DNA from: Verrucomicrobiia bacterium
Lineage (GTDB): Bacteria; Verrucomicrobiota; Verrucomicrobiia; Limisphaerales; UBA8199
Length of the DNA stretch: 64,000 nucleotides
Assembly: GCA_035946615.1 (NCBI GenBank)
Contig: DASYZB010000150.1
Span: 1-64,000 of the forward strand
Reading direction: 5' to 3'
The notes below the pieces were generated by a model. That model was not told the DNA's origin and searched no databases. It saw nothing but the letters and a program-made list of their open reading frames with translations. This document shows positions 1 to 64,000 of this stretch, piece by piece. The position numbers were made by a program, and so were the translations under genes. Within the stretch, counting starts at the first letter, position 1. Each line of letters opens with the position of its first letter.

Positions 1-940
1 AGAAGGTTCCTGTATGAAACTCGTCGCCGCGGGTGAATCCCTGCTTCCAAGCCAGAAAGATGCCGAATAGAAGCAGAAGCGCGATTGGAGCTCCACGCGC
101 CGAACGTCTCAATCCCGCCGCCAGACTCCCGGCAACCAGGAGAAAAGCCAGAATCGCACACGCGAGGCGATTGGGGTCCGGAACGACCCCCATTGCCATT
201 TGGTAACCGCGCGCGACTTCCTGCGTGCTCTGCAACCAAACCGGAATATTACCCCAAGGCTGGTGTGCCAGCTCACGCCAGGAAAAACCAAAAGCCAAAG
301 CAAATCCGCCAAATATCGAAATCCCGCGGAGCGCCTGTCTGTTCAGCAGGCACCAGAGTAAGCCGCAACCAAGCATCACGCATATAAAGGCCAGATAGGT
401 GCCTTTTACGAGCGCGATCAGGCCGAGAGCGGCTGTGCCTGCGATTTCGGGCCAACCGATCCCCTCCATACTGCAAATTCTCACGCCCAGAACAGTGATA
501 AGCAACAAATAAAAGGAATCCCAATCCAACGCTGGTAACAAACCCATCAAACCGAGGATCATCCACTGCGGCATGCTCCTCATTTCGTTTCTTGGGGGAG
601 ACATCTGCGCAAGTCGCCATACCAGCGCCAAATAAATAGCCCTCGAGCCAGCCTCAAAAAGCGCCACGGCCAACCATGTCCCAGGGGCATATTGGTTTTG
701 GGCCAGGTATCCTAGCGGCCCGTAGGTGAAGACCAAATCGCGCCCAAATTGGAGGTGGTGGACCGCGGCGTAATTCAGGACCGCTTGCCACGAAGGATCG
801 GTTGTCGGAATCGGCAGCCGTGATGGAAGAACTAACAGGCAAAACCAGGCACCCACCAGGAAAGCTCGCAGAAGGATTTTGCGGGTGGCTAACCCGGGGC
901 GACAGAGGCACTGGTTCGTTGCGCTTTCGATGGCCGTCAA
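1..940 (-). CDS. Partial multi-span membrane protein (C-terminus outside window)
   Basis: Reading the minus strand gives an open frame from a stop at 992-994 to the window edge, so the gene is cut off at its C-terminus. The protein has an N-terminal hydrophobic segment (around 875-810), then a polar block with DPSW and FTYGPLGYL, several hydrophobic spans, and a WKQGFTRGDEFHTGTF motif at the edge. That arrangement resembles large uncharacterised bacterial membrane proteins found in polysaccharide loci. No ATG lies between the upstream stop and the first membrane segment; a TTG at 938-940 is the best visible start, so the true start is unresolved. It points the same way as the acyltransferase at 1040-2296. 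The function is unknown; a polymerase-like or glycosyltransferase-like role is only a guess from context. Confidence 0.6.
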   Translation of the reverse strand, partial: MTAIESATNQCLCRPGLATRKILLRAFLVGAWFCLLVLPSRLPIPTTDPSWQAVLNYAAVHHLQFGRDLVFTYGPLGYLAQNQYAPGTWLAVALFEAGSRAIYLALVWRLAQMSPPRNEMRSMPQWMILGLMGLLPALDWDSFYLLLITVLGVRICSMEGIGWPEIAGTAALGLIALVKGTYLAFICVMLGCGLLWCLLNRQALRGISIFGGFALAFGFSWRELAHQPWGNIPVWLQSTQEVARGYQMAMGVVPDPNRLACAILAFLLVAGSLAAGLRRSARGAPIALLLLFGIFLAWKQGFTRGDEFHTGTF

Positions 941-1039
941 TGCCTGGATGATAGCGGCCTCCGCCGCCCGGTCAATCCGCGCCTCCAGGCATTACGATAC
1001 AATCTTGTAACCGGGTCCCTTTCTCGTGCTCGACACTCG

Positions 1040-2296
1040 CTAACGCAACTTGACCCCAGTGGCTTCGAGATGGTCGGGACCTTCAGCAGCGGAAACCGAC
1101 TGGGGGTCTGGGGGCCGCCTTTCGGCCTGGGTTCGCCGCTTATGAGAAAGAGCGATAAAAGGATGTTCGAAAAGCCGATAGGTCACCGCGGAGCAGGCGA
1201 CCACAAAAACAGCGCATGCGCCGATCAAGCCCCAGTAGGGCAGAGGTTTCATGGCCACCACAGGATAAAAATGGTTCATAATGCGCAGCGCCAAATACAG
1301 TGCGATCCCATGAAGCAAATAGATGCTATAGCTGATGGTTCCAAGGACCTTGGCGCCACGAATACGTAGAAGACCCAATAGATCATTACCCAGTGCAAAG
1401 CACACGAAGGCCAGTCCTGCAAACTGCACATTCCAGAAGCTTCCATGGCTAAGAAGACTCAAGACGACAAGGAGCATGGCCAAAGCCCCGACCCAACTTC
1501 GTTTTGCTGTTCGGCAAACCAAGCTGCCTGAAAAATGTGCGACGAGATGGGCGGTGCACATCCCATAAAGAAAACAGAGGATCCTGTCTCCTGCGGGCCA
1601 TTGGGGAAGCCAAATCCACGAACATGAGGTGATGATTGCTGCAAGTACCACAAATCGCCAGGAGAGGGGTCGGCGCACCAGCCGGGCTGTTAAGGGCAGG
1701 AGTAAGTAGAAGGCCCATTCATATCGAAGAGACCATGTCACCCCGGCATTCACTGGTCTTGTATCCACGCCGTTTATGACCCCAACGGGTCCCATCCCAA
1801 GAGACAGTGCGCGGCCAAGTTCAGCCATCAGGCCCAATGGACTGGAAGAAATGTGAAAATGCGAACGCTCGGCTACGATCAGAAGAATGACCAAAATCGA
1901 AAAAAGGTAAAGGGGTGCTAAGCGGAGGAACCTGTTTCGATAGAGACCGAGGGCCGGCAGGTGCCCGTTTTTAGCGATGGCCTTGGACCAAAAAAGGAAT
2001 CCCGTGATCATGAAGAAAAACATAACTCCTGTAGGTCCCAAGGCGCTGTAAAACTGCGATCCAACCGCTCCCCAAGTCCCAGTACGATAAAAGTTGTATT
2101 GCACCACGGCGTGATGGAAAAACACCGCCAAAGCCAAATAACCCCTCAGTCCGTCCAGAGCCTCATAATGCGTGGCTTGGCTCGCCTGAATAGTTGCTCG
2201 GAAAAATGGAATCGACCGAAAGATCATCGCCCCCATCCCGAGCAGTAGCACCATGATGCCAAAATACGGGAGAGTACTGTTTACGGACTGCATCAT
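1040..2296 (-). CDS. Membrane acyltransferase, acyltransferase-3 (OafA/YrhL) family
   Basis: This 418-residue protein fits the acyltransferase-3 family, inner-membrane enzymes that transfer acyl groups (usually acetyl) to sugars of surface polysaccharides. The hallmark block LDGLRGYLAL is at residues 47-56, followed by the conserved His pair at 61-62. FFMITGFLFW lies near residue 95 and R-N-R-F-L-R near 120. About ten hydrophobic segments follow, with a short polar C-terminal tail. The start could be either of two adjacent ATGs. It sits in a polysaccharide cluster, so modification of O-antigen or capsule sugars is the likely role; the substrate cannot be read from sequence. It is divergent from the methyltransferase that begins near 2550. 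Confidence 0.9.
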   Translation of the reverse strand: MMQSVNSTLPYFGIMVLLLGMGAMIFRSIPFFRATIQASQATHYEALDGLRGYLALAVFFHHAVVQYNFYRTGTWGAVGSQFYSALGPTGVMFFFMITGFLFWSKAIAKNGHLPALGLYRNRFLRLAPLYLFSILVILLIVAERSHFHISSSPLGLMAELGRALSLGMGPVGVINGVDTRPVNAGVTWSLRYEWAFYLLLPLTARLVRRPLSWRFVVLAAIITSCSWIWLPQWPAGDRILCFLYGMCTAHLVAHFSGSLVCRTAKRSWVGALAMLLVVLSLLSHGSFWNVQFAGLAFVCFALGNDLLGLLRIRGAKVLGTISYSIYLLHGIALYLALRIMNHFYPVVAMKPLPYWGLIGACAVFVVACSAVTYRLFEHPFIALSHKRRTQAERRPPDPQSVSAAEGPDHLEATGVKLR

Positions 2297-2549
2297 TCCG
2301 TTGCTCTGTCAGCCTTCCGGCGATTCGTTATGGTACAACACGGTAGAAGATTGCCTGGTGAATCTACGCCAAGCAAGAACTCCCTGCTGGGCTTGGGGGA
2401 ATGACGAGCGCGGCGCACCGGCGTTGACGGATCGTTACCTTTAGTTATCCTGCCGGCATGGGCCTGCAGCAAGATTCTGGCTTTTGGGCCAGGAGAAATC
2501 ACAAGAAGCGCTTACCCACGCTTATCGCACGGCGCGGGTAGGACAACTC

Positions 2550-3287
2550 ATGCCTGGAAATTTTACAACGCAAGCCCGGTGGGACGTCAGCTACCGCGAT
2601 GTGGCTCTTCAGGCCGCTCCGCTAGGCGATCCGGTCCGAGGATGGCTGGAGCGCTGGGTGCCTCGCGGCCAAGGCCCCTGCCTGGAGTTGGGCTGTTTTC
2701 CAGGACGTTATTTGGCCGTTCTCGGTGAACTCGGTTACGAATTGCACGGAGTGGATCTGACGCCGCGCGTCGAATCCGATTTGCCAGCCTGGCTCCAGCA
2801 GCAGGCATATCGGGTGGGCCAATTCATAAAGGGAGATGTTTTTACCCATACTTTCGCCAGGAAATTCGAGGTCGTCTGCTCGTTTGGGCTGATTGAGCAC
2901 TTTGGCAACTGGACTGAGTTGGTGGATATCCACGCAGGCCTGGTTGAGCAGGGAGGACTGCTTGTGCTGGCCACTCCAAATTTCCGTGGCTGGGTGCAGC
3001 ATGGTTTGCATGCCTGGCTCGACGGCGCAAATCTGGCCGAGCACAACCTCGCCGCGATGCGTCCAAACCAATGGTCACACCAAGTTCGGGACGCCGGGTT
3101 TGAGATATTGATTTCTGGCTGGTTTGGCACTTTCGATTTTTGGGCAAACGCCGATCCCAGGCGGTCCCGATTCAAAAGAGCCATCATAAAAGTCGTCCGG
3201 CGTCTCATTCCAATGTTTCGACTGCTACCGGAGGGGGTCACGGCCTATGCCCCCTATTGTGGGTTGGTGGCACGGAAGGCAGGTTGA
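2550..3287 (+). CDS. Class I SAM-dependent methyltransferase
   Basis: A 245-residue methyltransferase of the Rossmann-fold (Methyltransf_11/23) type. SAM motif I is LELGCFPGRYL at residues 45-55, the ribose-binding acidic residue follows in GVDL near 69, and SFGLIEHF corresponds to motif IV/post-II. The frame is open from a TTG at 2484, which would add 22 residues, but the ATG at 2550 has TAGGAC about eight bases upstream and places motif I at the usual distance. The 3' end overlaps or abuts the next gene, so the genes from here to 6409 are probably co-transcribed. The target is probably a sugar or lipid of a surface glycan, inferred only from the glycosyltransferases that follow. Confidence 0.85.
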   Translation: MPGNFTTQARWDVSYRDVALQAAPLGDPVRGWLERWVPRGQGPCLELGCFPGRYLAVLGELGYELHGVDLTPRVESDLPAWLQQQAYRVGQFIKGDVFTHTFARKFEVVCSFGLIEHFGNWTELVDIHAGLVEQGGLLVLATPNFRGWVQHGLHAWLDGANLAEHNLAAMRPNQWSHQVRDAGFEILISGWFGTFDFWANADPRRSRFKRAIIKVVRRLIPMFRLLPEGVTAYAPYCGLVARKAG

Positions 3288-3291
3288 AATC

Positions 3292-4440
3292 ATGATCCGG
3301 CGCCTCAGGGAATTTGTCCGCCGCCTGCTTCTACGCGGGCCGCTGTTAGATTGGTGGGTCGCACGGCGAGCGCGCCAATGGGAGGCGGCCTTTCGCGGAC
3401 AATTGTCGGCGTTCGTCCGCGAAGCGGTTCCTATGGCTCCGCGGCCCCCTTTGGTCGTGGACGGGGCATTACGGCGTATTCTTTTTATCGCAGACTGTAT
3501 GTGGGAGCTGAGGGACCTCGTGCCCGAGTTGCAAAAAATCGCGGCGGTATCAGTCCTCGACCTGCGGGATTCATTGAAGGACCCGGTTAGAACTGGCACA
3601 GATCGTCAGGCGGTTGCCTCAGCGTTGGAATGCCTCGCTGGAAACGGCGGAAGTCCCCTTCCAGACCTGATCCTGTTTTACGCCCGGCCCGCTCTGCTCT
3701 CCGAGGAAGCATTCCAGCATTTGCGGCGGCGCTGGAAGTGTCCTTTGTTCGGAATGAGCCTGGATGACCGGTTCGAGTTTTTTCCTCACGGTGTTTTCGC
3801 CTCCGGGAACGATGATTATCAGCATTGGGCCGGACACTTCGATATCAACCTCACCAACTGCCTTCCGGCAACCGAGTGGTATCAACGGCGGGGCTTGCAT
3901 TGCATCTACATGCCTCAAGGCGTCCGGCAGCTAGACGCTCTCAGTTCACCCACTGCCGCAGATTACAAATACGAATTCAGTTTCGTCGGGTCTAGGAAAC
4001 CCGAGCGGGGGACCGTCATTGATCAGCTTTTGCAGGCGGGGATTCCGATTCGCCTGTTTGGCGAAGGCTGGCCACACAGCCAATGGACCGATGATCCTTA
4101 TTCGGTTTACCGCAGCACCCAAATTAACCTTGGCATAGGCTTCGCCACGCCATCCTCAGTCATCACGACCGTTAAGAATCGTGATTTTGAGTGTCCAGGC
4201 GCAGGCGGCTGCTACCTTACGACCTACAATTGGGAACTCGTAAAGCTTTTTGAATTAGGCAAAGAGATTCTCTGCTATCGGTCCGTTGAAGAGCTAATCG
4301 AGATGTACGCCTACTACCGCAGACGTCCCGAGGAGTGTTTGAAGATCGGGCAGGCAGCCTGGCGCCGGTGCGCCAACGAGCACACGTGGGAAAAGCGTTT
4401 CCGAAAGGTCTTTCTGGAAGCCGGCTTCAAACTCGATTAA
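3292..4440 (+). CDS. CgeB-like glycosyltransferase (Glyco_trans_1_2 type)
   Basis: A 382-residue protein resembling the CgeB/spore-maturation glycosyltransferase group. The C-terminal half carries FVGSRKPERG, RLFGEGWP, the INLGIGF block and GGCYLTTYN followed by FELGKEILCYRSVEEL, which match the family's nucleotide-sugar region; the N-terminal half is the more variable DUF3880-like part. The frame extends to an ATG at 3247, overlapping the upstream gene by 41 bases, but the ATG at 3292 has GGCAGG upstream and is preferred. The next gene starts 12 bases after this stop. It is likely cytoplasmic and adds a sugar to a surface polysaccharide; donor and acceptor are unknown. Confidence 0.85.
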   Translation: MIRRLREFVRRLLLRGPLLDWWVARRARQWEAAFRGQLSAFVREAVPMAPRPPLVVDGALRRILFIADCMWELRDLVPELQKIAAVSVLDLRDSLKDPVRTGTDRQAVASALECLAGNGGSPLPDLILFYARPALLSEEAFQHLRRRWKCPLFGMSLDDRFEFFPHGVFASGNDDYQHWAGHFDINLTNCLPATEWYQRRGLHCIYMPQGVRQLDALSSPTAADYKYEFSFVGSRKPERGTVIDQLLQAGIPIRLFGEGWPHSQWTDDPYSVYRSTQINLGIGFATPSSVITTVKNRDFECPGAGGCYLTTYNWELVKLFELGKEILCYRSVEELIEMYAYYRRRPEECLKIGQAAWRRCANEHTWEKRFRKVFLEAGFKLD

Positions 4441-4451
4441 CCCAAGCTCCT

Positions 4452-5168
4452 ATGGGCTATCTCGATTATTATAAATACCAGGCAACGGCGCGCGGCGTGA
4501 GAAGCGTCCAGGATGTTTATCGCATCGCCCATGAAAAAGCTTACGTCTATGATCGCATCGTTCTCCCGTGGCTCCCTGCGGACAAGAACAGCCCCATTGC
4601 CGAACTGGCCTGCGGTCATGGAAGCTTTCTGGCCTGGCTTAAAGAGCAACAGTTTCAAAAGCTGGTCGGAGCCGATTCGAGCGCCGAACAGATTCAATTC
4701 GCCCGGCAAATCGGTGCCGAGGTCTTCGAGACAGATTTCAAGAGTTGGCTAGCTTCCGAGCCGGACTCCAGCCGAGAGGCGATTGTGGCAATTGACCTGA
4801 TCGAGCACATTTCTAAAGACGAGTTCATGGACTTGCTCGGCGACTCGTCCCGAGTGCTCGCCAGGGGCGGGCGGCTGATTTTGCGCTACCCCAACGGCGA
4901 CTCGCCCCTGGTTGGTCGCAACCTGTTCAATGATATCACCCACGTTTGGACTTACACCACTAACTGCATCGAGACCCTGGGCCGCATGCATGGATTCTCA
5001 CGATTCGACTTTGTGGACGAGAGCAGCGCAGCGATCCGCGACTCTCGCTGGCTGAAGGTCCCCCTTTCAAAGCTCGGCACCGGGGTTTTGAAGCTCCTGT
5101 TCCGGGCGGCGACCAAGGAACAGATCGATTTCTGGAGCCCTCATATTTGGGCGGCGTTGCAGAAATAG
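4452..5168 (+). CDS. Class I SAM-dependent methyltransferase
   Basis: A 238-residue methyltransferase. Motif I is ELACGHGSFL at residues 51-60, the acidic residue is in GADSS near 75, and IVAIDLIEHI is the later conserved strand-helix typical of Methyltransf_23 proteins. The frame is open further upstream to 4335, but that stretch lies inside the preceding glycosyltransferase gene; the ATG at 4452, 12 bases after that stop, is the natural start. It belongs to the same tight plus-strand cluster as the genes on either side. A role in methylating a glycan precursor is inferred from position; it is clearly not a paralogous duplicate of the methyltransferase at 2550-3287 because the flanking sequences differ. 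Confidence 0.87.
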   Translation: MGYLDYYKYQATARGVRSVQDVYRIAHEKAYVYDRIVLPWLPADKNSPIAELACGHGSFLAWLKEQQFQKLVGADSSAEQIQFARQIGAEVFETDFKSWLASEPDSSREAIVAIDLIEHISKDEFMDLLGDSSRVLARGGRLILRYPNGDSPLVGRNLFNDITHVWTYTTNCIETLGRMHGFSRFDFVDESSAAIRDSRWLKVPLSKLGTGVLKLLFRAATKEQIDFWSPHIWAALQK

Positions 5169-5185
5169 CGGTCTATTGAGAGGCG

Positions 5186-6409
5186 ATGAAAGCCCGCATC
5201 CTGGTCCTGGTATTTACGTACGCCCCGAACGTGGATGGCGTGGCAAATGCCGCTGGGCTCGTCGCCGAGGGGTTGGCTGTGCGTGGCCACGAGGTGAGCG
5301 TCGCAACCTTGTGGCATCCGCAACGCAAATCGCCTGGTGCATCCGACAACCCGAAAGTCTTCCAGTTCAGGGTTGGTGGCTCAGCTCATTGGCGCGACCC
5401 GCTTCGGGGCGAGACATCGGCCTTTAGGCAGTTTGTCATGGGTTTTAAAGGCGACGTCATCCTTTGCCACTGCCTGGACACTGCCCCGGTACAACTGGCT
5501 CTTCCGGAATTCCGTCGCATAAAGGCTGCAAAAGCCCTGATCAGCCACGGCTTCGAGGCGCACAGGCTGGTCCTGCAGCCCGGCTTCCCTTGGGGGTTGC
5601 CCACTTGGCTGGGCTGGCAACCTTTCGTCTCGCGGCTCCCGTGTACATTGAGAAAATTCGAGCGTCTCGTCTTTTTAAGTCCTCGGCGCGATTTCGGCCG
5701 GTTTTTCGACCAGAAGGTCGCCTCAGCCATCGGACACAAAGGACTGCGGGTGATCCCCAATGGCGTGGATTGGAAAACGACTGAATTCAACCTGCCGGAT
5801 TTCCGCCTGGCTTATGGTTTGCAACACCCGCTGATGTTCCTGTGTGTCGCCTATTACTGCGATGGCAAGAACCAACTCTCGGCCTTGCGCGCCTATCGCC
5901 AGGCGCGAATTCCCAATTCCGCCCTGGTCTTCATTGGAACCGAACGCAATGATTATTCACGCGCCATGGAACAGTTGGATGCCCAAATGGCTCCGGAATT
6001 TCCCGAGGGACGAGTCTTGGTCCTGGACAAACTGGGGCGCGCCATGACTGAGGCCGCATTCCGAACCATGGACATCTTTCTGTTTCCAACTAAAGCCGAG
6101 ACGCAGCCCTTGGTCCTGATTGAAAGCATGGCAGCCGGCAAGCCGTTCATCTCAATGGACCGTGGGTGCATCAGTGATTTTGCCGGCGGGACTGTTGTCC
6201 AAACCGAGCCTGAAATGGTTAAGGAGATCCAGCGCTTGGCCCTAAATGCGGATTTGCGGGCCAAACTCGGCGCTCAAGGGCGCCGCGACTTCCTGGCGAA
6301 ATATACGAAACAAAGTGTGGTCGATGCCTACGAGGAGGTGATCACCGAGCTGGTGGAACGCTCCGGGGGCTGCAGGAATGTTGCCCGCCGCAACCCGCCC
6401 GAGACGTAA
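5186..6409 (+). CDS. Glycosyltransferase, family 4 type
   Basis: A 407-residue GT-B fold glycosyltransferase. The N-terminal glycine-rich acceptor region reads PNVDGVANAAGLVAEGL and RGHEVSVAT. A central IPNGVDW motif marks the domain linker, and the C-terminal donor-binding region has the E-x7-E signature in KAETQPLVLIESMAAGKPF. Length and architecture are normal for family 4. It starts 17 bases after the methyltransferase and is the last gene of the plus-strand glycan cluster. A short repeat-containing spacer and then a convergent flippase gene follow. Its sugar specificity cannot be told from sequence. Confidence 0.9.
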   Translation: MKARILVLVFTYAPNVDGVANAAGLVAEGLAVRGHEVSVATLWHPQRKSPGASDNPKVFQFRVGGSAHWRDPLRGETSAFRQFVMGFKGDVILCHCLDTAPVQLALPEFRRIKAAKALISHGFEAHRLVLQPGFPWGLPTWLGWQPFVSRLPCTLRKFERLVFLSPRRDFGRFFDQKVASAIGHKGLRVIPNGVDWKTTEFNLPDFRLAYGLQHPLMFLCVAYYCDGKNQLSALRAYRQARIPNSALVFIGTERNDYSRAMEQLDAQMAPEFPEGRVLVLDKLGRAMTEAAFRTMDIFLFPTKAETQPLVLIESMAAGKPFISMDRGCISDFAGGTVVQTEPEMVKEIQRLALNADLRAKLGAQGRRDFLAKYTKQSVVDAYEEVITELVERSGGCRNVARRNPPET

Positions 6410-6566
6410 CTGTGCAGTTGGTTTTGGTCCCTGCATCAGGGCGTTACCACACGAAAGAACGCCTGCGGGCCGGACATAGGCCGGACAAACTGGATCGGGC
6501 CGGACGTTACCGTGGAGTTTGTGGCCACCGGCGACCACCCAACCAAAACCGGCCGCGCGCTCAGTC

Positions 6567-6648
6567 GTCCCTCCGGGACTTTTGTCTCATCTCGGGCTCA
6601 AACCCAACGCTGAAGCGTTGGGCTATTCTCGGGTGTCCCTCCGGGACA
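6567..6648. repeat. REP-like palindromic element, copy 1
   Basis: Two copies of GTCCCTCCGGGAC (6567-6579 and within 6634-6648) flank a perfect 20-base palindrome, CCCAACGCTGAAGCGTTGGG, at 6603-6622 that is followed by CTATT. The same three-part layout recurs at 8471-8551 and, reversed, at 8655-8734. It lies in the convergent spacer 6410-6691, which holds no gene. No REP-associated transposase is seen in the window. Confidence 0.8.
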
Positions 6649-6691
6649 CTCATCGCCTGGCGAGCCTTTAAACTTTTTGATCCCTCATCCT

Positions 6692-8251
6692 TCATCCCTC
6701 ATCTTTCATCCTTGTAGAAGCGATTGTTCGTAAGAGAGGCTGAAATCGAGCGGGCGCCCGAGCCAGTATCTCCTTGCGAAGCTCTGCATCCAGGCCAAAA
6801 CGCAACAGGAGCGGCAGGGCGAGCAGCGCGCTGGCCGCTCCGCGGATGAGCAGTTGCGGGCGCAGAGGAAGTGGCCGGGTCAGCCACCAAAGCAGGCCCG
6901 CCAATGGGACCAGGCCCAGCGCCAGGCGCAACGGGGGAAGCCACCACTCGAACGAGGGGACCTTCCACGGAACGTTGAAATACTGGCTGGTCCGCCAAAA
7001 GCCGTACGGCGCGCTGAAGAGCATGGTGCCCGCAATCGAGCAAAGTAACATGGCCGTAATGCCCCCCCACCGCAGCACCAGCAGCCCCAGGACCACGAAA
7101 AAGGTGCCTTCGGCCAGATAGATAAAACGCATCGAACGGATTTCTTTGCTCACCCCCACCAGCCCCAGATGGCAACGGGTGGTCGCTTGCAGCACCAGCC
7201 AGAACGCTAACAAACCATCGTTGAGTGGCCACCAGCCGTATTGTCTGCGCATCCAGAGCGCCACGAATGGCTGGTTGCAAATGGCAAAGATGGTTCCCGC
7301 GCACACGCTGAGCGAGGCGGATAACACCACCAGCGAACGGAACCGCTGGTAGAGCCGCTCCCGCTCGCCGCGAACGATCATTTCGGCCAGCGCCGGCCCG
7401 GCATAATCGAATACCCGGTAAATAATCTGGCTGACCAGGCTGAAGGTCCGTGTGCAAACCGACCAAAGGGCTGAGGCCTCGAGGCCGAGTTGGCGGGTCA
7501 GGATGACCGTTTGGCTCGCGCTCAGCATCTGGAACCCGAGGGCATAGAGAAACAGGTCCGAGCCCAAGGCAAACAATTCTCGGAAGCGGCTCCAAGTGGC
7601 GCGTCCCCAGCAACGTCGAGCCGGGAGGAGTTGCATCCGCAGCACCCAGACGCAGGTCAAGGCGCCGTTTACAAGCCAGGAGGCGAACTGGGCCCAAAGC
7701 GTGCTGTAAATGCCCTGGTGATGCACGAATGCAGCCCACATTGCGCCAAGGCCCAGGGCGAACCCGGCGGTCTGGGTATAATTGACGAGGTCATAGCGTT
7801 GATGGGCCGAGAGGACAAATGGGAAAATTCGGCTCAAAAAACCGGCCCCAAGGACACCGCATTGTCCGATTGTCAGGTATATAAACTGGTGCTTGAGCGT
7901 TCCCGGGATGTGCAGCACCGGGACCAGGGCAACGGCCAGCCCGATGCTGAGCAGCACAATGAGAATCGCCTGGATAAGGCTCACGACGAGAAATGTTTTA
8001 ATCACACTCCCGTAATCGCCCGCGTCCCGGTGGTCTTTGTAGTCGATGAGAATCCGGGAAGTGCTGGTCATCCCCAGGTCAATGAGCGCGATGTATTGCG
8101 CCAGGTTTGTTACGACTGCCCAAAGGCCGAATTCCGCCGGGCCGAGGTATTTCCCCGCCAGCCGGAATGAGGTCAAGGTGTAGATGACGTTTGCGCCGAG
8201 CAGGACGTATCCGGACGCCAGAGAATGCGCGAGCCGTTTGATCCGCGACAT
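6692..8251 (-). CDS. Lipid-linked oligosaccharide flippase (Wzx-like, MOP superfamily)
   Basis: A 519-residue polytopic membrane protein with about 12-14 hydrophobic spans. It starts with the typical flippase N-terminus: a basic stretch (MSRIKRLAHSLASGY), then a helix and FRLAGKYLGPAEFGLWAVVTNLAQYIALIDLG, the conserved region of polysaccharide export flippases. These proteins turn undecaprenyl-linked glycan units across the inner membrane. It stands among glycosyltransferases, which fits that role. REP-like repeats lie on both sides. The C-terminal end (EILARAPARFQPLL onward) is polar and short. The family assignment is firm; the exact cargo is unknown. Confidence 0.88.
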   Translation of the reverse strand: MSRIKRLAHSLASGYVLLGANVIYTLTSFRLAGKYLGPAEFGLWAVVTNLAQYIALIDLGMTSTSRILIDYKDHRDAGDYGSVIKTFLVVSLIQAILIVLLSIGLAVALVPVLHIPGTLKHQFIYLTIGQCGVLGAGFLSRIFPFVLSAHQRYDLVNYTQTAGFALGLGAMWAAFVHHQGIYSTLWAQFASWLVNGALTCVWVLRMQLLPARRCWGRATWSRFRELFALGSDLFLYALGFQMLSASQTVILTRQLGLEASALWSVCTRTFSLVSQIIYRVFDYAGPALAEMIVRGERERLYQRFRSLVVLSASLSVCAGTIFAICNQPFVALWMRRQYGWWPLNDGLLAFWLVLQATTRCHLGLVGVSKEIRSMRFIYLAEGTFFVVLGLLVLRWGGITAMLLCSIAGTMLFSAPYGFWRTSQYFNVPWKVPSFEWWLPPLRLALGLVPLAGLLWWLTRPLPLRPQLLIRGAASALLALPLLLRFGLDAELRKEILARAPARFQPLLRTIASTRMKDEG

Positions 8252-8769
8252 GGCTCAGGAAAAGGAGCCCGGCTCGCGGGTGGACCGGATGTTGGCCCGC
8301 GTGCGGGACCGGCAGCCCGGCATCCGGTCGTCAGCAAATTCGATTCGCGCCGCGCGCCAATACATGCCGCGCACGATAGCTTTGCCCTTCCCGCCGCACA
8401 AGGAGGCAGAATGGATTTTTGAATTTGGATTTTGGATTTTCGATTTGCACCTGTGGGATGGAGTTCAGCCGTCCCTCCGGGACTGGATAGGTTTTGACGA
8501 CCGGTCCCAATGCTGAAGCATTGGGCTATTATCAAATGTCCCTCCGGGACAGGCTGCCGCTTGCGCTACCACACCAACATCGGGATTTTGCATTCTGCCG
8601 AAATCGCCGGCGGTTTCGGGATTTGAAAGACAAAGGGGTTTTAGTGGCAATGCTTGTCCCCGAGGGACATCCGACAATAGCCCAACGTTTCAACGTTAGG
8701 TGACATTTGGAGTTGCAATTAGTCCCGGAGGGACGGCTGAATGGGGCATGCCTCACCCAACGCCCATTG
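8252..8769. repeat. Repeat-filled spacer with REP-like copies 2 and 3
   Basis: This 518-base gap holds no gene. It contains the second REP-like element (GTCCCTCCGGGAC at 8471-8483, CCCAATGCTGAAGCATTGGG at 8506-8525, TGTCCCTCCGGGACA at 8537-8551). A third, reverse-oriented and more diverged copy has TGTCCCCGAGGGACA at 8655-8669, an AACGTTTCAACGTT palindrome at about 8684-8697, and GTCCCGGAGGGAC at 8722-8734. A low-complexity run rich in GGATTTT precedes them at 8410-8446, and a similar run is at 63908-63938. Confidence 0.8.
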
Positions 8770-10752
8770 TTACTGCAACTCCACCACCCGCCACTCCGAC
8801 GGGCCTTCACCGGCGCGCAAATCCAATGATAGCGTCTGGAACGTTCGCGCGCCAATTTCCGAACACCACTGCTCCACAGGGATTCGGAATTCCTCGGCAA
8901 AGCGCGGGGAATGCAGGGCGATAAACCGGATGCCTTCGGCGCGGAGTTGGGCGGCGGTGTCGACCGGGCACACATCGATAACGCGGCGCGACCCGAAAGG
9001 TTTCCATAAACTCGTTTCGGGATCATCTACACCTATAAACCCGAGCCTCTTGTCGTCCGAGGGCAGGAGCCGAGTCAAAGGTTCGAGACCTTCGCCTCGA
9101 ATCGAATAGGCCGAATACACCCGCTCGGTTCGCACGGCCAGCGGGCTGGACCACCCATGCTGCCGCAGCTTTTTGACAATCGTTAGCATTGGAAGCAACG
9201 GTCGAGGCGGGCTGAGCGCCAAAGGAATGATTGCCATGGCCGCTACGGCCAGGGCGGCAATCCGCCACCATCTTTGACGCACAATCTGCGCGTGGGCGAG
9301 CGGAAGGAGAAACGGGACTACCAGGAACGGGTAGTAGGCGCTCATGAGGCGCGCCTCGAACTCGGTGGCAAAGGATGCCGCGAGGAACACCAGGGTCGTC
9401 AGCGCAATGGCCGCCAGAACCCATGCCTGGCTTGGGCTCACAGCGCAGCGCGGGCGTCCTCGCCCGCGAGTTTGGGCGGCGTCTCGCCGCCCCAAACTCG
9501 GGCCAGACGTGGGGGACCTCTGAGCCCACGCAAACCGCAAGGCTGCAATCGTCGAAACCAACAAGAGGCCGCAAGCACCCAAACCCATCCCTGTCGTCTC
9601 TTCGATTGCCAGTTCGTCCAACCGGAACACAGGACTCTCCCGCATGTCTTGTCCAAAAGCCCCCATTTCTGAGGTCATGGCCTGCGAGGCTAGGCTCGGG
9701 GCCACCTGTGCATTCCACCATTTCGCAAACGGCGCTACTGGGGGCGCGAAGTTTTGCATAAACAAGACCCCGCTGTTTGCCTCGATCCTTGCCAATGGAT
9801 GCGGGCTCCTCAATGGCGGAAACCCTTCGGCTTTTGTGCCTGTCCAATCCCCCGCATACCACGAGTTGAGAACGGCGGTTGGGAAAAAAGAAATCAGAAG
9901 GCAGACAAGCGCGGTTGAAACTGTGGCTATGGGCCTGGCAGAAAGCAGGCGCCAGCAGGGGGCAACCACAACCGCCCACACAAGCACCAGCGGGAGGTTG
10001 TTCGCCTTCACGCCCGTGGTCAGCGCGATGGCCAGCATCGAGAGCCATAGGTCCCCGCTTCGGCCCTGCTGGCGACCGCGCAATCCATAAGCAAACGCGC
10101 CCAACGCGAAGAATGCCGCGAACAGGTCATTGCCCAAACTGGCCGCCTGCAGCAGAAAGCAATAGCCCGCTGGCAGAATCCACATCCACTGCGCGGCGAC
10201 TCGGCCTCTCACACCCACCCCGCGCAGGCTCATAAAAAACAGACCGGGCATCAGCGCGAACGAGATGAAGTTGATGAGGAAAAAGGGGCGATCGGTCTTT
10301 GTCAGCGCGATGAGCGGGGCCATCATCCATTCGAAGCCGCACCCACGCAGGTTGACCCGCGGAAAGACCGTGTGTATCCAGTGCCAGCGCCCTTCTGCCA
10401 GCCAATGCAGGACTCGCGGCACGCGGTAGGTGAGGGCATCCCAATTGGTCGGCGGATGCAATGCGCCCCCCACAAACGCCAGTGTTGACAGAATCAAAAA
10501 GGAGAGCGGCAACGGGCGTTTGAAGCGACGAACCAACTTCGAGGCAGGAGGAAGGCGCAAGCCAACCTCGGTTGTGCAAGCCCACAAGGCAAATCCGCCA
10601 AGGGCCAGGGCGAAAGCGACGATATACCCCAGCCCATTGAGCTCATGCAGGAGAGATAAAATCCAACCCGCACAACTGCAAAAGGCGCAAAGGAGAATCC
10701 ACAGTGCGGCGAGATCGGGGGCTTTCTTGAAAGAGCGCACGAGAGACGGCAT
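8770..10752 (-). CDS. Large membrane glycosyltransferase-like protein (GT39/ArnT-like topology)
   Basis: A 660-residue protein starting at an ATG one base after the stop of the upstream propeller gene. It has about ten membrane spans, an early extracytoplasmic loop with an acidic motif (NWDALTYRVPR) and then HWIHT, and a soluble C-terminal domain. This is the layout of membrane glycosyltransferases that use polyprenyl-linked sugars, in which the first-loop acidic residue is catalytic. Similarity is to uncharacterised members, so the reaction is inferred. A 96-base palindromic insert with its own inverted ends (9433-9528) sits in frame inside the gene, adding a low-complexity arginine-rich loop. 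The frame runs open upstream to 11091, but that part is antisense to a better gene. Confidence 0.75.
   Translation of the reverse strand: MPSLVRSFKKAPDLAALWILLCAFCSCAGWILSLLHELNGLGYIVAFALALGGFALWACTTEVGLRLPPASKLVRRFKRPLPLSFLILSTLAFVGGALHPPTNWDALTYRVPRVLHWLAEGRWHWIHTVFPRVNLRGCGFEWMMAPLIALTKTDRPFFLINFISFALMPGLFFMSLRGVGVRGRVAAQWMWILPAGYCFLLQAASLGNDLFAAFFALGAFAYGLRGRQQGRSGDLWLSMLAIALTTGVKANNLPLVLVWAVVVAPCWRLLSARPIATVSTALVCLLISFFPTAVLNSWYAGDWTGTKAEGFPPLRSPHPLARIEANSGVLFMQNFAPPVAPFAKWWNAQVAPSLASQAMTSEMGAFGQDMRESPVFRLDELAIEETTGMGLGACGLLLVSTIAALRFAWAQRSPTSGPSLGRRDAAQTRGRGRPRCAVSPSQAWVLAAIALTTLVFLAASFATEFEARLMSAYYPFLVVPFLLPLAHAQIVRQRWWRIAALAVAAMAIIPLALSPPRPLLPMLTIVKKLRQHGWSSPLAVRTERVYSAYSIRGEGLEPLTRLLPSDDKRLGFIGVDDPETSLWKPFGSRRVIDVCPVDTAAQLRAEGIRFIALHSPRFAEEFRIPVEQWCSEIGARTFQTLSLDLRAGEGPSEWRVVELQ
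9433..9528. repeat. Palindromic mini-element inserted in frame in a coding sequence
   Basis: TGGGCTCA at 9433-9440 is matched by its reverse complement TGAGCCCA at 9521-9528. Between them are two strong hairpins: GGGCGTCCTCGCCC at 9452-9465, and an AGTTTGGGCGGC arm pairing with GCCGCCCCAAACT across 9469-9498. The element is 96 bases, an exact multiple of three, so it leaves the reading frame open. Confidence 0.7.
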
Positions 10753-10753
10753 T

Positions 10754-11995
10754 CTATCGCACACTCTGAAGTTCAGCCGGCGCGGCGCGGCCAGTGTTTT
10801 CCGGGTTGCCCCGGAACTTCGGCCAGGGGGATTGGGCCAGAGGCGCATCCGTGCGCAGGGCCTGAAAGCAGATGCCATTCGTTGGGTACTGACCTGCGGT
10901 GTAGATACTACCGGAAGGCGCCACTGCGGGCGAGACCGTGCCGTTCCCGTACATGTAATAATGCCACTTCCACTTGCCATCGGCATCCAGGTTGGTGAGC
11001 AGCCCGTAATGCGATATGAAGCAAACCGAACCATCAGCCAATGCCAGCGGCGCGACTTCAACCGGGTCCCACCAGGCCACACCCAGCCCATACTGCCACT
11101 TCTTCTTTGGCTCGCGCGTAAGGGCCCAGAGCTGTTGGTTCACCCCCACATAAAGCATCCCGTCCTGCCCAATCACCGGCGAGGACTCGGTGATGCCGCC
11201 GGTCTTGAGCCGCCATTTCAATTGGCCATCCGGATCCAGGGCGTAAAAGAAACCATCGACGGAGGTGAAATACACCGTGCCGTCGCGGTCGATGGCTGGC
11301 GATGAAATTATCGGGCCGCCGGTGGCGAATGCCCAGGCCTTGGCTCCATCAGGCGCCAGCGCGTAGAAATTCCGGTCGTGTGACCCGAAATATATCCGTC
11401 CCGCGGCGCCAATCGCTGGCGAGGAGACAATCTCGCCGGCAGTCGGGAACTGCCACTTTTTCGAGCCGTCCGGATTCAGGGCGTAGAAGGTCTTGTCCCA
11501 CGAGCCCACGTAAATGGTGCCGTCTGCGCCGATGGCGGGCGAGGAGTCCACCCAGGCGCCGGTCTTGAAATCCCACTTCTTTTTGCCGTCAGGGCCGACC
11601 GCATAGACCTTCCGGTCACGGCAGCCAAAATAGACCGTGCCGTCGCCGCCCAGGGCCGGAGCCGACTTTATCTCATGGCCGGTGCTGAAAATCCACTTGC
11701 GCGAGCCGTCGGATTTCAGCGCCCAGAGTTTGCCGTCCCACGTGCCGAAGAAAATATTGCCTTCGCTGTCAATGGCCGGGGATGAATCGCAGGGGTATTT
11801 GATGAGAACGGCCCATTTGTTGGAAACCGTGCTTACCTGTGCCGAAGCCGATGGGTTCAGCCCCAATAAGATGCCAAGAGCGGCCAGTGCCGCACCGGCC
11901 CCGCCATTTTGGAGTGCGGCGGCAAGCCCTGCGCGACGCCGCTTTGGATAGACGCGGAGTGCGTCCCGTCCCGGGCGCAGCAGGCGCCAAAGCAC
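10754..11995 (-). CDS. Secreted PQQ/BamB-like beta-propeller repeat protein
   Basis: After a hydrophobic segment ending in ASAQ, the protein consists of six or seven repeats of roughly 38 residues of the form SSPAIGADGTIYVGSWDKTFYALNP-DG-KKW, the classic PQQ-enzyme/BamB propeller blade. It ends with a WPKFRGNPENTGR motif common in these secreted proteins. Most likely it is periplasmic or surface-exposed, in a scaffold or binding role; no catalytic residues for alcohol dehydrogenase are evident. The start is unclear: no ATG lies in frame near the signal segment, a GTG at 11993-11995 is possible, and the N-terminal coding region overlaps repeat-like palindromic sequence. It is followed after one base by the membrane protein at 8770-10752, so they are co-transcribed. 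Confidence 0.75.
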   Translation of the reverse strand: MLWRLLRPGRDALRVYPKRRRAGLAAALQNGGAGAALAALGILLGLNPSASAQVSTVSNKWAVLIKYPCDSSPAIDSEGNIFFGTWDGKLWALKSDGSRKWIFSTGHEIKSAPALGGDGTVYFGCRDRKVYAVGPDGKKKWDFKTGAWVDSSPAIGADGTIYVGSWDKTFYALNPDGSKKWQFPTAGEIVSSPAIGAAGRIYFGSHDRNFYALAPDGAKAWAFATGGPIISSPAIDRDGTVYFTSVDGFFYALDPDGQLKWRLKTGGITESSPVIGQDGMLYVGVNQQLWALTREPKKKWQYGLGVAWWDPVEVAPLALADGSVCFISHYGLLTNLDADGKWKWHYYMYGNGTVSPAVAPSGSIYTAGQYPTNGICFQALRTDAPLAQSPWPKFRGNPENTGRAAPAELQSVR

Positions 11996-12160
11996 ACCAA
12001 GACGATCCCTATCCACGGCTTGCGTGGGTCGAGCGGGGCCGGATTCTCGATGGGTGAAACGTTTCTTCAGCCAGACTGCAATCAACACCGCGGCAGGGTA
12101 ATTGGAAACGCGAAAAGCAGAAAGCAGAAAGCGCTTCGCGCCCCTCTTGTCCCGGTCCGC

Positions 12161-12300
12161 GCGAAGCGTCGTGGACTGCGCCAGTCCTCTGGCGCTTTTC
12201 GGGCCGCCCCTTGCATAAAGTTCCACTCTCACGTCCAGTGGCATCGAATTGGGGGGGGGCAGGGTCAGAACGGCAGGACATCCAAAAGCGGCAGAGGACC
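12161..12300. repeat. Paired inverted repeat element (family B), copy 1
   Basis: The block 12161-12202 contains AGCGTCGTGGACTG, the palindrome GGACTGCGCCAGTCC and CTCTGGCGCTTTT. A partial inverted version, CATCCAAAAGCGGCAGAGGAC, lies at about 12279-12299. The same two-part arrangement is found 28 kb away at 40292-40455. Between the halves here is a run of nine or ten G residues near 12251-12259. Confidence 0.65.
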
Positions 12301-12305
12301 GCTCT

Positions 12306-12394
12306 GGGACGGCACGGGACGGTCTGGGACGGCAGTGGGACGGTTGCAAGAGTGAGAATCGCCCGTGTTTACCGGCCTTGGGACGGTGGGACGG
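12306..12394. repeat. Tandem decamer array built on GGGACGG
   Basis: GGGACGG occurs at 12306, 12316, 12326 and 12337, spaced 10, 10 and 11 bases, and again at 12380 and 12388. It is followed by runs of six, seven and seven C residues (12413-12436) separated by TA. Nothing here looks coding. Confidence 0.75.
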
Positions 12395-12520
12395 CTGTAC
12401 ACCCCCAAACCGCCCCCCTACCCCCCCTACCCCCCCTTGCCGCCGCATTCCCACAAAAGAAACGTGGAGCGTTGACGGTGGAGCGTGAGAGCGTCATAAC
12501 CCGGTCTCGAGTCAAATTCC

Positions 12521-12610
12521 GGTAACCTCCCGGTAACCCAACGACCACCCGCGGTAACCGATGGTAACCGATAGGTAAGCCACGGAAGCCCACGGTAACC
12601 TACGGTAACC
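12521..12610. repeat. Helically phased GGTAACC array
   Basis: Six exact GGTAACC copies start at 12521, 12532, 12553, 12563, 12594 and 12604. Degenerate copies (GGTAAGC at 12574, GGAAGCC near 12584) fill part of the gaps. Spacings are 10-11 bases or twice that, i.e. one helical turn. The array lies in the non-coding stretch 11996-13076 between the divergent propeller gene and the response regulator. Confidence 0.8.
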
Positions 12611-12918
12611 GATCCGGCCCTCCAACGCACAAGCAACAGCCGCCTCAAGCCGCCTCGGCCCCCTTACCCGCCGTTGCCGCGCACCGCCACGAGAATCTCC
12701 TTCATCCGCCGCGCCGGCAAAGAAAAATGGCCGCCCGGTTTTCACTGCGACGGGAGGCCGCCCCAACCCGCCGGCGCGTTACGGAGCTTTGTAATGGCCG
12801 CGGAATCCGGCAATAACCCGGGGATTTCCTTGTGGCCCTGATTGGACGATGCTTTTAAATTCAACCCGCTACGCGCCTGGGTTGGAAAAGCCGGTAATGC
12901 CTCAGTGACTACGGGGCT

Positions 12919-12968
12919 GCCGGCTGAAGCCGGCGTTCCGGACGCGCGGAACGCCGCCTTTAGGCGGC
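12919..12968. repeat. Three consecutive perfect hairpins
   Basis: GCCGGCTGAAGCCGGC (12919-12934), a GCGTTCCG arm pairing with CGGAACGC (12933-12954), and GCCGCCTTTAGGCGGC (12953-12968) follow each other with almost no spacer. This looks like a REP-type element or a strong structured RNA segment upstream of the response regulator. Confidence 0.7.
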
Positions 12969-13023
12969 AGCGCCCGCCGTCACTAACCGATTACAAAAGC
13001 CGGAGCAAATGTCTTTACTTCCT

Positions 13024-13082
13024 AAGGAGGTTCTGGTAGCATTGGCGGTGAACACAAAGCGCAGAAGCTATAGCGGATGGTG
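13024..13082 (+). promoter_or_regulatory. Strong Shine-Dalgarno with possible short leader ORF
   Basis: AAGGAGG at 13024-13030 is the strongest ribosome-binding sequence near the response regulator, but it is about 47 bases from that gene's ATG. A TTG at 13042 opens a 13-codon frame that ends in TGA at 13081, overlapping the ATG at 13077. This could couple translation of a leader peptide to the regulator gene. Confidence 0.35.
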
Positions 13083-13754
13083 AGTGCGACAAAAGAAAGA
13101 ATCCGAATACTGGTGGTCGATGATCATCCGGTGGTGAGGCAGGGGCTGCAATCCTGCCTGTCACGGCTGGACCGGCTGAAAATAATCGGCGAAGCTGCGG
13201 ACGGCCAGGAGGCCTTCGAGAAAGCGCTCAAGCTCTCACCCGATGTTGTTTTAATGGATATCTCCATGCCCCGCCGTGACGGGCTGTCTGTCACCCAGGA
13301 TTTGCGCAAGGCGGCGCCCCATATCAAAGTGCTGGTGCTTTCCGTCCATAGCACCAAAGAATTCATCTTCCGCATTATCCAGGCCGGGGCCCATGGTTAC
13401 GTGTCCAAAGAGGCCTCTCCGGAGACCCTCTTGCGCGCCATCGAGGCGGTCTATGCCGGCCAGAGCTCCTTTAGCCCCGAAATAGCCCAGGCTGCTCTGA
13501 ACCAACTGGTCAATAGCGGAGGCAAAAAAGAGCCCTTCGCCCAGCTCACCGAACGGGAGCGCGAAGTGCTGGTGTTGATTGCCCAGGGCCGCAGCAACAA
13601 AGAAATTGCAGGCCAGCTTGGGATTGGTGTCCGGACCATCGAAACGCATCGGGAACGCATTATGCGCCGGCTGGACATCCACTCCGTAGCCGGCTTGACG
13701 AAGTTCGCGATCTCCAACGGGTTAGTCCCTCTCGAAGACGGGGCGCCGCAGTAG
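13077..13754 (+). CDS. Two-component response regulator, NarL/FixJ (LuxR HTH) family
   Basis: A 225-residue two-domain regulator. The receiver domain has the acidic pair D15-D16, phospho-acceptor D61 in VVLMDISMP, and the conserved Lys in GYVSKEA near 111. The C-terminal LuxR-type helix-turn-helix contains LTEREREVLVLIAQG and NKEIAGQLGIGVRTIETHRERI. Phosphorylation by an unseen histidine kinase should change DNA binding. The nearest SD-like sequence is far upstream and may serve a leader ORF. No kinase gene is adjacent. The gene is alone on the plus strand in a minus-strand region; 7-base AAGGCTG/AAGGCTA tandem repeats follow its stop at about 13760-13790. Confidence 0.93.
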   Translation: MVSATKERIRILVVDDHPVVRQGLQSCLSRLDRLKIIGEAADGQEAFEKALKLSPDVVLMDISMPRRDGLSVTQDLRKAAPHIKVLVLSVHSTKEFIFRIIQAGAHGYVSKEASPETLLRAIEAVYAGQSSFSPEIAQAALNQLVNSGGKKEPFAQLTEREREVLVLIAQGRSNKEIAGQLGIGVRTIETHRERIMRRLDIHSVAGLTKFAISNGLVPLEDGAPQ

Positions 13755-13808
13755 AGCGGAAAGGCTGAAGGCTGAAGGCTAAAGGCTAAATAAAAACGCA
13801 ATACTCCA

Positions 13809-15890
13809 TCACTTCGTTTCCCCGTTTCCTCTTGTTTCCTTCTGCACGTTTCCGGCCTGGTGATCCCGGCGCGCCGCCGTTTGCTTAAAGACATACGCCA
13901 TGAGCCGGCGGACTCGCAGGCAGCCGGCCAGCTTCCGGCTCTCCTTATGCTCCACAACGGGCAACGTCTTGAGCCGATACTCGCGAATGACATTGCCGGC
14001 CACCGCGCAGTGGTCGTCGCTGGCGATTGTGACGGGGTTTTTTGTCATGAATTCGCTGACGGGCGTGTCGGGTGTGCCGTTATTGGCGTGGCAGCGGAGG
14101 AGATCGGTAATCGTGACGACCCCATCGAGGGTCTGGTTGTCGCTTGAAACAAAAAAAAACTCGTGGGGATGCTCGACAAAGGCATGGCCGGCATCGCGCA
14201 TGGTGTCGGAGGGCTTGAGCAGCGGTTGGGGGACGGGTTCCATCAGATGCCGGACCGGGGTTTGTTTGAGCAGTTCGTGAACCTGGGGCTGGTCCTTCCA
14301 CACGTCCAGGGTGCGGCGGTTGAGGGTTTGAGCCAAGGCATCGCGCAGCGGCGTCAGGGCTTCCGAGAACTGCGTGAAAACGTTTTTACCCATCACCAGG
14401 ACATCAACCGGGGAGCGGGCCCGGACCGACATCACCCGCGGGCGGTTGCCCAGGAGCGCGCGCTCGCCGAAGAAAGAACCCGAGCCGAGCACGGCGATGA
14501 CTTCACCGGCCTGCCCATCCTGGGAGCGCACCACCTCGACCTCGCCTTTTTCGAGCACGTAAAAATGCGTGGGGGCCTCCCCTTTGCGAATAATGAACTC
14601 ACCCGGATCGTAATGGGCGTGCGACACCCGCTCGGTTTGCTCAGTGCGGACATAAGCCAGGTCGCGCGGGAACACCAGTAGAAATGCCCAATCAAATCCG
14701 ACCTGCAAACGCCGGCCAAAGGTGGGGAGCTTGAACAGATAAACGCCACGCCAAACGAACCACGCGAGAAAGCCCGAGAGATGCATCCCGAACAGATCGG
14801 CGACGGCCGAATGGCCGCCGATGGAGCAGAGTTCACCCAGTTGTTTAAAGGAGAAATGCCTGGTGGGCCGTCCACGCAGGGTGCAGGCGATATTTTGGGC
14901 GCACTGCCGGCCTTGTCTCTCGGCAAACTGGCCGGTCGTTGGGGAAGGTTCCCCGTTATGCGAATTGATAATCCAGGCGCAGTCTCCAATCGCCCAGATA
15001 TTCTGGCGCCCTTTGAGACGCATGTCCAACTCGGTCACCAATCGTCCTTTTTCCTTGGCCACATCCAAACCCGCAACCACGGGGGCAGGCGAACTGCCAA
15101 TCGTGCAGACGATCGTGCCGCCCCGGAGAAAACGGCCATCTTGCAAACCGACGCCTTCCGGGGTGGCGGAGGTGACTCGCGCATCGAGGACCATCTGGAC
15201 GCCCGCCTGTTCCATCTTCTTGCGGGCAAACTCGCGCAGGCTGGGACTGATCTCGGGAAGAATCTGGTCGCGCGAGTGAATCAGGATGACCTTTACATCG
15301 GACTTCTGCCACGTGCGAAAATAGCGGGAGCTGTCCCGCAGGAGATCGTTGATTTCGCCGGCGGCTTCCACCCCGCTATAGCCGCCGCCAACCACCAGCA
15401 CCGTCAGATGCCACGCCCGCCGAGCCGGGTCGCGCGAAACTTCGGCCTGCTCCATTTGTTCCATCAAATGGGCCCGCAGATTGGCGGCGTCGCCGACCGT
15501 TTTGAGCGGGATGGAATGGTCCGCCATGCCCGGGACAACGTTGAGGTTGGTAATATTGCCGCAAGCAATCACCAGGTGATCGTAGCCCATCCGGGTGAGC
15601 TGCCCGTCCTCGCCCAGGTACTCGACTTCGCTGGTTGCCAGCGAGATGCTCCGCGCCTCTTCGGTGCGGCAAAAGACCCGGGGCAGCAATTGGCGCAACG
15701 GGACGATGACATCCAAAGGTTCGATTGACGAACCGACGACCTCCGCCAAAAGAGGGCTGAATACGAGATGATTCTGCCTGTCAAATAAAACAACATCCGC
15801 CGCGCCCGGCGGCAATTCGCGGCAAAGGCTGCCGGCGCATTTCACGCCACCAAAGCCCCCCCCAATGATGACAATTCGCTTTTTGTCCAT
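13809..15890 (-). CDS. Type II NADH dehydrogenase fused to cNMP-binding and CBS domains
   Basis: A 693-residue fusion. Residues 1-410 are an NDH-2-like flavoprotein: FAD motif IIGGGFGG (8-15), NAD motif VVGGGYSGVEAAG (167-179), the IGDCAW FAD-phosphate motif (301-306), and a hydrophobic C-terminal stretch with FLAWFVWRGVYLFKLP for membrane attachment. Residues 425-515 form a cyclic-nucleotide-binding (CAP_ED) domain (YVLEKGEVEVV, GSFFGERALL), and 545-670 a CBS pair (VRHLMEP..., VSEFMTKNPVTI). The enzyme would pass electrons from NADH to quinone; the added domains suggest control by a nucleotide. The ATG at 15890 is preceded by GGGTGAGGGAT; a GTG at 15917 is possible. The family-normal length is about 430 residues, so the tail is an addition. 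Confidence 0.88.
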   Translation of the reverse strand: MDKKRIVIIGGGFGGVKCAGSLCRELPPGAADVVLFDRQNHLVFSPLLAEVVGSSIEPLDVIVPLRQLLPRVFCRTEEARSISLATSEVEYLGEDGQLTRMGYDHLVIACGNITNLNVVPGMADHSIPLKTVGDAANLRAHLMEQMEQAEVSRDPARRAWHLTVLVVGGGYSGVEAAGEINDLLRDSSRYFRTWQKSDVKVILIHSRDQILPEISPSLREFARKKMEQAGVQMVLDARVTSATPEGVGLQDGRFLRGGTIVCTIGSSPAPVVAGLDVAKEKGRLVTELDMRLKGRQNIWAIGDCAWIINSHNGEPSPTTGQFAERQGRQCAQNIACTLRGRPTRHFSFKQLGELCSIGGHSAVADLFGMHLSGFLAWFVWRGVYLFKLPTFGRRLQVGFDWAFLLVFPRDLAYVRTEQTERVSHAHYDPGEFIIRKGEAPTHFYVLEKGEVEVVRSQDGQAGEVIAVLGSGSFFGERALLGNRPRVMSVRARSPVDVLVMGKNVFTQFSEALTPLRDALAQTLNRRTLDVWKDQPQVHELLKQTPVRHLMEPVPQPLLKPSDTMRDAGHAFVEHPHEFFFVSSDNQTLDGVVTITDLLRCHANNGTPDTPVSEFMTKNPVTIASDDHCAVAGNVIREYRLKTLPVVEHKESRKLAGCLRVRRLMAYVFKQTAARRDHQAGNVQKETRGNGETK

Positions 15891-15989
15891 ATCCCTCACC
15901 CGGCCTTTCTGTTGCACGGGTCCGAGGCGTAGTCAATCCGCCCTGCGGCGTGAGCGGGCTACCTGCTCGTATCGGAGCGCGTCGAGGGT

Positions 15990-17000
15990 TCACCGGGCCA
16001 TCACTGTTCGGACCCATTCCTGGTTATCCAAGTACCACCGGACGGTCTCGCGGATGCCTTGCTCGAACTTGTGGGCCGGGACCCAGCCCAGCTCTTTTTG
16101 AATCTTGGACGCGTCAATCGCGTAGCGGCGATCGTGGCCGAGGCGGTCCTGAACGAACGAAATCAACTTGCGCGAGTTGCCGCCCAGGCGCGGCGCCAGC
16201 TCGTCGATGAGATCGCAGATCAACTCGACGATGCGCAGATTGGCCCATTCATTGTGTCCGCCGATGTTGTAGGTCTCTCCATTGCGCCCTCGCATGAGGA
16301 CCTGCCAAAGCGCCTCGGCGTGGTCGCGCACATACAACCAATCCCGCACATTCATGCCGTCGCCATAAACCGGAACGGCTTTGCGGGCCAGGACGTTTTG
16401 AATCACGACCGGGATGAGCTTTTCCGGGAACTGATATGGGCCATAGTTATTGGAGCAATTCGTGATGACTGTGGCCAACCCGTAGGTGTGGTCATAGGCG
16501 CGCACCAGCATATCACTCGAGGCTTTGCTGGCCGAATAGGGCGAATTGGGGGCGTAGGGGGTTGTCTCGGTGAAAAGGCCCTTGGGGCCCAGGCTGCCAT
16601 AGACTTCATCCGTGGAGACATGGTGAAAGCGTGTGCCGGAGGCCGGAGTTTTCCATTGCGCGCGGCAGGCCTCGAGCAGGTTAAAAGTGCCCACTACGTT
16701 GGTATGGATGAAATCTCCCGGGCCGGTGATGGAGCGGTCCACATGGGATTCAGCGGCGAGGTGCATCACGTGCGTGATGTCGTGACGCTTTACCACATCG
16801 AAAACGGCTGGCTTATCGCGCAAATCCACTTTCTCGAAGGCGTACTTCGGGTGACGGCTGATTTGGTCGAGATTGGCCAAGTGCCCGGCATAGGTGAGGC
16901 AATCGAGGTTGATCAGGCGCTCGACTTCAGGGCTGCCGATGATGTGGTGGATGAGATTGGACCCGATAAACCCGGCGCCCCCGGTGACAAGCAGTTTCAT
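15990..17000 (-). CDS. rfbB: dTDP-glucose 4,6-dehydratase
   Basis: A 336-residue short-chain dehydrogenase/reductase that converts dTDP-glucose to dTDP-4-keto-6-deoxyglucose, the second step of dTDP-L-rhamnose synthesis. The NAD site GGAGFIGSN is at the N-terminus. HVSTDEVYG carries the catalytic Thr/Asp/Glu, and YSASKASSD holds the catalytic Tyr-x3-Lys. RDWLYVRDH and YNIGG are typical family motifs. It is the last gene in the operon rfbA-rfbC-rfbD-rfbB on the minus strand and begins 25 bases after the rfbD stop. The full length matches the family. Confidence 0.96.
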
Positions 17001-17025
17001 GGATGGGAATAAAGTATCAAACCAG

Positions 17026-17895
17026 TCATTTCTCGAGAACGTGCGTCAGGCTCTCCTTCCAGTCGGGCAATTGCAGGCCAAAAACGCGCCGGAGCTTTTC
17101 AGAGGAGAGGACGGAATAAGCGGGGCGGCGTGCGGGCAACGGATACTCCTGAGTTGCTATCGGCTCGATGAGTTGGCACTTCTTCTGCGCCTCGGGCATG
17201 AGGGCCACAATCGCCTCGGCAAACCCGTGCCAGCTTGTCTGACCGGAGGCCGCGAGGTGATAGAGGCCCTCCCAATGGCCGGGCTCGGGGGCCCTGAGGA
17301 CTTGCGCGAGTGCCTGGGCGGTAGTCTCGGCTATCATTCTGGACCACGTGGGGCACCCGAGTTGATCGCGCACCACACGCAGTTTCTCCCGCTCCCGGGC
17401 CAGGCGCATCATGGTGAGCATAAAGTTTTGACCGCGCGCCCCATAAACCCAGCAGAGCCGGAGAATCAAACGGCGGCAGCCGACCTGCTCGATGGCGCGG
17501 TCCCCGGCGAGCTTCGAGCGGCCATAGGCGCCCAGCGGGTTGGGGACGTCCTCTTCCACGTATGGGGCCGTTTTGGCGCCGTCGAAAACGTAGTCGGTTG
17601 AATAGTGGACTAGAAGCGCGCCGAGGGTTTTGGCCTCTTCTGCCAGTATTCCAGGAGCTATTCCATTGATTTGGTTGCAGCGCTCCGGTTCGGTTTCGGC
17701 CTTATCCACGGCGGTGTAGGCGGCGGCGTTGACGAGGAGGGCCGGTGAGGTTTTGCGGACCCAGTTTCGGATGGAGCTGCCATCGGTCAAATCAATCTCG
17801 GGATAATCAACGGCGGTTATCTTGCCCAGCGGCGCGAGTGTTCGCCTGAGTTCCCAGCCGACCTGGCCGATGCGGCCAATGATAAGAATGTTCAT
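17026..17895 (-). CDS. rfbD: dTDP-4-dehydrorhamnose reductase
   Basis: A 289-residue NAD(P)H-dependent reductase performing the last step of dTDP-L-rhamnose synthesis. It shows the nucleotide-binding [10 protein letters not shown] start, YSTDYVFDG, the YGRSKLAGD Tyr-x3-Lys, and [15 protein letters not shown]. The ATG overlaps the rfbC stop by four bases (ATGA on the minus strand), indicating translational coupling. Cytosolic; its product feeds the glycosyltransferases in the left part of the window or elsewhere. Confidence 0.95.
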
Positions 17896-18440
17896 GGGAA
17901 AAGGCGTTCGCGGGCGATGTCTCGCAACAGCAGACCTTTGGCGTCTTTATCGGAGAGGATGGGAGCGGCCATTGGCCACTCGATTGCGAGTTGGGGGTCG
18001 TTCCAGAGCAGGGTCATTTCGTCTTTTGGAGAGTAAAACTCAGTGCATTTGTAATGGAACATGGCCGATTCGCTCAGCACAAGAAAACCATGGGCGAAGC
18101 CGACCGGCACGAAAAACTGGCGCTTATTCTCGCCCGAGAGATGCGCGGCGTGCCATTTGCCGAAGGTGGGCGAATTCAAGCGTAGGTCAACGGCTACGTC
18201 GAAGACCTCACCCTGAAGGACGGAGACGAGTTTGCCCTGGGGGCCTGGGTTTTGGAAATGGAGGCCGCGCAGGATGCCTTGGCGGGATACGGAGAGATTA
18301 TCCTGAACGAAAGTGGCAGGCACCCCGGCCTGCTGGTAACGTTTTTGGTTCCATGTTTCCATGAAGAATCCGCGCGCATCACCGAACACCTTTGGTTCGA
18401 AGATCAGCAAACCCTCAATGTCGCAGCGGATAACATTCAT
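17892..18440 (-). CDS. rfbC: dTDP-4-dehydrorhamnose 3,5-epimerase
   Basis: A 182-residue cupin-fold epimerase acting between RfbB and RfbD. It has the family order FGDARGFFMETWN, VQDNLSVSRQGILRGLHFQ with the catalytic His, QGEVFDVAVDLR, and FVPVGFAHGFLVLSE. The length is exactly that expected. It overlaps rfbD by four bases and starts 56 bases after the rfbA stop, so all four rhamnose genes form one transcription unit. Confidence 0.96.
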   Translation of the reverse strand: MNVIRCDIEGLLIFEPKVFGDARGFFMETWNQKRYQQAGVPATFVQDNLSVSRQGILRGLHFQNPGPQGKLVSVLQGEVFDVAVDLRLNSPTFGKWHAAHLSGENKRQFFVPVGFAHGFLVLSESAMFHYKCTEFYSPKDEMTLLWNDPQLAIEWPMAAPILSDKDAKGLLLRDIARERLFP

Positions 18441-18496
18441 AAGGTGCGGGGGCGGGCTGCGGCTTTAAAGTCCATGCGCGAGTTTCCGGGCTTGCT

Positions 18497-19372
18497 TCAT
18501 GACCTTTTGGCCTCGGCGATGACCTCGTTTTCCAGGTAATCCCGGTACTCGCAGCGAGGCATTCGCTGGACCAGCCCCTGTAGTTGTTCGAGCGAAAGAA
18601 AGCCGCGCCGGAAAGCAGCTTCTTCGGGGCAACCGATCTTGATTCCCTGCCGCTTCTCGATGGTTTGGACGTACGCGGAGGCTTCATGCAGGCTGCTGCT
18701 GGTCCCGGCGTCCAGCCACGCGAATCCACGGCCCAGGCGGTACACGCGCAATTGGCCACGGCGCAGGTATTCGACATTCACATCGGTGATTTCCAACTCG
18801 CCGCGGGCCGACGGCTTCAGGCCTTTTGTTACCGGAACCACTGTGTTATCGAACATGTAAAGCCCCGGCACGGCATAGTTGCTTTTGGGTTGCTTGGGTT
18901 TTTCTTCAATCGAGATGGCCTTTCCCTTTGCATCGAACTCGACCACCCCGTAGCGTTCGGGGTCGTTGACGTGGTAGCCGAAGATCATGGCGCCAGTCTT
19001 GAACTCGGCGAAGGCGCGGTGAAAGCTGTCGCCGCCGTAGAATACGTTGTCGCCCAGTATCAACGTAACCGGGTCCTGGCCGATAAAGGATTCAGCGATG
19101 AGAAAGGCCTGTGCGATGCCCTCAGGCTTGGCCTGTTCGCGGTACTCGATGCGCAAGCCCCAGGCGGCGCCGTCTCCCAACAACTGCCGAAACCTCGGCA
19201 AGTCCTGTGGCGTTGAAATGAGGCAGAATTCCCGGACGCCTTCTTCGATGAGGGTGGTCAGGGGATAATAAACCATGGGTTTATCATAGACCGGCTGGAG
19301 CTGTTTGCTGGCGACCAGTGTCAGCGGAAACAGTCTCGAGCCGGCGCCGCCGGCCAGGATGATGCCTTTCAT
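18497..19372 (-). CDS. rfbA: Glucose-1-phosphate thymidylyltransferase
   Basis: A 291-residue nucleotidyltransferase that makes dTDP-glucose from dTTP and glucose-1-phosphate, the entry step of dTDP-rhamnose synthesis. The N-terminal KGIILAGGAGSRLFPLT signature, the YDKPMVYYPLTTL block and LILGDNVFYGG are diagnostic. EYREQAKPEGIAQAF and VVEFDAKGKAISIEEKPKQPKSNYA are also conserved. The frame extends to a TTG at 19384, but the ATG at 19372 gives the normal start. First gene of the rhamnose operon. Confidence 0.96.
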   Translation of the reverse strand: MKGIILAGGAGSRLFPLTLVASKQLQPVYDKPMVYYPLTTLIEEGVREFCLISTPQDLPRFRQLLGDGAAWGLRIEYREQAKPEGIAQAFLIAESFIGQDPVTLILGDNVFYGGDSFHRAFAEFKTGAMIFGYHVNDPERYGVVEFDAKGKAISIEEKPKQPKSNYAVPGLYMFDNTVVPVTKGLKPSARGELEITDVNVEYLRRGQLRVYRLGRGFAWLDAGTSSSLHEASAYVQTIEKRQGIKIGCPEEAAFRRGFLSLEQLQGLVQRMPRCEYRDYLENEVIAEAKRS

Positions 19373-19482
19373 TTCGGGCGGCAAGATGGGTTAAGGCGTG
19401 TCAAAATGCAACGCGAAGCTGTGGCGCCGAGTGCGATAACCAGGACCGAGCCACGGTCTGAGGCGCGCCTCGCTAGGGGATC

Positions 19483-20478
19483 CTATCCCTTTAGAATCTT
19501 TTCTGCTGCGCGTTTGACTGATTTAGCCAGTTCACCAGGGCGCACGACAACAGCGTCGCCGCCCCAACTCAATACCCAACGCTCTACCTCGGCCAGGCTC
19601 GAAAGTTTCAGGCGCAACTCGACGCCTCCCTCCTTGAGTTCTCTCAGCTCCTGGGAATCGTGCCATTTCTTTTCCCGCACATAATCCGCCACCTGTTTGT
19701 TGAAGCGAATCACCACGCCAAATTCGCCCCGGCCCGAAACGACGCCGAAGCTGTCGCGCAATCGTTGTTCGAGCGAGAATTGCTGGGGCCGGCCAAAGAC
19801 CTTGCCCGTCATACGAACAGCTTTAATGCGGGCCGGGACAAAGGTCCGGATGTCTTTTCGCAGGTGATCGAAAGCAAAGAGGAACCATTCGCCGTTGATG
19901 TTGGCCAAGTGGTAAGGGTCGATAATCCGCGACTCGGGCTGTTGCTGGCCGGGTTTGCGGTAGGTCAATTCGAGTTGCTGCCGGGCAGCGGTGGCCTTGG
20001 CAAGGGCATCAAAAATCCCCAGGTCCACTATCGGTTCGGCCCGCGTCCGAAATGAAATCGTGCGCTCCACCTCGGCCAGGTCCAGCGTGATGGTGTCCGG
20101 CAAGGATTGTTCCATCTTCCGGATAGCGCTCAGGAGGGGTTTCTCGAAGCTCGTCCCCCGGTATTGTTGGAGAGATTTCTCGGCCACAATCAGCGCAAAA
20201 AGTTCTCCTTCGGTAATCTGGACGGTTGGGAAGGCGCTGACTTCCTCGGTGTAAAAGTAGCCCAGCCGCGCTCGATTAAATTCGAGGGGCAAATCGAGCC
20301 TGTCCCGCATGAACTCCAAATCCCGGTGGATGGATTTGGTGCTGACCTCGAGTTCGGCGGCGAGCTTCGAAGCATTGGGAAACGCGCCGGTCTGAATCGC
20401 CTGATGTATCCGGAGCATCCGCTCGAGAGGAGGCCGGGAATGGAGCGAGTCGATTGCGGCCTTGGGACGCGCTGGCAT
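19483..20478 (-). CDS. WYL-domain transcriptional regulator
   Basis: A 331-residue regulator. The N-terminus holds a winged helix of the HTH_11 type (LAAELEVSTKSIHRDLEFMRDRL). The middle and C-terminal parts match a WYL domain: ELTYRKPGQ, SRIIDPYHLANINGEWFLFAFDHLRKDIRTFVPARI, and a C-terminal WCX-like region. WYL proteins usually sense nucleotide-like ligands and control DNA-repair, stress or mobile-element genes. It lies just upstream of rfbA on the same strand with a gap of 110 bases; whether it controls the rhamnose operon is unknown. No mobile or defence gene is adjacent. Confidence 0.9.
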   Translation of the reverse strand: MPARPKAAIDSLHSRPPLERMLRIHQAIQTGAFPNASKLAAELEVSTKSIHRDLEFMRDRLDLPLEFNRARLGYFYTEEVSAFPTVQITEGELFALIVAEKSLQQYRGTSFEKPLLSAIRKMEQSLPDTITLDLAEVERTISFRTRAEPIVDLGIFDALAKATAARQQLELTYRKPGQQQPESRIIDPYHLANINGEWFLFAFDHLRKDIRTFVPARIKAVRMTGKVFGRPQQFSLEQRLRDSFGVVSGRGEFGVVIRFNKQVADYVREKKWHDSQELRELKEGGVELRLKLSSLAEVERWVLSWGGDAVVVRPGELAKSVKRAAEKILKG

Positions 20479-20547
20479 TTGTCAGTCGATAGAGTCGTGG
20501 CTAGCAGCGTGGGCGCCAGCCATTGCGCCGGAGGCGGACGCGCTCCT

Positions 20548-21690
20548 TCAGACCAGTTTGGCCAGTAATTCCTCGTTGGTCTTGTGCTTCTTGAGCGCGG
20601 CTACCAGGGTTTCCATCGCCTCGACCGGGTTCAGATCGACCATCATACGCCGGAGTTTGCGCACGGCTTCGATTTGGTTTTTGGGGAAGAGCTTCTCTTC
20701 CTTGCGCGTGCCGCTTTTGGGGATGTCAATGGCCGGAAACAAGCGGCGGTCCGAGAGCTTGCGGTCCAGAATCAGCTCCATATTGCCGGTGCCTTTGAAC
20801 TCCTGGAAAATCAGTTCGTCCATGCGTGAGCCGGTATCGACCAGGGCGGTGGCGATGATCGTCAATGAACCGCCCTCCTCGATCTTGCGGGCGGAGGCGA
20901 ACATCTTGCGCGGTATTTCCAGCGCGCGCGCATCAACACCGCCGGTCATGGTGCGGCCGCTGCCGCCATGAACGCTGTTGTAGGCCCGGGCGACTCGAGT
21001 GATGGAATCCAGCAACACAAAAACATCTTTACCGGCCTCGACCATGCGGCGGCAACGCTCGATCATGAAACGGGAGAGGCGCACATGCGTTTCCAGGTCC
21101 TGGTCGTTGGACGAGGCGACCACCTCGGCTTTGACCGAGCGCTGGAAGTCGGTGACTTCCTCGGGCCGCTCGTCAATGAGCAACACGAGCACGAACACTT
21201 CCGGATGATTGGTTGTGATGGCATTGGCCATCTGCTTGAGCACGGTGGTTTTGCCGGTCCGGGGCGGGGCAACAATCAACCCTCTGGTGCCTTTGCCCAG
21301 GGGCGTGACCATGTCGATGACCCGCGTCTCGATCAGGTCCGGGCTGGTCTCGAGCCGGTATTTTTCAATCGGGTCGATCGTCGTCAGGTTTTCGAACCGG
21401 ACGGATTTGGTGTACTCCTCGAAGCGCATGCCGTTGACGCGATCGACCGCCTTGAGCTGGGGGCTATTGCCCCGGTGCGGCGGTTGCGTGGGGCCTTCTA
21501 CCAGGCTGCCTTCGCGCAAGAAATTGCGTTTAATGGTATCCGGTGTGACGAAGATGTCCGCCGGTTTTGGGTGGAAATGGTTCTCGGCCGTCCGGAGAAA
21601 ACCGAAGCCTTTTTCGGAGATTTCGAGGTAGCCGGCGCCGAAGTCGGCGGTTACAGGGCTGTTATTGTCGTGTTTGGTCGCTGTACTCAT
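20548..21690 (-). CDS. rho: Transcription termination factor Rho
   Basis: A 380-residue Rho. The RNA-binding cold-shock-like domain begins almost at once (GYLEISEKGFGFLR, DIFVTP, the Q-loop-proximal NPPHRG-like segment). The helicase core has Walker A APPRTGKT at 141-148, Walker B VLVLLIDERPEEVTDF at 167-182, the LLDSITRVARAYN R-loop and GGVDARALEIPRKMFASAR. It is about 40 residues shorter than Escherichia coli Rho and lacks the N-terminal helical bundle. Function in factor-dependent termination is certain from the core. It is isolated on the minus strand between the WYL gene and cysK. Confidence 0.97.
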   Translation of the reverse strand: MSTATKHDNNSPVTADFGAGYLEISEKGFGFLRTAENHFHPKPADIFVTPDTIKRNFLREGSLVEGPTQPPHRGNSPQLKAVDRVNGMRFEEYTKSVRFENLTTIDPIEKYRLETSPDLIETRVIDMVTPLGKGTRGLIVAPPRTGKTTVLKQMANAITTNHPEVFVLVLLIDERPEEVTDFQRSVKAEVVASSNDQDLETHVRLSRFMIERCRRMVEAGKDVFVLLDSITRVARAYNSVHGGSGRTMTGGVDARALEIPRKMFASARKIEEGGSLTIIATALVDTGSRMDELIFQEFKGTGNMELILDRKLSDRRLFPAIDIPKSGTRKEEKLFPKNQIEAVRKLRRMMVDLNPVEAMETLVAALKKHKTNEELLAKLV

Positions 21691-21908
21691 TTTTTATGTG
21701 TCTCTCGAAGGCATTCCAGAATTAATCCCCGAAAACTTAGAGCTTTGAATTTTTGGGAAGCCGCTGCACCGGTTGATAAGGCACTGACACAGACCCACCC
21801 CGTGCAGCTAACAAACCTTCGATACACGTAATACTTACCGCCAGAGCCTCGCTAGCGCAACTCTTTTTTTGCGACTTTGCGTCTTTCGGTTCCAGCGGCC
21901 TGCCGTGC

Positions 21909-22892
21909 TCAGCCGCCCACCTGGGCCCTTGCTTCAGCGGCCAGCGGCGTGCTGAGGTAACGCTCACCGGTCGAGCAGGCGACCGTCACGATGACTTTGC
22001 CCTTGTTTTCCGGGCGTTTGGCCGCCTCGATGGCTGCCCAGACGTTCGCGCCTGAGGAAATCCCGGCCAAAATGCCTTCTTCCTTGGCTAACCGGCGCGC
22101 CATGGCGAAGGAGTCGTCGTTGGTCACCTGGATGCATTCAACTATCTGCGCATTGCCTTTGAAATCCTTCAAATGAAGGTTCTTGGGAATGAACCCTGCG
22201 CCGGTGCCTTGAATCTTGTGCGGGCCCGGTTTAAGCGGTTGTCCAGCCAGGCATTGCGAAATCACGGGTGAATCCTTCGGTTCGACCGCGATGGCCTGAA
22301 ATGAGGGCTTGCGCGGCTTGATCACCTCGCAACAACCGGTAATCGTTCCCCCGGTTCCCACTGCCGAGACCAAAATATCGACCTTGCCGTCTGTATCCTG
22401 CCAAATTTCTTCGGCGGTAGTTTTGCGATGAATTTCCGGGTTGGCCGGATTGTCGAATTGCTGCGGAATCCACGCATTGGGGGTTTCTTTGGCCAATTGT
22501 TCAGCCTTTGCGATGGCCCCTTTCATCCCTTCAGTTCCAGGTGTGAGCACCAGCCGCGCCCCTAACATCGCCAGCAGGGTGCGCCGTTCCAGGGACATCG
22601 TCTCGGGCATCGTTAGGATTAATTGGTATCCTTTGGCCGCCGCGACAAATGCCAGCGCGATGCCAGTATTGCCGCTGGTCGGCTCAATGATGACGGTGTT
22701 CTTCTTTAAAATCCCGCGCTGCTCCGCGTCTTCGATCATCGACATCCCGATCCGGTCTTTGACGCTGCCCAGAGGGTTGAAGAATTCGCATTTGAGCAGG
22801 ATAGTGGCGGGGGCTCCGTCGGTCACCTTGTTCAACTTGACCAGCGGGGTGTGGCCTACCGTCTCGACGATATTGTTATAGATGCGTCCCAT
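21909..22892 (-). CDS. cysK: Cysteine synthase A (O-acetylserine sulfhydrylase)
   Basis: A 327-residue PLP enzyme that makes cysteine from O-acetylserine and sulfide. The PLP lysine is K45 in SVKDRIG. The substrate loop is PTSGNTG at 72-78, and the phosphate-binding GTGGTITG is near residue 180. Length is normal and the C-terminus is complete. It lies downstream of the large structured-RNA candidate on the same strand, 83 bases after that RNA's terminator, so it needs its own promoter unless the terminator leaks. No cysteine riboswitch was recognised. Confidence 0.96.
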
Positions 22893-22974
22893 AAAGTTGT
22901 AAACAGTTAGAGCTTGGCTTTCGTTCGGTTAGGAGAATCTGTTACAACACTGTTAGTCAGGCAAGCCTATTTAC

Positions 22975-23014
22975 AAAACATAAAGCCCCTGCCCAACCTT
23001 TCGGTCGGACAGGG
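22975..23014 (-). terminator. Intrinsic terminator, minus strand
   Basis: On the minus strand CCCTGTCCGACC pairs with GGTTGGGCAGGG around a GAAA tetraloop (12 pairs, two of them G-U). The stem is followed by a broken U-tract (GCTTTATGTTTTG). The plus strand has no T-run after the stem, so it points to a minus-strand transcript coming from 23.8 kb. Confidence 0.75.
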
Positions 23015-23815
23015 ACTAAATGGGGGATGGGAGTTCGCCAAGCTCTCTTTCCCGTGCTGGCATTGGGCGCCCCGCAGGGCTGCCAGCTTCCCGACGCTAT
23101 TCTCCACGGCAAGCGGAGTCTTCGGCCTCGTAGCAGGGCCGTCCAGCGCCTTGCGGCCGCTGAATTATCGAGTGAGGCTTTTAAGCTCGCTTGGGCTGGT
23201 GGTTGCGCCACCGGCTTGCGAACCAGGCAAAGACACGTTTGTGCCTGCTTGTCCGCGTCTTCACCACGATGCTCCGGGTCTGCCGCCGCTTTTAGCAGCG
23301 CGTTCGCCCGGCGCCACGGGTCTCGCCTCTTCTCTCTCAGGTTGCCTTTCACCACAAGCCAGCGGTAGCGTTTGTACCATCGCCGGCGTTTCGGAAGGTT
23401 TTCACGGATCCTGCCTAGATCCCGTGCCCTTCCCGGCCCGAGCTCTCACTTTGTCCCGCCTTTCGGCGTCTTTCCTTTGGCTGACCCAAGTTTTTGGTGC
23501 CGCCAGAGCCGCTCGTCCGTGCTGATGCACAGTAGCAACCGGATACCCTCTGGGTAACTGCGATTGGCCCGGGCTCGAAACTGGCCCGGACGACTTGACT
23601 CGGCTCAGAGCGGTTTCTTATCGCGCCTTGCCGCACAGTTCCTTTTTCGCGTGTACTGACGATGCGCGAACACCGCCAGAGGAACTGGTGAATCCTGCCT
23701 CCACCGCCGGACCTCGCGGCCCGGTTTCAAGAGGGGCTGAGCCAACCAGCCTGACTCAACCTTTCCCCAGTTACCTGGGATTATCTTTGAGACATCCAGC
23801 CGCAATCTGTTGACT
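22975..23815 (-). ncRNA. Candidate large structured non-coding RNA, unclassified
   Basis: About 840 bases without a convincing protein gene, dense in short perfect hairpins, many closed by GNRA-type tetraloops on the minus strand. Examples are CCCAG-GTAA-CTGGG (23766-23779), CCGGGCC-GCGA-GGTCCGG (23707-23724), CGCC-GAAA-GGCG (23457-23468), GTGC-ATCA-GCAC (23519-23530), TACCC-AGA-GGGTA (23544-23556) and GGTGG-CGCAA-CCACC (23196-23210). A CAGTTCC/GGAACTG pair joins 23636-23642 to 23680-23686. It ends in the terminator at 22975-23014. I looked for the conserved cores of RNase P RNA, tmRNA, group I and II introns and found none. The 203-codon plus-strand frame across it has no family resemblance. 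The 5' end is a guess. Confidence 0.45.
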
Positions 23816-23889
23816 GCCGTTGGAGCATCTCAGTGCTTTCAATGAACTGGCCACAGCTTATCAAAAATTCGTGAGCATACAATGAAAAC

Positions 23890-24033
23890 TTATGCACAGA
23901 ATTATTCACCAAATCCCGCCTGTCAGTTCTTTGTGAATAATTCATTTCCCTCCGGTAAATTCCGATTCAAGTGTGGCTGCCTCGCCGGAATTATTCACCG
24001 TCCGGCAGCTTCAACTCCTGCGGCTGTGAACAA
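23890..24033. other. Putative replication origin: DnaA-box cluster
   Basis: Two sites match TTATNCACA exactly: TTATGCACA at 23890-23898 (plus) and TTATTCACA at 23932-23940 (minus). Three have one mismatch: TTATTCACC at 23902-23910 and 23991-23999 (plus), and TTGTTCACA at 24025-24033 (minus). Genes to the left run mostly on minus and to the right mostly on plus, as for leading strands leaving an origin. dnaA itself is not in the window. The 11-mer GAATTATTCAC and its reverse also form an inverted pair at 23899-23943. Confidence 0.4.
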
Positions 24034-24217
24034 CTTCAAACAGGAGATAACAGAAAACAGAGGTGTGAAAGCGAAGCCAGAACTATGTCTTGCACCCTTG
24101 TGGCTGCTCACTAAATGGTGAGGCGCCGTTTGTGCCTCCATTGGTCTCAAAGAGCTTCAAAAATCTCTGTTCTCTCCGTTTCCTCCTGTTTCTTTCTGCA
24201 TGTTTCCGGCTAAGAGC

Positions 24218-24328
24218 CTATAGGGGAAGGCTGGGTTGCTTTTTTTTCGTTTTTCCGGCGATTTTTTTGCGTTTTAGATAAGCCTTCAGGCGTTTTCGCT
24301 TCTCGACCTTGTTGTATTGCTTGCTCAT
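24218..24328 (-). CDS. Small lysine-rich basic protein (36 aa)
   Basis: A complete 36-codon gene, ATG at 24326-24328 to TAG at 24218-24220. The SD sequence GAGGAAG lies nine to ten bases upstream. The product starts MSKQYNKVEKRKRLKAY and continues LKRKK with further Lys runs; about half of all residues are Lys or Arg. Small basic proteins of this style occur in Verrucomicrobia and relatives, which suggests a nucleic-acid or ribosome-binding role, but that is inference. It lies between the DnaA-box cluster and a divergent lipoprotein gene. Confidence 0.75.
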   Translation of the reverse strand: MSKQYNKVEKRKRLKAYLKRKKIAGKTKKKQPSLPL

Positions 24329-24370
24329 AGTTCTTTACTTCCTCGCTGCAATGCGATTGTTTGGCGCACT

Positions 24371-24916
24371 ATGGTGATTCACAGGCGTCGATTCAATATC
24401 TATCTACTGGTGGCGCTGCAGGCGGCTTTGCTTTGCGGCTGCAAGACCGGACAAAGCGAGGCAAAAAAGCAGCTTGGCACCCTTCGGGTGTATGAGGAGG
24501 TCAACCCCGATCCGATGGGCCACAGCCAGGAAGTGGCGATTTATCGCGAACACCCCAGTTCTTTAACTGTGTCCAAGGAGCCGTTCCTCAATGAGGTCCA
24601 TGTCAAGGAGGCCAAAGTCATCGATGTGGTGGGCGGGTTCGCCTTGCGAATTAAATTTGACAGGGAGGGGAGCTGGCTGCTCGAACAATACACCTCCGCT
24701 GACCGTGGCCGGCATCTGGCAATGTTCAGCCAGTTCTATGAGCCGTCTGAGAAGAAACTCAATGCCGGGCGGTGGTTGGCTGCGCCGCTCATTACCAATC
24801 ACATCACCGATGGGGTGCTGATCTTCACGCCAGATGCCACCCGCGAAGAGGCCGAACAAATCGCGCGGGGTTTGAATAACGTCGCCAAAAAGCTCGAGAA
24901 CGCCGATACGTTCTGA
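24371..24916 (+). CDS. Lipoprotein with SecD-head-like region
   Basis: A 181-residue lipoprotein: a basic N-terminus, a hydrophobic helix and a lipobox L-C-G-C with lipidated Cys at residue 24. The mature part contains the segment ITNHITDGVLIFTPDATREEAEQIARGLNNV, arranged like the first periplasmic head of SecD (a strand followed by EEA and a helix). No transmembrane domain follows. The frame is open from 24317, but ATG 24371 gives the proper signal peptide. The role is unknown; membrane-anchored envelope protein is the safe description. The neighbours give no functional hint. Confidence 0.7.
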   Translation: MVIHRRRFNIYLLVALQAALLCGCKTGQSEAKKQLGTLRVYEEVNPDPMGHSQEVAIYREHPSSLTVSKEPFLNEVHVKEAKVIDVVGGFALRIKFDREGSWLLEQYTSADRGRHLAMFSQFYEPSEKKLNAGRWLAAPLITNHITDGVLIFTPDATREEAEQIARGLNNVAKKLENADTF

Positions 24917-25242
24917 GCCGCAAGCTTTCATACAGGCACAGGAGCGGAGCCCCGGCTAATGACAGAGTCGAAGCAACGAGCCGCCATTCCTGAGTGTAGG
25001 AGACGCCGTAAGGAGTCTCTGATCAGCACCTTCCGGGTGAACTCAAAGGCGGCCAGGTGACAATCCTGATCAGCAACTCCTTATGTCGCTCCTATAAAGG
25101 TTTGGAACTGACCTTGTCATTGGTCTTGGGAGGGGAGCGCACCCAGGACCGCACCCCCAGCCCCGCAGCCCCAGGCTTTTCCCAGTGACATATTCGCCTG
25201 GTTCGAGTATGGTATAAAAGTTCCATTAGGCATGTATGTGCG
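24917..25242. other. Spacer with a 39-base dispersed repeat
   Basis: No gene is seen. Positions 25091-25130 (CCTATAAAGG, TTTGGAACTG, ACCTTGTCAT, TGGTCTTGG) match 31191-31229 at about 31 of 39 bases. The rest shows nothing I recognise. Confidence 0.6.
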
Positions 25243-26133
25243 ATGCAATGGCCCGTCCATTCGGTTGAAAGACCACGCGAAAAGCGCCGCGATAGCCTTA
25301 TCTCCACCGGCTCTCGTTGCTGGGGCGCGTTTACGCTCATCGAACTGCTGGTGGTGATCGCCATTATTGCCATTCTGGCCGCCATGCTGCTGCCGGTCCT
25401 TACCCGGGCGAAAGAGGAGTCAAAAACGGTAGCCTGCTTAAACAATCTCAAACAGTTGCAGGTTTGTTTTCATTTGTATGTGGTGGACAACCAGGATCAC
25501 TTGCCGCCGAACAACTCCATCATGAGCATCGATTCTGGCAGCGCTCCCGGCACCGGCGCCGGCAGTATCGCCAGGGGTATTTCCTGGTGCCCGGATCATG
25601 CGCGGACAGATACCAACACGGTGGATTTGGAGAATGGCGTGCTGTTCCCTTACAACACATCGGTCTCGCTGTACCACTGCCCCGCCGACCTCTCGAAGGT
25701 GGTGACCCCCGGTGGCCAGGAACTCCCGCGCCTGCGCAACCGCAGCTACAATATGAGCCAGTCCGCCAACGGCTATGGGGAGTACCTGATACCGCTTGGT
25801 TACGGCATCATCCCCAGTTGGGAAAAGCTCACATCGATCATCCGGCCGACGCCATCTCGCCTTTTCATTTTTATCGATGAACATCCTGACACCCTGCTGG
25901 ATTCTCAATTTGGCAACCCGGTCGGCATGCCATTCTTTCCGATTCAGTGGTGGGATACTCCCGCCGATCGGCATAACCAGGGCGCCTGTCTCTCGTTTGC
26001 CGACGGCCACGTCGAGCATTGGCGTTGGAACGTCCCCAAGATTGTGTCTTACCTGGGCCAAACACCCAGTCCCGAGGAGATGCCCGATTACCTGCGCGTC
26101 CAGAGCGCCATGAAACAGTGGTCCGATAACTGA
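25243..26133 (+). CDS. Secreted pilin-like protein with prepilin N-terminal domain (type II pseudopilin-like)
   Basis: A 296-residue protein. After a 34-residue leader comes the prepilin signature [32 protein letters not shown], cut by a type IV prepilin peptidase. The mature domain continues with [20 protein letters not shown] and [11 protein letters not shown], and ends with [17 protein letters not shown], the H-x9-DG motif typical of the DUF1559-like pilin family that is expanded in Planctomycetes and Verrucomicrobia. Its natural place is the cell surface or periplasm. A PilC/GspF protein is encoded at 44910, but no ATPase is seen. The start ATG is supported by motif position, not by a strong SD. 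Confidence 0.88.
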
Positions 26134-26198
26134 GAGGGACGGCTTGCCCCAATTCCGGCTTGCGCGGGGAGCTTCCGGTGCTATTTGTCTCAGCGGAC

Positions 26199-27395
26199 AT
26201 GAACTATAAGATTTCACATCGCGCTGCTGCGCTCTCACCGTCGCTGACCCTGGCCATTGATTCGAAGGCCAAGCAGATGAAGGCCGAGGGGCAGGACGTG
26301 GTTGGTTTTGGAGCCGGCGAGCCGGATTTTGACACGCCGCAGCACATCAAGGACGCGGCAGCCAAAGCCCTGGCGGCAGGTTTTACGAAATACACTCCGG
26401 CAGCGGGCATCCCCGAGCTGCGGCAGGCGATTGCCGATAAGCACAAACGCGAGAACGGGCTTACTTTCAAACCCTCTCAAATCATCGTCTCGTGCGGCGG
26501 CAAACACTCCTGTTTCAACGTGATCTTTGCCACCTGCGAGGAGGGCGATGAGGTGATCATCCCAGCGCCTTACTGGCTGAGCTATCCTGAGATGGTGAAA
26601 ATGGCTAGCGCCAAGCCGGTGATTATCGAGACGACCGATAAGACCGAGTTCAAGCTCACACCCGAAATGTTGCGCCGGGCCATTACCCCGCGCACGCGCC
26701 TGCTTGTCCTCAATTCACCCAGCAACCCCACAGGCACTGTTTATACGCCCGAAGAGATTAAAGCCCTGGGAGACGTCTGCGTGGAGAAAGGCGTTCTCAT
26801 CATGAGCGACGAGATTTACGAGCACCTGCTTTACGACGGGGCAACGCACAAAAGCGTGGCGAGTTTTTCCCCAGCTCATTTGGAGCATACGATTATTGTT
26901 CACGGTTTTGCGAAGGCTTGGAGCATGACTGGCTGGCGCCTGGGCTGGTGCGCGGCCCCTGAACCCATTGCCAAGGCCATCGATGCGGTCCAAAGCCACA
27001 GCACCAGCAACCCGACTTCTTTCGCCCAGAAGGGCGCCGTTGCCGCGCTGACCGGCCCCCAGGATCATCTGAAAGTCTGGCTGGCCGAGTTCAACCGGCG
27101 GCGCACCTTCGCCTGGCAGAAGCTCAACAGCATTCCAGGGATTTCCTGCGTCAATGCCAGAGGCGCGTTTTACCTGTTCCCCAACATCTCGAAAACGGGG
27201 TTCAAATCCACCGAGTTCTGCGCCCGTTTGCTGGAGGCCGAGAAGGTGGCGGCGGTCCCAGGAATTGCCTTTGGCGCCGATGATTATATCCGGCTTAGCT
27301 ATGCGACCAGCATGGCGAATATCGAGAAGGGCTTGGAACGAATCGAACGGTTCTGCAAGGCAAGCCAGGTAAGTGATGGAAGAAGCGGAAGTTGA
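26199..27395 (+). CDS. aspC: Aspartate/aromatic aminotransferase, class I (PLP)
   Basis: A 398-residue class I aminotransferase, transferring the amino group between aspartate (or another amino acid) and 2-oxoglutarate. It shows VGFGAGEPDFDTP near the N-terminus, YTPAAGIPELRQAI, NSPSNPTGTVY, MSDEIYEHL, and the PLP lysine K239 in GFAKAWSMTGWRLGW. Such enzymes feed aspartate-family or aromatic synthesis. The ORF extends to 26160, but ATG 26199 starts the natural protein (MNYKISHRAAALSPS). Closest in pattern to the bacterial subgroup Ib (thermophile-type AspAT); the substrate range is inferred. Confidence 0.93.
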   Translation: MNYKISHRAAALSPSLTLAIDSKAKQMKAEGQDVVGFGAGEPDFDTPQHIKDAAAKALAAGFTKYTPAAGIPELRQAIADKHKRENGLTFKPSQIIVSCGGKHSCFNVIFATCEEGDEVIIPAPYWLSYPEMVKMASAKPVIIETTDKTEFKLTPEMLRRAITPRTRLLVLNSPSNPTGTVYTPEEIKALGDVCVEKGVLIMSDEIYEHLLYDGATHKSVASFSPAHLEHTIIVHGFAKAWSMTGWRLGWCAAPEPIAKAIDAVQSHSTSNPTSFAQKGAVAALTGPQDHLKVWLAEFNRRRTFAWQKLNSIPGISCVNARGAFYLFPNISKTGFKSTEFCARLLEAEKVAAVPGIAFGADDYIRLSYATSMANIEKGLERIERFCKASQVSDGRSGS

Positions 27396-27407
27396 AATTT
27401 GGGGATT

Positions 27408-28826
27408 TTACGCCTTTGCCGGATGGATGCCAAACTGGAGGAGCTTTTCCCGCATCGTCAGCCGCGAAACACCCACCCAGCGGGCAGCTTTGGCCTGGTT
27501 ACCCTGGGCCAGCTCGATGGCCTGGCTGAACAGTTCTCTTTCGGCCACCTGTAAGAGGCGCGAGTGGATATCGGCCAGTTCGCCCCGTTCTGCCGCAGCC
27601 AGCAACTGGCCCACGTAATCGCGCAGAGTCTGGCTGGCCGCCTCGACCGGGAGGCCGTTGCGGGCCAGGGCGGCGCGGACATGTTCCATCCCAATGGTGT
27701 AGCCCTGTGCCAACAGGAGCACCTTGCGCACGACATTCTCCAATTCCCGCACGTTGCCGGGCCAGTTTTGCTCGCGCAGAAATTCAACCGCCTCGGGCTG
27801 AATCGAGGGGCTTTGTACGCCAAGCTCGGCAGCGTAACGCCACAAGAAATAATTGACCAGCTCGGGTATGTCCTCGGGCCGTTTGCGCAGGGGGGGCAAG
27901 TGAATGACGACCACGCTGAGGCGATAATACAAATCTTCGCGGAACTGGTTTTCCCGGATAGCAGACTCGAGGTCGCGATGGGTTGCGGCGATGACACGGA
28001 CATCCACCGCAATGGTTTCCTTGCCGCCAAGCCGTTGAAGAGTTTTTTCCTGGAGCACCCGGAGGAGCTTGACTTGTGTCCCGGGGGTCATGTCCCCGAT
28101 TTCATCCAAAAAAATCGTGCCGTGGTCGGCTTGCTCGAAGCGCCCAATGCGGCGGGCTTCGGCCCCGGTAAAAGCACCGCGCTCGTGTCCGAAGAGTTCG
28201 CTTTCGAGCAGGGTCTCCGGGATGGCGGCGCAATTAATGGCAATGAAAGGATTCTTGGCGCGATCGCTGTGCTGGTAAATGGCCCGGGCGATGAGCTCTT
28301 TGCCAGTGCCGGTTTCGCCTCGGACGAGGATGTTGACCGGTTTGGAGGCGATTCGGCCAATTTCCTTGTAGATGCCCTGCATGACGCGGCTGTTGCCGAC
28401 CAGGGCCTCGCGCGCTTCTCCGGCAGCGCCCAATGCGACTGCTCCGGTCATCAACCGCCTGCTGGCAATGGCCCGCTCGACCAATGTAATCAGTTCCGGC
28501 ATCTCGAAGGGCTTGAGCAGGTACTCGTACGCGCCGCTCTTGGTTGCCTCGATAGCGGTTTCCGTTGTGCCGTGCGCCGTCATCAGGATGATGGGCAGCC
28601 GCGGTTTGGCCGAATGAAGCTCCCGAACCAGATCGAGGCCGTTCAGGCCGGGCAATTTCATGTCAGTTAATACTACTTCCACTGCATCATCGCTCTGTGC
28701 GCGCTTCAGCCCGGAATCACCCCTTGTTTCTACCAGAACGAGGTGACCCTCGTCTGCCAGAACACGGCGCAACGTCATGACAATCCCGGGATCATCCTCG
28801 ATCAGCAATACCTTCGTCCCACTCAT
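27408..28826 (-). CDS. Sigma-54-dependent response regulator, NtrC family
   Basis: A 472-residue regulator with three domains. The receiver (1-120) has D11-D12, phospho-acceptor D55 in VVLTDMKLPG and K105. The AAA+ sigma-54 activator (142-375) has Walker A GETGTGKE at 170-177, the GAFTGA sigma-54 contact loop at 217-222 and the LDEIGDM Walker B. A Fis-type helix-turn-helix lies at the C-terminus (AARWVGVSRLTMREKL). It would activate sigma-54 promoters after phosphorylation. No kinase partner is beside it. The frame runs upstream to 28868, but ATG 28826 starts the receiver domain in the usual way. It converges on the aminotransferase with 12 bases between stops. Confidence 0.95.
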   Translation of the reverse strand: MSGTKVLLIEDDPGIVMTLRRVLADEGHLVLVETRGDSGLKRAQSDDAVEVVLTDMKLPGLNGLDLVRELHSAKPRLPIILMTAHGTTETAIEATKSGAYEYLLKPFEMPELITLVERAIASRRLMTGAVALGAAGEAREALVGNSRVMQGIYKEIGRIASKPVNILVRGETGTGKELIARAIYQHSDRAKNPFIAINCAAIPETLLESELFGHERGAFTGAEARRIGRFEQADHGTIFLDEIGDMTPGTQVKLLRVLQEKTLQRLGGKETIAVDVRVIAATHRDLESAIRENQFREDLYYRLSVVVIHLPPLRKRPEDIPELVNYFLWRYAAELGVQSPSIQPEAVEFLREQNWPGNVRELENVVRKVLLLAQGYTIGMEHVRAALARNGLPVEAASQTLRDYVGQLLAAAERGELADIHSRLLQVAERELFSQAIELAQGNQAKAARWVGVSRLTMREKLLQFGIHPAKA

Positions 28827-28952
28827 CGTTTCTAATCTTTCCCGCTGTTTACACCAAATAGCCTCCAAGATGAATACTAATCTACAACCGGTCCCTCCGC
28901 GCCTGGCATCGCCTGGAAGGCGGCACTTTGTCTTTTTCCGCGCTCGTGCCGC

Positions 28953-29069
28953 TTTACCTGAGGAGTCCGTAACATGAACTACATCTCGAATTTGCCGATG
29001 CTTCTCCCTCTCCCCTTCCGAAGGGGCGAGGGCCGGGGAGAGGGGTCCCTCTGTGTGTAGTCCATCCCA
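28953..29069. repeat. Dispersed repeat family C, copy 1
   Basis: A segment with TTTACCTGAGGAGTCCGTAA, then ATGAACTACATCTC, then CTTCTCCCTCTCCCCTTCC, then complementary GGGGAGAGGGG. It recurs at 54351-54503 with the same order. Both include a small pseudo-ORF opening (MNYISN). It occupies the spacer 28827-29258, which otherwise shows nothing recognisable. Confidence 0.7.
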
Positions 29070-29258
29070 CCGTCGCCCCAGTAAGGCCCGCCGCCGCGAA
29101 CCACTTCCGCTTTAGAGCCTGAGCTGCCTCAAATCGTTGGCTGAGCGAATTTTAATTAAAATTGACCTTGCATTGCCAGGCGGGTCTTGGTTTTCTCTCC
29201 ATGCGGTTTTTTGTGGCCGCTTGAAAGAATTGAAAGTTGTAAAATTAAGTTGTTCTCC

Positions 29259-29570
29259 ATGCATAACGCCAGTCCTCTGTTTGCTCCCGATCGTTACTCC
29301 GCCAAACGAATGGCGAAGCCCGTTCACTTTGTCTGTCTTGCCCCCTCAGCCCGCGAGGTCTTTTTAACCGGAGACTTCAACGGTTGGAACCCCGGGGCGC
29401 ATCCGATGAAACGCCAGCCGGATGGGGCCTGGCTGGTGGAGGTGCCGCTGCACCACGGGCATCACCAGTACATTTTCGTGGTCGATGGCAGGCCGGTGCT
29501 TGATCCCAAAGCCAACGGCATTGCCCGCGACCGGAAGGGTGAGAGGGTCTCGCTTCTGGCAGTCAGTTGA
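29259..29570 (+). CDS. CBM48 (isoamylase/AMPK-like) glycogen-binding domain protein
   Basis: A 103-residue stand-alone CBM48 domain. The pattern PVHFVCLAPSAREVFLTGDFNGWNP, followed by MKRQPDGAWLVEVPLHHGHHQYIFVVDG, is the immunoglobulin-like glycogen-binding module of AMPK beta subunits and N-terminal regions of branching enzymes. The conserved Trp and the KxDG-like turns for starch binding are present. There is no catalytic domain, so it would bind carbohydrate or act as a regulatory partner. It sits directly before the convergent malate dehydrogenase gene. Confidence 0.85.
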   Translation: MHNASPLFAPDRYSAKRMAKPVHFVCLAPSAREVFLTGDFNGWNPGAHPMKRQPDGAWLVEVPLHHGHHQYIFVVDGRPVLDPKANGIARDRKGERVSLLAVS

Positions 29571-29578
29571 GCCCGGGG

Positions 29579-30568
29579 CTACTTTGGGAGCAGGTCTGAC
29601 ACAAGGCTCTTTTCCTCTTTGAGTTCATTGACCGTAGCGTCAATCCTGGCCCGGCTGAATTCGTTGAGCTCGAGGCCTTGAACTACCGCGACTTTTGCGC
29701 CGTTGCTGCGAGTGGGGAATGAGGCGATCAGCCCCTTCTCGACGCCGTAGCTGCCATCCGAGCAGAGAGAGACACTATTCCAATCGCCCGCGGGGCTGGG
29801 TTGAATGATCGAGCGGACGCTCTCGACGATGGCGTTGGCGGCGCTGGCGGCGCTGGAGGCCCCGCGCGCTTTGATAATAGCCGCTCCCCGCTGTTGCACG
29901 GAACTGATAAAATCGCCTTTGAGCCAGGCCTCGTCTGAAATGACATCAGTGGCCCGCCGGCCATTGATCTTTGCGTTGTAGAAATCAGGGAATTGTGTCG
30001 AGGAATGATTGCCCCAGATTGCCACGTTGCTGACGGCAGTCACGTCCAGGCCCGCTTTCCTGGCCAGTTGGGATTTAGCGCGGTTTTCATCGAGGCGTGT
30101 CATCGCGAAGAAGCGTTCGCGAGGCAAACCGGGGGCATTGTTCATGGCGATGAGGCAATTGGTGTTGCAGGGGTTGCCCACAACCAGCACACGCACGTCG
30201 CGGGCAGCGTTGTTTTGAATCGCCTGGCCCTGGCCCACAAATATCTTCCCGTTGATGCCCAGGAGGTCCTTGCGTTCCATCCCCGCTTTGCGCGGCACGC
30301 TTCCCACCAGCAGCGCCCAGTGGACGCCACCGAAGCCCTCATTGAGATTGGACGTAGCCACCACTCCTTTGAGCAGCGGAAACGCGCAGTCCTCCAACTC
30401 CATCACCACTCCCCCCAGGGCGGGCAGGGCCGGCTCGATCTCCAGCAGGTGAAGAACCACCGGCTGCCCGGGGCCGAACATCGCCCCCGAGGCGATGCGA
30501 AAGAGAAGAGAATAACCAATCTGACCGGCGGCGCCGGTGACAGCGACACGAATAGGGGCGGTGTTCAT
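29579..30568 (-). CDS. mdh: Malate dehydrogenase (NAD-dependent)
   Basis: A 329-residue enzyme of the citric-acid-cycle malate dehydrogenase type, oxidising malate to oxaloacetate. [11 protein letters not shown] is the NAD site (residues 11-21), [15 protein letters not shown] carries substrate-binding arginines, [10 protein letters not shown] follows, and the catalytic His is in [12 protein letters not shown]. The layout matches the cytosolic/chloroplast-like (MDH type 2) group. The frame is open upstream to 30670, but ATG 30568 begins the conserved N-terminus. Nearest neighbour is the convergent CBM48 gene nine bases away. Confidence 0.95.
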
Positions 30569-30728
30569 AGGCTGATTGAGTGCTTCATTGGCTCGGTTGT
30601 TAAGGAATGGCGCATCGAGGGACTTACAGATAAAGAAAACTCCTCGCCCGGGCAACCCTGTATCTGTCAAAGATAACGAAGATAGGAACGCTAATTCCTA
30701 GTATTTCAAAACCCTGACACCGGCCCCT

Positions 30729-31034
30729 CTACCCTGCTCTGCACTTGGGGCAAAGAAATTGCGTTCCGTCAAAGAAGGCCTTCAAGGGGACAAGCTTCTC
30801 ATCGCACTGGTCGCAGGTTTCCAGAACATCCTCCATCTTGAGCGGCACGGCTTGGAGAATGATGCCGTGGCGTTGCCGGAGCTGGATGATTTTTTCCTCT
30901 ACCTTGTCATCGACGTAATCGAAGAGGACCGCGCCATAGACTTCATTGGACAATCCCAAACCATCCGGGGTGGTCGCCAGGTACATGCCGTTGTCGGCCT
31001 TGACGACAACTTTGATGTCCTCAGCCGGTGTCAT
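30729..31034 (-). CDS. Small conserved protein with C-terminal zinc ribbon
   Basis: A 101-residue protein. The N-terminal half forms alternating strands and helices (IKVVVKADNGMYLATTPDG). The C-terminus has two CxxC pairs, CDQC and CPKC, about 20 residues apart, a probable zinc ribbon. No known domain name can be assigned. Possible starts are ATG 31034 and 31051; 31034 is preceded by AGG about nine bases upstream. It stands alone between mdh and the hydrolase gene. Function unknown. Confidence 0.65.
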   Translation of the reverse strand: MTPAEDIKVVVKADNGMYLATTPDGLGLSNEVYGAVLFDYVDDKVEEKIIQLRQRHGIILQAVPLKMEDVLETCDQCDEKLVPLKAFFDGTQFLCPKCRAG

Positions 31035-31190
31035 GACAACCAGCCTAGCATGATTCAAAACCACACGTCAAATGATGTTTCAAATGAGATGCAGCCCAGG
31101 AAGCCCCAAGGCCAGCCGGACAAAGATTGCCTGCCTGCCGCCTTTGTTTCATCCCGGAAGTTGCTCAACAAGAGACCCCTTACATCCTCG

Positions 31191-31229
31191 CCTGCAAAGG
31201 TTTAGAACCGGCCTTGTCATTGGCCAAGG
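31191..31229. repeat. 39-base dispersed repeat, second copy
   Basis: Matches 25091-25130 at roughly 31 of 39 positions, including AAAGGTTT and CCTTGTCATTGG. It lies upstream of the hydrolase gene in a spacer without genes. Confidence 0.6.
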
Positions 31230-31323
31230 ACTCCGGAGGCTCCATACCAATGGGGCAAAAGCCGTCAACTGGCGCGCGCGCCCGGAGTGTGGCAGGCTCT
31301 TCGGAATTACTGAAGCATCCGTA

Positions 31324-32115
31324 ATGTTGCGCTGGTTCGAACATCGCCAGGTCTATCAGCCCAGTCGCTTCTCCTTTGCGACCGGCTCCGAGTTGGGCCG
31401 CCCTTTCGAAAACGTCTTCTTCCACACGCGCGATAACGTCCGTTTGCACGGCTGGTTTTTTCCAGCCAATGCCAATTCACCCCGGGCAGCTTTGGCCCTC
31501 CTGTTCTGTCACGGCAATGGCGGCAATATTTGCCATCGCCTCCAAACCGCCCAGGCCCTCCTGGCCACCGGCCTCAACGTCTTCCTCTTCGATTACCGCG
31601 GCTACGGCCAAAGCCAGGGCCGGCCCAGCGAGGAAGGCACCTACGTCGATGGCATGGCCGCTTACGAGTGGCTGCGCCAAAAGGGCTTCGCCGGCTGCTC
31701 CATCCTTCTTTATGGTGAGTCCCTTGGCGGCGGCGTGGCCGCCGAGTTGGGACTGCGCCTCGAAACCGCCGGGCTTATCCTCCAAAGCACCTTCACCAGT
31801 CTGCCTGCCCTCGGCGCCGAGCTGTTCCCGTGGCTCCCTGTCCAACGCCTCGCGCGAATCCGTTATGACACGCTCCGGAAACTGCCCCAGTTCAAAAGGC
31901 CGGTCCTCATCCTGCACAGCCCTCAGGACGAGTTGGTCGCCTTCCATCATGCCCAACAAAACTTCGCCGCTGGTCTCCAACCCAAACTCCTTTGGGAAAT
32001 CAAGGGCAGGCACAATGATCCCCTCGCCGACACCAACCTCTTCATCACCGGCATCGAACAGTTCCTCCGCTTAATCGAGCCCCCCAAAACCAACGTCAAT
32101 CCCCACCGTGTGTAG
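31324..32115 (+). CDS. Alpha/beta hydrolase
   Basis: A 263-residue serine hydrolase. Nucleophile S133 sits in GESLGG, the acid is D202 in HSPQDELV and the base is H230 in KGRHNDPL. The oxyanion region HGNGGN and the DYRGYGQS motif place it with the membrane-associated BEM46/YqiA-like group (dienelactone-hydrolase relatives). The substrate is unknown. The frame is open from 31072, but the upstream part lacks conserved features; ATG 31324 begins the true domain. Coding-strand composition becomes C-rich from here to about 40 kb. Confidence 0.85.
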   Translation: MLRWFEHRQVYQPSRFSFATGSELGRPFENVFFHTRDNVRLHGWFFPANANSPRAALALLFCHGNGGNICHRLQTAQALLATGLNVFLFDYRGYGQSQGRPSEEGTYVDGMAAYEWLRQKGFAGCSILLYGESLGGGVAAELGLRLETAGLILQSTFTSLPALGAELFPWLPVQRLARIRYDTLRKLPQFKRPVLILHSPQDELVAFHHAQQNFAAGLQPKLLWEIKGRHNDPLADTNLFITGIEQFLRLIEPPKTNVNPHRV

Positions 32116-33211
32116 GAGTCTGACCTGCCTCCAACAATTCAGGTTTCCGCGCAAAGAACGCCAGCAACTTGCGAAAGGCGACACAACCAGGCAGGGTTTT
32201 TCAAGTCGCGAACGCAATCATAAGTGGAATGGTCATGTTTAGTCGTCACCGGGATTTTTTTACCTTGACCTGGCATGACTAGTCTTGACGGTGAGGCTGG
32301 GTTTGGCGCGACACGGGGGGGCGGAACCACAACAATTCGCCTCCCCCCCCCGCCAGCGAGCGGCGTCGCGCTGGAGCGGCAGGATTAGGACGTTCTGCAA
32401 TCGGGCGGTTCGATGGAAGGAAGTTGGAAGCAAGGGGGTTCATTTTTATACGCGAATTGGTGTCTATTGGTGTCTGTTGGTTACTTTTGGTGACTGGGGC
32501 TGGGAGTGATGGGAGTGATGGGAGGAATGGGAGGAATGGGATGGGACGATGGGATTCATTTTACCGTTTCTTTGCCGAGTTGACCGGATTTTCGGAGGGA
32601 TGGGGAGCACTTTTATCCGCGAATTGGCTTCATCTGGTTGAATTTGATTTGATTTACCTTTATTCGGCCTTAATGCGGTTTCAGCGCCATTCGAGCAGAG
32701 GGCGCCAAGGCCGAGAGAGAACGATCTCTCCCTATGTATAGGGCCACAAAACCTGTTCCAGAGGAAACGAGCGCCAAATTTCCGACTATTTCGCATTTTC
32801 GACATTCAGTTGTGGCGGCTGTGATCCCACAATCGCTCTATATAGTACGGACCATCAGAAACGCGATTTTCCCGTTTGGCGGCGAAATTTTGTCGAAATT
32901 ATTTCAATAAATTGTCAAAATCGGCATAAGAATTGCTAAACACGCAACCTGATGGGCGCATCAACCTTGCCATTATTACATCCGACGGGGAGACGGGCTC
33001 GGCGGCCACTTCCTCTCCACAAGGGGGAGTCCGCGCTCAAATCTCCAGAAAACTGTTCGTGAGGAAATTCATGACGACGCCTTTTTGAGGAGCGATGGAT
33101 GCGCTGCCGAACAAACCGAATGCAACGAAGCCCGCGATTGTGACACGCTTGCATGTCAATAGCCATGAGCGCGGGCTCGCTGGTTCGGACCGTTAAACGC
33201 AGCCGCACTGT
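32116..33211. other. Gene-free spacer with G-rich tandem repeats
   Basis: About 1.1 kb without a convincing gene. A 9-base tandem pattern (GGGAGTGAT, then GGGAGGAAT, twice each) runs over about 32502-32545. Runs of G (32317-32323) and C (32344-32353) are present. TTTTTATACGCGAATTGG near 32443 and TTTTATCCGCGAATTGG near 32611 are alike. It looks like eroded, repeat-rich DNA. Confidence 0.6.
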
Positions 33212-33742
33212 ATGAGGCTTAAGCATCTCAGCGTAATTGTGGTTGCCGGCATCCTTCTTGCCTGCACCGGCACGCCCAAGGAGACGACGCGTCCAGCCGA
33301 GGCCCAGCCGCACTCGTTCGGCATTTACCTGGTCGCCTTCACGGCGGACAAGCCATGGGGTCCGGCGACGCTTGGAGAGTTGGCTACACTCCCGCTGGCC
33401 AAGGAACCGGTTCTTTCTGCCGCCGACATCCTCAGCTACGGTTTTGCGCGCCACAGAATGTTCGTGAAACGAGAGGCGCTGCCGCATTTGCCACAACCCT
33501 CGGTTTGGGGGGCGCCTTTCGTCGTCATGGCGGACGGACAGCGAGTTTATTTGGGGGCTTTTGGCACGATGCTCTCGTCGTCCTCAACGGCCGTCCCGAC
33601 CATCCTGGTTGATTTTCGAGAGTTCACAAACTCGCTGACCATAGACAGAGCGTATCCGGCCCCTGGCTTTGCGGCCGGTCCTGACCCCCGCTCGGACCAT
33701 CGCATCCGCATGGCGCTGGCGGGGTTGAAGAAACTCAAATGA
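33212..33742 (+). CDS. Putative lipoprotein of unknown function
   Basis: A 176-residue protein. It has a lipoprotein signal with lipobox LLAC (Cys18), then a polar linker and a mixed alpha/beta domain (FGIYLVAFTADKPW, VWGAPFVVMADGQRVYLGAFGT). I do not recognise the family; part of the sequence resembles domains that report an observed value against an expectation, but I can support no function. It opens a small plus-strand group with a truncated sugar transferase and a pilin fragment, all in a region that appears partly decayed. Confidence 0.6.
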   Translation: MRLKHLSVIVVAGILLACTGTPKETTRPAEAQPHSFGIYLVAFTADKPWGPATLGELATLPLAKEPVLSAADILSYGFARHRMFVKREALPHLPQPSVWGAPFVVMADGQRVYLGAFGTMLSSSSTAVPTILVDFREFTNSLTIDRAYPAPGFAAGPDPRSDHRIRMALAGLKKLK

Positions 33743-33845
33743 TAATTTCCCATACACGCGCGCTCAACAAGCGGTCTGGAGCGGACGCGGGATGGCGCGT
33801 GCCGTCTGCCATCGGAAGCCGTAGACCCCGCGCCGCTTAGGCCGG

Positions 33846-34202
33846 GTGTTCGCCGAAGCATCACTTGTGAACTGTCAGTTGCCCAACTGGTGTGTCGGAT
33901 TAGTGGAGCGCACGCTCGCGTGTGTGCTTTTCGTCATGTTGCTGCCTGCCTTGATCCTCATTGGCTTCGTGCTTCGCTCAAACACCGACGGACCTGTTCT
34001 CATCACCGATCAGTTGCTGTGGACCGATGGCACCAAGCTCCACCTCCATCGCTTTCGCACAACGGGTCGAGGAACTCATGCGTTTCGATTCATTGGCCGA
34101 TTTCTTCGTTTGTTCGGTATTGATGACATCCCTGCCGTGTGGGATGTTGCCCGTGGTCAAATCGGGTTCAGGAACCTGGCTCAACTGAATAGAAGATCAT
34201 GA
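33846..34202 (+). pseudogene. Truncated bacterial sugar-transferase-like gene (WcaJ family)
   Basis: A 118-residue frame starting with GTG. The start of a bacterial sugar transferase is recognisable: a membrane segment (CVLFVMLLPALILIGFVLR), the SNTDGPVLITDQ region, HRFRTT, then FRFIGRFLRLFGIDDIPAVWDVARGQIGF, corresponding to the LGRFLRxxxLDELPQLWNVLRGEMS core of undecaprenyl-phosphate sugar transferases. The family is normally 200-460 residues. The catalytic block (the GPRP region and C-terminus) is missing and several conserved positions are changed. Most likely a decayed or trimmed copy; a functional mini-protein is possible but unsupported. Confidence 0.55.
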
Positions 34203-34391
34203 GGACTCAATTGGCGAACCACTGGCTGTTGACGACTCGGGTTTACGCCTTGCTGTCATTGCTGAGCCAGTGGCCCGGAGCGCCAGAGCAGGGTCGTTCG
34301 ACAAGTCCTGACCGCGCCGAAGCAGGTTTGGTATGACCCCAGCCCGGACGCTGGGCGGAAACAAAGCGGCCTTAGCCGGGTTCTCAGCAAC

Positions 34392-34691
34392 ATGAGCCGA
34401 GCACGTCCACTAAAGCCGTGTAGTTACGCCTTCTCTCTGGTTGAGTTGCTGGTCGTAATCGGCATCGTCGCACTGCTCGCCGCGCTCATGGCGCCGGTTC
34501 TTTTGAGAGCTAAAGCAAGAGCGCATCAGATTCAATGCGTCAGCAACGAACATCAACAGGGGATCGCTTTGCAGGCCTTTGTGGCGGACAGCCATAAATC
34601 GCCTAAGGTGTACCTTCTTTTTGAAGACACGACTGAGGCCGCCTTGGTGCGGTGGAATCGTGATCACCAACCCCATCGTGACAGCTTATGA
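34392..34691 (+). pseudogene. Degenerate prepilin-type protein fragment
   Basis: A 99-residue frame starting ATG 34392. It has the prepilin signature AFSLVELLVVIGIVALLAAL followed by LRAKARAHQIQCVSNEHQQGIALQAFVADS, the start of a pilin-like protein of the same family as the gene at 25243-26133. After about 65 residues the similarity stops and the frame ends in unrelated residues, without the H-x9-DG tail. It is probably truncated by a frameshift or deletion. Confidence 0.55.
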
Positions 34692-35073
34692 AAATGGCGA
34701 CATCCCGGGCCTTTCAATGCGCAAGAATCTGGTGAGGTTGGCTTTTCCCGCGGCGTTGCCCCCGGCTGGTATGCAGCGCGCTTGCAGCGCGCGCCGGTAT
34801 CTGCGGTCTCATCACTCCGTCACTCCATTCCCCCATTCCCACACAAAACAGGACCTCTCTCAAACATCGAGCCCCCTCGAAGGCGAAAAAGCTTTTTCCA
34901 AGTCTCGTTTTGCGCTTCAATAGCGGCGGGTATGAGCCAGAGGTATCCTGCAATGAGCTCCCCGCCAGGGACAGTCTGATACAGGAGGATGGAGCGCGGC
35001 GGCCAAATGCGGCCCGCCAGGCAGGCGCCAGCTCGGGCTCGGCTCCAAGTTTTTGTGAACCAATCGATTCGTT
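34692..35073. other. Spacer with a short palindrome
   Basis: No gene is seen. GCGCGC-TTGCA-GCGCGC at 34776-34792 is a perfect palindrome in a REP-like style. The following 250 bases hold nothing else I can identify before yebC. Confidence 0.5.
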
Positions 35074-35823
35074 ATGGCCGGACATAGCAAATGGGCTAAG
35101 GTAAAACATTTCAAAGGCGCTATCGACGCAAAGCGCGGAAAGATTTTTTCGAAGCTCGGCAAGGAGATTAGCATTGCCGCCAAGCTGGGCGGGGCTGACC
35201 CCGCCATGAACCCGCGCCTGCGCATGGTCTTGCTTAAATGCCGGGCGGCCAACATGCCCAATGATAACATCGAGCGGGCCATCAAGAAGGGCACCGGCGG
35301 CGGGCAGGCCGTCAATTTCGAGGACCTGGCTTATGAGATTTACGGGCCGCACGGTGTCGCCGTGCTGGTCGAAGTCACCACCGACAATCGGAACCGCACG
35401 GCCTCTGAAATCCGCAGCATCGTCACAAAAAATGGAGGGTCAATCGCCACCCAAGGCTCCGTCAGCCGCCTGTTTCAGCGCAAAGGCCAAATCATTGTGC
35501 CCCGCGAGGCCTCCGGCGAGGATCAGTTGATGGAAATTGCCTTGGAAGCCGGCGCTGAGGACTTTAAAGCCGAGCCCGAAGGCTACGAGATTCTCACCGC
35601 CCCACCCCATTTTGAAGCCGTTCATAAACAAATCGAGGCCAAAGGCATCAAGCCCGCTGTGGCCGAGATTACCGAGTTGGCCACTATCAGCGTCCCGTTG
35701 GAAGATGATTCAGCAGCGGCGGCCGTCAACAGGCTGCTGGACGCTCTCGAAGACCACGACGACGTCAAAGAGGTCTATTCCAACGCCCTCTTCCCCGAGG
35801 ACCGCCCCAAGGTCCAGAGTTGA
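35074..35823 (+). CDS. yebC: YebC/PmpR family DNA-binding regulator
   Basis: A 249-residue full-length YebC protein. It begins MAGHSKWAKVKHFKG, then KRGKIFSKLGKEI, NPRLRMVLLKCRAANMPNDNIERAIKKG, and YEIYGPHGVAVLVEVTTDNRNRTASEIRSI, all family hallmarks. YebC proteins bind DNA or act in translation quality control at proline-rich stretches; which applies here is unknown. Its TGA overlaps the next ATG by one base (TGATG), so it is co-translated with the RND transporter. Confidence 0.96.
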   Translation: MAGHSKWAKVKHFKGAIDAKRGKIFSKLGKEISIAAKLGGADPAMNPRLRMVLLKCRAANMPNDNIERAIKKGTGGGQAVNFEDLAYEIYGPHGVAVLVEVTTDNRNRTASEIRSIVTKNGGSIATQGSVSRLFQRKGQIIVPREASGEDQLMEIALEAGAEDFKAEPEGYEILTAPPHFEAVHKQIEAKGIKPAVAEITELATISVPLEDDSAAAAVNRLLDALEDHDDVKEVYSNALFPEDRPKVQS

Positions 35824-38606
35824 TGAAGATCAAACGCCTCACCGAAGACAGCCTGGTGGCGCGCGCCCTGGTTTGGCTCGCCGGGGCTTTGTTCCGCCGG
35901 CGCTGGCTTTTTGTCTATCCCCAATTGGCCCTGTTCGTCTTGTGCGTCGGCTATACGGTCAAAAATCTCCAGTTCGATACCAGCCGCAGCAACCTCGTCG
36001 GCGCTAATAAAAAATACCACCAGAACTTTCTCCGCTTCAAAAAGGAGTTCCCCACCCAGGACGACCTCGTGGTGGTGGTCGAGAGTGAGGACCCGGACAA
36101 GAACCGCCAGTTCGTCGAGCGCTTGGGCGCCAAGCTCGAAGCCGACACCAAGAGCTTTCACGATGTCTTTTACAAAGGCGACCTCAAGATGCTCGGCTCC
36201 AAGGCCCTCCTCTTTGTCCCCGAAACCGACCTCGCCGACCTGAAAAAGACCCTCATCGATTATCGGCCCTTTATCCAGAAGTTCACCCACACCACAAACC
36301 TGGTCTCGCTCTTTAGCATGATCAACACCCAGTTCCGCACCGCTAAACGCGAGCAGGACGCCGATACGGAGTCCATGATCAAGGCCTTTCCCGCCTTGGA
36401 ACGCATCGTCTCTGAAGCCAGCGCTTCTCTCCTCCGGCCCGGCACCCCCCCCTCTCCCGGAATTAACGCCCTCTTTAGCCCCGGCGAAGATGCCGAACAG
36501 CAGATTTACATCACCTTTGCCAAAGGAAAAATTTACCTCGTCACGGCCCAAGCCCCACGGGACGAACTCAACGCCCAGGCCGTCGAGCGCCTCCGGGAGC
36601 TGGTCGCTCAAACCCAAGTCGAAGTCCCCGGCCTCAACGTCGGCATCACGGGCGAGCCCGTCCTCGAACACGATGAAATGGCCCAGTCGGAGAAGGACAC
36701 CACCGTGGCCAGTATCGTGTCGCTGCTGGCTTGCGCCCTGATTTTCATCTACGGCTATCAGGAGACTGGACGCCCCGTGAAGGCCACCCTCTGCTTGATT
36801 ATCGGGCTGGGCTATACCTTGGCCTTCGCCACACTCGCTGTCGGCCATCTCAATATTCTGACGATTACCTTTGTCCCCATTCTAATCGGCCTGGCTATCG
36901 ATTACGGCGTCCATCTCATCTCGCGCTACGAGGAGGAATTGCGCAAGGGCCGCTCCGACCACGCCGCCTTGGTCAAGGCCATGGTTTATACCGGGCAAGG
37001 CATCTTTACCGGCGCCTTTACCACCGCCGGCGCCTTCCTGGCCATGGCCTTTACCGATTTTAAGGGTATCCAGGAGATGGGCATCATCTGCGGCGGCGGC
37101 TTGCTGGTCTGTCTCATTCCCATGATGACCATCTTGCCGGTGCTCTTGCTCAGGGGAAAACAAAACGTCATCGATCAGGAACACCCGCAGCTCGCTGAAC
37201 GCCGGGCCCGCATCGAGAACCTGTGGCTCCAGCGCCCCGTCCTCGTTACCGCCATCACCCTGGCCTTGTGCATCGCCGCTGCTACCCAGCTTCACAAGGT
37301 CTATTTCGATTATGACCTGCTCCACATGCAAAGCGCGGGGCTCCCCGCCGTCGTCTTCGAGCAAAAGCTGATTGATTCGGCTGATAAATCCGTCCTGTTC
37401 GGCGCCGTCATCGCCTCCAATCTCCAGCAGGCTGTTACTCTCGAGGAGCAAATCAAGAAACTCCCTTCCGTCGCCAACGTCGAATCCATTGCCTCCTTAT
37501 TAACCGAGGACCAGTCGCGCAAACTCGCTATCATCGGCGACATCAAGGCTGCCCTGGCCGGCATCTCTTTCTCTCCCCCTGACACCTCGCCAGCGGATGT
37601 TCCCGAGCTAAGCCGCACCCTCTATTATCTCTCAGGCTACCTCGGCGCCGCTTACGACGATGTCCAAAACGACCAGCCCACCCTGGCTAAAGAGCTTCTT
37701 TCTCTCAAGGACGCCATCGGCCAGTTCCGCAAAGAGATGCTCAGCGACGATGTCGCCAGCCTTGAAAACCCTGCCCTAAAGCTGGCTTCCTTTCAACAGG
37801 CCCTGTTCAACGATGTCCGTCAGACCTTCGAGGCGCTCAAGGCCCAGGACAACAGCGCGCGCCTCCGGGTCCAGGACCTGCCTCAATCCCTGCGCGACCG
37901 CTTCATCGGTGTCACCGGCAAGTACCTCCTCATGGTCTATCCCAAAAAGGATGTGTGGCAGCGGCCCAACCAAAAGGAGTTTATCGAGCAGTTGCAGGCC
38001 GTGTACCCCAATGTCACCGGGACACCCGTGCAGCTTTTTTATTACACCGACCTCCTTAAACGCAGTTACGAGGAAGCGGCTCGCTATTCTCTGCTCGCCA
38101 TTGTCATCCTGGTCTTGATCCACTTCCGGAGCCCGCTCTCATTGGCCCTGACCTTGGTCCCGGTTGGCGTCGGATTTTTGTGGCTTGGCGGCCTCATGGG
38201 TGTCCTCGGTGTGCCACTCAACCCCGCCAATATTATGACTCTGCCATTGGTCATCGGCATCGGGGTCACAAACGGCATCCACATCCTCAACCGTTATGCC
38301 GAGGAGCAAACCCCAAACATCCTTGCCCGAAGCACAGGTAAAGCCGTTCTCGTCTCGGGTTTGACAGCCATCGCCGGCTTTGGCAGCTTGATTTTAGCCA
38401 AACATCAGGGCATTCAAAGCCTCGGTTACGTCATGGCTGCCGGCTTGGCCACTTGTATGGTTGCCGGCCTGACTTTTCTGCCTGCTTTATTAAATCTGCT
38501 GACAAGGCAACCGCAGGAGACAAAACGACCCAGTGTCAACAATGCACGATCGACACCGGGTCGAGAGGAACCGAGGTCTAAAACCTCAAGTATGAGAATA
38601 GATTAG
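35823..38606 (+). CDS. RND-superfamily (MMPL/HpnN-like) exporter
   Basis: A 927-residue transporter with a first membrane helix near residue 30, two long periplasmic loops and two groups of five or six helices (around residues 285-430 and 755-900), the usual RND layout. Conserved sites include GLAIDYGVHLISRYEEE and GIGVTNGIHILNRYAEE, corresponding to the proton-relay helix. The layout resembles HpnN, the hopanoid exporter, but no hopanoid-synthesis gene is near, so substrate and name are uncertain. It follows yebC with a one-base overlap. The coding strand is strongly C-rich. A hairpin pairing GACCC-GTGTC with GACAC-GGGTC lies near the 3' end (38529-38563). Confidence 0.85.
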   Translation: MKIKRLTEDSLVARALVWLAGALFRRRWLFVYPQLALFVLCVGYTVKNLQFDTSRSNLVGANKKYHQNFLRFKKEFPTQDDLVVVVESEDPDKNRQFVERLGAKLEADTKSFHDVFYKGDLKMLGSKALLFVPETDLADLKKTLIDYRPFIQKFTHTTNLVSLFSMINTQFRTAKREQDADTESMIKAFPALERIVSEASASLLRPGTPPSPGINALFSPGEDAEQQIYITFAKGKIYLVTAQAPRDELNAQAVERLRELVAQTQVEVPGLNVGITGEPVLEHDEMAQSEKDTTVASIVSLLACALIFIYGYQETGRPVKATLCLIIGLGYTLAFATLAVGHLNILTITFVPILIGLAIDYGVHLISRYEEELRKGRSDHAALVKAMVYTGQGIFTGAFTTAGAFLAMAFTDFKGIQEMGIICGGGLLVCLIPMMTILPVLLLRGKQNVIDQEHPQLAERRARIENLWLQRPVLVTAITLALCIAAATQLHKVYFDYDLLHMQSAGLPAVVFEQKLIDSADKSVLFGAVIASNLQQAVTLEEQIKKLPSVANVESIASLLTEDQSRKLAIIGDIKAALAGISFSPPDTSPADVPELSRTLYYLSGYLGAAYDDVQNDQPTLAKELLSLKDAIGQFRKEMLSDDVASLENPALKLASFQQALFNDVRQTFEALKAQDNSARLRVQDLPQSLRDRFIGVTGKYLLMVYPKKDVWQRPNQKEFIEQLQAVYPNVTGTPVQLFYYTDLLKRSYEEAARYSLLAIVILVLIHFRSPLSLALTLVPVGVGFLWLGGLMGVLGVPLNPANIMTLPLVIGIGVTNGIHILNRYAEEQTPNILARSTGKAVLVSGLTAIAGFGSLILAKHQGIQSLGYVMAAGLATCMVAGLTFLPALLNLLTRQPQETKRPSVNNARSTPGREEPRSKTSSMRID

Positions 38607-38668
38607 GCAAACGCGTGTTTTTGTCAATTTTGAAATGAAATGGGCGGTTTTCTACCCAAAAACGAGTA

Positions 38669-38684
38669 GCGATAACGTTATCGC
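38669..38684. promoter_or_regulatory. 16-base perfect palindrome, possible operator
   Basis: GCGATAACGTTATCGC lies 49 bases upstream of the gene at 38733. Central CG and symmetric arms resemble operators of LacI/GalR-type regulators, but no such regulator is seen. Confidence 0.4.
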
Positions 38685-38732
38685 AAACGGGCTGTTGCAG
38701 GCCAAAGACTCGATTCCATCGAAGGCCGTTCG

Positions 38733-40265
38733 ATGAATGGCCCGGCGACGGATTGCCTATCCGCGATACAGCGGTGTGCCAGTCGGCACTACGGGAGCAG
38801 GTTGGTGCGGCGACAGGCCTTATCAGGCGCCTTATCTTTGATGGCCGGCTGGAGCCTTTGCCTCCTGTTCCTGATCGCCTGCCCCCCAGGTTGGGCTTGG
38901 GGTCAGGACCCCCTCCAAGCCGGGCCCTTATTCGATGATTCTAAACTAACTCTCGATTCCGGTTACCGCACTGAAGTTCTGGGCCCCTTGTTCTATCACC
39001 AGCAAAAGGAGTCTGAAAGTACCTGGGCTTTGCCTCCCCTGCTTTCGTACACCCGGGACCCTGCCATCGACCTCACCGAATTCGACTTTTTCTATCCAAT
39101 CCTGACATACGATCGCTACGGCGAGCAGTACCGCTGGCAATTCTTCCAGGTATTGAGCTTCGCCAGCGGCCCGTCGCCCAACGAGCCTCTCAGAAGGCGT
39201 GTTACCCTGTTCCCCCTCTACTTTCAGCAACGGTCATCGGACCCGGCGGAGGATTACACCGCGTTGGCCCCCTTTTATGGCCACCTCAAGCATCGCCTCT
39301 TTAAAGACGAAATATTCTTTGTGATGTTCCCGTTCTTTTCAGAAACAAAGAAGAAAGGGGTTGTGACCGACAATTATGTTTATCCCTTTTTCGATTTGCA
39401 TCACGGACCGGGCCTGAAGGGGTGGCAGTTCTGGCCAGTCGTCGGCCACGAGCACAAAACTGTCACCACCGTCACCAACGGCTTCAATGAAACCCAAACC
39501 GTCGCCGGATTCGACCATCTCTTCGTTTTGTGGCCCATTTTCTTTAATAATCATGACGGCATCGGGACGAACAATCCCGTTTGGCAACAAGCCGTCCTGC
39601 CCCTCTACAGCTTTGAACGCTCCCCCCGCCGCGACTCGACCACCGTCCTGTGGCCCTTCTTCTCGCATGTCGATGATCGTGAGAAAGAGTATCGCGAGTG
39701 GGACGCCCCCTGGCCCTTAGTCGTGTTTGCCCACGGCAAAGGCAAAACCACCCACCGGGTCTGGCCGCTCTTCAGCCGCGCCCACAGCCCCACCCTGGAG
39801 GATAATTTTTATCTCTGGCCTGTTTACAAATACAACCGCGCCAACCTGCCGCCCCTGGACCGGCGCCGGACGCGCCTTTTCTTTTTCCTCTACTCGAACA
39901 CCCTCGATCGGAATACCGAGACCCACTCCGGGCATCGCTCCGTTTATCTCTGGCCCTTCTTCATTCGCGACCGCGATTTCAACGGCAATTCCCGCTTGCA
40001 GGTCTTTGCGCCACTCGAGCCCTTCGTTCTGGGCAGTCACAAAATCAAGCGCGATTATTCACCCTTATGGTCGGTTTGGCTGGCCGAGAAAGACCCGCGC
40101 AGCGGCGCGTCGAGCCAATCGTTGCTATGGAATTTGTACCGTCACCGGACGGACCGGAACTCAAAAGAGGTTTCCGTCTTCTTCGGCCTCTATCAGTCCC
40201 ATTCGGACGCGCGAGGAAAGCGAACCAAGCTCTTTTTCATCCCGCTTTCGCGGCAGCCCCGATAG
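38733..40265 (+). CDS. Unknown exported repeat protein with W-P-F/F motifs
   Basis: A 510-residue protein. An uncleaved or long signal segment lies near residues 30-58 (GALSLMAGWSLCLLFLIAC). After it come about ten imperfect repeats carrying LPLYSF, LWPFF, FPLYF, VYPFF or VLWPIFFNN, alternating with polar loops. This is a strand-rich pattern that could form a barrel or an outer-membrane-associated sheet. Aromatic and Pro residues recur every 40 residues or so. I do not recognise the family by name. It lies 126 bases after the RND exporter, so it may be its outer-membrane partner; that is inference. The base composition is C-rich like the exporter. Confidence 0.7.
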   Translation: MNGPATDCLSAIQRCASRHYGSRLVRRQALSGALSLMAGWSLCLLFLIACPPGWAWGQDPLQAGPLFDDSKLTLDSGYRTEVLGPLFYHQQKESESTWALPPLLSYTRDPAIDLTEFDFFYPILTYDRYGEQYRWQFFQVLSFASGPSPNEPLRRRVTLFPLYFQQRSSDPAEDYTALAPFYGHLKHRLFKDEIFFVMFPFFSETKKKGVVTDNYVYPFFDLHHGPGLKGWQFWPVVGHEHKTVTTVTNGFNETQTVAGFDHLFVLWPIFFNNHDGIGTNNPVWQQAVLPLYSFERSPRRDSTTVLWPFFSHVDDREKEYREWDAPWPLVVFAHGKGKTTHRVWPLFSRAHSPTLEDNFYLWPVYKYNRANLPPLDRRRTRLFFFLYSNTLDRNTETHSGHRSVYLWPFFIRDRDFNGNSRLQVFAPLEPFVLGSHKIKRDYSPLWSVWLAEKDPRSGASSQSLLWNLYRHRTDRNSKEVSVFFGLYQSHSDARGKRTKLFFIPLSRQPR

Positions 40266-40291
40266 TTTAGCCGAACGTCCCCAAATCCGCG

Positions 40292-40455
40292 CGCCAGCGT
40301 CGTGGACTGAGGCCAGTCCTCTAGCGCTTTTGGGACTAACCTTGCGCTCAAGGTTCCCCCCCGCGTTTGGACTCGTATTTGAGTGGGTGGAAATGGTGGG
40401 AACGGTAAGACATCCCAAAGCGGCAGAGGACTGGCGCAGTCCAAGACGCTTCGCG
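40292..40455. repeat. Paired inverted repeat element (family B), copy 2
   Basis: The block 40292-40334 (AGCGTCGTGGACTGAGG, CCAGTCCTCTAGCGCTTTT) is followed by its inverted version at 40411-40455 (AAGCGGCAGAGGACTGG, CGCAGTCCAAGACGCTT). The element fills the spacer 40266-40484. It matches 12161-12300 in both halves. Confidence 0.75.
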
Positions 40456-40484
40456 TTTACCTGGCTTTGCGCTTCAACTCCAGC

Positions 40485-42815
40485 CTACCGGCGCAAACGG
40501 TAGAAGCGCGAGGATGCGAGGTTCGTCTCGGTGACGACCTCCAAACTGTTCGAGACCACCGGCAAGCTCACCACGTTTGACCAGAAGTAGCCGGCGGCCA
40601 CCCCGCTTTCGGATTGCAGAACAAAATGAATGAAATTAGTCGGCCAGGAAAGGCGCACCAGTTGATTTGTTGCCACGCTGACCGACAGCAGCGGCATGAC
40701 ACTGGTTGTGATGGTCGCTATATTGTTGGCCGGCACCGGGTCCGTATAGTCGCTCCCGACACTGCCGCCATCCACCAGCGTCTCCGCCACAGGCGGCGAG
40801 ATGGACAGCGTCACGGTTGCCGCCCCCCCATTGGGTATGGCGCCCAGGCTGGCCAGGATTGGATTGCCCGTCGTGCTGACGCTCCCCTGGGATGTGGTTG
40901 CGGAGTTCAGCTCGGCCCCAGCCGGCAGAGTGTTGGTGAGTTGGACATTGGGCGCGTCGTAAGGCCCCTGGTTTACGACAATCAATGTGTACACCAGGTT
41001 GCTGCCCATCGGCACCGGGTCGGGGGCGTCGGTAATGCTCAACCGCAAATCACTTGTATAATCCAAAACGAAATCCGCCGCGCTGCTATTGGCGCCGCCG
41101 GGCGCTTCGACGGTTATCGGGCCTGTCTGCGCCCCGCCAGGGACCACCGCAACTATCTGCCCGTTATTCACCGAATTTATCTTCCCGCTCACGCCGCTGA
41201 ACCGCACGGCAGTCGCCCCGAGAAAATTTGTTCCGTTGATTGTGACCAGAGTTCCTGGCAAGCCGTGAGTCGGATTGAATCCGCTGATAATCGGCGGCAC
41301 ATAGAACAAATTGGCGCTGGCGGCGGAACCTGCGGGCGTGGTGATGGAAATGGGGCCGGTAGTAACGCCCGCGGGCACTGTTGCGCCGGCGGTCGTGTTG
41401 TTGGTTACGGTAAAAGCTGCGGCAGCGCCGTTAAAGGACACAGCCGTCGCTCCAATAAAGTTCTGGCCTGTGATCTTGATACGCGTGCCAAGCGGCCCAT
41501 TCGTCGGGCTAAATACGCTGACAATGGCAGGCAGGAAAAAGTTGCTCGAGCTGGTGCTGCTGCCGTCAATGGTGGAAACGGTAATAGGCCCGGTGGTCGC
41601 CCCTGCGGGAACCAAGGCCGTGAGCTGACCGAATGTGATGCCGCTGATCGAACCAGAGGGCACCGGCGTGCCGTTGAAACTCACCGCGAGATTCGCGGCG
41701 TTGAAATTCGCGCCGGTGATTGTCACCCTCAAACCGACCGCTCCAAAGGAAGGGCTAAACCCGAAAATGGAGGGCTGCACGACAAAATTATTCGTCGAGA
41801 AAGTCGAAAAGGAGGGCGTGGTGACGCGGATGAGTCCCGTGGTGGCTCCGCCCGGCACAGCGGCGTGGATGCTGTTGTTATTGAGAACCGTGTAATTGCT
41901 CGAAGCCGTCCCATTAAACCTCACGGCTGTGGCGCCTAAAAAGTTAGAACCGCTAATTGTTATCTCGGTCCCGGCCCGCCCATTTGCCGGAGTAAAACTC
42001 GTGATGGCCGGAGGCACAAAAAAGTTAGAGCTGGTAACAAAGTTACCCAAGGGCGAATTGACCGCTATGGGCCCGGTGGTGACTCCGCCCGGGGCATTGA
42101 CCTGGACCTGGGTGTCCGAACGGACTGCAAAACCGGCGCCCGCAACTCCGTTAAAAGTGGCGCCGGTCGCGCCGGTGAAATGCATCCCGCTGATGAACAC
42201 CTGCTGGCCTGCGGTTCCCATTGCAGGCGAAAAACCGGTAATAAACGGCCCCGGCCCCACCACCGTAAACGCGGTCGGGCTGTTAGTGGTCCCAGTTGCG
42301 CTGGTGACTCGCAGAAGCCCGTTCGTCGCGCCATACGGCACATGGACATCAATCGAGGTGCCGTCCGCACTCACGACCGCATCACTCGAAGCCACGCCGT
42401 TGAAACTTACCCCCTTGGGTGCTGTCCCTGCAAAATGGACTCCGCTAATGCTTACCAGGTCATTGGTGGCGCCGTAGCCCGGCGAAAAACCCGAAATATA
42501 GGGACCCGGGCCGACAGCAAGAAAGTCATCGGCGGTGTAGGCGGAACCGCCCGGGCCTTGAATGCCGATGGGTCCGGTTGTGGTATTAGCTGGCACATAA
42601 ACAGTCATCGAGCTGTCGCTGCTGATGAACTGGACGCTCGCTTGCTTTCCATTCCAAAAATAAATAGAGACCCCGCTGGTGAACCCGCTCCCAATCAGCG
42701 TGATGAGGTCCCCCGGCGCGCCGGCGGTGGGCGTAAAGCTGGTGATGGTCTGAGCGCCCAGCGGTCTCAGAGCCAGTGTCAATAAAAACCCCCAGCATGC
42801 AACGGAACGATTCAT
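40485..42815 (-). CDS. Surface protein with seven IPT/TIG repeats and a DUF11-like domain
   Basis: A 776-residue secreted protein. The signal peptide ends near residue 22 (LGAQ). Then come seven IPT/TIG immunoglobulin-like repeats, recognisable by their starts ITSFTPTAG, ISGFSPGYG, ITGFSPAMG, ITSFTPANG, IFGFSPSFG, VSVFSPTNG, ISGFNPTHG, each about 78-90 residues. After these lies a DUF11-like Ig domain (DAPDPVPMGSNLVYTLIVVNQGP) and a C-terminal domain with aromatic residues ending in FYRL, a common Verrucomicrobial secretion tail. Expected on the cell surface, probably binding carbohydrate or another protein. No enzymatic part is seen. Confidence 0.88.
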   Translation of the reverse strand: MNRSVACWGFLLTLALRPLGAQTITSFTPTAGAPGDLITLIGSGFTSGVSIYFWNGKQASVQFISSDSSMTVYVPANTTTGPIGIQGPGGSAYTADDFLAVGPGPYISGFSPGYGATNDLVSISGVHFAGTAPKGVSFNGVASSDAVVSADGTSIDVHVPYGATNGLLRVTSATGTTNSPTAFTVVGPGPFITGFSPAMGTAGQQVFISGMHFTGATGATFNGVAGAGFAVRSDTQVQVNAPGGVTTGPIAVNSPLGNFVTSSNFFVPPAITSFTPANGRAGTEITISGSNFLGATAVRFNGTASSNYTVLNNNSIHAAVPGGATTGLIRVTTPSFSTFSTNNFVVQPSIFGFSPSFGAVGLRVTITGANFNAANLAVSFNGTPVPSGSISGITFGQLTALVPAGATTGPITVSTIDGSSTSSSNFFLPAIVSVFSPTNGPLGTRIKITGQNFIGATAVSFNGAAAAFTVTNNTTAGATVPAGVTTGPISITTPAGSAASANLFYVPPIISGFNPTHGLPGTLVTINGTNFLGATAVRFSGVSGKINSVNNGQIVAVVPGGAQTGPITVEAPGGANSSAADFVLDYTSDLRLSITDAPDPVPMGSNLVYTLIVVNQGPYDAPNVQLTNTLPAGAELNSATTSQGSVSTTGNPILASLGAIPNGGAATVTLSISPPVAETLVDGGSVGSDYTDPVPANNIATITTSVMPLLSVSVATNQLVRLSWPTNFIHFVLQSESGVAAGYFWSNVVSLPVVSNSLEVVTETNLASSRFYRLRR

Positions 42816-42986
42816 CTATTCTCTTCTCAATCTGGCGGCGTGCCTACCGGTACAGCGCCGCGCGGATTCCTCACGGCAAGGCTCGACACCGGTTAAATCA
42901 TTGAGGGCTGATTATATAAGGGCCACAGGCCAAAAGCAATCAGCATTGCCTGGGATGTGACCGCATCCTATCCTGGGGGGACGCAC

Positions 42987-43694
42987 ATGGTCCGCCTCGT
43001 CTTATTTGACATTGATGGCACCCTGGTCCGCACGGGCGGAGCAGGGGTCAAGGCGTTCGCCAAGGTCTTCGCAACCGAATTCGGAGCTACTGACGGATTC
43101 GAGCAGTTAAAATTCGCCGGCCGGACCGATGTCAGCCTCGTGCGCGAGTTCTTCAGCTTTCACGAGATAGCCCCGACTCGAGCGAATTTCGAGCGGTTCT
43201 TCGAGCAGTATGTATTTTGGCTGGACCAAATCTTGCGAGAGAGCAAAACGGGGGTCTGCCCGGGCGTTCGGGAACTGTTACATGGGTTGAAGGGCCTGCC
43301 TCAACCACCTCTGCTCGGGCTGTTGACGGGCAATATCCGGCTGGGGGCGGAGATCAAATTGCGCCACTTCCAGCTTTGGGACCTGTTCGAAACCGGGGCA
43401 TTTGCGGATGATCACGAGGACCGCGATCAAATCGCGGTGGTTGCCCGCCAGCGCGGATGCCGGCTCCTGAACGAGGACTTGCGCAATGAGCAGGTCCTGG
43501 TAATTGGCGATACACCTTTGGATATACGCTGCGCACGGGCCATCGGAGCCCAGGTGCTCGCGGTGGCCACCGGCGGCGCCAGCCTGGACGAGCTGAAGAG
43601 GCATCAGCCCGATTGGATTGTGGCAGACCTGAGAAGAATAGAGCCGATCGAAATTGTCAGCCAACCGAACACCTCCCCCGTCCTGAGGGGGTAA
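42987..43694 (+). CDS. HAD-superfamily hydrolase
   Basis: A 235-residue phosphatase of the HAD superfamily (phosphoglycolate-phosphatase-like). D8 and D10 in FDIDGT are the nucleophile and general acid, GLLTGN is motif II, and QVLVIGDTPLDIRCARAIGA with D-x4-D is motif IV. A helical cap lies between motifs I and II. The substrate is unknown. The frame extends to 42957, but ATG 42987 starts the motif at the right distance. Confidence 0.9.
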   Translation: MVRLVLFDIDGTLVRTGGAGVKAFAKVFATEFGATDGFEQLKFAGRTDVSLVREFFSFHEIAPTRANFERFFEQYVFWLDQILRESKTGVCPGVRELLHGLKGLPQPPLLGLLTGNIRLGAEIKLRHFQLWDLFETGAFADDHEDRDQIAVVARQRGCRLLNEDLRNEQVLVIGDTPLDIRCARAIGAQVLAVATGGASLDELKRHQPDWIVADLRRIEPIEIVSQPNTSPVLRG

Positions 43695-43822
43695 ACTGTT
43701 CAATTGGGAACGGAATGAAAATCAAGCAGCGGAGGCTGAAGCGCCCTGATCCCGTTGATTCAGCTCTCCGCTACCCGAAAAGGGCTGGCGGACGGGAAAC
43801 GAACCCGGTCCGCTGCTGTGTG

Positions 43823-44611
43823 TTAGTGTCCGCTGCTGGAACCTGGGGTCGAGCTGCTTCCTTGGGAGCCGCTGCTACCAGGATAGCTCGAGCTGCTTCC
43901 GCTGGTTCCTCCAGGAGACTCGGCTGCGCCGGTCGCGGCGCCGGGCGTCATCCCGAAGTACGAGAAGATGCTATGACGCCAGCTTGGCTGGGAGATATCC
44001 GGCCAGTTAGCCTGGCTGAATGAAGGAGCGGATTGCAGTTTGCTGGTATCGCCCGCAAACACGAAGGTTGTCTGGGCGCCCGCAGTCCCGCTCGTTACAG
44101 TCGTGCTGGTAGCTCCTGCGGCACTGGAAGGCCGCAACAAGGGCCATGGGACGGCGACGAGTTTCTCACCTGATGTTGAGGTTGAACTGGTCGCGCCCGA
44201 TGTGCTCGTTGATCCCGGAGCGCCCGCAGCGGCCGGAGCGCCCGCAGCGCCCGTTTCAGCCGAGGCATTGAGGGAGATGACCGCGAAATCAATCCGGCCA
44301 GAAGCGGGATTGATCAGGACATCATTAATGGTCCCGAGAGTCTGGCCGGAGGCGCCGTTCACCTGGGCGCCGGTCAATTGACTGGCCCGCTGTTCCGGGC
44401 CGCTCATGGCCCCCATGCGATGATGCATGCCTTGCCAACCTGCCTGGCTGCTGGACGATCCGCCATAATTTTGCGAGGAACCGCCGCTGGCACCGGGGTT
44501 GCCACTGCTGGTGGAATTGCCCGTCGATGGCTCGGTTGAACCTTGCCCTTGCGCCTGCCAAACCACGCATGCGGCGCACAATGCGACAATACTGAGTAAT
44601 TTCTTTCTCAT
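43823..44611 (-). CDS. Secreted PRC-barrel protein with low-complexity tail
   Basis: A 262-residue protein. A signal peptide (LLSIVALCAACVVWQAQG) is followed by a Ser/Gly/Asn-rich linker. A PRC-barrel-like core follows (RASQLTGAQVNGASGQTLGTINDVLINPASGRIDFAVISLN), then Ser/Gly/Ala-rich segments and a compact domain with ISQPSWRHSIFSYFG. The C-terminal 40 residues are almost only Gly, Ser, Pro. PRC barrels often bind proteins or RNA; the secreted ones are of unknown role. No neighbour points to a function. Confidence 0.8.
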   Translation of the reverse strand: MRKKLLSIVALCAACVVWQAQGQGSTEPSTGNSTSSGNPGASGGSSQNYGGSSSSQAGWQGMHHRMGAMSGPEQRASQLTGAQVNGASGQTLGTINDVLINPASGRIDFAVISLNASAETGAAGAPAAAGAPGSTSTSGATSSTSTSGEKLVAVPWPLLRPSSAAGATSTTVTSGTAGAQTTFVFAGDTSKLQSAPSFSQANWPDISQPSWRHSIFSYFGMTPGAATGAAESPGGTSGSSSSYPGSSGSQGSSSTPGSSSGH

Positions 44612-44909
44612 AAACCTGCCTTTCTTACTGTTTGAGTTGAAGTAAAAGCGACACCACTCAGCGCCGTTTTTTTAACGATGTGAGAATCTAAACCGCGAGG
44701 CTCAGGTCACAATGGGGACAAGACCGTAGGGTGGAGGAATTTCCAAGCTCGATGCGCCAGTTTAGTGGAACATCTCCCTTTGTCGGAAACTTTGTCGGAA
44801 ACTTGTCAAAGCCAAACCTGTAAGCGTTGCTCGCTCTTCCCACTCTCTCCTTCGCAAGAGTAGAGGGGCCGGGAGAGGACCCTCGCCGTAGTCTTAGTAG
44901 CGCTGGCTC

Positions 44910-46124
44910 TTACCGGCCGCGGCCACTGACGATTTCGGGCATTTTAAAGATGGGCAGGAACATACAGATGACCATGCCGCCGACGACCACGCCCAGAAAG
45001 ACGATGAGGATGGGTTCGATGAGGGCCGTGAGGCCCGAGAGGGTGGTCTCGATTTCTTCATCAAGGAAATCGGCAATGCGTTCAAGCATGTTATCGATTT
45101 TGCCGGTTTGTTCGCCGGCGGTGACCATGCGGATGATCATGGTTGGGAAGATCGGGTGTTTGGCCAAGGCAGTCGAGATGCTCTCGCCGCGCTCGATGTC
45201 GGTGGCGGCGGTGCGGATGGCCTTTTCCATGACAACGTTTCCAACGGTCTGGGAAACAATTTGGAGGACTTCGAGGATAGGCACGCCGCTGCGCACCAGG
45301 GAGGCCAGGGTGCGGGTAAAGCGGGCGAGGCAGATTTTATGGGCAATCGAGCCAAAAACGGGAAGCCGAATGCGGTAGGTATCCCAGAACTTGCGGCCAA
45401 CGGGTGTTTTGATGAAATAGAACCAGCCATAAACGCTGGCGCCGCCCGCGACCAGGAGGAAGAGGATGTACTTTTGGACGAAATGGCTGATATCGATGAG
45501 TTTTTGAGTTGGAGCGGGCAGGTTGGCGCCGAAGCTCTTAAATATCTCGCCGAAGACCGGGACGACTTTGACCAGCAGGAAGATGGTAATCAGAATGGCG
45601 ACAACGGTGACCACAGTGGGGTACATCATCGCGGACTTGATCTTTTTGCGAAGCCGGGCGCTGTTTTCGAGATAAACGGCGAGGCGCGTGAGGATTTCCG
45701 CGAGCAGACCGCCTTTCTCACCTGCCGCCACCATGCAGACATAAAGGCGGCTGAAGGCTTTGGGATGTTTTTGGAGCGCTTCGGAGAAGCTATCGCCGCC
45801 TTCGACGCGGGTGCAGATGTCTTTGATAACATCGCGCATCACTTTATTAGTGGTTTGCTCGGCGAGGGCCTGGAGGCACTGCACCATCGCCAGCCCGGCA
45901 TCAATCATGGTCGCCAATTGCCGCGTGAAGATGACAAGGTCCGCCAAGGCGACCCGGCCACCGCTGGTGCGGCCTTTTTTGCCAATTCTTTCCTGAATGG
46001 AGACCACCAGGAGATTGCGATTCAATAAGGAAGCAATGGCCGCCTGTTCGCTCCCCGCCTCGACCGAACTGCGGATTTCTCGACCGGAGCCGGTTTCGCG
46101 CGCCACGTAAACGAAGGAAGACAT
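44910..46124 (-). CDS. pilC: Type II secretion/type IV pilus inner-membrane platform protein (PilC/GspF)
   Basis: A 404-residue inner-membrane protein of the T2SF family. It has two repeated cytoplasmic domains, the first with DLVIFTRQLATMIDAGLAMVQCLQAL, the second KICLARFTRTLASLVRSGVPILEVLQIV, and three membrane helices (near residues 170-195, 218-240, 370-400). It anchors the assembly ATPase in pilus or pseudopilus biogenesis, so its natural substrates are prepilin-type proteins such as that at 25243. No PilB/PilD genes lie in the window. A clipped GC-rich repeat occurs downstream at 44830-44890. Confidence 0.93.
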   Translation of the reverse strand: MSSFVYVARETGSGREIRSSVEAGSEQAAIASLLNRNLLVVSIQERIGKKGRTSGGRVALADLVIFTRQLATMIDAGLAMVQCLQALAEQTTNKVMRDVIKDICTRVEGGDSFSEALQKHPKAFSRLYVCMVAAGEKGGLLAEILTRLAVYLENSARLRKKIKSAMMYPTVVTVVAILITIFLLVKVVPVFGEIFKSFGANLPAPTQKLIDISHFVQKYILFLLVAGGASVYGWFYFIKTPVGRKFWDTYRIRLPVFGSIAHKICLARFTRTLASLVRSGVPILEVLQIVSQTVGNVVMEKAIRTAATDIERGESISTALAKHPIFPTMIIRMVTAGEQTGKIDNMLERIADFLDEEIETTLSGLTALIEPILIVFLGVVVGGMVICMFLPIFKMPEIVSGRGR

Positions 46125-46475
46125 AGAAAATCAGGTTAATGAATGGGAATAGTCCCCGGTTAAATCGCTCATGCGTCGTGTGATAAACATTCGGAACAGA
46201 ATGATAGCAGGGTCTGTTCCAGGGCCAAACGCCAGAGAACAGATTAAAGCGCGGAATACTCGAAATATCGGAAATCACCTGATTTTTGCGGATACTTCGC
46301 GTATTCCGGCGCGCAAAAAATCAATTAGGCGAGGTTTTCATTGGGCCATCTAAGGTTTAAGAAATTGGTCTTCAGTCTCTTAGGCAAGTATAAAGGAATC
46401 AATAGCGACCTGGGGCTGCTCGTTTGGCTGCCCCAAGTCCGTACAATCCCTGTACCGATTCGGGAAGAAAAGTAG
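46125..46475. other. Divergent intergenic region
   Basis: No gene is seen between pilC and the porin promoter. Positions 46170-46470 hold no repeat that I recognise. Confidence 0.4.
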
Positions 46476-46503
46476 TTGTCACAGAACCGGTTTTTGCTAT
46501 CTA
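46476..46503 (+). promoter_or_regulatory. Possible sigma-70 promoter of the first porin
   Basis: TTGTCA at 46476-46481 and TATCTA at 46498-46503 are separated by 16 bases. It is 100 bases upstream of the porin ATG. It is only a motif match. Confidence 0.35.
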
Positions 46504-46531
46504 TTGCGCAAAAGCACACCGGTGGTGGTGC

Positions 46532-46554
46532 GAGGGTAAACCGGTTTTACCCTC
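46532..46554. promoter_or_regulatory. Inverted repeat in the porin leader
   Basis: GAGGGTAAA and TTTACCCTC flank a five-base centre, CCGGT. The element lies downstream of the proposed promoter, so it would be in the 5' leader RNA or act as an operator. Confidence 0.5.
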
Positions 46555-46603
46555 TTGTTAGATGCAAGGTCAGAACAGATTAACCAAACGTTCGGAGGAA
46601 CTA

Positions 46604-47848
46604 ATGAGATTCGATAAATGGACAGCAGTTTTAGCTGCGGCCGGGGTAGTCAGCCTGGCTTCGGTTGTGAGAGCAGAGGAACAGCCAAGCACGGTGATGA
46701 CCGCGTTAGGCTCGACAACATTAAGTGGTTACGTCGATACGTCTGCTGAATGGAACTTTGGCACCGGCAACGCCAACGTGGCCCCCTATAAGTTCAATTC
46801 CCCAAGTAAAGCAGATGGCTTCAACTTGGACGTGGTCCAACTCAGGATTGAAAAGCCGCTGGATGAATCCGATTGGGCGGCTGGTTACCGGGTGGACCTT
46901 TGGGCCGGCCCAGACGCCAACGTGCTCGGGACTCAATCGGTGTTCGGCGGGGGTTCGAAAGCGTTTCCCGGGGATTTTGCTATTCGGCAGGCCTATGTGG
47001 CGTTGCGGGCGCCTGTGGGAAACGGGTTGGACTTCAAAGTCGGTGTGTTTGACAGCATTATCGGCTATGAATCCGTAGCATCCCCTGACGACCCGAACTT
47101 TACAAGGTCATACGGGCACTCGATCGAGCCGCAAACGCACACAGGCGTGCTGGCCAGTTACCGGTTCTGTGATATGCTGAGCGCCTCGTTCGGTGTTGCC
47201 AATACCATCGGACCGGCCATTGATAGTCGCGCCTTCGCTCCGGTCCAACCGGTGAACCCTTATTCGGAGTCGTATAAGACGTATATGGGTTCGGTGGCGA
47301 TAACCGCGCCCGAGAGCATGGGTTTTCTGTCTGGCTCAACGCTGTATGGAGGTGTGGTTAATGGATTCAACAACAATGTGCTGGGGAATCCCGGCCTGGC
47401 GATGCCTACTCTCAACGCCTATGTCGGCGGCACCATCGCCACACCAGTCACCGGCTTGCGCCTGGGCGCAGCATGGGACTTGCTAAATATGGATACGGCC
47501 CCTGCCGGCCCCGGCTCGAAACTTCAGGCCGATGTCTGGTCCCTGGCTGGGTACGCCTCCTTCCAAGCCACCGAGAAGCTTAGCTTCCATGGCCGTGTTG
47601 AACGGATTACAGGCGACGTCGATCAGGCGATAGGCCTGGCGTTTGTCGGAGGGCCTTCTTATGCCCAGAACGCAATCGACGCTGCCACGCTGACAGTCCA
47701 ATACGACCTATGGAAAAACGTGCTCAGCCGTGTTGAATTCCGCTGGGACCATGTGGAACATGGCTTAGCTTTTGGCGGCACCGAGCTGGGCACGCCGACT
47801 CGCGAGAATGCCTTCTTGCTGGCGGCCAATATTGTTTACAAATTCTGA
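46604..47848 (+). CDS. Outer-membrane porin (BBP2-like beta-barrel)
   Basis: A 414-residue barrel. ATG 46604 follows a strong SD (GGAGGAACTA). The signal peptide ends in VRA, then the mature part starts TTLSGYVDTSAEWNFG and shows alternating amphipathic strands and a terminal aromatic residue (YKF). Repeated GYRVDLWAGPD, AYVALRAPVGNGLDFKVGVFD and TLTVQYDLWKNVLSRVEFRWDH patterns resemble BBP2/OprB-like porin families, which carry small solutes. It is paralogous with 48133-49365 and followed by its own terminator. Confidence 0.85.
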   Translation: MRFDKWTAVLAAAGVVSLASVVRAEEQPSTVMTALGSTTLSGYVDTSAEWNFGTGNANVAPYKFNSPSKADGFNLDVVQLRIEKPLDESDWAAGYRVDLWAGPDANVLGTQSVFGGGSKAFPGDFAIRQAYVALRAPVGNGLDFKVGVFDSIIGYESVASPDDPNFTRSYGHSIEPQTHTGVLASYRFCDMLSASFGVANTIGPAIDSRAFAPVQPVNPYSESYKTYMGSVAITAPESMGFLSGSTLYGGVVNGFNNNVLGNPGLAMPTLNAYVGGTIATPVTGLRLGAAWDLLNMDTAPAGPGSKLQADVWSLAGYASFQATEKLSFHGRVERITGDVDQAIGLAFVGGPSYAQNAIDAATLTVQYDLWKNVLSRVEFRWDHVEHGLAFGGTELGTPTRENAFLLAANIVYKF

Positions 47849-47863
47849 GCGGGTTTAACGCCA

Positions 47864-47899
47864 AGCCCCTCCCGAATAGCCGGGAGGGGCTTTTTTTTG
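47864..47899 (+). terminator. Rho-independent terminator after the first porin
   Basis: GCCCCTCCCG pairs with CGGGAGGGGC around AATAGC, followed by eight Ts. Confidence 0.95.
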
Positions 47900-48132
47900 T
47901 CTTGATTCCTGATGTCGTCTTTTGACCACAACGCGCAAGAAAGGGCGGGGAAAGGCCGTGAGCGGAATTGATTACTCAGATGTAAGTTCTTCATTTGCAG
48001 AATATTGTATATCAAAAGGCGTTTTGGCATACTATCTGCCTTCTGGCAGTCATCGCTAATCGCAGTTCCCTCCCAACTGGGCTCGTGCGAATGCCATGCA
48101 GGAACCAAAATAAAAAACGAACTAATCAAATC

Positions 48133-49365
48133 ATGAAAAGGAATGGATGGACGTTAGGTTTGCTCGCAGCCGGTGTTGTCAGTTTGCCGACAGTGATTCA
48201 CGCAGAGGAGAAGCCGACTTCGGTCCTGACGGCTCTTGGAGCAACTACGCTAAGTGGGTATGTGAATACCTCAATGATCTGGGACCCAGGCACAAGCACC
48301 GCCAGCATCCCAGGCCGCGCTTTCGATGGACCGGCCTCAAAGCAGGACGGTTTCAACTTGGATGTCGTCTCACTGACGTTGGCCAAACCCGTGGGGGAAG
48401 GCGATTGGGGTGCGGGGTATTTGGTTCAGCTCTGGGCCGGACCTGATGCGGTGGGGTTTAACACGTCCGCTCCGAACATCGCTGGCGCTGGCGGCGATTT
48501 CGCGGTGAAGCAGGCCTACGTGGACCTTCATGCCCCGCTTGGCAACGGACTTGACATTAAGATCGGCCACTTTAATTACATCGGGGGCTATGAGCAGCCT
48601 GACGCGGGGCTGAATCCTAACTACAGCCGTTCGTATGCCTGGACGCAAGAACCGGCGAGCCACACCGGTGTGTTATTCAGCTACACAGTCAATCCTATTC
48701 TATCCTTAATGGCGGGTGTGGCCAATACAGTCAATAACGGCATTGATTGGCGCGCGGTGCGGGATAACGGGATCGTGTCGCAGACCGAAAAGACGTACAT
48801 GGCGATGGCGTCGCTCACTGCCCCAACCAATGGCTTCGGGTTCCTTGGCGGATCGACGCTCAGCGCTACGGTTGTCAATGGCTTGAATAATGCCTCCGGG
48901 GACTCGGGAACCACGCCGACTTCGGGCCACATCACTAGCCTGAATGTGAGCGCTACAGCGCCGACTCCTGTCGCAGGGCTCACGGTTGGGGCCTCATACG
49001 ATTATACAGATGGTCCCGACCTGCCCTTTTCCCCTGGGGTCAACACCGAGAGCAAATACGTCAATGTCACCACCCTTTATATCGGGTACCAAGCAACCGA
49101 GAAGTTGAAGCTGTATGGCCGGGCAGAATACACCAGCGCCAGCAACGGATTCTGGTACGCTCCCTCTGCGACCAGTCACAACGCGGAGTTGATGGAGCTG
49201 ACTGGGACACTGGATTATTCACTCTGGAAGAATGTCATCAGCCGAGTCGAAGTGCGCTGGGACCACAGCCTGACCGGGGACAGGCCATTCGGCGGAACCG
49301 CTGCCGATCCCGGAGGAGAAAAAAACGACGTCACCCTCGCGCTCAACCTCATCTACAATTTTTAG
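48133..49365 (+). CDS. Outer-membrane porin (BBP2-like beta-barrel), paralogue
   Basis: A 410-residue barrel closely paralogous to the gene at 46604: same signal form (LGLLAAGVVSLPTVIHA), TTLSGYVNTS start, GYLVQLWAGPD, AYVDLHAPLGNGLDIKIG, the shared TLDYSLWKNVISRVEVRWDH and a terminal YNF. The upstream spacer is about 280 bases, so it likely has its own promoter. A tandem pair like this suggests two porins used under different conditions. The frame extends to 47995, but ATG 48133 starts the signal peptide. Confidence 0.85.
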   Translation: MKRNGWTLGLLAAGVVSLPTVIHAEEKPTSVLTALGATTLSGYVNTSMIWDPGTSTASIPGRAFDGPASKQDGFNLDVVSLTLAKPVGEGDWGAGYLVQLWAGPDAVGFNTSAPNIAGAGGDFAVKQAYVDLHAPLGNGLDIKIGHFNYIGGYEQPDAGLNPNYSRSYAWTQEPASHTGVLFSYTVNPILSLMAGVANTVNNGIDWRAVRDNGIVSQTEKTYMAMASLTAPTNGFGFLGGSTLSATVVNGLNNASGDSGTTPTSGHITSLNVSATAPTPVAGLTVGASYDYTDGPDLPFSPGVNTESKYVNVTTLYIGYQATEKLKLYGRAEYTSASNGFWYAPSATSHNAELMELTGTLDYSLWKNVISRVEVRWDHSLTGDRPFGGTAADPGGEKNDVTLALNLIYNF

Positions 49366-49382
49366 GCCGACTGGCTTCTCAT

Positions 49383-49415
49383 GCCGCCTGGGACCGGTCC
49401 CAGGCGGCTTTTTGC
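49383..49415 (+). terminator. Rho-independent terminator after the second porin
   Basis: GCCGCCTGGGACC pairs with GGTCCCAGGCGGC with a very short loop, followed by five Ts. Confidence 0.95.
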
Positions 49416-49611
49416 CTGTTTAGGAGGTTACTTTAATGCAGCGATTTCTTGCGCGGGCTCGCCGAGCAAAAGCTCTGGATGCGGCGCCCTAAGCCGGTTG
49501 ATGTGTGCCGAACCCGCCAGCGATGACGCCGGCGCTGCTTTGTCCTGAGTGCTGGCCATCCCGAGATTCGAACCGGTTTGCTAAACGCGCCGGATTGGCT
49601 ACTCTCGCCGC

Positions 49612-49914
49612 ATGGCAATGACGCGACATTGTTGGAAGTGCGGCATGGAGTACAAGCTGCCCGGCGCGCCCGGGCGCTCCGAGACGTGCCATCGTTGCGG
49701 TTCGGACCTGAAGGTCTGCCTGAATTGCGCCAGTTACGATACGCGCGCGGCCCAGCAGTGCCGCGACCCGCGCGCCGAACCGGTGTCCGAAAAGCATCTC
49801 GCCAATTACTGTGAGTATTTCGAGATGGTTCGCCGCGAATTCGCGCCGCCAGCGCAGGAATCGGGGCGCGAATCCAAGGCCCGTGAGTCACTCAAGAAAC
49901 TGCTGGGCGACTAG
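49612..49914 (+). CDS. Small protein with three CxxC pairs
   Basis: A 100-residue protein. CWKC (7-10), CHRC (26-29) and CLNC (36-39) are followed by two more Cys (50, 67), a zinc-ribbon-like N-terminus, then a charged C-terminal helix. The family is unnamed; the pattern suggests metal binding and interaction with nucleic acid or protein. Its stop overlaps the convergent DUF2721 gene by four bases. Start could be ATG 49612 or 49618. Confidence 0.7.
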   Translation: MAMTRHCWKCGMEYKLPGAPGRSETCHRCGSDLKVCLNCASYDTRAAQQCRDPRAEPVSEKHLANYCEYFEMVRREFAPPAQESGRESKARESLKKLLGD

Positions 49915-50357
49915 CCGCCGCTGGCCAATTCGAGCTTGAGCGCCTGGAGCGACAATTGGATGTCGCGGATGAAGCCCACCAGCGAAACCACTAGTGAAAC
50001 GAGGCAAAGAATAAAGAGGACGGTGATAATAAATCCGACTTCCAATTTCATCAGAGCGGCGACGAACAGCACGATGATGAAGACCGACGCCAGCAGCACG
50101 CTCAGCGCCGCCATGATGATCGACAGCCGGATGACCCGGGCGCGCAGGTAAAGAATGGCAACCTGCCCTTCCAGACGCCGCCGTTCCGCTTCGGTTCCCT
50201 CACGCAACTCGCGGCCAAGCTGACGGGAACGATCAATAGCGCGGCCAAAACGATTCGTCAGCGTCAGCAGGAGCAGACTAATACCTGAAACGAGAATCAC
50301 CGGCCCAATGGCCACTTGCAGCACGGGTATGAGTTGGCTGACCGGTATTGATGGCAT
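49911..50357 (-). CDS. DUF2721 family membrane protein
   Basis: A 148-residue membrane protein. LQVAIGPVILVSGISLLLLTLTNRFGRAIDRSRQL is the DUF2721 signature, followed by two more hydrophobic helices and a short polar end. The function is unknown for the family. It converges on the zinc-ribbon gene. Confidence 0.85.
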   Translation of the reverse strand: MPSIPVSQLIPVLQVAIGPVILVSGISLLLLTLTNRFGRAIDRSRQLGRELREGTEAERRRLEGQVAILYLRARVIRLSIIMAALSVLLASVFIIVLFVAALMKLEVGFIITVLFILCLVSLVVSLVGFIRDIQLSLQALKLELASGG

Positions 50358-50562
50358 AAACGCGCCCCCAGATTAATGGGCATTAAGCGCTGATCGCAAC
50401 CACAACAGGGCTTCACCTTAACTTTTCTGAATCATACGTACGACGGTTCACCGGGCTAAAGCCCCGGTGTAAATGAGACCGGAAATCGAGTATGAAATAT
50501 CCAGCCCAAACCGCAGTTTCATTGAATGGGAGCGGAAATGGGCGCATATTATAAGCACGAAG

Positions 50563-51327
50563 ATGAGTGATTCGGTCGATTTGAAACCACTCCTGAAGGG
50601 TTGGCCCTATGACCCTGACAACGACGCGCGGGTGACGCGCGGAGATGATAGACGCGAGATTCTACAGGTTCGCACACCCCTCGGGATTGAGCAGTACGAA
50701 ATGGAAGGCCGCCCCGACGGGGCCCATCCCCATGGGATGGAATCGGCCCTTGATTATCATCTTCAGCGGCTGGAAAAAGCCAAGGCCGCCGGAGCCGAAA
50801 AGCAATTTGAGCTGGGAGCGCGCGAGTGCGGTGAACTGTTCAATGAGGGCACGCTCTATTATTTCCGCTATGTGCGGCTGTTCCAGCTCAAGGATTGGGC
50901 GCGCACGGTTCGCGATACGGCCCGCAACCTGCGCGTATTTGACCTTGTGCATCGTTACGCCCGGCGCCCGGAGGACCAGGATTTTCTGGAAAAGTGGCGT
51001 CCCTACATTGTCCGGGTCAACTCCAGCGCGGCGATTATGCTGGAACTGGAAAAGCGCTCTTATGACCGCGCCCTGCGCCTGGCCAACGAGGCCGTCGAGA
51101 AAATCGAGGCGCTGGCAGAGCGGGATGATGACACCTTCAATTTCGAGCGGGAACGGTCCTTGACCGCTCTGCGCGAGCTGGCCACCCAAATCCGCAAGAA
51201 CCGGCCACTATCTGAACTGGAGCAACTCGAACAGCAATTGCGCCGCGCTGTCGAGCGGCAGGAATTCGAGCGCGCTGCCCAGTTGCGGGACCGGATTCGC
51301 GCCCTCAAAAGGGAGCACACCTGCTAG
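50563..51327 (+). CDS. UVR-domain protein with helical repeats
   Basis: A 254-residue protein. A short N-terminal DNDARVTRGDDRREILQVR motif is followed by all-helical sequence with a SALDYHLQRLEKAKAAGAEKQFELG repeat-like region, then a C-terminal UVR (UvrB/UvrC-type) helical hairpin (LEQLEQQLRRAVERQEFERAAQLRDRIRALK). UVR motifs serve as protein-docking helices in UvrB/C, ClpC and McsA. Here the domain is joined to TPR-like helices, so a docking or adaptor function is likely, but no partner can be named. The frame extends to 50473. Confidence 0.75.
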   Translation: MSDSVDLKPLLKGWPYDPDNDARVTRGDDRREILQVRTPLGIEQYEMEGRPDGAHPHGMESALDYHLQRLEKAKAAGAEKQFELGARECGELFNEGTLYYFRYVRLFQLKDWARTVRDTARNLRVFDLVHRYARRPEDQDFLEKWRPYIVRVNSSAAIMLELEKRSYDRALRLANEAVEKIEALAERDDDTFNFERERSLTALRELATQIRKNRPLSELEQLEQQLRRAVERQEFERAAQLRDRIRALKREHTC

Positions 51328-51671
51328 CACGCCGCTCCCTATAATTGCCCGGCGCCAACGAGCGCTTCCCCATCTTTGCTGCGAAAGAGGATAGTGGTGT
51401 GGTGTCAAAACATGACAGGAATCACGCCGGTATTGCAACGAGATTCTGATCGATGAAGACGTAAGGAGCGGACAAGGGGGGCAGAGTGGATTGTTAGCCG
51501 CAAAAGAACGCCGGGCGCGCGAAGAGAGGGAGAACCTGTCTAACGGTCTTGGCGTTCCTTCGCGCTCATGAGGGTCCGGGGCACAAAGCAAAGATTGCAA
51601 TGCTTTTGACAAGAAATGGCGAGCCGGCCTAGAGGTGATATACTTTAACCCTAATGAACAGACGTTCTAAT
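51328..51671. other. Intergenic region upstream of the cbb3 operon
   Basis: No gene is seen. The stretch from 51328 to about 51660 holds nothing recognisable; the promoter-like motif begins at 51672. Confidence 0.5.
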
Positions 51672-51700
51672 TTGCATCCGACAAAGCATTACGCTATAAA
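51672..51700 (+). promoter_or_regulatory. Predicted sigma-70-like promoter of the cbb3 operon
   Basis: TTGCAT (51672-51677) and TATAAA (51695-51700) are separated by exactly 17 bases. It lies 170 bases before ATG 51870. I see no FNR-type palindrome (TTGAT-N4-ATCAA) around it. Confidence 0.45.
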
Positions 51701-51869
51701 TAAAACTTTGTAAGACCGATTGTCCGGAAGCTTCAGACCGGGTCAATCGCGCGAGGTTTTTTTGCGAAGCCGAGGGCTTCAGCGGAGAACAAGCGCTGTG
51801 AGTGGAACTTTGAATCGAACTTTGGATGAGGCATCCGAGGGCGTGTTGGCGGACGCCGGGCTCGGGCGC

Positions 51870-54338
51870 ATGGGGTCCCGGCTCAATATTTTGAGCGAGG
51901 CGCCCAAGCACCCTCCTTGCTTTCATTGCGGCGAGCCTTGCGCGGACGAGGCGTTTTCGGAAGGCGCCAAGGTATTTTGCTGCCAGGGCTGCCTGGCAGT
52001 GCATGACGTATTGATCAAAAGCGGGTTGCGCCGGTTTTACGCGCTGAGTTCCAAACCGGGTGCGCGCATCTGCGGCCCGGGTGGCGAGCAGTGGAGCTAC
52101 TTGGATGAGCCGGCGGTCCGTGAGCGTTTAGTGGATTATACAGACACCCGGACGACCCGTGTCACCTTTCAAATTCCTGCAATCCACTGCGTCGCGTGTG
52201 TGTGGTTGCTCGAGAATCTGTTCCGGCTGCATCCGGCTATAGGGGCTTCGCAGGTGAACTTCCTCCGCAGGGAACTCTCAGTCAGTTTCGCGACGGAAAA
52301 AATGCGGTTGAGCGAATTGGTGGAACTTTTGGTCTCGATAGGATACCGCCCACAATTGACGCTTGGCGAACTGGATGGCCCAGCCCGCAAGCCGAGTCAC
52401 AGGCGGGATTGGTTGCAGGCCGGCGTGGCGGGGTTTGCTTTCGGCAACATCATGTTACTGAGCCTGCCGGTGTACCTGGGGTTGGATAGCTTTAGCGAAC
52501 CGCTGTTCAAGAAGCTGTTTGGCTGCCTCAGCCTGGCCTTTGCGGCTCCGGTCATCGCCTACAGCGCCTCGGATTACTGGCGGTCTGCGTGGCTGTCGGT
52601 GCGTCAGCGAATGCTCACGCTCGATGTGCCAATCGCTTTGGGGTTGGCCGCCCTTTATTTCCAAAGCGCCTGGGACATCCTCTCGGGACACGGCGCCGGT
52701 TTCCTTGATTCGCTGACGGGTCTGGTTTTCTTTTTGCTCTGCGGTCGGATGTTTCAGCAGAAAACTCACGAGCGAATCGTCTTCGACCGCGATTACAAAT
52801 GTTTCTTTCCACTTGCGGCCTCACGCAAGAAAGGGTGCGGGGAGGAAAGCGTTGCCATCTCCAGCCTGGCAGTGGGCGACCGGCTTTTTTTGCGCAATGG
52901 CGAATTGATTCCAGCGGATGCGCGGCTCATCGAGGGCCCGGCGCGGATCGATTACAGCTTTGTCACGGGGGAGTCCGAGGCGGTCGAGCCCGGGGCTGGA
53001 GACTATCTCTATGCCGGGGGCAAGCAGGTGGGTGGGCGCATCGAGATAGAGCTGGCAAAGGCGGTGTCGCAAAGTTATCTGGTCTCATTGTGGAACCACG
53101 AGGCCTTCCGCAAGACACGGCAGGAGAGCCTGGATACCCTCACAAACCGGTATAGCGGCTGGTTCACTCTGTTGGTTATTGGTGTGGCTGTGGGGGCAGC
53201 CCTCTTTTGGGCGCGCTCGGGCGACCTTGCGCGAGCGGGCAAGGCCTTTGCCTCGGTGCTCATCGTGGCTTGTCCTTGCGCGCTGGCGCTGGCGGCCCCT
53301 TTCGGGTTGGGCTCAGCCCAGCGCTGGCTGGCGCGGCGGGGCATTTTCCTTAGAAACCCGCTGGTGCTCGAACGCCTGGTAAACGTGAACGCCATCGTAT
53401 TCGACAAGACCGGCACGCTCACAACACCGCAAGGTGCTGAAGCGAGCTTTTGGAATGCAGGCGCACAAGCGGCCAAAGAACGCTTGCTCAGTCTGGCCGA
53501 GGCAGGATGGGTCTGGGCCGTGGCCCGGCAATCCGCGCATCCGCACGCGGCGCGAATCGCTGAATCCCTGAAGGCCCCAATGCCGCCGAGATTGCAAGGG
53601 CATGGCTTTATAGAGAACTGCGGGGCTGGGATCGTCGGGGTTGCGGAGGGTCATGAAATTCGGCTTGGGTCACGACCCTGGCTCGCGAAAGGAGGGGTGA
53701 GCACGCCTGATGAACTGGAGCCGCTGGGCAGCGTCTCGTACCTGGCGATTGACGGGCAGTTCCGAGGCGCATTTGTCTTTGGAAACGGGTTGCGCCCGGC
53801 GGTGGGGCGATTGGCGCATGAACTTGGGCCGCGTTATAACCTGGCCTTGCTCAGCGGGGATAACGAGCGCGAGCGCGATTCTTTCCGTTCCCTGCTAGGG
53901 CCTGCTGCCGGTCTTCATTTCAACCAAACCCCTTTGGACAAACTCGCTTTTATCCGCCAGATGCAGAAGTCGGGTAAAACCGTCATGATGGTTGGCGACG
54001 GTCTGAACGATGCCGGCGCATTGAGCCAAAGCGATGTCGGAGTGGCTGTGGTCGAGAAAATTGGCGCTTTTTCGCCTGCCAGCGATGTCATTATGCCGGG
54101 GGCAAAGGTCGGCGAGCTGGGCGGCGTTCTCGAACTGGCGCGTGTCGCAGTCAGAATCGTTCGCGTCAGTTTGGGGATTTCTGCGGGTTACAACCTCGCC
54201 GGCATCAGCATTGCAGCGGCCGGGATTTTATCGCCGGTGTTCTGCGCCATTCTTATGCCGTTGAGTTCGATTTCAGTGGTGTTGTTTGCCTGCGGCGCTA
54301 CCCACTGGGCGGCTGAACGGGCGGGGATCAAGCCATGA
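51870..54338 (+). CDS. ccoI: Copper-transporting P-type ATPase for cbb3 oxidase (CcoI/FixI)
   Basis: An 822-residue P1B-type ATPase. N-terminal Cys cluster C17, C20, C24, C37, C38, C41 is followed by a heavy-metal domain with CVAC (107-110), then eight membrane helices with CPC at 468-470, phosphorylation site D512 in DKTGTL, an HP motif in SAHPHAA, and GDGLNDA at 709-715. This domain order is typical of CcoI, which supplies Cu to the CcoN centre. It precedes ccoS and the structural genes. Starts at GTG 51798 or ATG 51870 are possible; I chose the ATG because the Cys cluster follows it closely. Confidence 0.92.
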   Translation: MGSRLNILSEAPKHPPCFHCGEPCADEAFSEGAKVFCCQGCLAVHDVLIKSGLRRFYALSSKPGARICGPGGEQWSYLDEPAVRERLVDYTDTRTTRVTFQIPAIHCVACVWLLENLFRLHPAIGASQVNFLRRELSVSFATEKMRLSELVELLVSIGYRPQLTLGELDGPARKPSHRRDWLQAGVAGFAFGNIMLLSLPVYLGLDSFSEPLFKKLFGCLSLAFAAPVIAYSASDYWRSAWLSVRQRMLTLDVPIALGLAALYFQSAWDILSGHGAGFLDSLTGLVFFLLCGRMFQQKTHERIVFDRDYKCFFPLAASRKKGCGEESVAISSLAVGDRLFLRNGELIPADARLIEGPARIDYSFVTGESEAVEPGAGDYLYAGGKQVGGRIEIELAKAVSQSYLVSLWNHEAFRKTRQESLDTLTNRYSGWFTLLVIGVAVGAALFWARSGDLARAGKAFASVLIVACPCALALAAPFGLGSAQRWLARRGIFLRNPLVLERLVNVNAIVFDKTGTLTTPQGAEASFWNAGAQAAKERLLSLAEAGWVWAVARQSAHPHAARIAESLKAPMPPRLQGHGFIENCGAGIVGVAEGHEIRLGSRPWLAKGGVSTPDELEPLGSVSYLAIDGQFRGAFVFGNGLRPAVGRLAHELGPRYNLALLSGDNERERDSFRSLLGPAAGLHFNQTPLDKLAFIRQMQKSGKTVMMVGDGLNDAGALSQSDVGVAVVEKIGAFSPASDVIMPGAKVGELGGVLELARVAVRIVRVSLGISAGYNLAGISIAAAGILSPVFCAILMPLSSISVVLFACGATHWAAERAGIKP

Positions 54339-54350
54339 TCTGCATCTTAC

Positions 54351-54503
54351 CTCGGGACTTCGTAACATGAACTACATCTCTAATCCGGCAATGCTTCTCC
54401 CTCTCCCCTTCCGACTCGCCGCGCCGTCGCGCCGTCGCAGCGGGAGGGGAGAGGGCCGGGGAGAGGCTTGGGGAGAGGGGTCCCTCCCTGCAGTCCAGCC
54501 CAT
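54351..54503. repeat. Dispersed repeat family C, copy 2
   Basis: Matches 28953-29069: TTACCTCGGGACTTCGTAAC, ATGAACTACATCTC, CTTCTCCCTCTCCCCTTCC, and the GGGGAGAGGGG arm, with an extra GCCGCGCCGTCGC insert. It interrupts the otherwise compact ccoI-ccoS junction. Confidence 0.75.
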
Positions 54504-54515
54504 GGCTCCATCTCT

Positions 54516-54704
54516 ATGAGCGTCATCCTCATTTTAATTCTCGCCAGCCTTGCGGTGGCTCTTTTCTTCCTGGGGGTCTTCATCTGGGCCGTCCGCTCCG
54601 GCCAGTTTGAGGACACCTGCACCCCATCGCTGCGCGTCCTGAGCGAGGACGACGCCGCGGGACAAAATATTTCCCAACCGACAACCAAAACGAATCATCC
54701 ATGA
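54516..54704 (+). CDS. ccoS: cbb3 oxidase assembly protein CcoS
   Basis: A 62-residue membrane protein with one N-terminal helix ([26 protein letters not shown]) and a FDD-like [11 protein letters not shown] segment, the usual CcoS arrangement. It is needed for heme/copper insertion in CcoN. ATG 54516; the stop overlaps the next ATG (ATGA at 54701-54704), so it is coupled with ccoNO. Below the usual ORF-length limits but well supported by context. Confidence 0.9.
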
Positions 54705-56926
54705 GTGTAACTGCCTTCGAGCAGGCTCCTGCTCCTCTCCAGCCGGCGCGCCGGACTCCAGCCGGCCCGATTGAAACGTTTAAGTACGACAACCGCATCG
54801 TGCGGGCCTTTGCCATCATGACGGTGGTGTGGGGCGTGATCGGGATGTCAGCCGGTTTATTGGGCGCCGTAGAACTGATTTTTCCCGGCGCAAATCTGAA
54901 CCTGCAATTCATCACGTTTGGCCGGCTGCGCCCGGTGCATACCAACGCGGTCATCTTCGCTTTTGTTGGCAACGGGATGTTTGCGGGCATCTACTACTCG
55001 TTGCAGCGGCTGTGCAAGGCCCGCATGTTCAGCGACATGTTGAGCTGGCTGAATTTCTGGGGATGGAATGCCATTATCGTAGGCGCGGCCATCACGCTGC
55101 CGCTGGGTTTTACGACCAGCAAAGAATACGCCGAGCTGGAATGGCCCATTGATATCGCTATCGCGGTGGTCTGGGTGCTCTTCACGGTGAACCTGCTTGG
55201 AACGATCCTCAAGCGGCGCGAGCGGCACATGTATGTGTCCATCTGGTTTTACATCGCTACAGCGCTCACTGTGGCAGTGTTGCACATCGTCAACTCGCTC
55301 GAAATCCCCGTCACCCTGTGGAAAAGCTACTCGGTTTATGCCGGCGTGCAGGATGCCCTGGTTCAATGGTGGTATGGGCACAATGCCGTCGCGTTCTTTC
55401 TGACGACACCCTACCTGGGCCTGATGTATTACTTTTTGCCTAAGGCCGCCAATCGTCCGATCTTTTCGTATCGGCTTTCCATTATTCATTTTTGGGCGCT
55501 GATCTTCATTTATATCTGGGCCGGACCGCACCACCTGCTCTACACGGCGCTTCCAGACTGGGCGCAATCCCTTGGGATGGCGTTCTCGGTGATGCTGGTC
55601 GCACCGTCCTGGGGCGGCATGCTCAACGGTCTGCTGACGCTGCGAGGGGCCTGGGACAAGGTGCGCGAAGACCCGATGCTCAAGTTCATGGTCGTGGCGG
55701 TCACGGCCTACGGCATGGCTACCCTGGAAGGCCCCACCCTGGCCATCAAGAGTGTCAACGCCCTGTCGCATTATACCGACTGGACGATTGCTCACGTTCA
55801 CACCGGAACGCTCGGTTGGAATGGGTTTTTAACTTTCAGCATGCTGTACTGGCTGTTTCCGCGTTTGTACGACACGAAACTCTGGTCCACCAAGCTGGCC
55901 AATTACCATTTCTGGGTCGCGCTATTGGGCATGATGTTTTACGTCGTGCCGATGTACGTCAGCGGGGTCACCCAGGGGCTGATGTGGAAACAGTTTACCA
56001 CTGACGGGTTCCTTCAGTACCCGAATTTTCTGGAAGTGGTGCAAACCATCCTGCCGATGCATCGGCTGCGGGCGGTGGGCGGCACGCTCTACCTGGGTGG
56101 CGTTTTCATGATGGCTTTCAATCTCTATCGCACAGCCAAGAGCGGTCAGTTCGTCCCCGAACAGGAAGCGCAAGCCCCGCGTCTGGGCAAAGAAGCCGCC
56201 GCTGAGGCGCCGCACCCGTGGGGGCACCGCTGGCTGGAGGCCAAGCCGATGACTTTCACCGCTCTGGCGGTGGTGGCCGTGCTGATTGGCGGCATGGTCG
56301 AGATCATCCCTATGTGGCTTGTGAAGGAAAACGTCCCCACCATCGCTTCAGTGAAACCCTACACGCCACTCGAACTGCTCGGGCGCGACATTTATATTCG
56401 CGAGGGGTGCGTCGGCTGCCACTCACAAATGATCCGCCCCTTCCGGTCCGAAACAGAACGTTACGGCGAGTACTCCAAGGCGGGTGAGTTTGTCTATGAC
56501 CACCCGTTCCTCTGGGGCTCGAAAAGGACCGGGCCGGACTTGCACCGTATAGGGGGCAAGTACCCGGATGCCTGGCATTACAACCATTTGGACGACCCGC
56601 GCTCGACTTCGCCCGGCTCGATTATGCCGCGTTACCCGTGGTTGCTAAGCCAGAGCCTCGATACGACGTCGTTACCGGCGCGTATTCGGGCGTTGCGCAA
56701 GATAGGCGTGCCTTACCCTGCCGGATACGAGAACCGCCAGGCGGAAAAGGACCTCGAGGCGCAGGCGGTCCAGGTCGTGCAGAATCTCAAAACCGGCTCG
56801 GTTACAGCTCAAACCAACAGGGAAATTATCGCCGTCATCGCTTACTTGCAGCGGTTGGGAAAAGACATCAAAGGAGCCCCGGCATCGCCCACCCGAGTCG
56901 CAACAGCAAATGGGGCGCGTCTATGA
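54701..56926 (+). CDS. ccoNO: Fused cbb3 cytochrome oxidase subunits I and II (CcoN-CcoO)
   Basis: A 741-residue fusion. Residues 1-480 are CcoN: low-spin heme ligands H80 ([10 protein letters not shown]) and H367, copper ligands H227 (WYGHNAVAF) and H277-H278 (GPHHLL), heme b3 ligand H365 (HVHTG), and about 12 helices. A linker then leads to one helix near residue 515-540 and a cytochrome c domain with CVGCH at 570 and the Met ligand in GSIMPRYP, i.e. CcoO. It reduces O2 to water with high affinity. Fusions of this type are known in several phyla. Confidence 0.96.
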
Positions 56927-57126
56927 TTGAAAATGTAATGCATAAACTGGGCGGAGTGAGCGCTTTTGGCGTGATCTCGATCTGCATCTTCTTCTTGTTC
57001 TTTACCGGCATGCTCGTTTGGTCCGTCTTCCTTAAGAAGTCGTACCTCGATTCCATGTGCGAGCTGCCGCTGGAACGCGAGCCGCAAAGCGAACCCTCTG
57101 ATCACCCTCGAGCCAATCATGAATGA
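56923..57126 (+). CDS. ccoQ: CcoQ-like small subunit
   Basis: A 67-residue protein with a single membrane helix ([23 protein letters not shown]) followed by a short charged tail ([15 protein letters not shown]), the CcoQ pattern. It overlaps ccoNO by four bases and ccoP by eight. Assignment rests on size, topology and position. Confidence 0.85.
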
Positions 57127-57718
57127 ATCAAAAGACCCTTTGTTATTGGACCACGACTTCGACGGAATTCACGAGCTGGATAATAAGCTGCCGCGCTGGT
57201 GGGTGTATCTCTTTTACGGCACCATCCTTTTCGCGGTCCTCTATCTGGGCTATTACCACGTTTATGCCAATATTCGCCCGGGGAAAGTCAAATCCAGCGC
57301 CGAAGAGTATTTGGCTGAAATGGCCATTGGGAACGCGATTAAGAGCAATGCCATGGCAAGTTTCGAGGCCGGCATCGCCAAACTCGAACCGTCCAAAGAC
57401 CCGGCAGTCCTGGCTGATGGCAAGCAGACTTTCCTGACCCTCTGCGCCCCTTGCCACCGGGCTGACGCCGGCGGATTGGTCGGACCCAATTTATGCGACA
57501 ACTATTGGATTCATGGCAGCAACTTCAGCGACAACGTCACGACGATTTGGAATGGCGTTCCGGCCAAGGGCATGGTCACTTGGAAGAACAGCCTCAAGCC
57601 TAAACAGGTCTTTGATGTGGCCAGCTACATCTACACCCTGCGGGGCACCCACCCCGTCAATCCCAAGCCGCCGGAGAATCAGGCACCGGTTAAGACGGGA
57701 CCAAGCGAATTCGAGTAG
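57119..57718 (+). CDS. ccoP: cbb3 oxidase cytochrome c subunit III (CcoP)
   Basis: A 199-residue protein. The N-terminal FixP-type anchor includes DGIHELDNKLPRWWVYLFYGTILFAV, then a helix and one cytochrome c domain with CAPCH at 109-113 and Met in KGMVTW. Most CcoP proteins carry two hemes c; this one has only one, as in some related systems. It overlaps ccoQ by eight bases. Confidence 0.94.
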   Translation: MNESKDPLLLDHDFDGIHELDNKLPRWWVYLFYGTILFAVLYLGYYHVYANIRPGKVKSSAEEYLAEMAIGNAIKSNAMASFEAGIAKLEPSKDPAVLADGKQTFLTLCAPCHRADAGGLVGPNLCDNYWIHGSNFSDNVTTIWNGVPAKGMVTWKNSLKPKQVFDVASYIYTLRGTHPVNPKPPENQAPVKTGPSEFE

Positions 57719-57741
57719 GCAATTGATGAGGAGTCCTTTTC

Positions 57742-59220
57742 GTGAATATGCTGGGGCCAACTGAACCTGAATTCCCCAGCCAGCCGGTCGTCCAGGAGGT
57801 CAACTGGACCGATTTCCGCGACCACCTCTCGACGGCGGACAAAGAAGGGCGACGCCGATGGCTGTACCCGCGCAAGGCGCGCGGCCGCTTTTTCAGCGCG
57901 CGCACCTTCGTGAGTTGGTTGCTTCTGGCGCTGATGTTTGCCGGGCCTTTCCTCAGCATTCATGGCAACCCGCTGTTGTTATTGAACATCATCGAGAGAA
58001 AATTCATTATTCTGGGTGAAATCTTTTGGCCGCAGGACATGTTCATGTTCGCGCTTGCCCTGCTGATCTTTATCACGAGCATTCTTTTTTTCACGGCCGC
58101 GTACGGGCGGCTTTGGTGCGGCTGGGCTTGCCCGCAAACGGTGCTGATGGAAATGTTGTTTCGCAAAATCGAGTACCTTATCGAAGGCGATTCTCACCAG
58201 CAACGTGCTCTCGCAAAGGCGCCATGGACTGCCTCCAAAATCGCCCGAAAAGGCGCCAAGCAGGCGGTCTTCTTTGCGTTGTCGTTCCTGATTGGCAATA
58301 CCCTTCTGGCTTACATCATCGGCAAAGACCAGTTATTAAAAATCATCACCGACAATCCCGCCCGCCATGCGCAAGGCCTCACGTTCATGGTCCTGTTCAC
58401 GCTGGTCTTCTACGCTATCTTTGCCCGCTTCCGCGAGCAGGCCTGCACATTTATTTGTCCCTATGGCCGCTTCCAATCGACGTTGCTGGACGAAAACACA
58501 ATCCTGGTCGCCTACGATTATAAGCGGGGCGAACAGCGTGCCCCCTTGCGCGGCAGGAAAAGCACCGAACAACGCCGCGCTGTAGGCCTGGGCGACTGCA
58601 TCGCCTGCGAGCAATGCGTCTCGGTATGCCCCACCGGCATTGACATCCGAAATGGGACGCAAATGGAATGCGTCCAATGCACCGCCTGCATTGATGCCTG
58701 CGATCAGGTCATGGACCGGATTGGCCGAGCCCGCGGCCTCATTCGGTATGCCTCGTTCAACGGCATCGAACGCGGCGAAAAACTCAGGCTAAGCGCGCGA
58801 CTGATAGGATATACGTTGGTTTTGCTGGCTTTGGGCGCTTTGTTGACCTTTCTCGTTTTTACCCGATCCGATGTGCAAACTACTTTCCTGCGCGCCCAGG
58901 GCGCCTTGTTCCAGAAAATGCCCGATGGCCATTTCAGCAATCTCTACACGGTTCGCGTGGTCAACAAGACCTCGCGCCCGATACCGGTCGAGTTCAAGCT
59001 GGTAAACCTCCCCGGGGACCTCCAAGTGATGGGCAAGGCCATCGTCGTCCCTGCGGAGGGGCACGCCGAGACCTCGGTGTTGGTGGACCTGGACCCAAAG
59101 GTAATGAGGCCGGGCACAACGCCCCTGGTGGTCGGAGTCTATGCCGAGGGCCGGCGCACCGAGACTCTTCACACGGCCTTTATTGGTCCGCGCGATGATA
59201 CACAAACAAACCCTCTATGA
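57742..59220 (+). CDS. ccoG: cbb3 oxidase accessory protein CcoG (FixG)
   Basis: A 492-residue membrane iron-sulfur protein. N-terminal helices carry CGWACPQTVLMEMLFRKIEYLIEGD. Two 4Fe-4S clusters lie in CIACEQCVSVCPTGIDIRNG and CVQCTACIDACDQVM, and a C-terminal immunoglobulin-like domain follows. CcoG is a copper reductase supplying Cu(I) for the oxidase. Start is GTG 57742 with GAGGAG about nine bases upstream; ATG 57748 is too close to be better. Confidence 0.95.
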   Translation: MNMLGPTEPEFPSQPVVQEVNWTDFRDHLSTADKEGRRRWLYPRKARGRFFSARTFVSWLLLALMFAGPFLSIHGNPLLLLNIIERKFIILGEIFWPQDMFMFALALLIFITSILFFTAAYGRLWCGWACPQTVLMEMLFRKIEYLIEGDSHQQRALAKAPWTASKIARKGAKQAVFFALSFLIGNTLLAYIIGKDQLLKIITDNPARHAQGLTFMVLFTLVFYAIFARFREQACTFICPYGRFQSTLLDENTILVAYDYKRGEQRAPLRGRKSTEQRRAVGLGDCIACEQCVSVCPTGIDIRNGTQMECVQCTACIDACDQVMDRIGRARGLIRYASFNGIERGEKLRLSARLIGYTLVLLALGALLTFLVFTRSDVQTTFLRAQGALFQKMPDGHFSNLYTVRVVNKTSRPIPVEFKLVNLPGDLQVMGKAIVVPAEGHAETSVLVDLDPKVMRPGTTPLVVGVYAEGRRTETLHTAFIGPRDDTQTNPL

Positions 59221-59687
59221 CACCGCCTAAAAACCTCTGGCCAGTTGCCATTATTCTTACGTTCACTCTCTTTATCTCCGGAACTGTCGGCCTGTTGGTC
59301 ATGGCCTGCTCACAAAAGGAGGACTTGGTCAGCTCGAATTATTACGAACAGGAACTCAAGTTTCAGGGGCAACTGGATCGACTCAACCGCGCGGGCAAGT
59401 TATCGGCGCAGTTGACCGTGACCTTTGACCGAGCGCGGCAAGGCATTGCCATTGCGCTCCCGGCCGACCAGGCCCGCCAGCCTGTCTCCGGCAGGATTCA
59501 ACTTTATCGCCCCTCCTCGGCCGATTTGGACCAGGACCTGGAGCTGAAACCAGACGCCGCGGGTCTTCAGTTTTTGGATGCGCGCCGCCTGCGTTCGGGC
59601 CTGTGGAAAGTGCGCATCTCGTGGTCGGCTGGCGGCCAGGATTTCTTCACCGAGCAGAAAGTGGTTGTTACCGCAAAAGCATCGTGA
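59217..59687 (+). CDS. fixH: FixH/CcoH assembly protein
   Basis: A 156-residue protein with an N-terminal helix (NLWPVAIILTFTLFISGTVGLLVMACSQ), a SNYYEQELKFQ segment and a soluble beta-rich domain. The YYEQE motif is typical of FixH, which helps CcoI-linked copper delivery. ATG overlaps the ccoG stop by four bases, and its stop overlaps the next start. Confidence 0.93.
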   Translation: MTPPKNLWPVAIILTFTLFISGTVGLLVMACSQKEDLVSSNYYEQELKFQGQLDRLNRAGKLSAQLTVTFDRARQGIAIALPADQARQPVSGRIQLYRPSSADLDQDLELKPDAAGLQFLDARRLRSGLWKVRISWSAGGQDFFTEQKVVVTAKAS

Positions 59688-60373
59688 TGGATTATTGGAC
59701 GGCATTGGTTCTGGGGCTGGTTGGCAGCCTGCATTGCGCGGGGATGTGTGGACCACTGGGCCTGGCGCTACCGCACGCGGGGGCGACTCCCTCAGCGTTC
59801 TTTGCGGGTCGCGTGGCTTACAATATGGGCCGGATTTTGACCTATTGCGCCCTGGGCCTGCTCTTCGGCCTGGTTGGGCGCTCCCTGGTTCTTGCGGGCA
59901 TCCAACGATGGGTTTCGATTGGGCTGGGCCTGGCTTTGTTGGGCGCCCTGTTTGGCTCCCGGAAATTAGCGCTCTGGCGCCCCGTAACAGGGCTGGTTGA
60001 GCAACTCAAATCGCGCATGGCGCTGCTGCTTCGCCGCCGCTCGTTTGCGTCTCTGGGCTTGCTGGGTTTGCTGAATGGCCTGTTGCCCTGCGGCCTGGTC
60101 TATGTTGCCTGTGCCGGGGCGACCGCCACTGGCGGCATCCTTGCGGCTGCGCAGTACATGGCGGCTTTTGGCATCGGAACCGTGCCGCTGATGCTCGCCA
60201 TCGGACTGTCTGGAAAACTGGTGCCCATTTCCTGGCGCCTCCAACTCCGCAAAGCCATTCCCATTTCCGTTTTTCTTTTGGCGACTCTGCTCATCCTGCG
60301 CGGGATGTCCCTGGGCATCCCTTATGTCAGCCCGGATTTATCCGGCGGCAAGTCCGCTTGCTGCGACCGGTAG
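59687..60373 (+). CDS. SafE/TauE-like sulfite exporter family (CcoH-associated membrane protein)
   Basis: A 228-residue membrane protein with six helices. It begins ALVLGLVGSLHCAGMCGPLGLALP, a SafE-type helix with Cys-x3-Cys motif, and repeats the pattern in LGLLNGLLPCGLVYVACAGATATGG. Proteins of this type are regularly encoded at the end of ccoGHIS operons and likely help in Cu handling. ATG overlaps the fixH stop by one base. The frame is open from 59603. Confidence 0.88.
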   Translation: MDYWTALVLGLVGSLHCAGMCGPLGLALPHAGATPSAFFAGRVAYNMGRILTYCALGLLFGLVGRSLVLAGIQRWVSIGLGLALLGALFGSRKLALWRPVTGLVEQLKSRMALLLRRRSFASLGLLGLLNGLLPCGLVYVACAGATATGGILAAAQYMAAFGIGTVPLMLAIGLSGKLVPISWRLQLRKAIPISVFLLATLLILRGMSLGIPYVSPDLSGGKSACCDR

Positions 60374-60596
60374 ATGGTTTTCGGAAGCCGACAATCGAGG
60401 GTGGAGGCGGCGCGCCGCACCGCCATTGCCTTTAGGCGACGACGCGCGTCTCCCTCTCCTTCTCCTCCAAATCTCCAAAGGAGGAGAGGGAGCCCGGGCG
60501 TAATGCTCAAGGGTGGTTGTTCGGGTCGTGGTTTCCTTCTTTACAGTTGACTTTGTTTGCCGTTCTATCCTTGCAAAACGGAATCCGGACAGCGCT

Positions 60597-61481
60597 ATGA
60601 AAGCCTCGATTTATTTGATCCTCCTTTGCACGACCCCCCTATTGGCTGCTGAGAGCAGAATCATCGCGCCGGGGGCGACCCTGCAAAAGCTCGCGGACGG
60701 CTTTTCGTTCACGGAAGGCCCGGCCTGCGACGCCCGGGGCAACGTCTTCTTCACGGACCAACCGAATGACCGCATCCTCGAGTGGAGCGTCGAAGGAAAG
60801 CTTTCAATGTTTATGCAGCCCTGTGGCCGGGCCAATGGACTTTGTTTTGACGCCAAAGGGGGGCTGTGGGCATGCGCCGATGAGAAGAACCAGTTGTGGC
60901 GCATCGACGCAGCCGGCAAGGCCACCGTGGTTGTGAAAGATTATCAGGGCAAACTTCTCAATGGCCCCAATGATGTCTGGGTCAGGCCCGACGGGGGAGT
61001 TTATATCACGGACCCGTACTACAAACGTTCCTATTGGAATCGTGGGCCTAAAGAAATGCCTGAATGCGTCTATTTCCTCACGCCGGATGAGAAGAAGTTG
61101 GTTCGGGTTATCGACGATTTCAAACAACCCAACGGAATCATCGGCACCCCGGACGGCAAAATCCTTTATGTGGCGGACATCGGGGCCGGGCGGACCTATC
61201 GATACACCGTCCAAGCGGACGGCTCGCTGAAGGAAAAGCAGCTCTTTTGCGACATGGGTTCAGATGGCATGACTATCGATAATGAAGGCAATGTGTATCT
61301 GACGGGCCACGGCGTTTCAGTTTTTGAGCCTTCGGGCAGACTGCTCGAACATATCGACGTGGCCCAGCCCTGGACGGCTAACATCTGTTTCGGCGGGCGA
61401 GACCGGAGCACACTGTTTATCACAGCCAGCAAATGCATTTATGGTCTGCAAATGCGGGTGAAGGGGGTTGGAAGCCAGTAA
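60597..61481 (+). CDS. SMP-30/gluconolactonase family protein, exported
   Basis: A 294-residue secreted protein with a signal peptide (YLILLCTTPLLA) and the SMP-30 six-bladed propeller signatures FTEGPACDARGNVFFTD, LLNGPNDVWVRPDGGVYITDP and FKQPNGIIGTPDGKILYVADI. These metal-dependent lactonases hydrolyse sugar lactones. The frame extends to 60513 without a credible start. The upstream spacer (60374-60596) carries an inverted repeat pairing CTCCCTCTCCT with AGGAGAGGGAG (60450-60491). Confidence 0.9.
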   Translation: MKASIYLILLCTTPLLAAESRIIAPGATLQKLADGFSFTEGPACDARGNVFFTDQPNDRILEWSVEGKLSMFMQPCGRANGLCFDAKGGLWACADEKNQLWRIDAAGKATVVVKDYQGKLLNGPNDVWVRPDGGVYITDPYYKRSYWNRGPKEMPECVYFLTPDEKKLVRVIDDFKQPNGIIGTPDGKILYVADIGAGRTYRYTVQADGSLKEKQLFCDMGSDGMTIDNEGNVYLTGHGVSVFEPSGRLLEHIDVAQPWTANICFGGRDRSTLFITASKCIYGLQMRVKGVGSQ

Positions 61482-61503
61482 TGCAAGTCATGCCCTCCCA
61501 TTT

Positions 61504-63111
61504 ATGACATGGTATCCCAGAATCCGGTTCAGTGCCAATCTGGCAGCTATTCTTATTTTCACGCGCGCTTTGTTCTCACCACTCGCCGTGCAAGGCCAAC
61601 CCTCCGGAACCGTCGATCTCTGGGCCCTGGCCAAACGGCGAGCGGCCATTCACCGGTATTCCACTCTCTTTACCGCGCAGGATGTGCGCAATCATCTCTC
61701 GAACGAGCAAGGCATTCAAAGCGCCATCGCCTGGTGCAAACAAACTGGGATCACTAAAGTCTATATCGAGGAGTTCCGCGATGGTTACCAGGCCGAACGC
61801 GCGACAATCGAACATGCAAAGCAGGCGTTCCTGGCAGCCGGTTTCGACGTGTCCGGTTGTGTCACCACCACTCGCGTGGGCAAACCCTCGACCGGCTGGA
61901 AAGAGGTAGCCTGTTGTTACACTGACCAGCCAACCCAGGAAAAGCTCCAGTCCATTTTTGAGTATGCCGCCAGCCTGTTCGACGAAATCATGATCGATGA
62001 TTTCTGGTTTACCGATTGCGCCTGCCCTCAATGCGACGCGGCGCGCAAGGCCAGGACGGTAACCGTCGGGGACCACACCTATCCTGTCAGGGGCGATACG
62101 TGGGAGGATTACCGTTGTGAACTGATGACGCGCCTATCGAGTGACCGGCTGCTTGGCCCTGCAAAACGAGTCAACCCGAAAGTCCGGCTTATCATCAAGT
62201 ACCCACAATGGTATGACAACTTCCATGTGCGCGGCTACGACGTGTCGCGCGAGACTGCAGAGTTTGACCGGATTTGGGTGGGCACCGAGACACGCGATTA
62301 CCAGGACAAGCATTGGGGTGGAACGCCCCAATACGAGGGCTATTTCATCATGCGCTGGCTTGGGGCCATCGGCGGCGCCAAATGCGGAGGTGGCTGGTTT
62401 GATCCCTATGGCACGACCGAGCACACCTACCTCGAGCAAGCGCGCCAAACGATCCTGGGTGGCGCCAGGGAATCCATGCTCTTCGAGTACAGCTCGCTCC
62501 TGCGCGATACCGGCCCAAGGAATGTCGAAACATTACGCGCCCATATCCCCGAGCTGCTGGATGTCGCGGCGCAAGTGCATGACCGCTCGATAACCGGGCT
62601 CGCCGCCTACAAACCGCCCAACAGCCATCCGGAAAAAGAAGCGCGCGTCTTCGATTTCCTCGGCATGATGGGCCTGCCCCTCGCCCCATGCCATGAATTC
62701 CCCACCAACGCGCCCGCAGCCTTTTTTTCGATTCACGCCCTGAAAGACGCGGAATTTGCCCAGAAGCTTGCCGCCTACATTCGAGCGCGCAAAACGGTCC
62801 TGATCACCGACAGCCTCGCCGAGGCGCTGGCCAATCAGGTCGAACTCGCAAAGGCCAACGTTCACATCCTGAATGTGAAACAAGACCCGAAGTCGCTCCT
62901 GCAATGGAACCAAGCCCAATTGGACGCTCTTCGCAAGCCGCTGCTGCACCCATTTAAAGTCACCTTCCGCGCGCCCAATCGCGTCGCATTGTACCTCTTT
63001 AAAGACCGAAGCTGGGTTGCCGAAAACTTCAACGATGAACCCGCAGCAGTCGAGTTGAACGGAACGGCAATAACTATTCCGCCCCGTGGTTGGGCCTATA
63101 AATGGAACTAG
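61504..63111 (+). CDS. Secreted protein with putative glycoside-hydrolase-like TIM-barrel
   Basis: A 535-residue secreted protein. After a signal peptide it shows a TIM-barrel pattern: CKQTGITKVYIEEFRDGY (strand one), FDEIMIDDFWFTDCACPQC with acidic residues and a Cys pair, VRLIIKYPQWYDN, FDRIWVGTETRD and AIGGAKCGGGWFDPYG. The central DD/E positions resemble catalytic acids of glycoside hydrolases, and the C-terminal region a beta-sandwich-like domain ending in PPRGWAYKWN. I cannot name the GH family. It overlaps the stop region of the SMP-30 gene by spacing of only 22 bases, so they may be co-expressed. Confidence 0.72.
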   Translation: MTWYPRIRFSANLAAILIFTRALFSPLAVQGQPSGTVDLWALAKRRAAIHRYSTLFTAQDVRNHLSNEQGIQSAIAWCKQTGITKVYIEEFRDGYQAERATIEHAKQAFLAAGFDVSGCVTTTRVGKPSTGWKEVACCYTDQPTQEKLQSIFEYAASLFDEIMIDDFWFTDCACPQCDAARKARTVTVGDHTYPVRGDTWEDYRCELMTRLSSDRLLGPAKRVNPKVRLIIKYPQWYDNFHVRGYDVSRETAEFDRIWVGTETRDYQDKHWGGTPQYEGYFIMRWLGAIGGAKCGGGWFDPYGTTEHTYLEQARQTILGGARESMLFEYSSLLRDTGPRNVETLRAHIPELLDVAAQVHDRSITGLAAYKPPNSHPEKEARVFDFLGMMGLPLAPCHEFPTNAPAAFFSIHALKDAEFAQKLAAYIRARKTVLITDSLAEALANQVELAKANVHILNVKQDPKSLLQWNQAQLDALRKPLLHPFKVTFRAPNRVALYLFKDRSWVAENFNDEPAAVELNGTAITIPPRGWAYKWN

Positions 63112-63125
63112 CCCGGACCACCTAA

Positions 63126-63842
63126 CTAAAACAGCCTGTTTCCCGAACCGCAGAGGTCCGAAATAGTAACGTAAAGGTCTTTGGCTGGTGCTGGTTCGCC
63201 GAACTTCGCCAGAAAGAGGCTGGGCGTGCCGGCATCAATCCATTTAAGCTGCAGTAACGGCTCGATCACCTTTGATGAGCGATCGATTGCCACGGTAAAA
63301 AGACTGACCGCACTGCGCGGGGTGTACCAAAGGGCCTGACCGCAGGCGCCTGTTTCGCAGGCCTCGATAGGGCCGCTTTTTATCTCAAGAAAATTGCCCG
63401 CCGTAAAGGTGTACCCTTTTTCATCCTGGCCAAACTTCAAGGGAACGATCCTGGTTTGGAGGCTGGAATTGCGCAATCCCGGTTGCTGAGATTTCAGCCA
63501 TGCCATTAAAGCCTGGTGCTGGACCGGAGTAGTCTCCGCCGGCAGATAAACAACCGCTTGTCCGGGATTTGCCTGAGTTGCCGCCAGATTATCGCTCGAG
63601 GACTGCAAAACTGCCAGGCGCAATCCGGCAAACGGGGCGCCCGCGAACTCGCCCCCGGTGAAATTCCAGGCGCGCACCATGTAGCGGCCTTCGAGGGTGG
63701 CCTGACTCGAAACAATGCAGCCTCCGGCGTAGAGTTCGCAGGAATGCAGTTCGAGCAAATTGCCCCGGGGTGGCGCATCAACTGCCAAGGCCGGCAAGCC
63801 AAAGCCGCAGGCCACACCAATTAAAAGAAGAGCTGTTTTCAT
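63126..63842 (-). CDS. Secreted protein of unknown function
   Basis: A 238-residue secreted protein with a signal peptide (LLLIGVACGFGLPALA). It continues LLELHSCELYAGGCIVSSQATLEGRYMVRAWNFTGGEF, a pattern a little like DUF1326 (a Cys-containing heme/metal-associated family), though the normal Cys positions are not clear. Cys also occurs in EACETGACGQALW. It converges with the TIM-barrel gene. The short spacer 63843-64000 holds an A/T-rich tandem GATTTTT (63908-63938) and no gene. Confidence 0.6.
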   Translation of the reverse strand: MKTALLLIGVACGFGLPALAVDAPPRGNLLELHSCELYAGGCIVSSQATLEGRYMVRAWNFTGGEFAGAPFAGLRLAVLQSSSDNLAATQANPGQAVVYLPAETTPVQHQALMAWLKSQQPGLRNSSLQTRIVPLKFGQDEKGYTFTAGNFLEIKSGPIEACETGACGQALWYTPRSAVSLFTVAIDRSSKVIEPLLQLKWIDAGTPSLFLAKFGEPAPAKDLYVTISDLCGSGNRLF

Positions 63843-64000
63843 AAATTCAACTTTCTATTTCCCAGAATACATACACCACCTCCCGCCCCTGCGCCAGTGG
63901 GAGCACATTTTGATTTTTGATTTTTGATTTTCGATTGTGAGAGGATAATGTTTGGGACTGATGGGCCAAGAGTGTGCAGCTATCGGCTGCCTCCTTCCCC

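Follow-up and report, generated by a model that had tools for sequence, protein, structure and literature searches.

The stretch between positions 22975 and 23815, upstream of cysK in 64,000 nucleotides of a Verrucomicrobiia contig (the window), raises the question of what some 840 bases dense in hairpins and free of any evident protein encode. The original prediction, made from the letters alone, was a large structured RNA on the minus strand that might be new or a diverged form of a known RNA, with RNase P RNA kept as an option.

The locus encodes a full-length MISL RNA

A scan of the window with all Rfam models assigns positions 23030-23786 of the minus strand to MISL RNA (RF03079), the match covering model positions 1-751 with 581.1 bits (E 7e-176) against a family cut-off of 274.6 bits. 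The minus-strand RNA is a full-length MISL, another member of a catalogued class, and the source genome carries a single copy. The search against Rfam, proposed at the outset as a test that could refute the candidate, thus returned a strong match to a known class, which disposes of the suggestion that the RNA may be new and leaves intact the claim that it is real. The other identities considered, namely RNase P RNA, tmRNA, SRP RNA and group I or group II introns, are rejected because a scan of 22900-23900 at permissive E values returned nothing besides MISL; ARAGORN likewise found no tmRNA. In the open-access literature, we encountered the phrase 'MISL RNA' only in the Ribonanza preprint (PMC10925082) and found no function or phenotype for it. 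Elsewhere in the window, there are two matches to the Acido-Lenti-1 RNA (RF01687), at 6603-6648 and 8506-8551 on the plus strand, which score 47 and 43 bits, respectively, and are separated by about 1.9 kb.

Folding energy and covariation agree with the Rfam match in supporting a large structured non-coding RNA. The minus strand at 22975-23849 folds with -390 kcal/mol (z = -6.7 relative to 20 dinucleotide shuffles, 0 of which were as low), and projection of the Rfam structure onto 31 homologues leaves 89% of the cells paired, with changes on both sides in 119 of the 169 base pairs and a covariation score of 0.377, compared to 0.169 for shuffled (0 of 500) and at most 0.094 for slid alignments. 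The tight hairpins noticed in the letters are confirmed, and the long-range CAGTTCC/GGAACTG pairing (23681-23687 with 23636-23642) proves to be a genuine element of the family, helix 5, which is paired in 95% of the cells and shows both-side changes in 5 of its 8 pairs. The terminator that had been placed at the end of the RNA is also conserved, a comparable hairpin and T run lying 3' of nearly all homologues. The impression that the region encodes no plausible protein was correct as well: length differences among the homologues are not divisible by three, and the stop-free stretches vary and share no frame, so that a protein-coding reading is rejected.

Comparison of about 54 homologues indicates that the RNA extends some 62 nt upstream of the start of the Rfam model. 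The helix that closes this 5' domain abuts the first modelled base, and 5 of its 7 pairs have changed on both sides. For the two helices tested, the covariation score is 0.438; shuffled alignments give 0.166 and slid alignments 0.131 at most. The first 11-15 nt differ between groups, reading GTTCATTGAAAGAAC in the order to which the source genome belongs (Limisphaerales), GTTCCTTGATAGAAC in Opitutaceae, and GATCTTTGACAGAA or GTTCTTTGACAGAAC elsewhere. Thus, the locus shares with RF03079 the full length of the model and a fold backed by covariation, whereas the Rfam model lacks both the 5' domain, including the boxA-like element described below, and the terminator. Constructs trimmed to the Rfam ends would therefore be devoid of a conserved helix of the 5' domain.

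Table 1. Features of the MISL locus in the window
Feature	Position	Strand	Basis or remark
Intrinsic terminator hairpin, GC-rich, followed by a T-rich run to ~22972	22984..23017	-	
Rfam-modelled part of MISL RNA	23030..23786	-	581.1 bits and covariation
5' domain not covered by the Rfam model, closed by a helix of TGAGA (23828-23832) and TCTCA (23788-23792)	23787..23832	-	Covariation
boxA-like element GTTCATTGAAA at the predicted RNA 5' end	23837..23847	-	rRNA-leader boxA matrix, rank 1 of 37,978 positions
Extended -10 element TGATAAGCT of predicted sigma-70-type promoter	23855..23863	-	TGnTAnnnT in ~20 homologues of the order; predicted
-35-like element TTGTAT (TTGTCG/TTGTTG in relatives)	23877..23882	-	Conserved block; predicted
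DnaA box TTATGCACA	23890..23898	+	Paired with 23902..23910
DnaA-box-like site TTATTCACC	23902..23910	+	Paired with 23890..23898
DnaA box TTATTCACA	23932..23940	-	
DnaA-box-like site TTATTCACC	23991..23999	+	
DnaA-box-like site TTGTTCACA	24025..24033	-	Several relatives have this variant upstream of dnaA
Small Lys/Arg-rich ORF, 36 aa, MSKQYNKVEKRKRLKAYLKRKK...	24218..24328	-	Order-wide conserved upstream neighbour; outside MISL

A predicted promoter preceded by DnaA boxes

The MISL promoter is predicted to be of the normal extended -10 type. Throughout the order, the layout consists of TTGTyG, a spacer of 16-17 nt, TGnTAnnnT and another 6-8 nt before boxA, from which we predict that transcription starts at about 23848 and that the RNA measures approximately 870 nt. 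The original prediction was therefore right about the RNA and wrong about its 5' limit, the predicted start being located about 34 nt past the end that had been assigned to it.

Upstream of this promoter, sites resembling DnaA boxes are strongly concentrated. Defined by at most one mismatch to TTATNCACA and counted from -300 to -60 (240 nt), they reach 12.1 per kb in the order, 10.4 in Opitutaceae and 11.7 in the remaining families, compared to 0.35, 0.14 and 0.30 per kb, respectively, in the flanks, so that the zone upstream of MISL is 34-76 fold denser. The numbers of sites seen in these three groups (63, 55 and 28) compare to 3.3, 1.4 and 2.1 in dinucleotide shuffles, that is, 146 versus about 7 altogether. 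Most commonly, 2-5 such sites lie upstream of the promoter, at differing genomic locations and in many cases with an 11-bp spacing; in 18 of the 22 homologues from the order, a box occupies a constant position relative to the promoter, and the MISL alignment has TGTGNATAA directly upstream of the -35 element. The corresponding intergenic place of relatives that have no MISL contains 1 site in about 14 kb; the boxes thus travel with the MISL gene and are lost together with it. Nevertheless, the boxes are not needed everywhere, given that in each of two genomes with two MISL copies, the second, divergent copy (L094 and L104) lacks DnaA boxes while retaining boxA.

The identity of the protein that binds these sites is predicted from their form. 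The commonest form at MISL is TTATTCACC rather than the textbook TTATCCACA, and a regulator other than DnaA might recognize the TTATTCACM motif. We consider this doubtful because TTATTCACA, TTGTTCACA and TTATTCACT occur upstream of dnaA in the very genomes that carry MISL, where TTATTCACC is found too. Places with two sites within 30 nt are rare, 21 in 40 genomes, and 7 of these are MISL promoters; another (G005:C83:250-269) lies upstream of dnaA and has the same 11-bp-spaced pair as MISL, and a reversed control pattern gave no such places. The MISL promoter thus resembles the dnaA promoter of these bacteria in the type of boxes and, in G005, in their spacing, and differs from it in carrying a higher average number of boxes and in preceding a gene for an RNA rather than a protein. 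In Opitutaceae, a further paired place, TTATTCACAAGTTATCCAC, was observed away from both dnaA and MISL (L608, at 176.7 kb in G332, and L612, at 697.7 kb in G179).

The boxes could also belong to a replication-control locus, either an origin or a titration or reactivation site akin to datA or DARS, which MISL would merely adjoin, or at which its transcription would serve to shape the local DNA structure, with less importance for the RNA product. The clustering of the boxes with a spacing of about 11 bp is what such a site might display, and the pair at 23890-23910 is one of only two paired places in its genome, in which the contig with dnaA has single boxes. However, the RNA itself is strongly conserved and covarying, beyond the boxes, and the boxes keep their distance from the promoter in the order. 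Furthermore, in two finished genomes, MISL is at neither switch of GC skew: sign changes fall at about 1.4 and 3.5 Mb in G332 and at about 2.5 and 5.2 Mb in G376, and MISL at 3.14 and 4.09 Mb, respectively, as judged from 20 sampled places with a resolution of 200-300 kb and with a noisy signal near 3.5 Mb in G332. An oriC at MISL is thus unsupported at this sampling, and we regard a replication site in which the RNA is secondary as quite unlikely.

A boxA-like element at the start of the RNA

The leaders of rRNA operons in these bacteria contain boxA elements that read TGCTCATTGAAAATTG, TGCTCTTTGAAAATTG, GGTTCTTTGAAATTTA or similar, and most of them lie 120-160 nt 5' of the 16S gene. A matrix of 12 columns built from 20 rRNA leaders only, with the tested genome left out, was run over both strands of each MISL locus (median 35,980 positions per locus). 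The best match within 100 nt upstream of MISL ranked first in 28 of the 54 loci and among the top five in 50; three loci (L067, L088 and L100) had ranks of 15-27, and in G423 (L111) no boxA was found with this matrix within that distance. Four genomes (G003, G005, G006 and G036) have the unusual form CATTGAAA in both the rRNA leader and MISL. Identity of the two elements was predicted for Opitutaceae as well and was not found, their MISL form GTTCCTTGATA being two positions off their own rRNA-leader boxA GTTCTTTGAAA. The assembly of the source genome has no 16S gene or leader and, hence, offers no rRNA boxA of its own for comparison. By likeness, the 5' element of MISL is a boxA, and Nus factors would be expected to bind it.

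In MISL, this boxA lies within a GUUC/GAAC palindrome, which could mean that the element is simply a structural hairpin, with GUUC and GAAC flanking a loop, and that its likeness to boxA is due to chance. Indeed, 97% of the cells can pair, and rRNA boxAs do not read in this manner. Yet the palindrome shows no compensatory changes and its loop is conserved equally with its stem, so that a covarying hairpin is unsupported and covariation does not tell whether it pairs. Moreover, a matrix derived independently from rRNA leaders picks out this element, and divergent homologues with GATCTTTGACAGAA have a broken palindrome and an intact boxA. A chance resemblance is, in our judgment, improbable, and we favor boxA.

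Long untranslated RNAs are natural targets of Rho, and the presence of boxA at the very start of MISL would make sense for this reason. In E. coli, boxA binds NusB/NusE, blocks Rho termination in rRNA and has other roles, and the survey describing these did not consider non-coding RNAs (PMC5725501). The similarity to an rRNA operon leader, in which boxA serves NusB-S10 antitermination, consists in a boxA-like element opening a long, untranslated, structured RNA and in the lineage form shared by the above four genomes; unlike such a leader, MISL comes without rRNA, has a boxA embedded in a palindrome and shows no boxC-like GTGCGA. The boxA of enterobacterial suhB (PMC5725501) is likewise located outside rRNA; in contrast to MISL, it represses a protein gene. 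The MISL strand also carries, 3' of cysK, a gene for a Rho-like transcription terminator protein (20548-21690), whose proximity to an RNA with boxA is suggestive; in other families, this gene is not conserved beside MISL.

Distribution, genomic neighborhood and transcription

MISL was detected in at least 26 of the 58 genomes sampled from the order and in at least 31 of the 388 sampled from the phylum. In a pattern scan with one genome per species, all named sources among the matches listed are Verrucomicrobiota, including Opitutaceae, Pedosphaera/Limisphaerales, Puniceicoccaceae, Akkermansiaceae and Haloferula, and 2 records are titled only 'bacterium'. MISL thus appears to be common in Verrucomicrobiota, rare members elsewhere being outside the reach of the scan. 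Among the carriers is a cultured bacterium, Haloferula rosea (L213).

The MISL gene is free-standing because its neighbors differ between families, with no common orientation, and because it has its own terminator; no conserved partner gene was found across families. In the order, the usual site is between the gene for the small Lys/Arg-rich protein and, often, cysK. The small protein is not a partner of MISL; it is the product of an order-wide core gene, kept in 30 of 35 relatives without MISL (three of the 35 have MISL remnants or an incomplete copy). At 36 aa, this ORF is missing from ORF lists that start at 50 aa. The description of the RNA as lying upstream of cysK holds as geography, with cysK downstream on the same strand behind the MISL terminator. 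That MISL might act on cysK as a leader or cis-regulatory element, as this arrangement, shared by the window and several relatives, would allow, has next to no probability, considering that the terminator closes the RNA ahead of cysK, that other genes on either strand are 3' of MISL in other families, and that a relative without MISL retains cysK.

In that relative (G008, L128), cysK follows the small Lys/Arg-rich gene by 167 nt, leaving a clean empty site. In two other genomes (L112 in G012 and L113 in G023), MISL is reduced to its final ~145 nt (model positions 605-750) and the terminator, located directly behind the small gene, with cysK or a response-regulator gene downstream; these remnants may be fossils or, alternatively, a 3' domain put to new use. 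Together with the patchy presence of MISL, the empty site and the remnants suggest that MISL was lost several times, or was gained at one place and then lost. Its absence from about half of the sampled relatives indicates that it is dispensable across the order.

Evidence of transcription comes from metatranscriptome contigs of a viral collection. In four of these (L263, positions 1-1100; L266, 1-600; L443, 1-450; L444, 1-260), MISL sequence at the 5' end of the contig is joined to phage sequence, MISL being cut at four different positions and reaching close to its 3' end in L263. Genes for ssRNA-phage maturation and coat proteins are present in three of the four, two of which (L263 and L443) have a replicase gene as well. 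Because the life cycle of RNA phages does not pass through DNA, at least these three contigs derive from RNA, and they show MISL to be transcribed in the expected sense. An internal MISL segment fused to the 5' end of a different RNA is the product expected from template switching by reverse transcriptase; the contigs are probably such chimeras, although a real recombinant may be involved. We accordingly do not take MISL for a phage RNA, and 18 other RNA-phage contigs with long leaders had no Rfam match. A template-switch origin, if true, would mean that MISL is abundant.

A model of MISL expression and its implications

Taken together, these observations favor, with a probability of roughly 0.65, a free-standing gene for a structured RNA of about 870 nt that has its own, probably DnaA-controlled, promoter, antitermination of the rRNA type and an intrinsic terminator. 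Under this model, RNA polymerase would start at the predicted sigma-70-type promoter, near 23848, and the DnaA-box cluster upstream would probably place transcription under the influence of the replication initiator DnaA. The transcript would open with a boxA resembling those in the rRNA leaders of these bacteria, on which NusB-S10, by analogy with rRNA, would keep Rho off the long untranslated transcript and help it to fold, until the intrinsic terminator ends transcription at about 22975. MISL would then most likely be a stable, folded, growth-linked RNA that acts in trans, alone or with proteins, rather than a cis regulator of a neighbor.

In its size, ornate and conserved structure and single-gene organization, MISL resembles OLE, ROOL and GOLLD, orphan RNAs with unknown or partly known functions (PMC12286853). 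The MISL locus differs from these in having no sequence match to their Rfam families. To our knowledge, neither a DnaA-box promoter nor a boxA has been reported for any of the three. The MISL family itself was already known, and we found no description of its control region and 5' domain.

The finding that MISL has a home at the level of the phylum, with H. rosea as a cultured carrier, provides a setting for experiments on this RNA, and boxA and the DnaA boxes indicate the likely timing and mode of its expression, as well as candidate proteins, namely NusB-S10, Rho and DnaA. The size and conservation of MISL suggest an important role. Tentatively, we propose as one possible role that MISL is a phylum-wide RNA of Verrucomicrobiota wired to replication initiation through its DnaA-box promoter and to transcription of the rRNA type through boxA, and that it may thereby link chromosome replication with growth or ribosome production.
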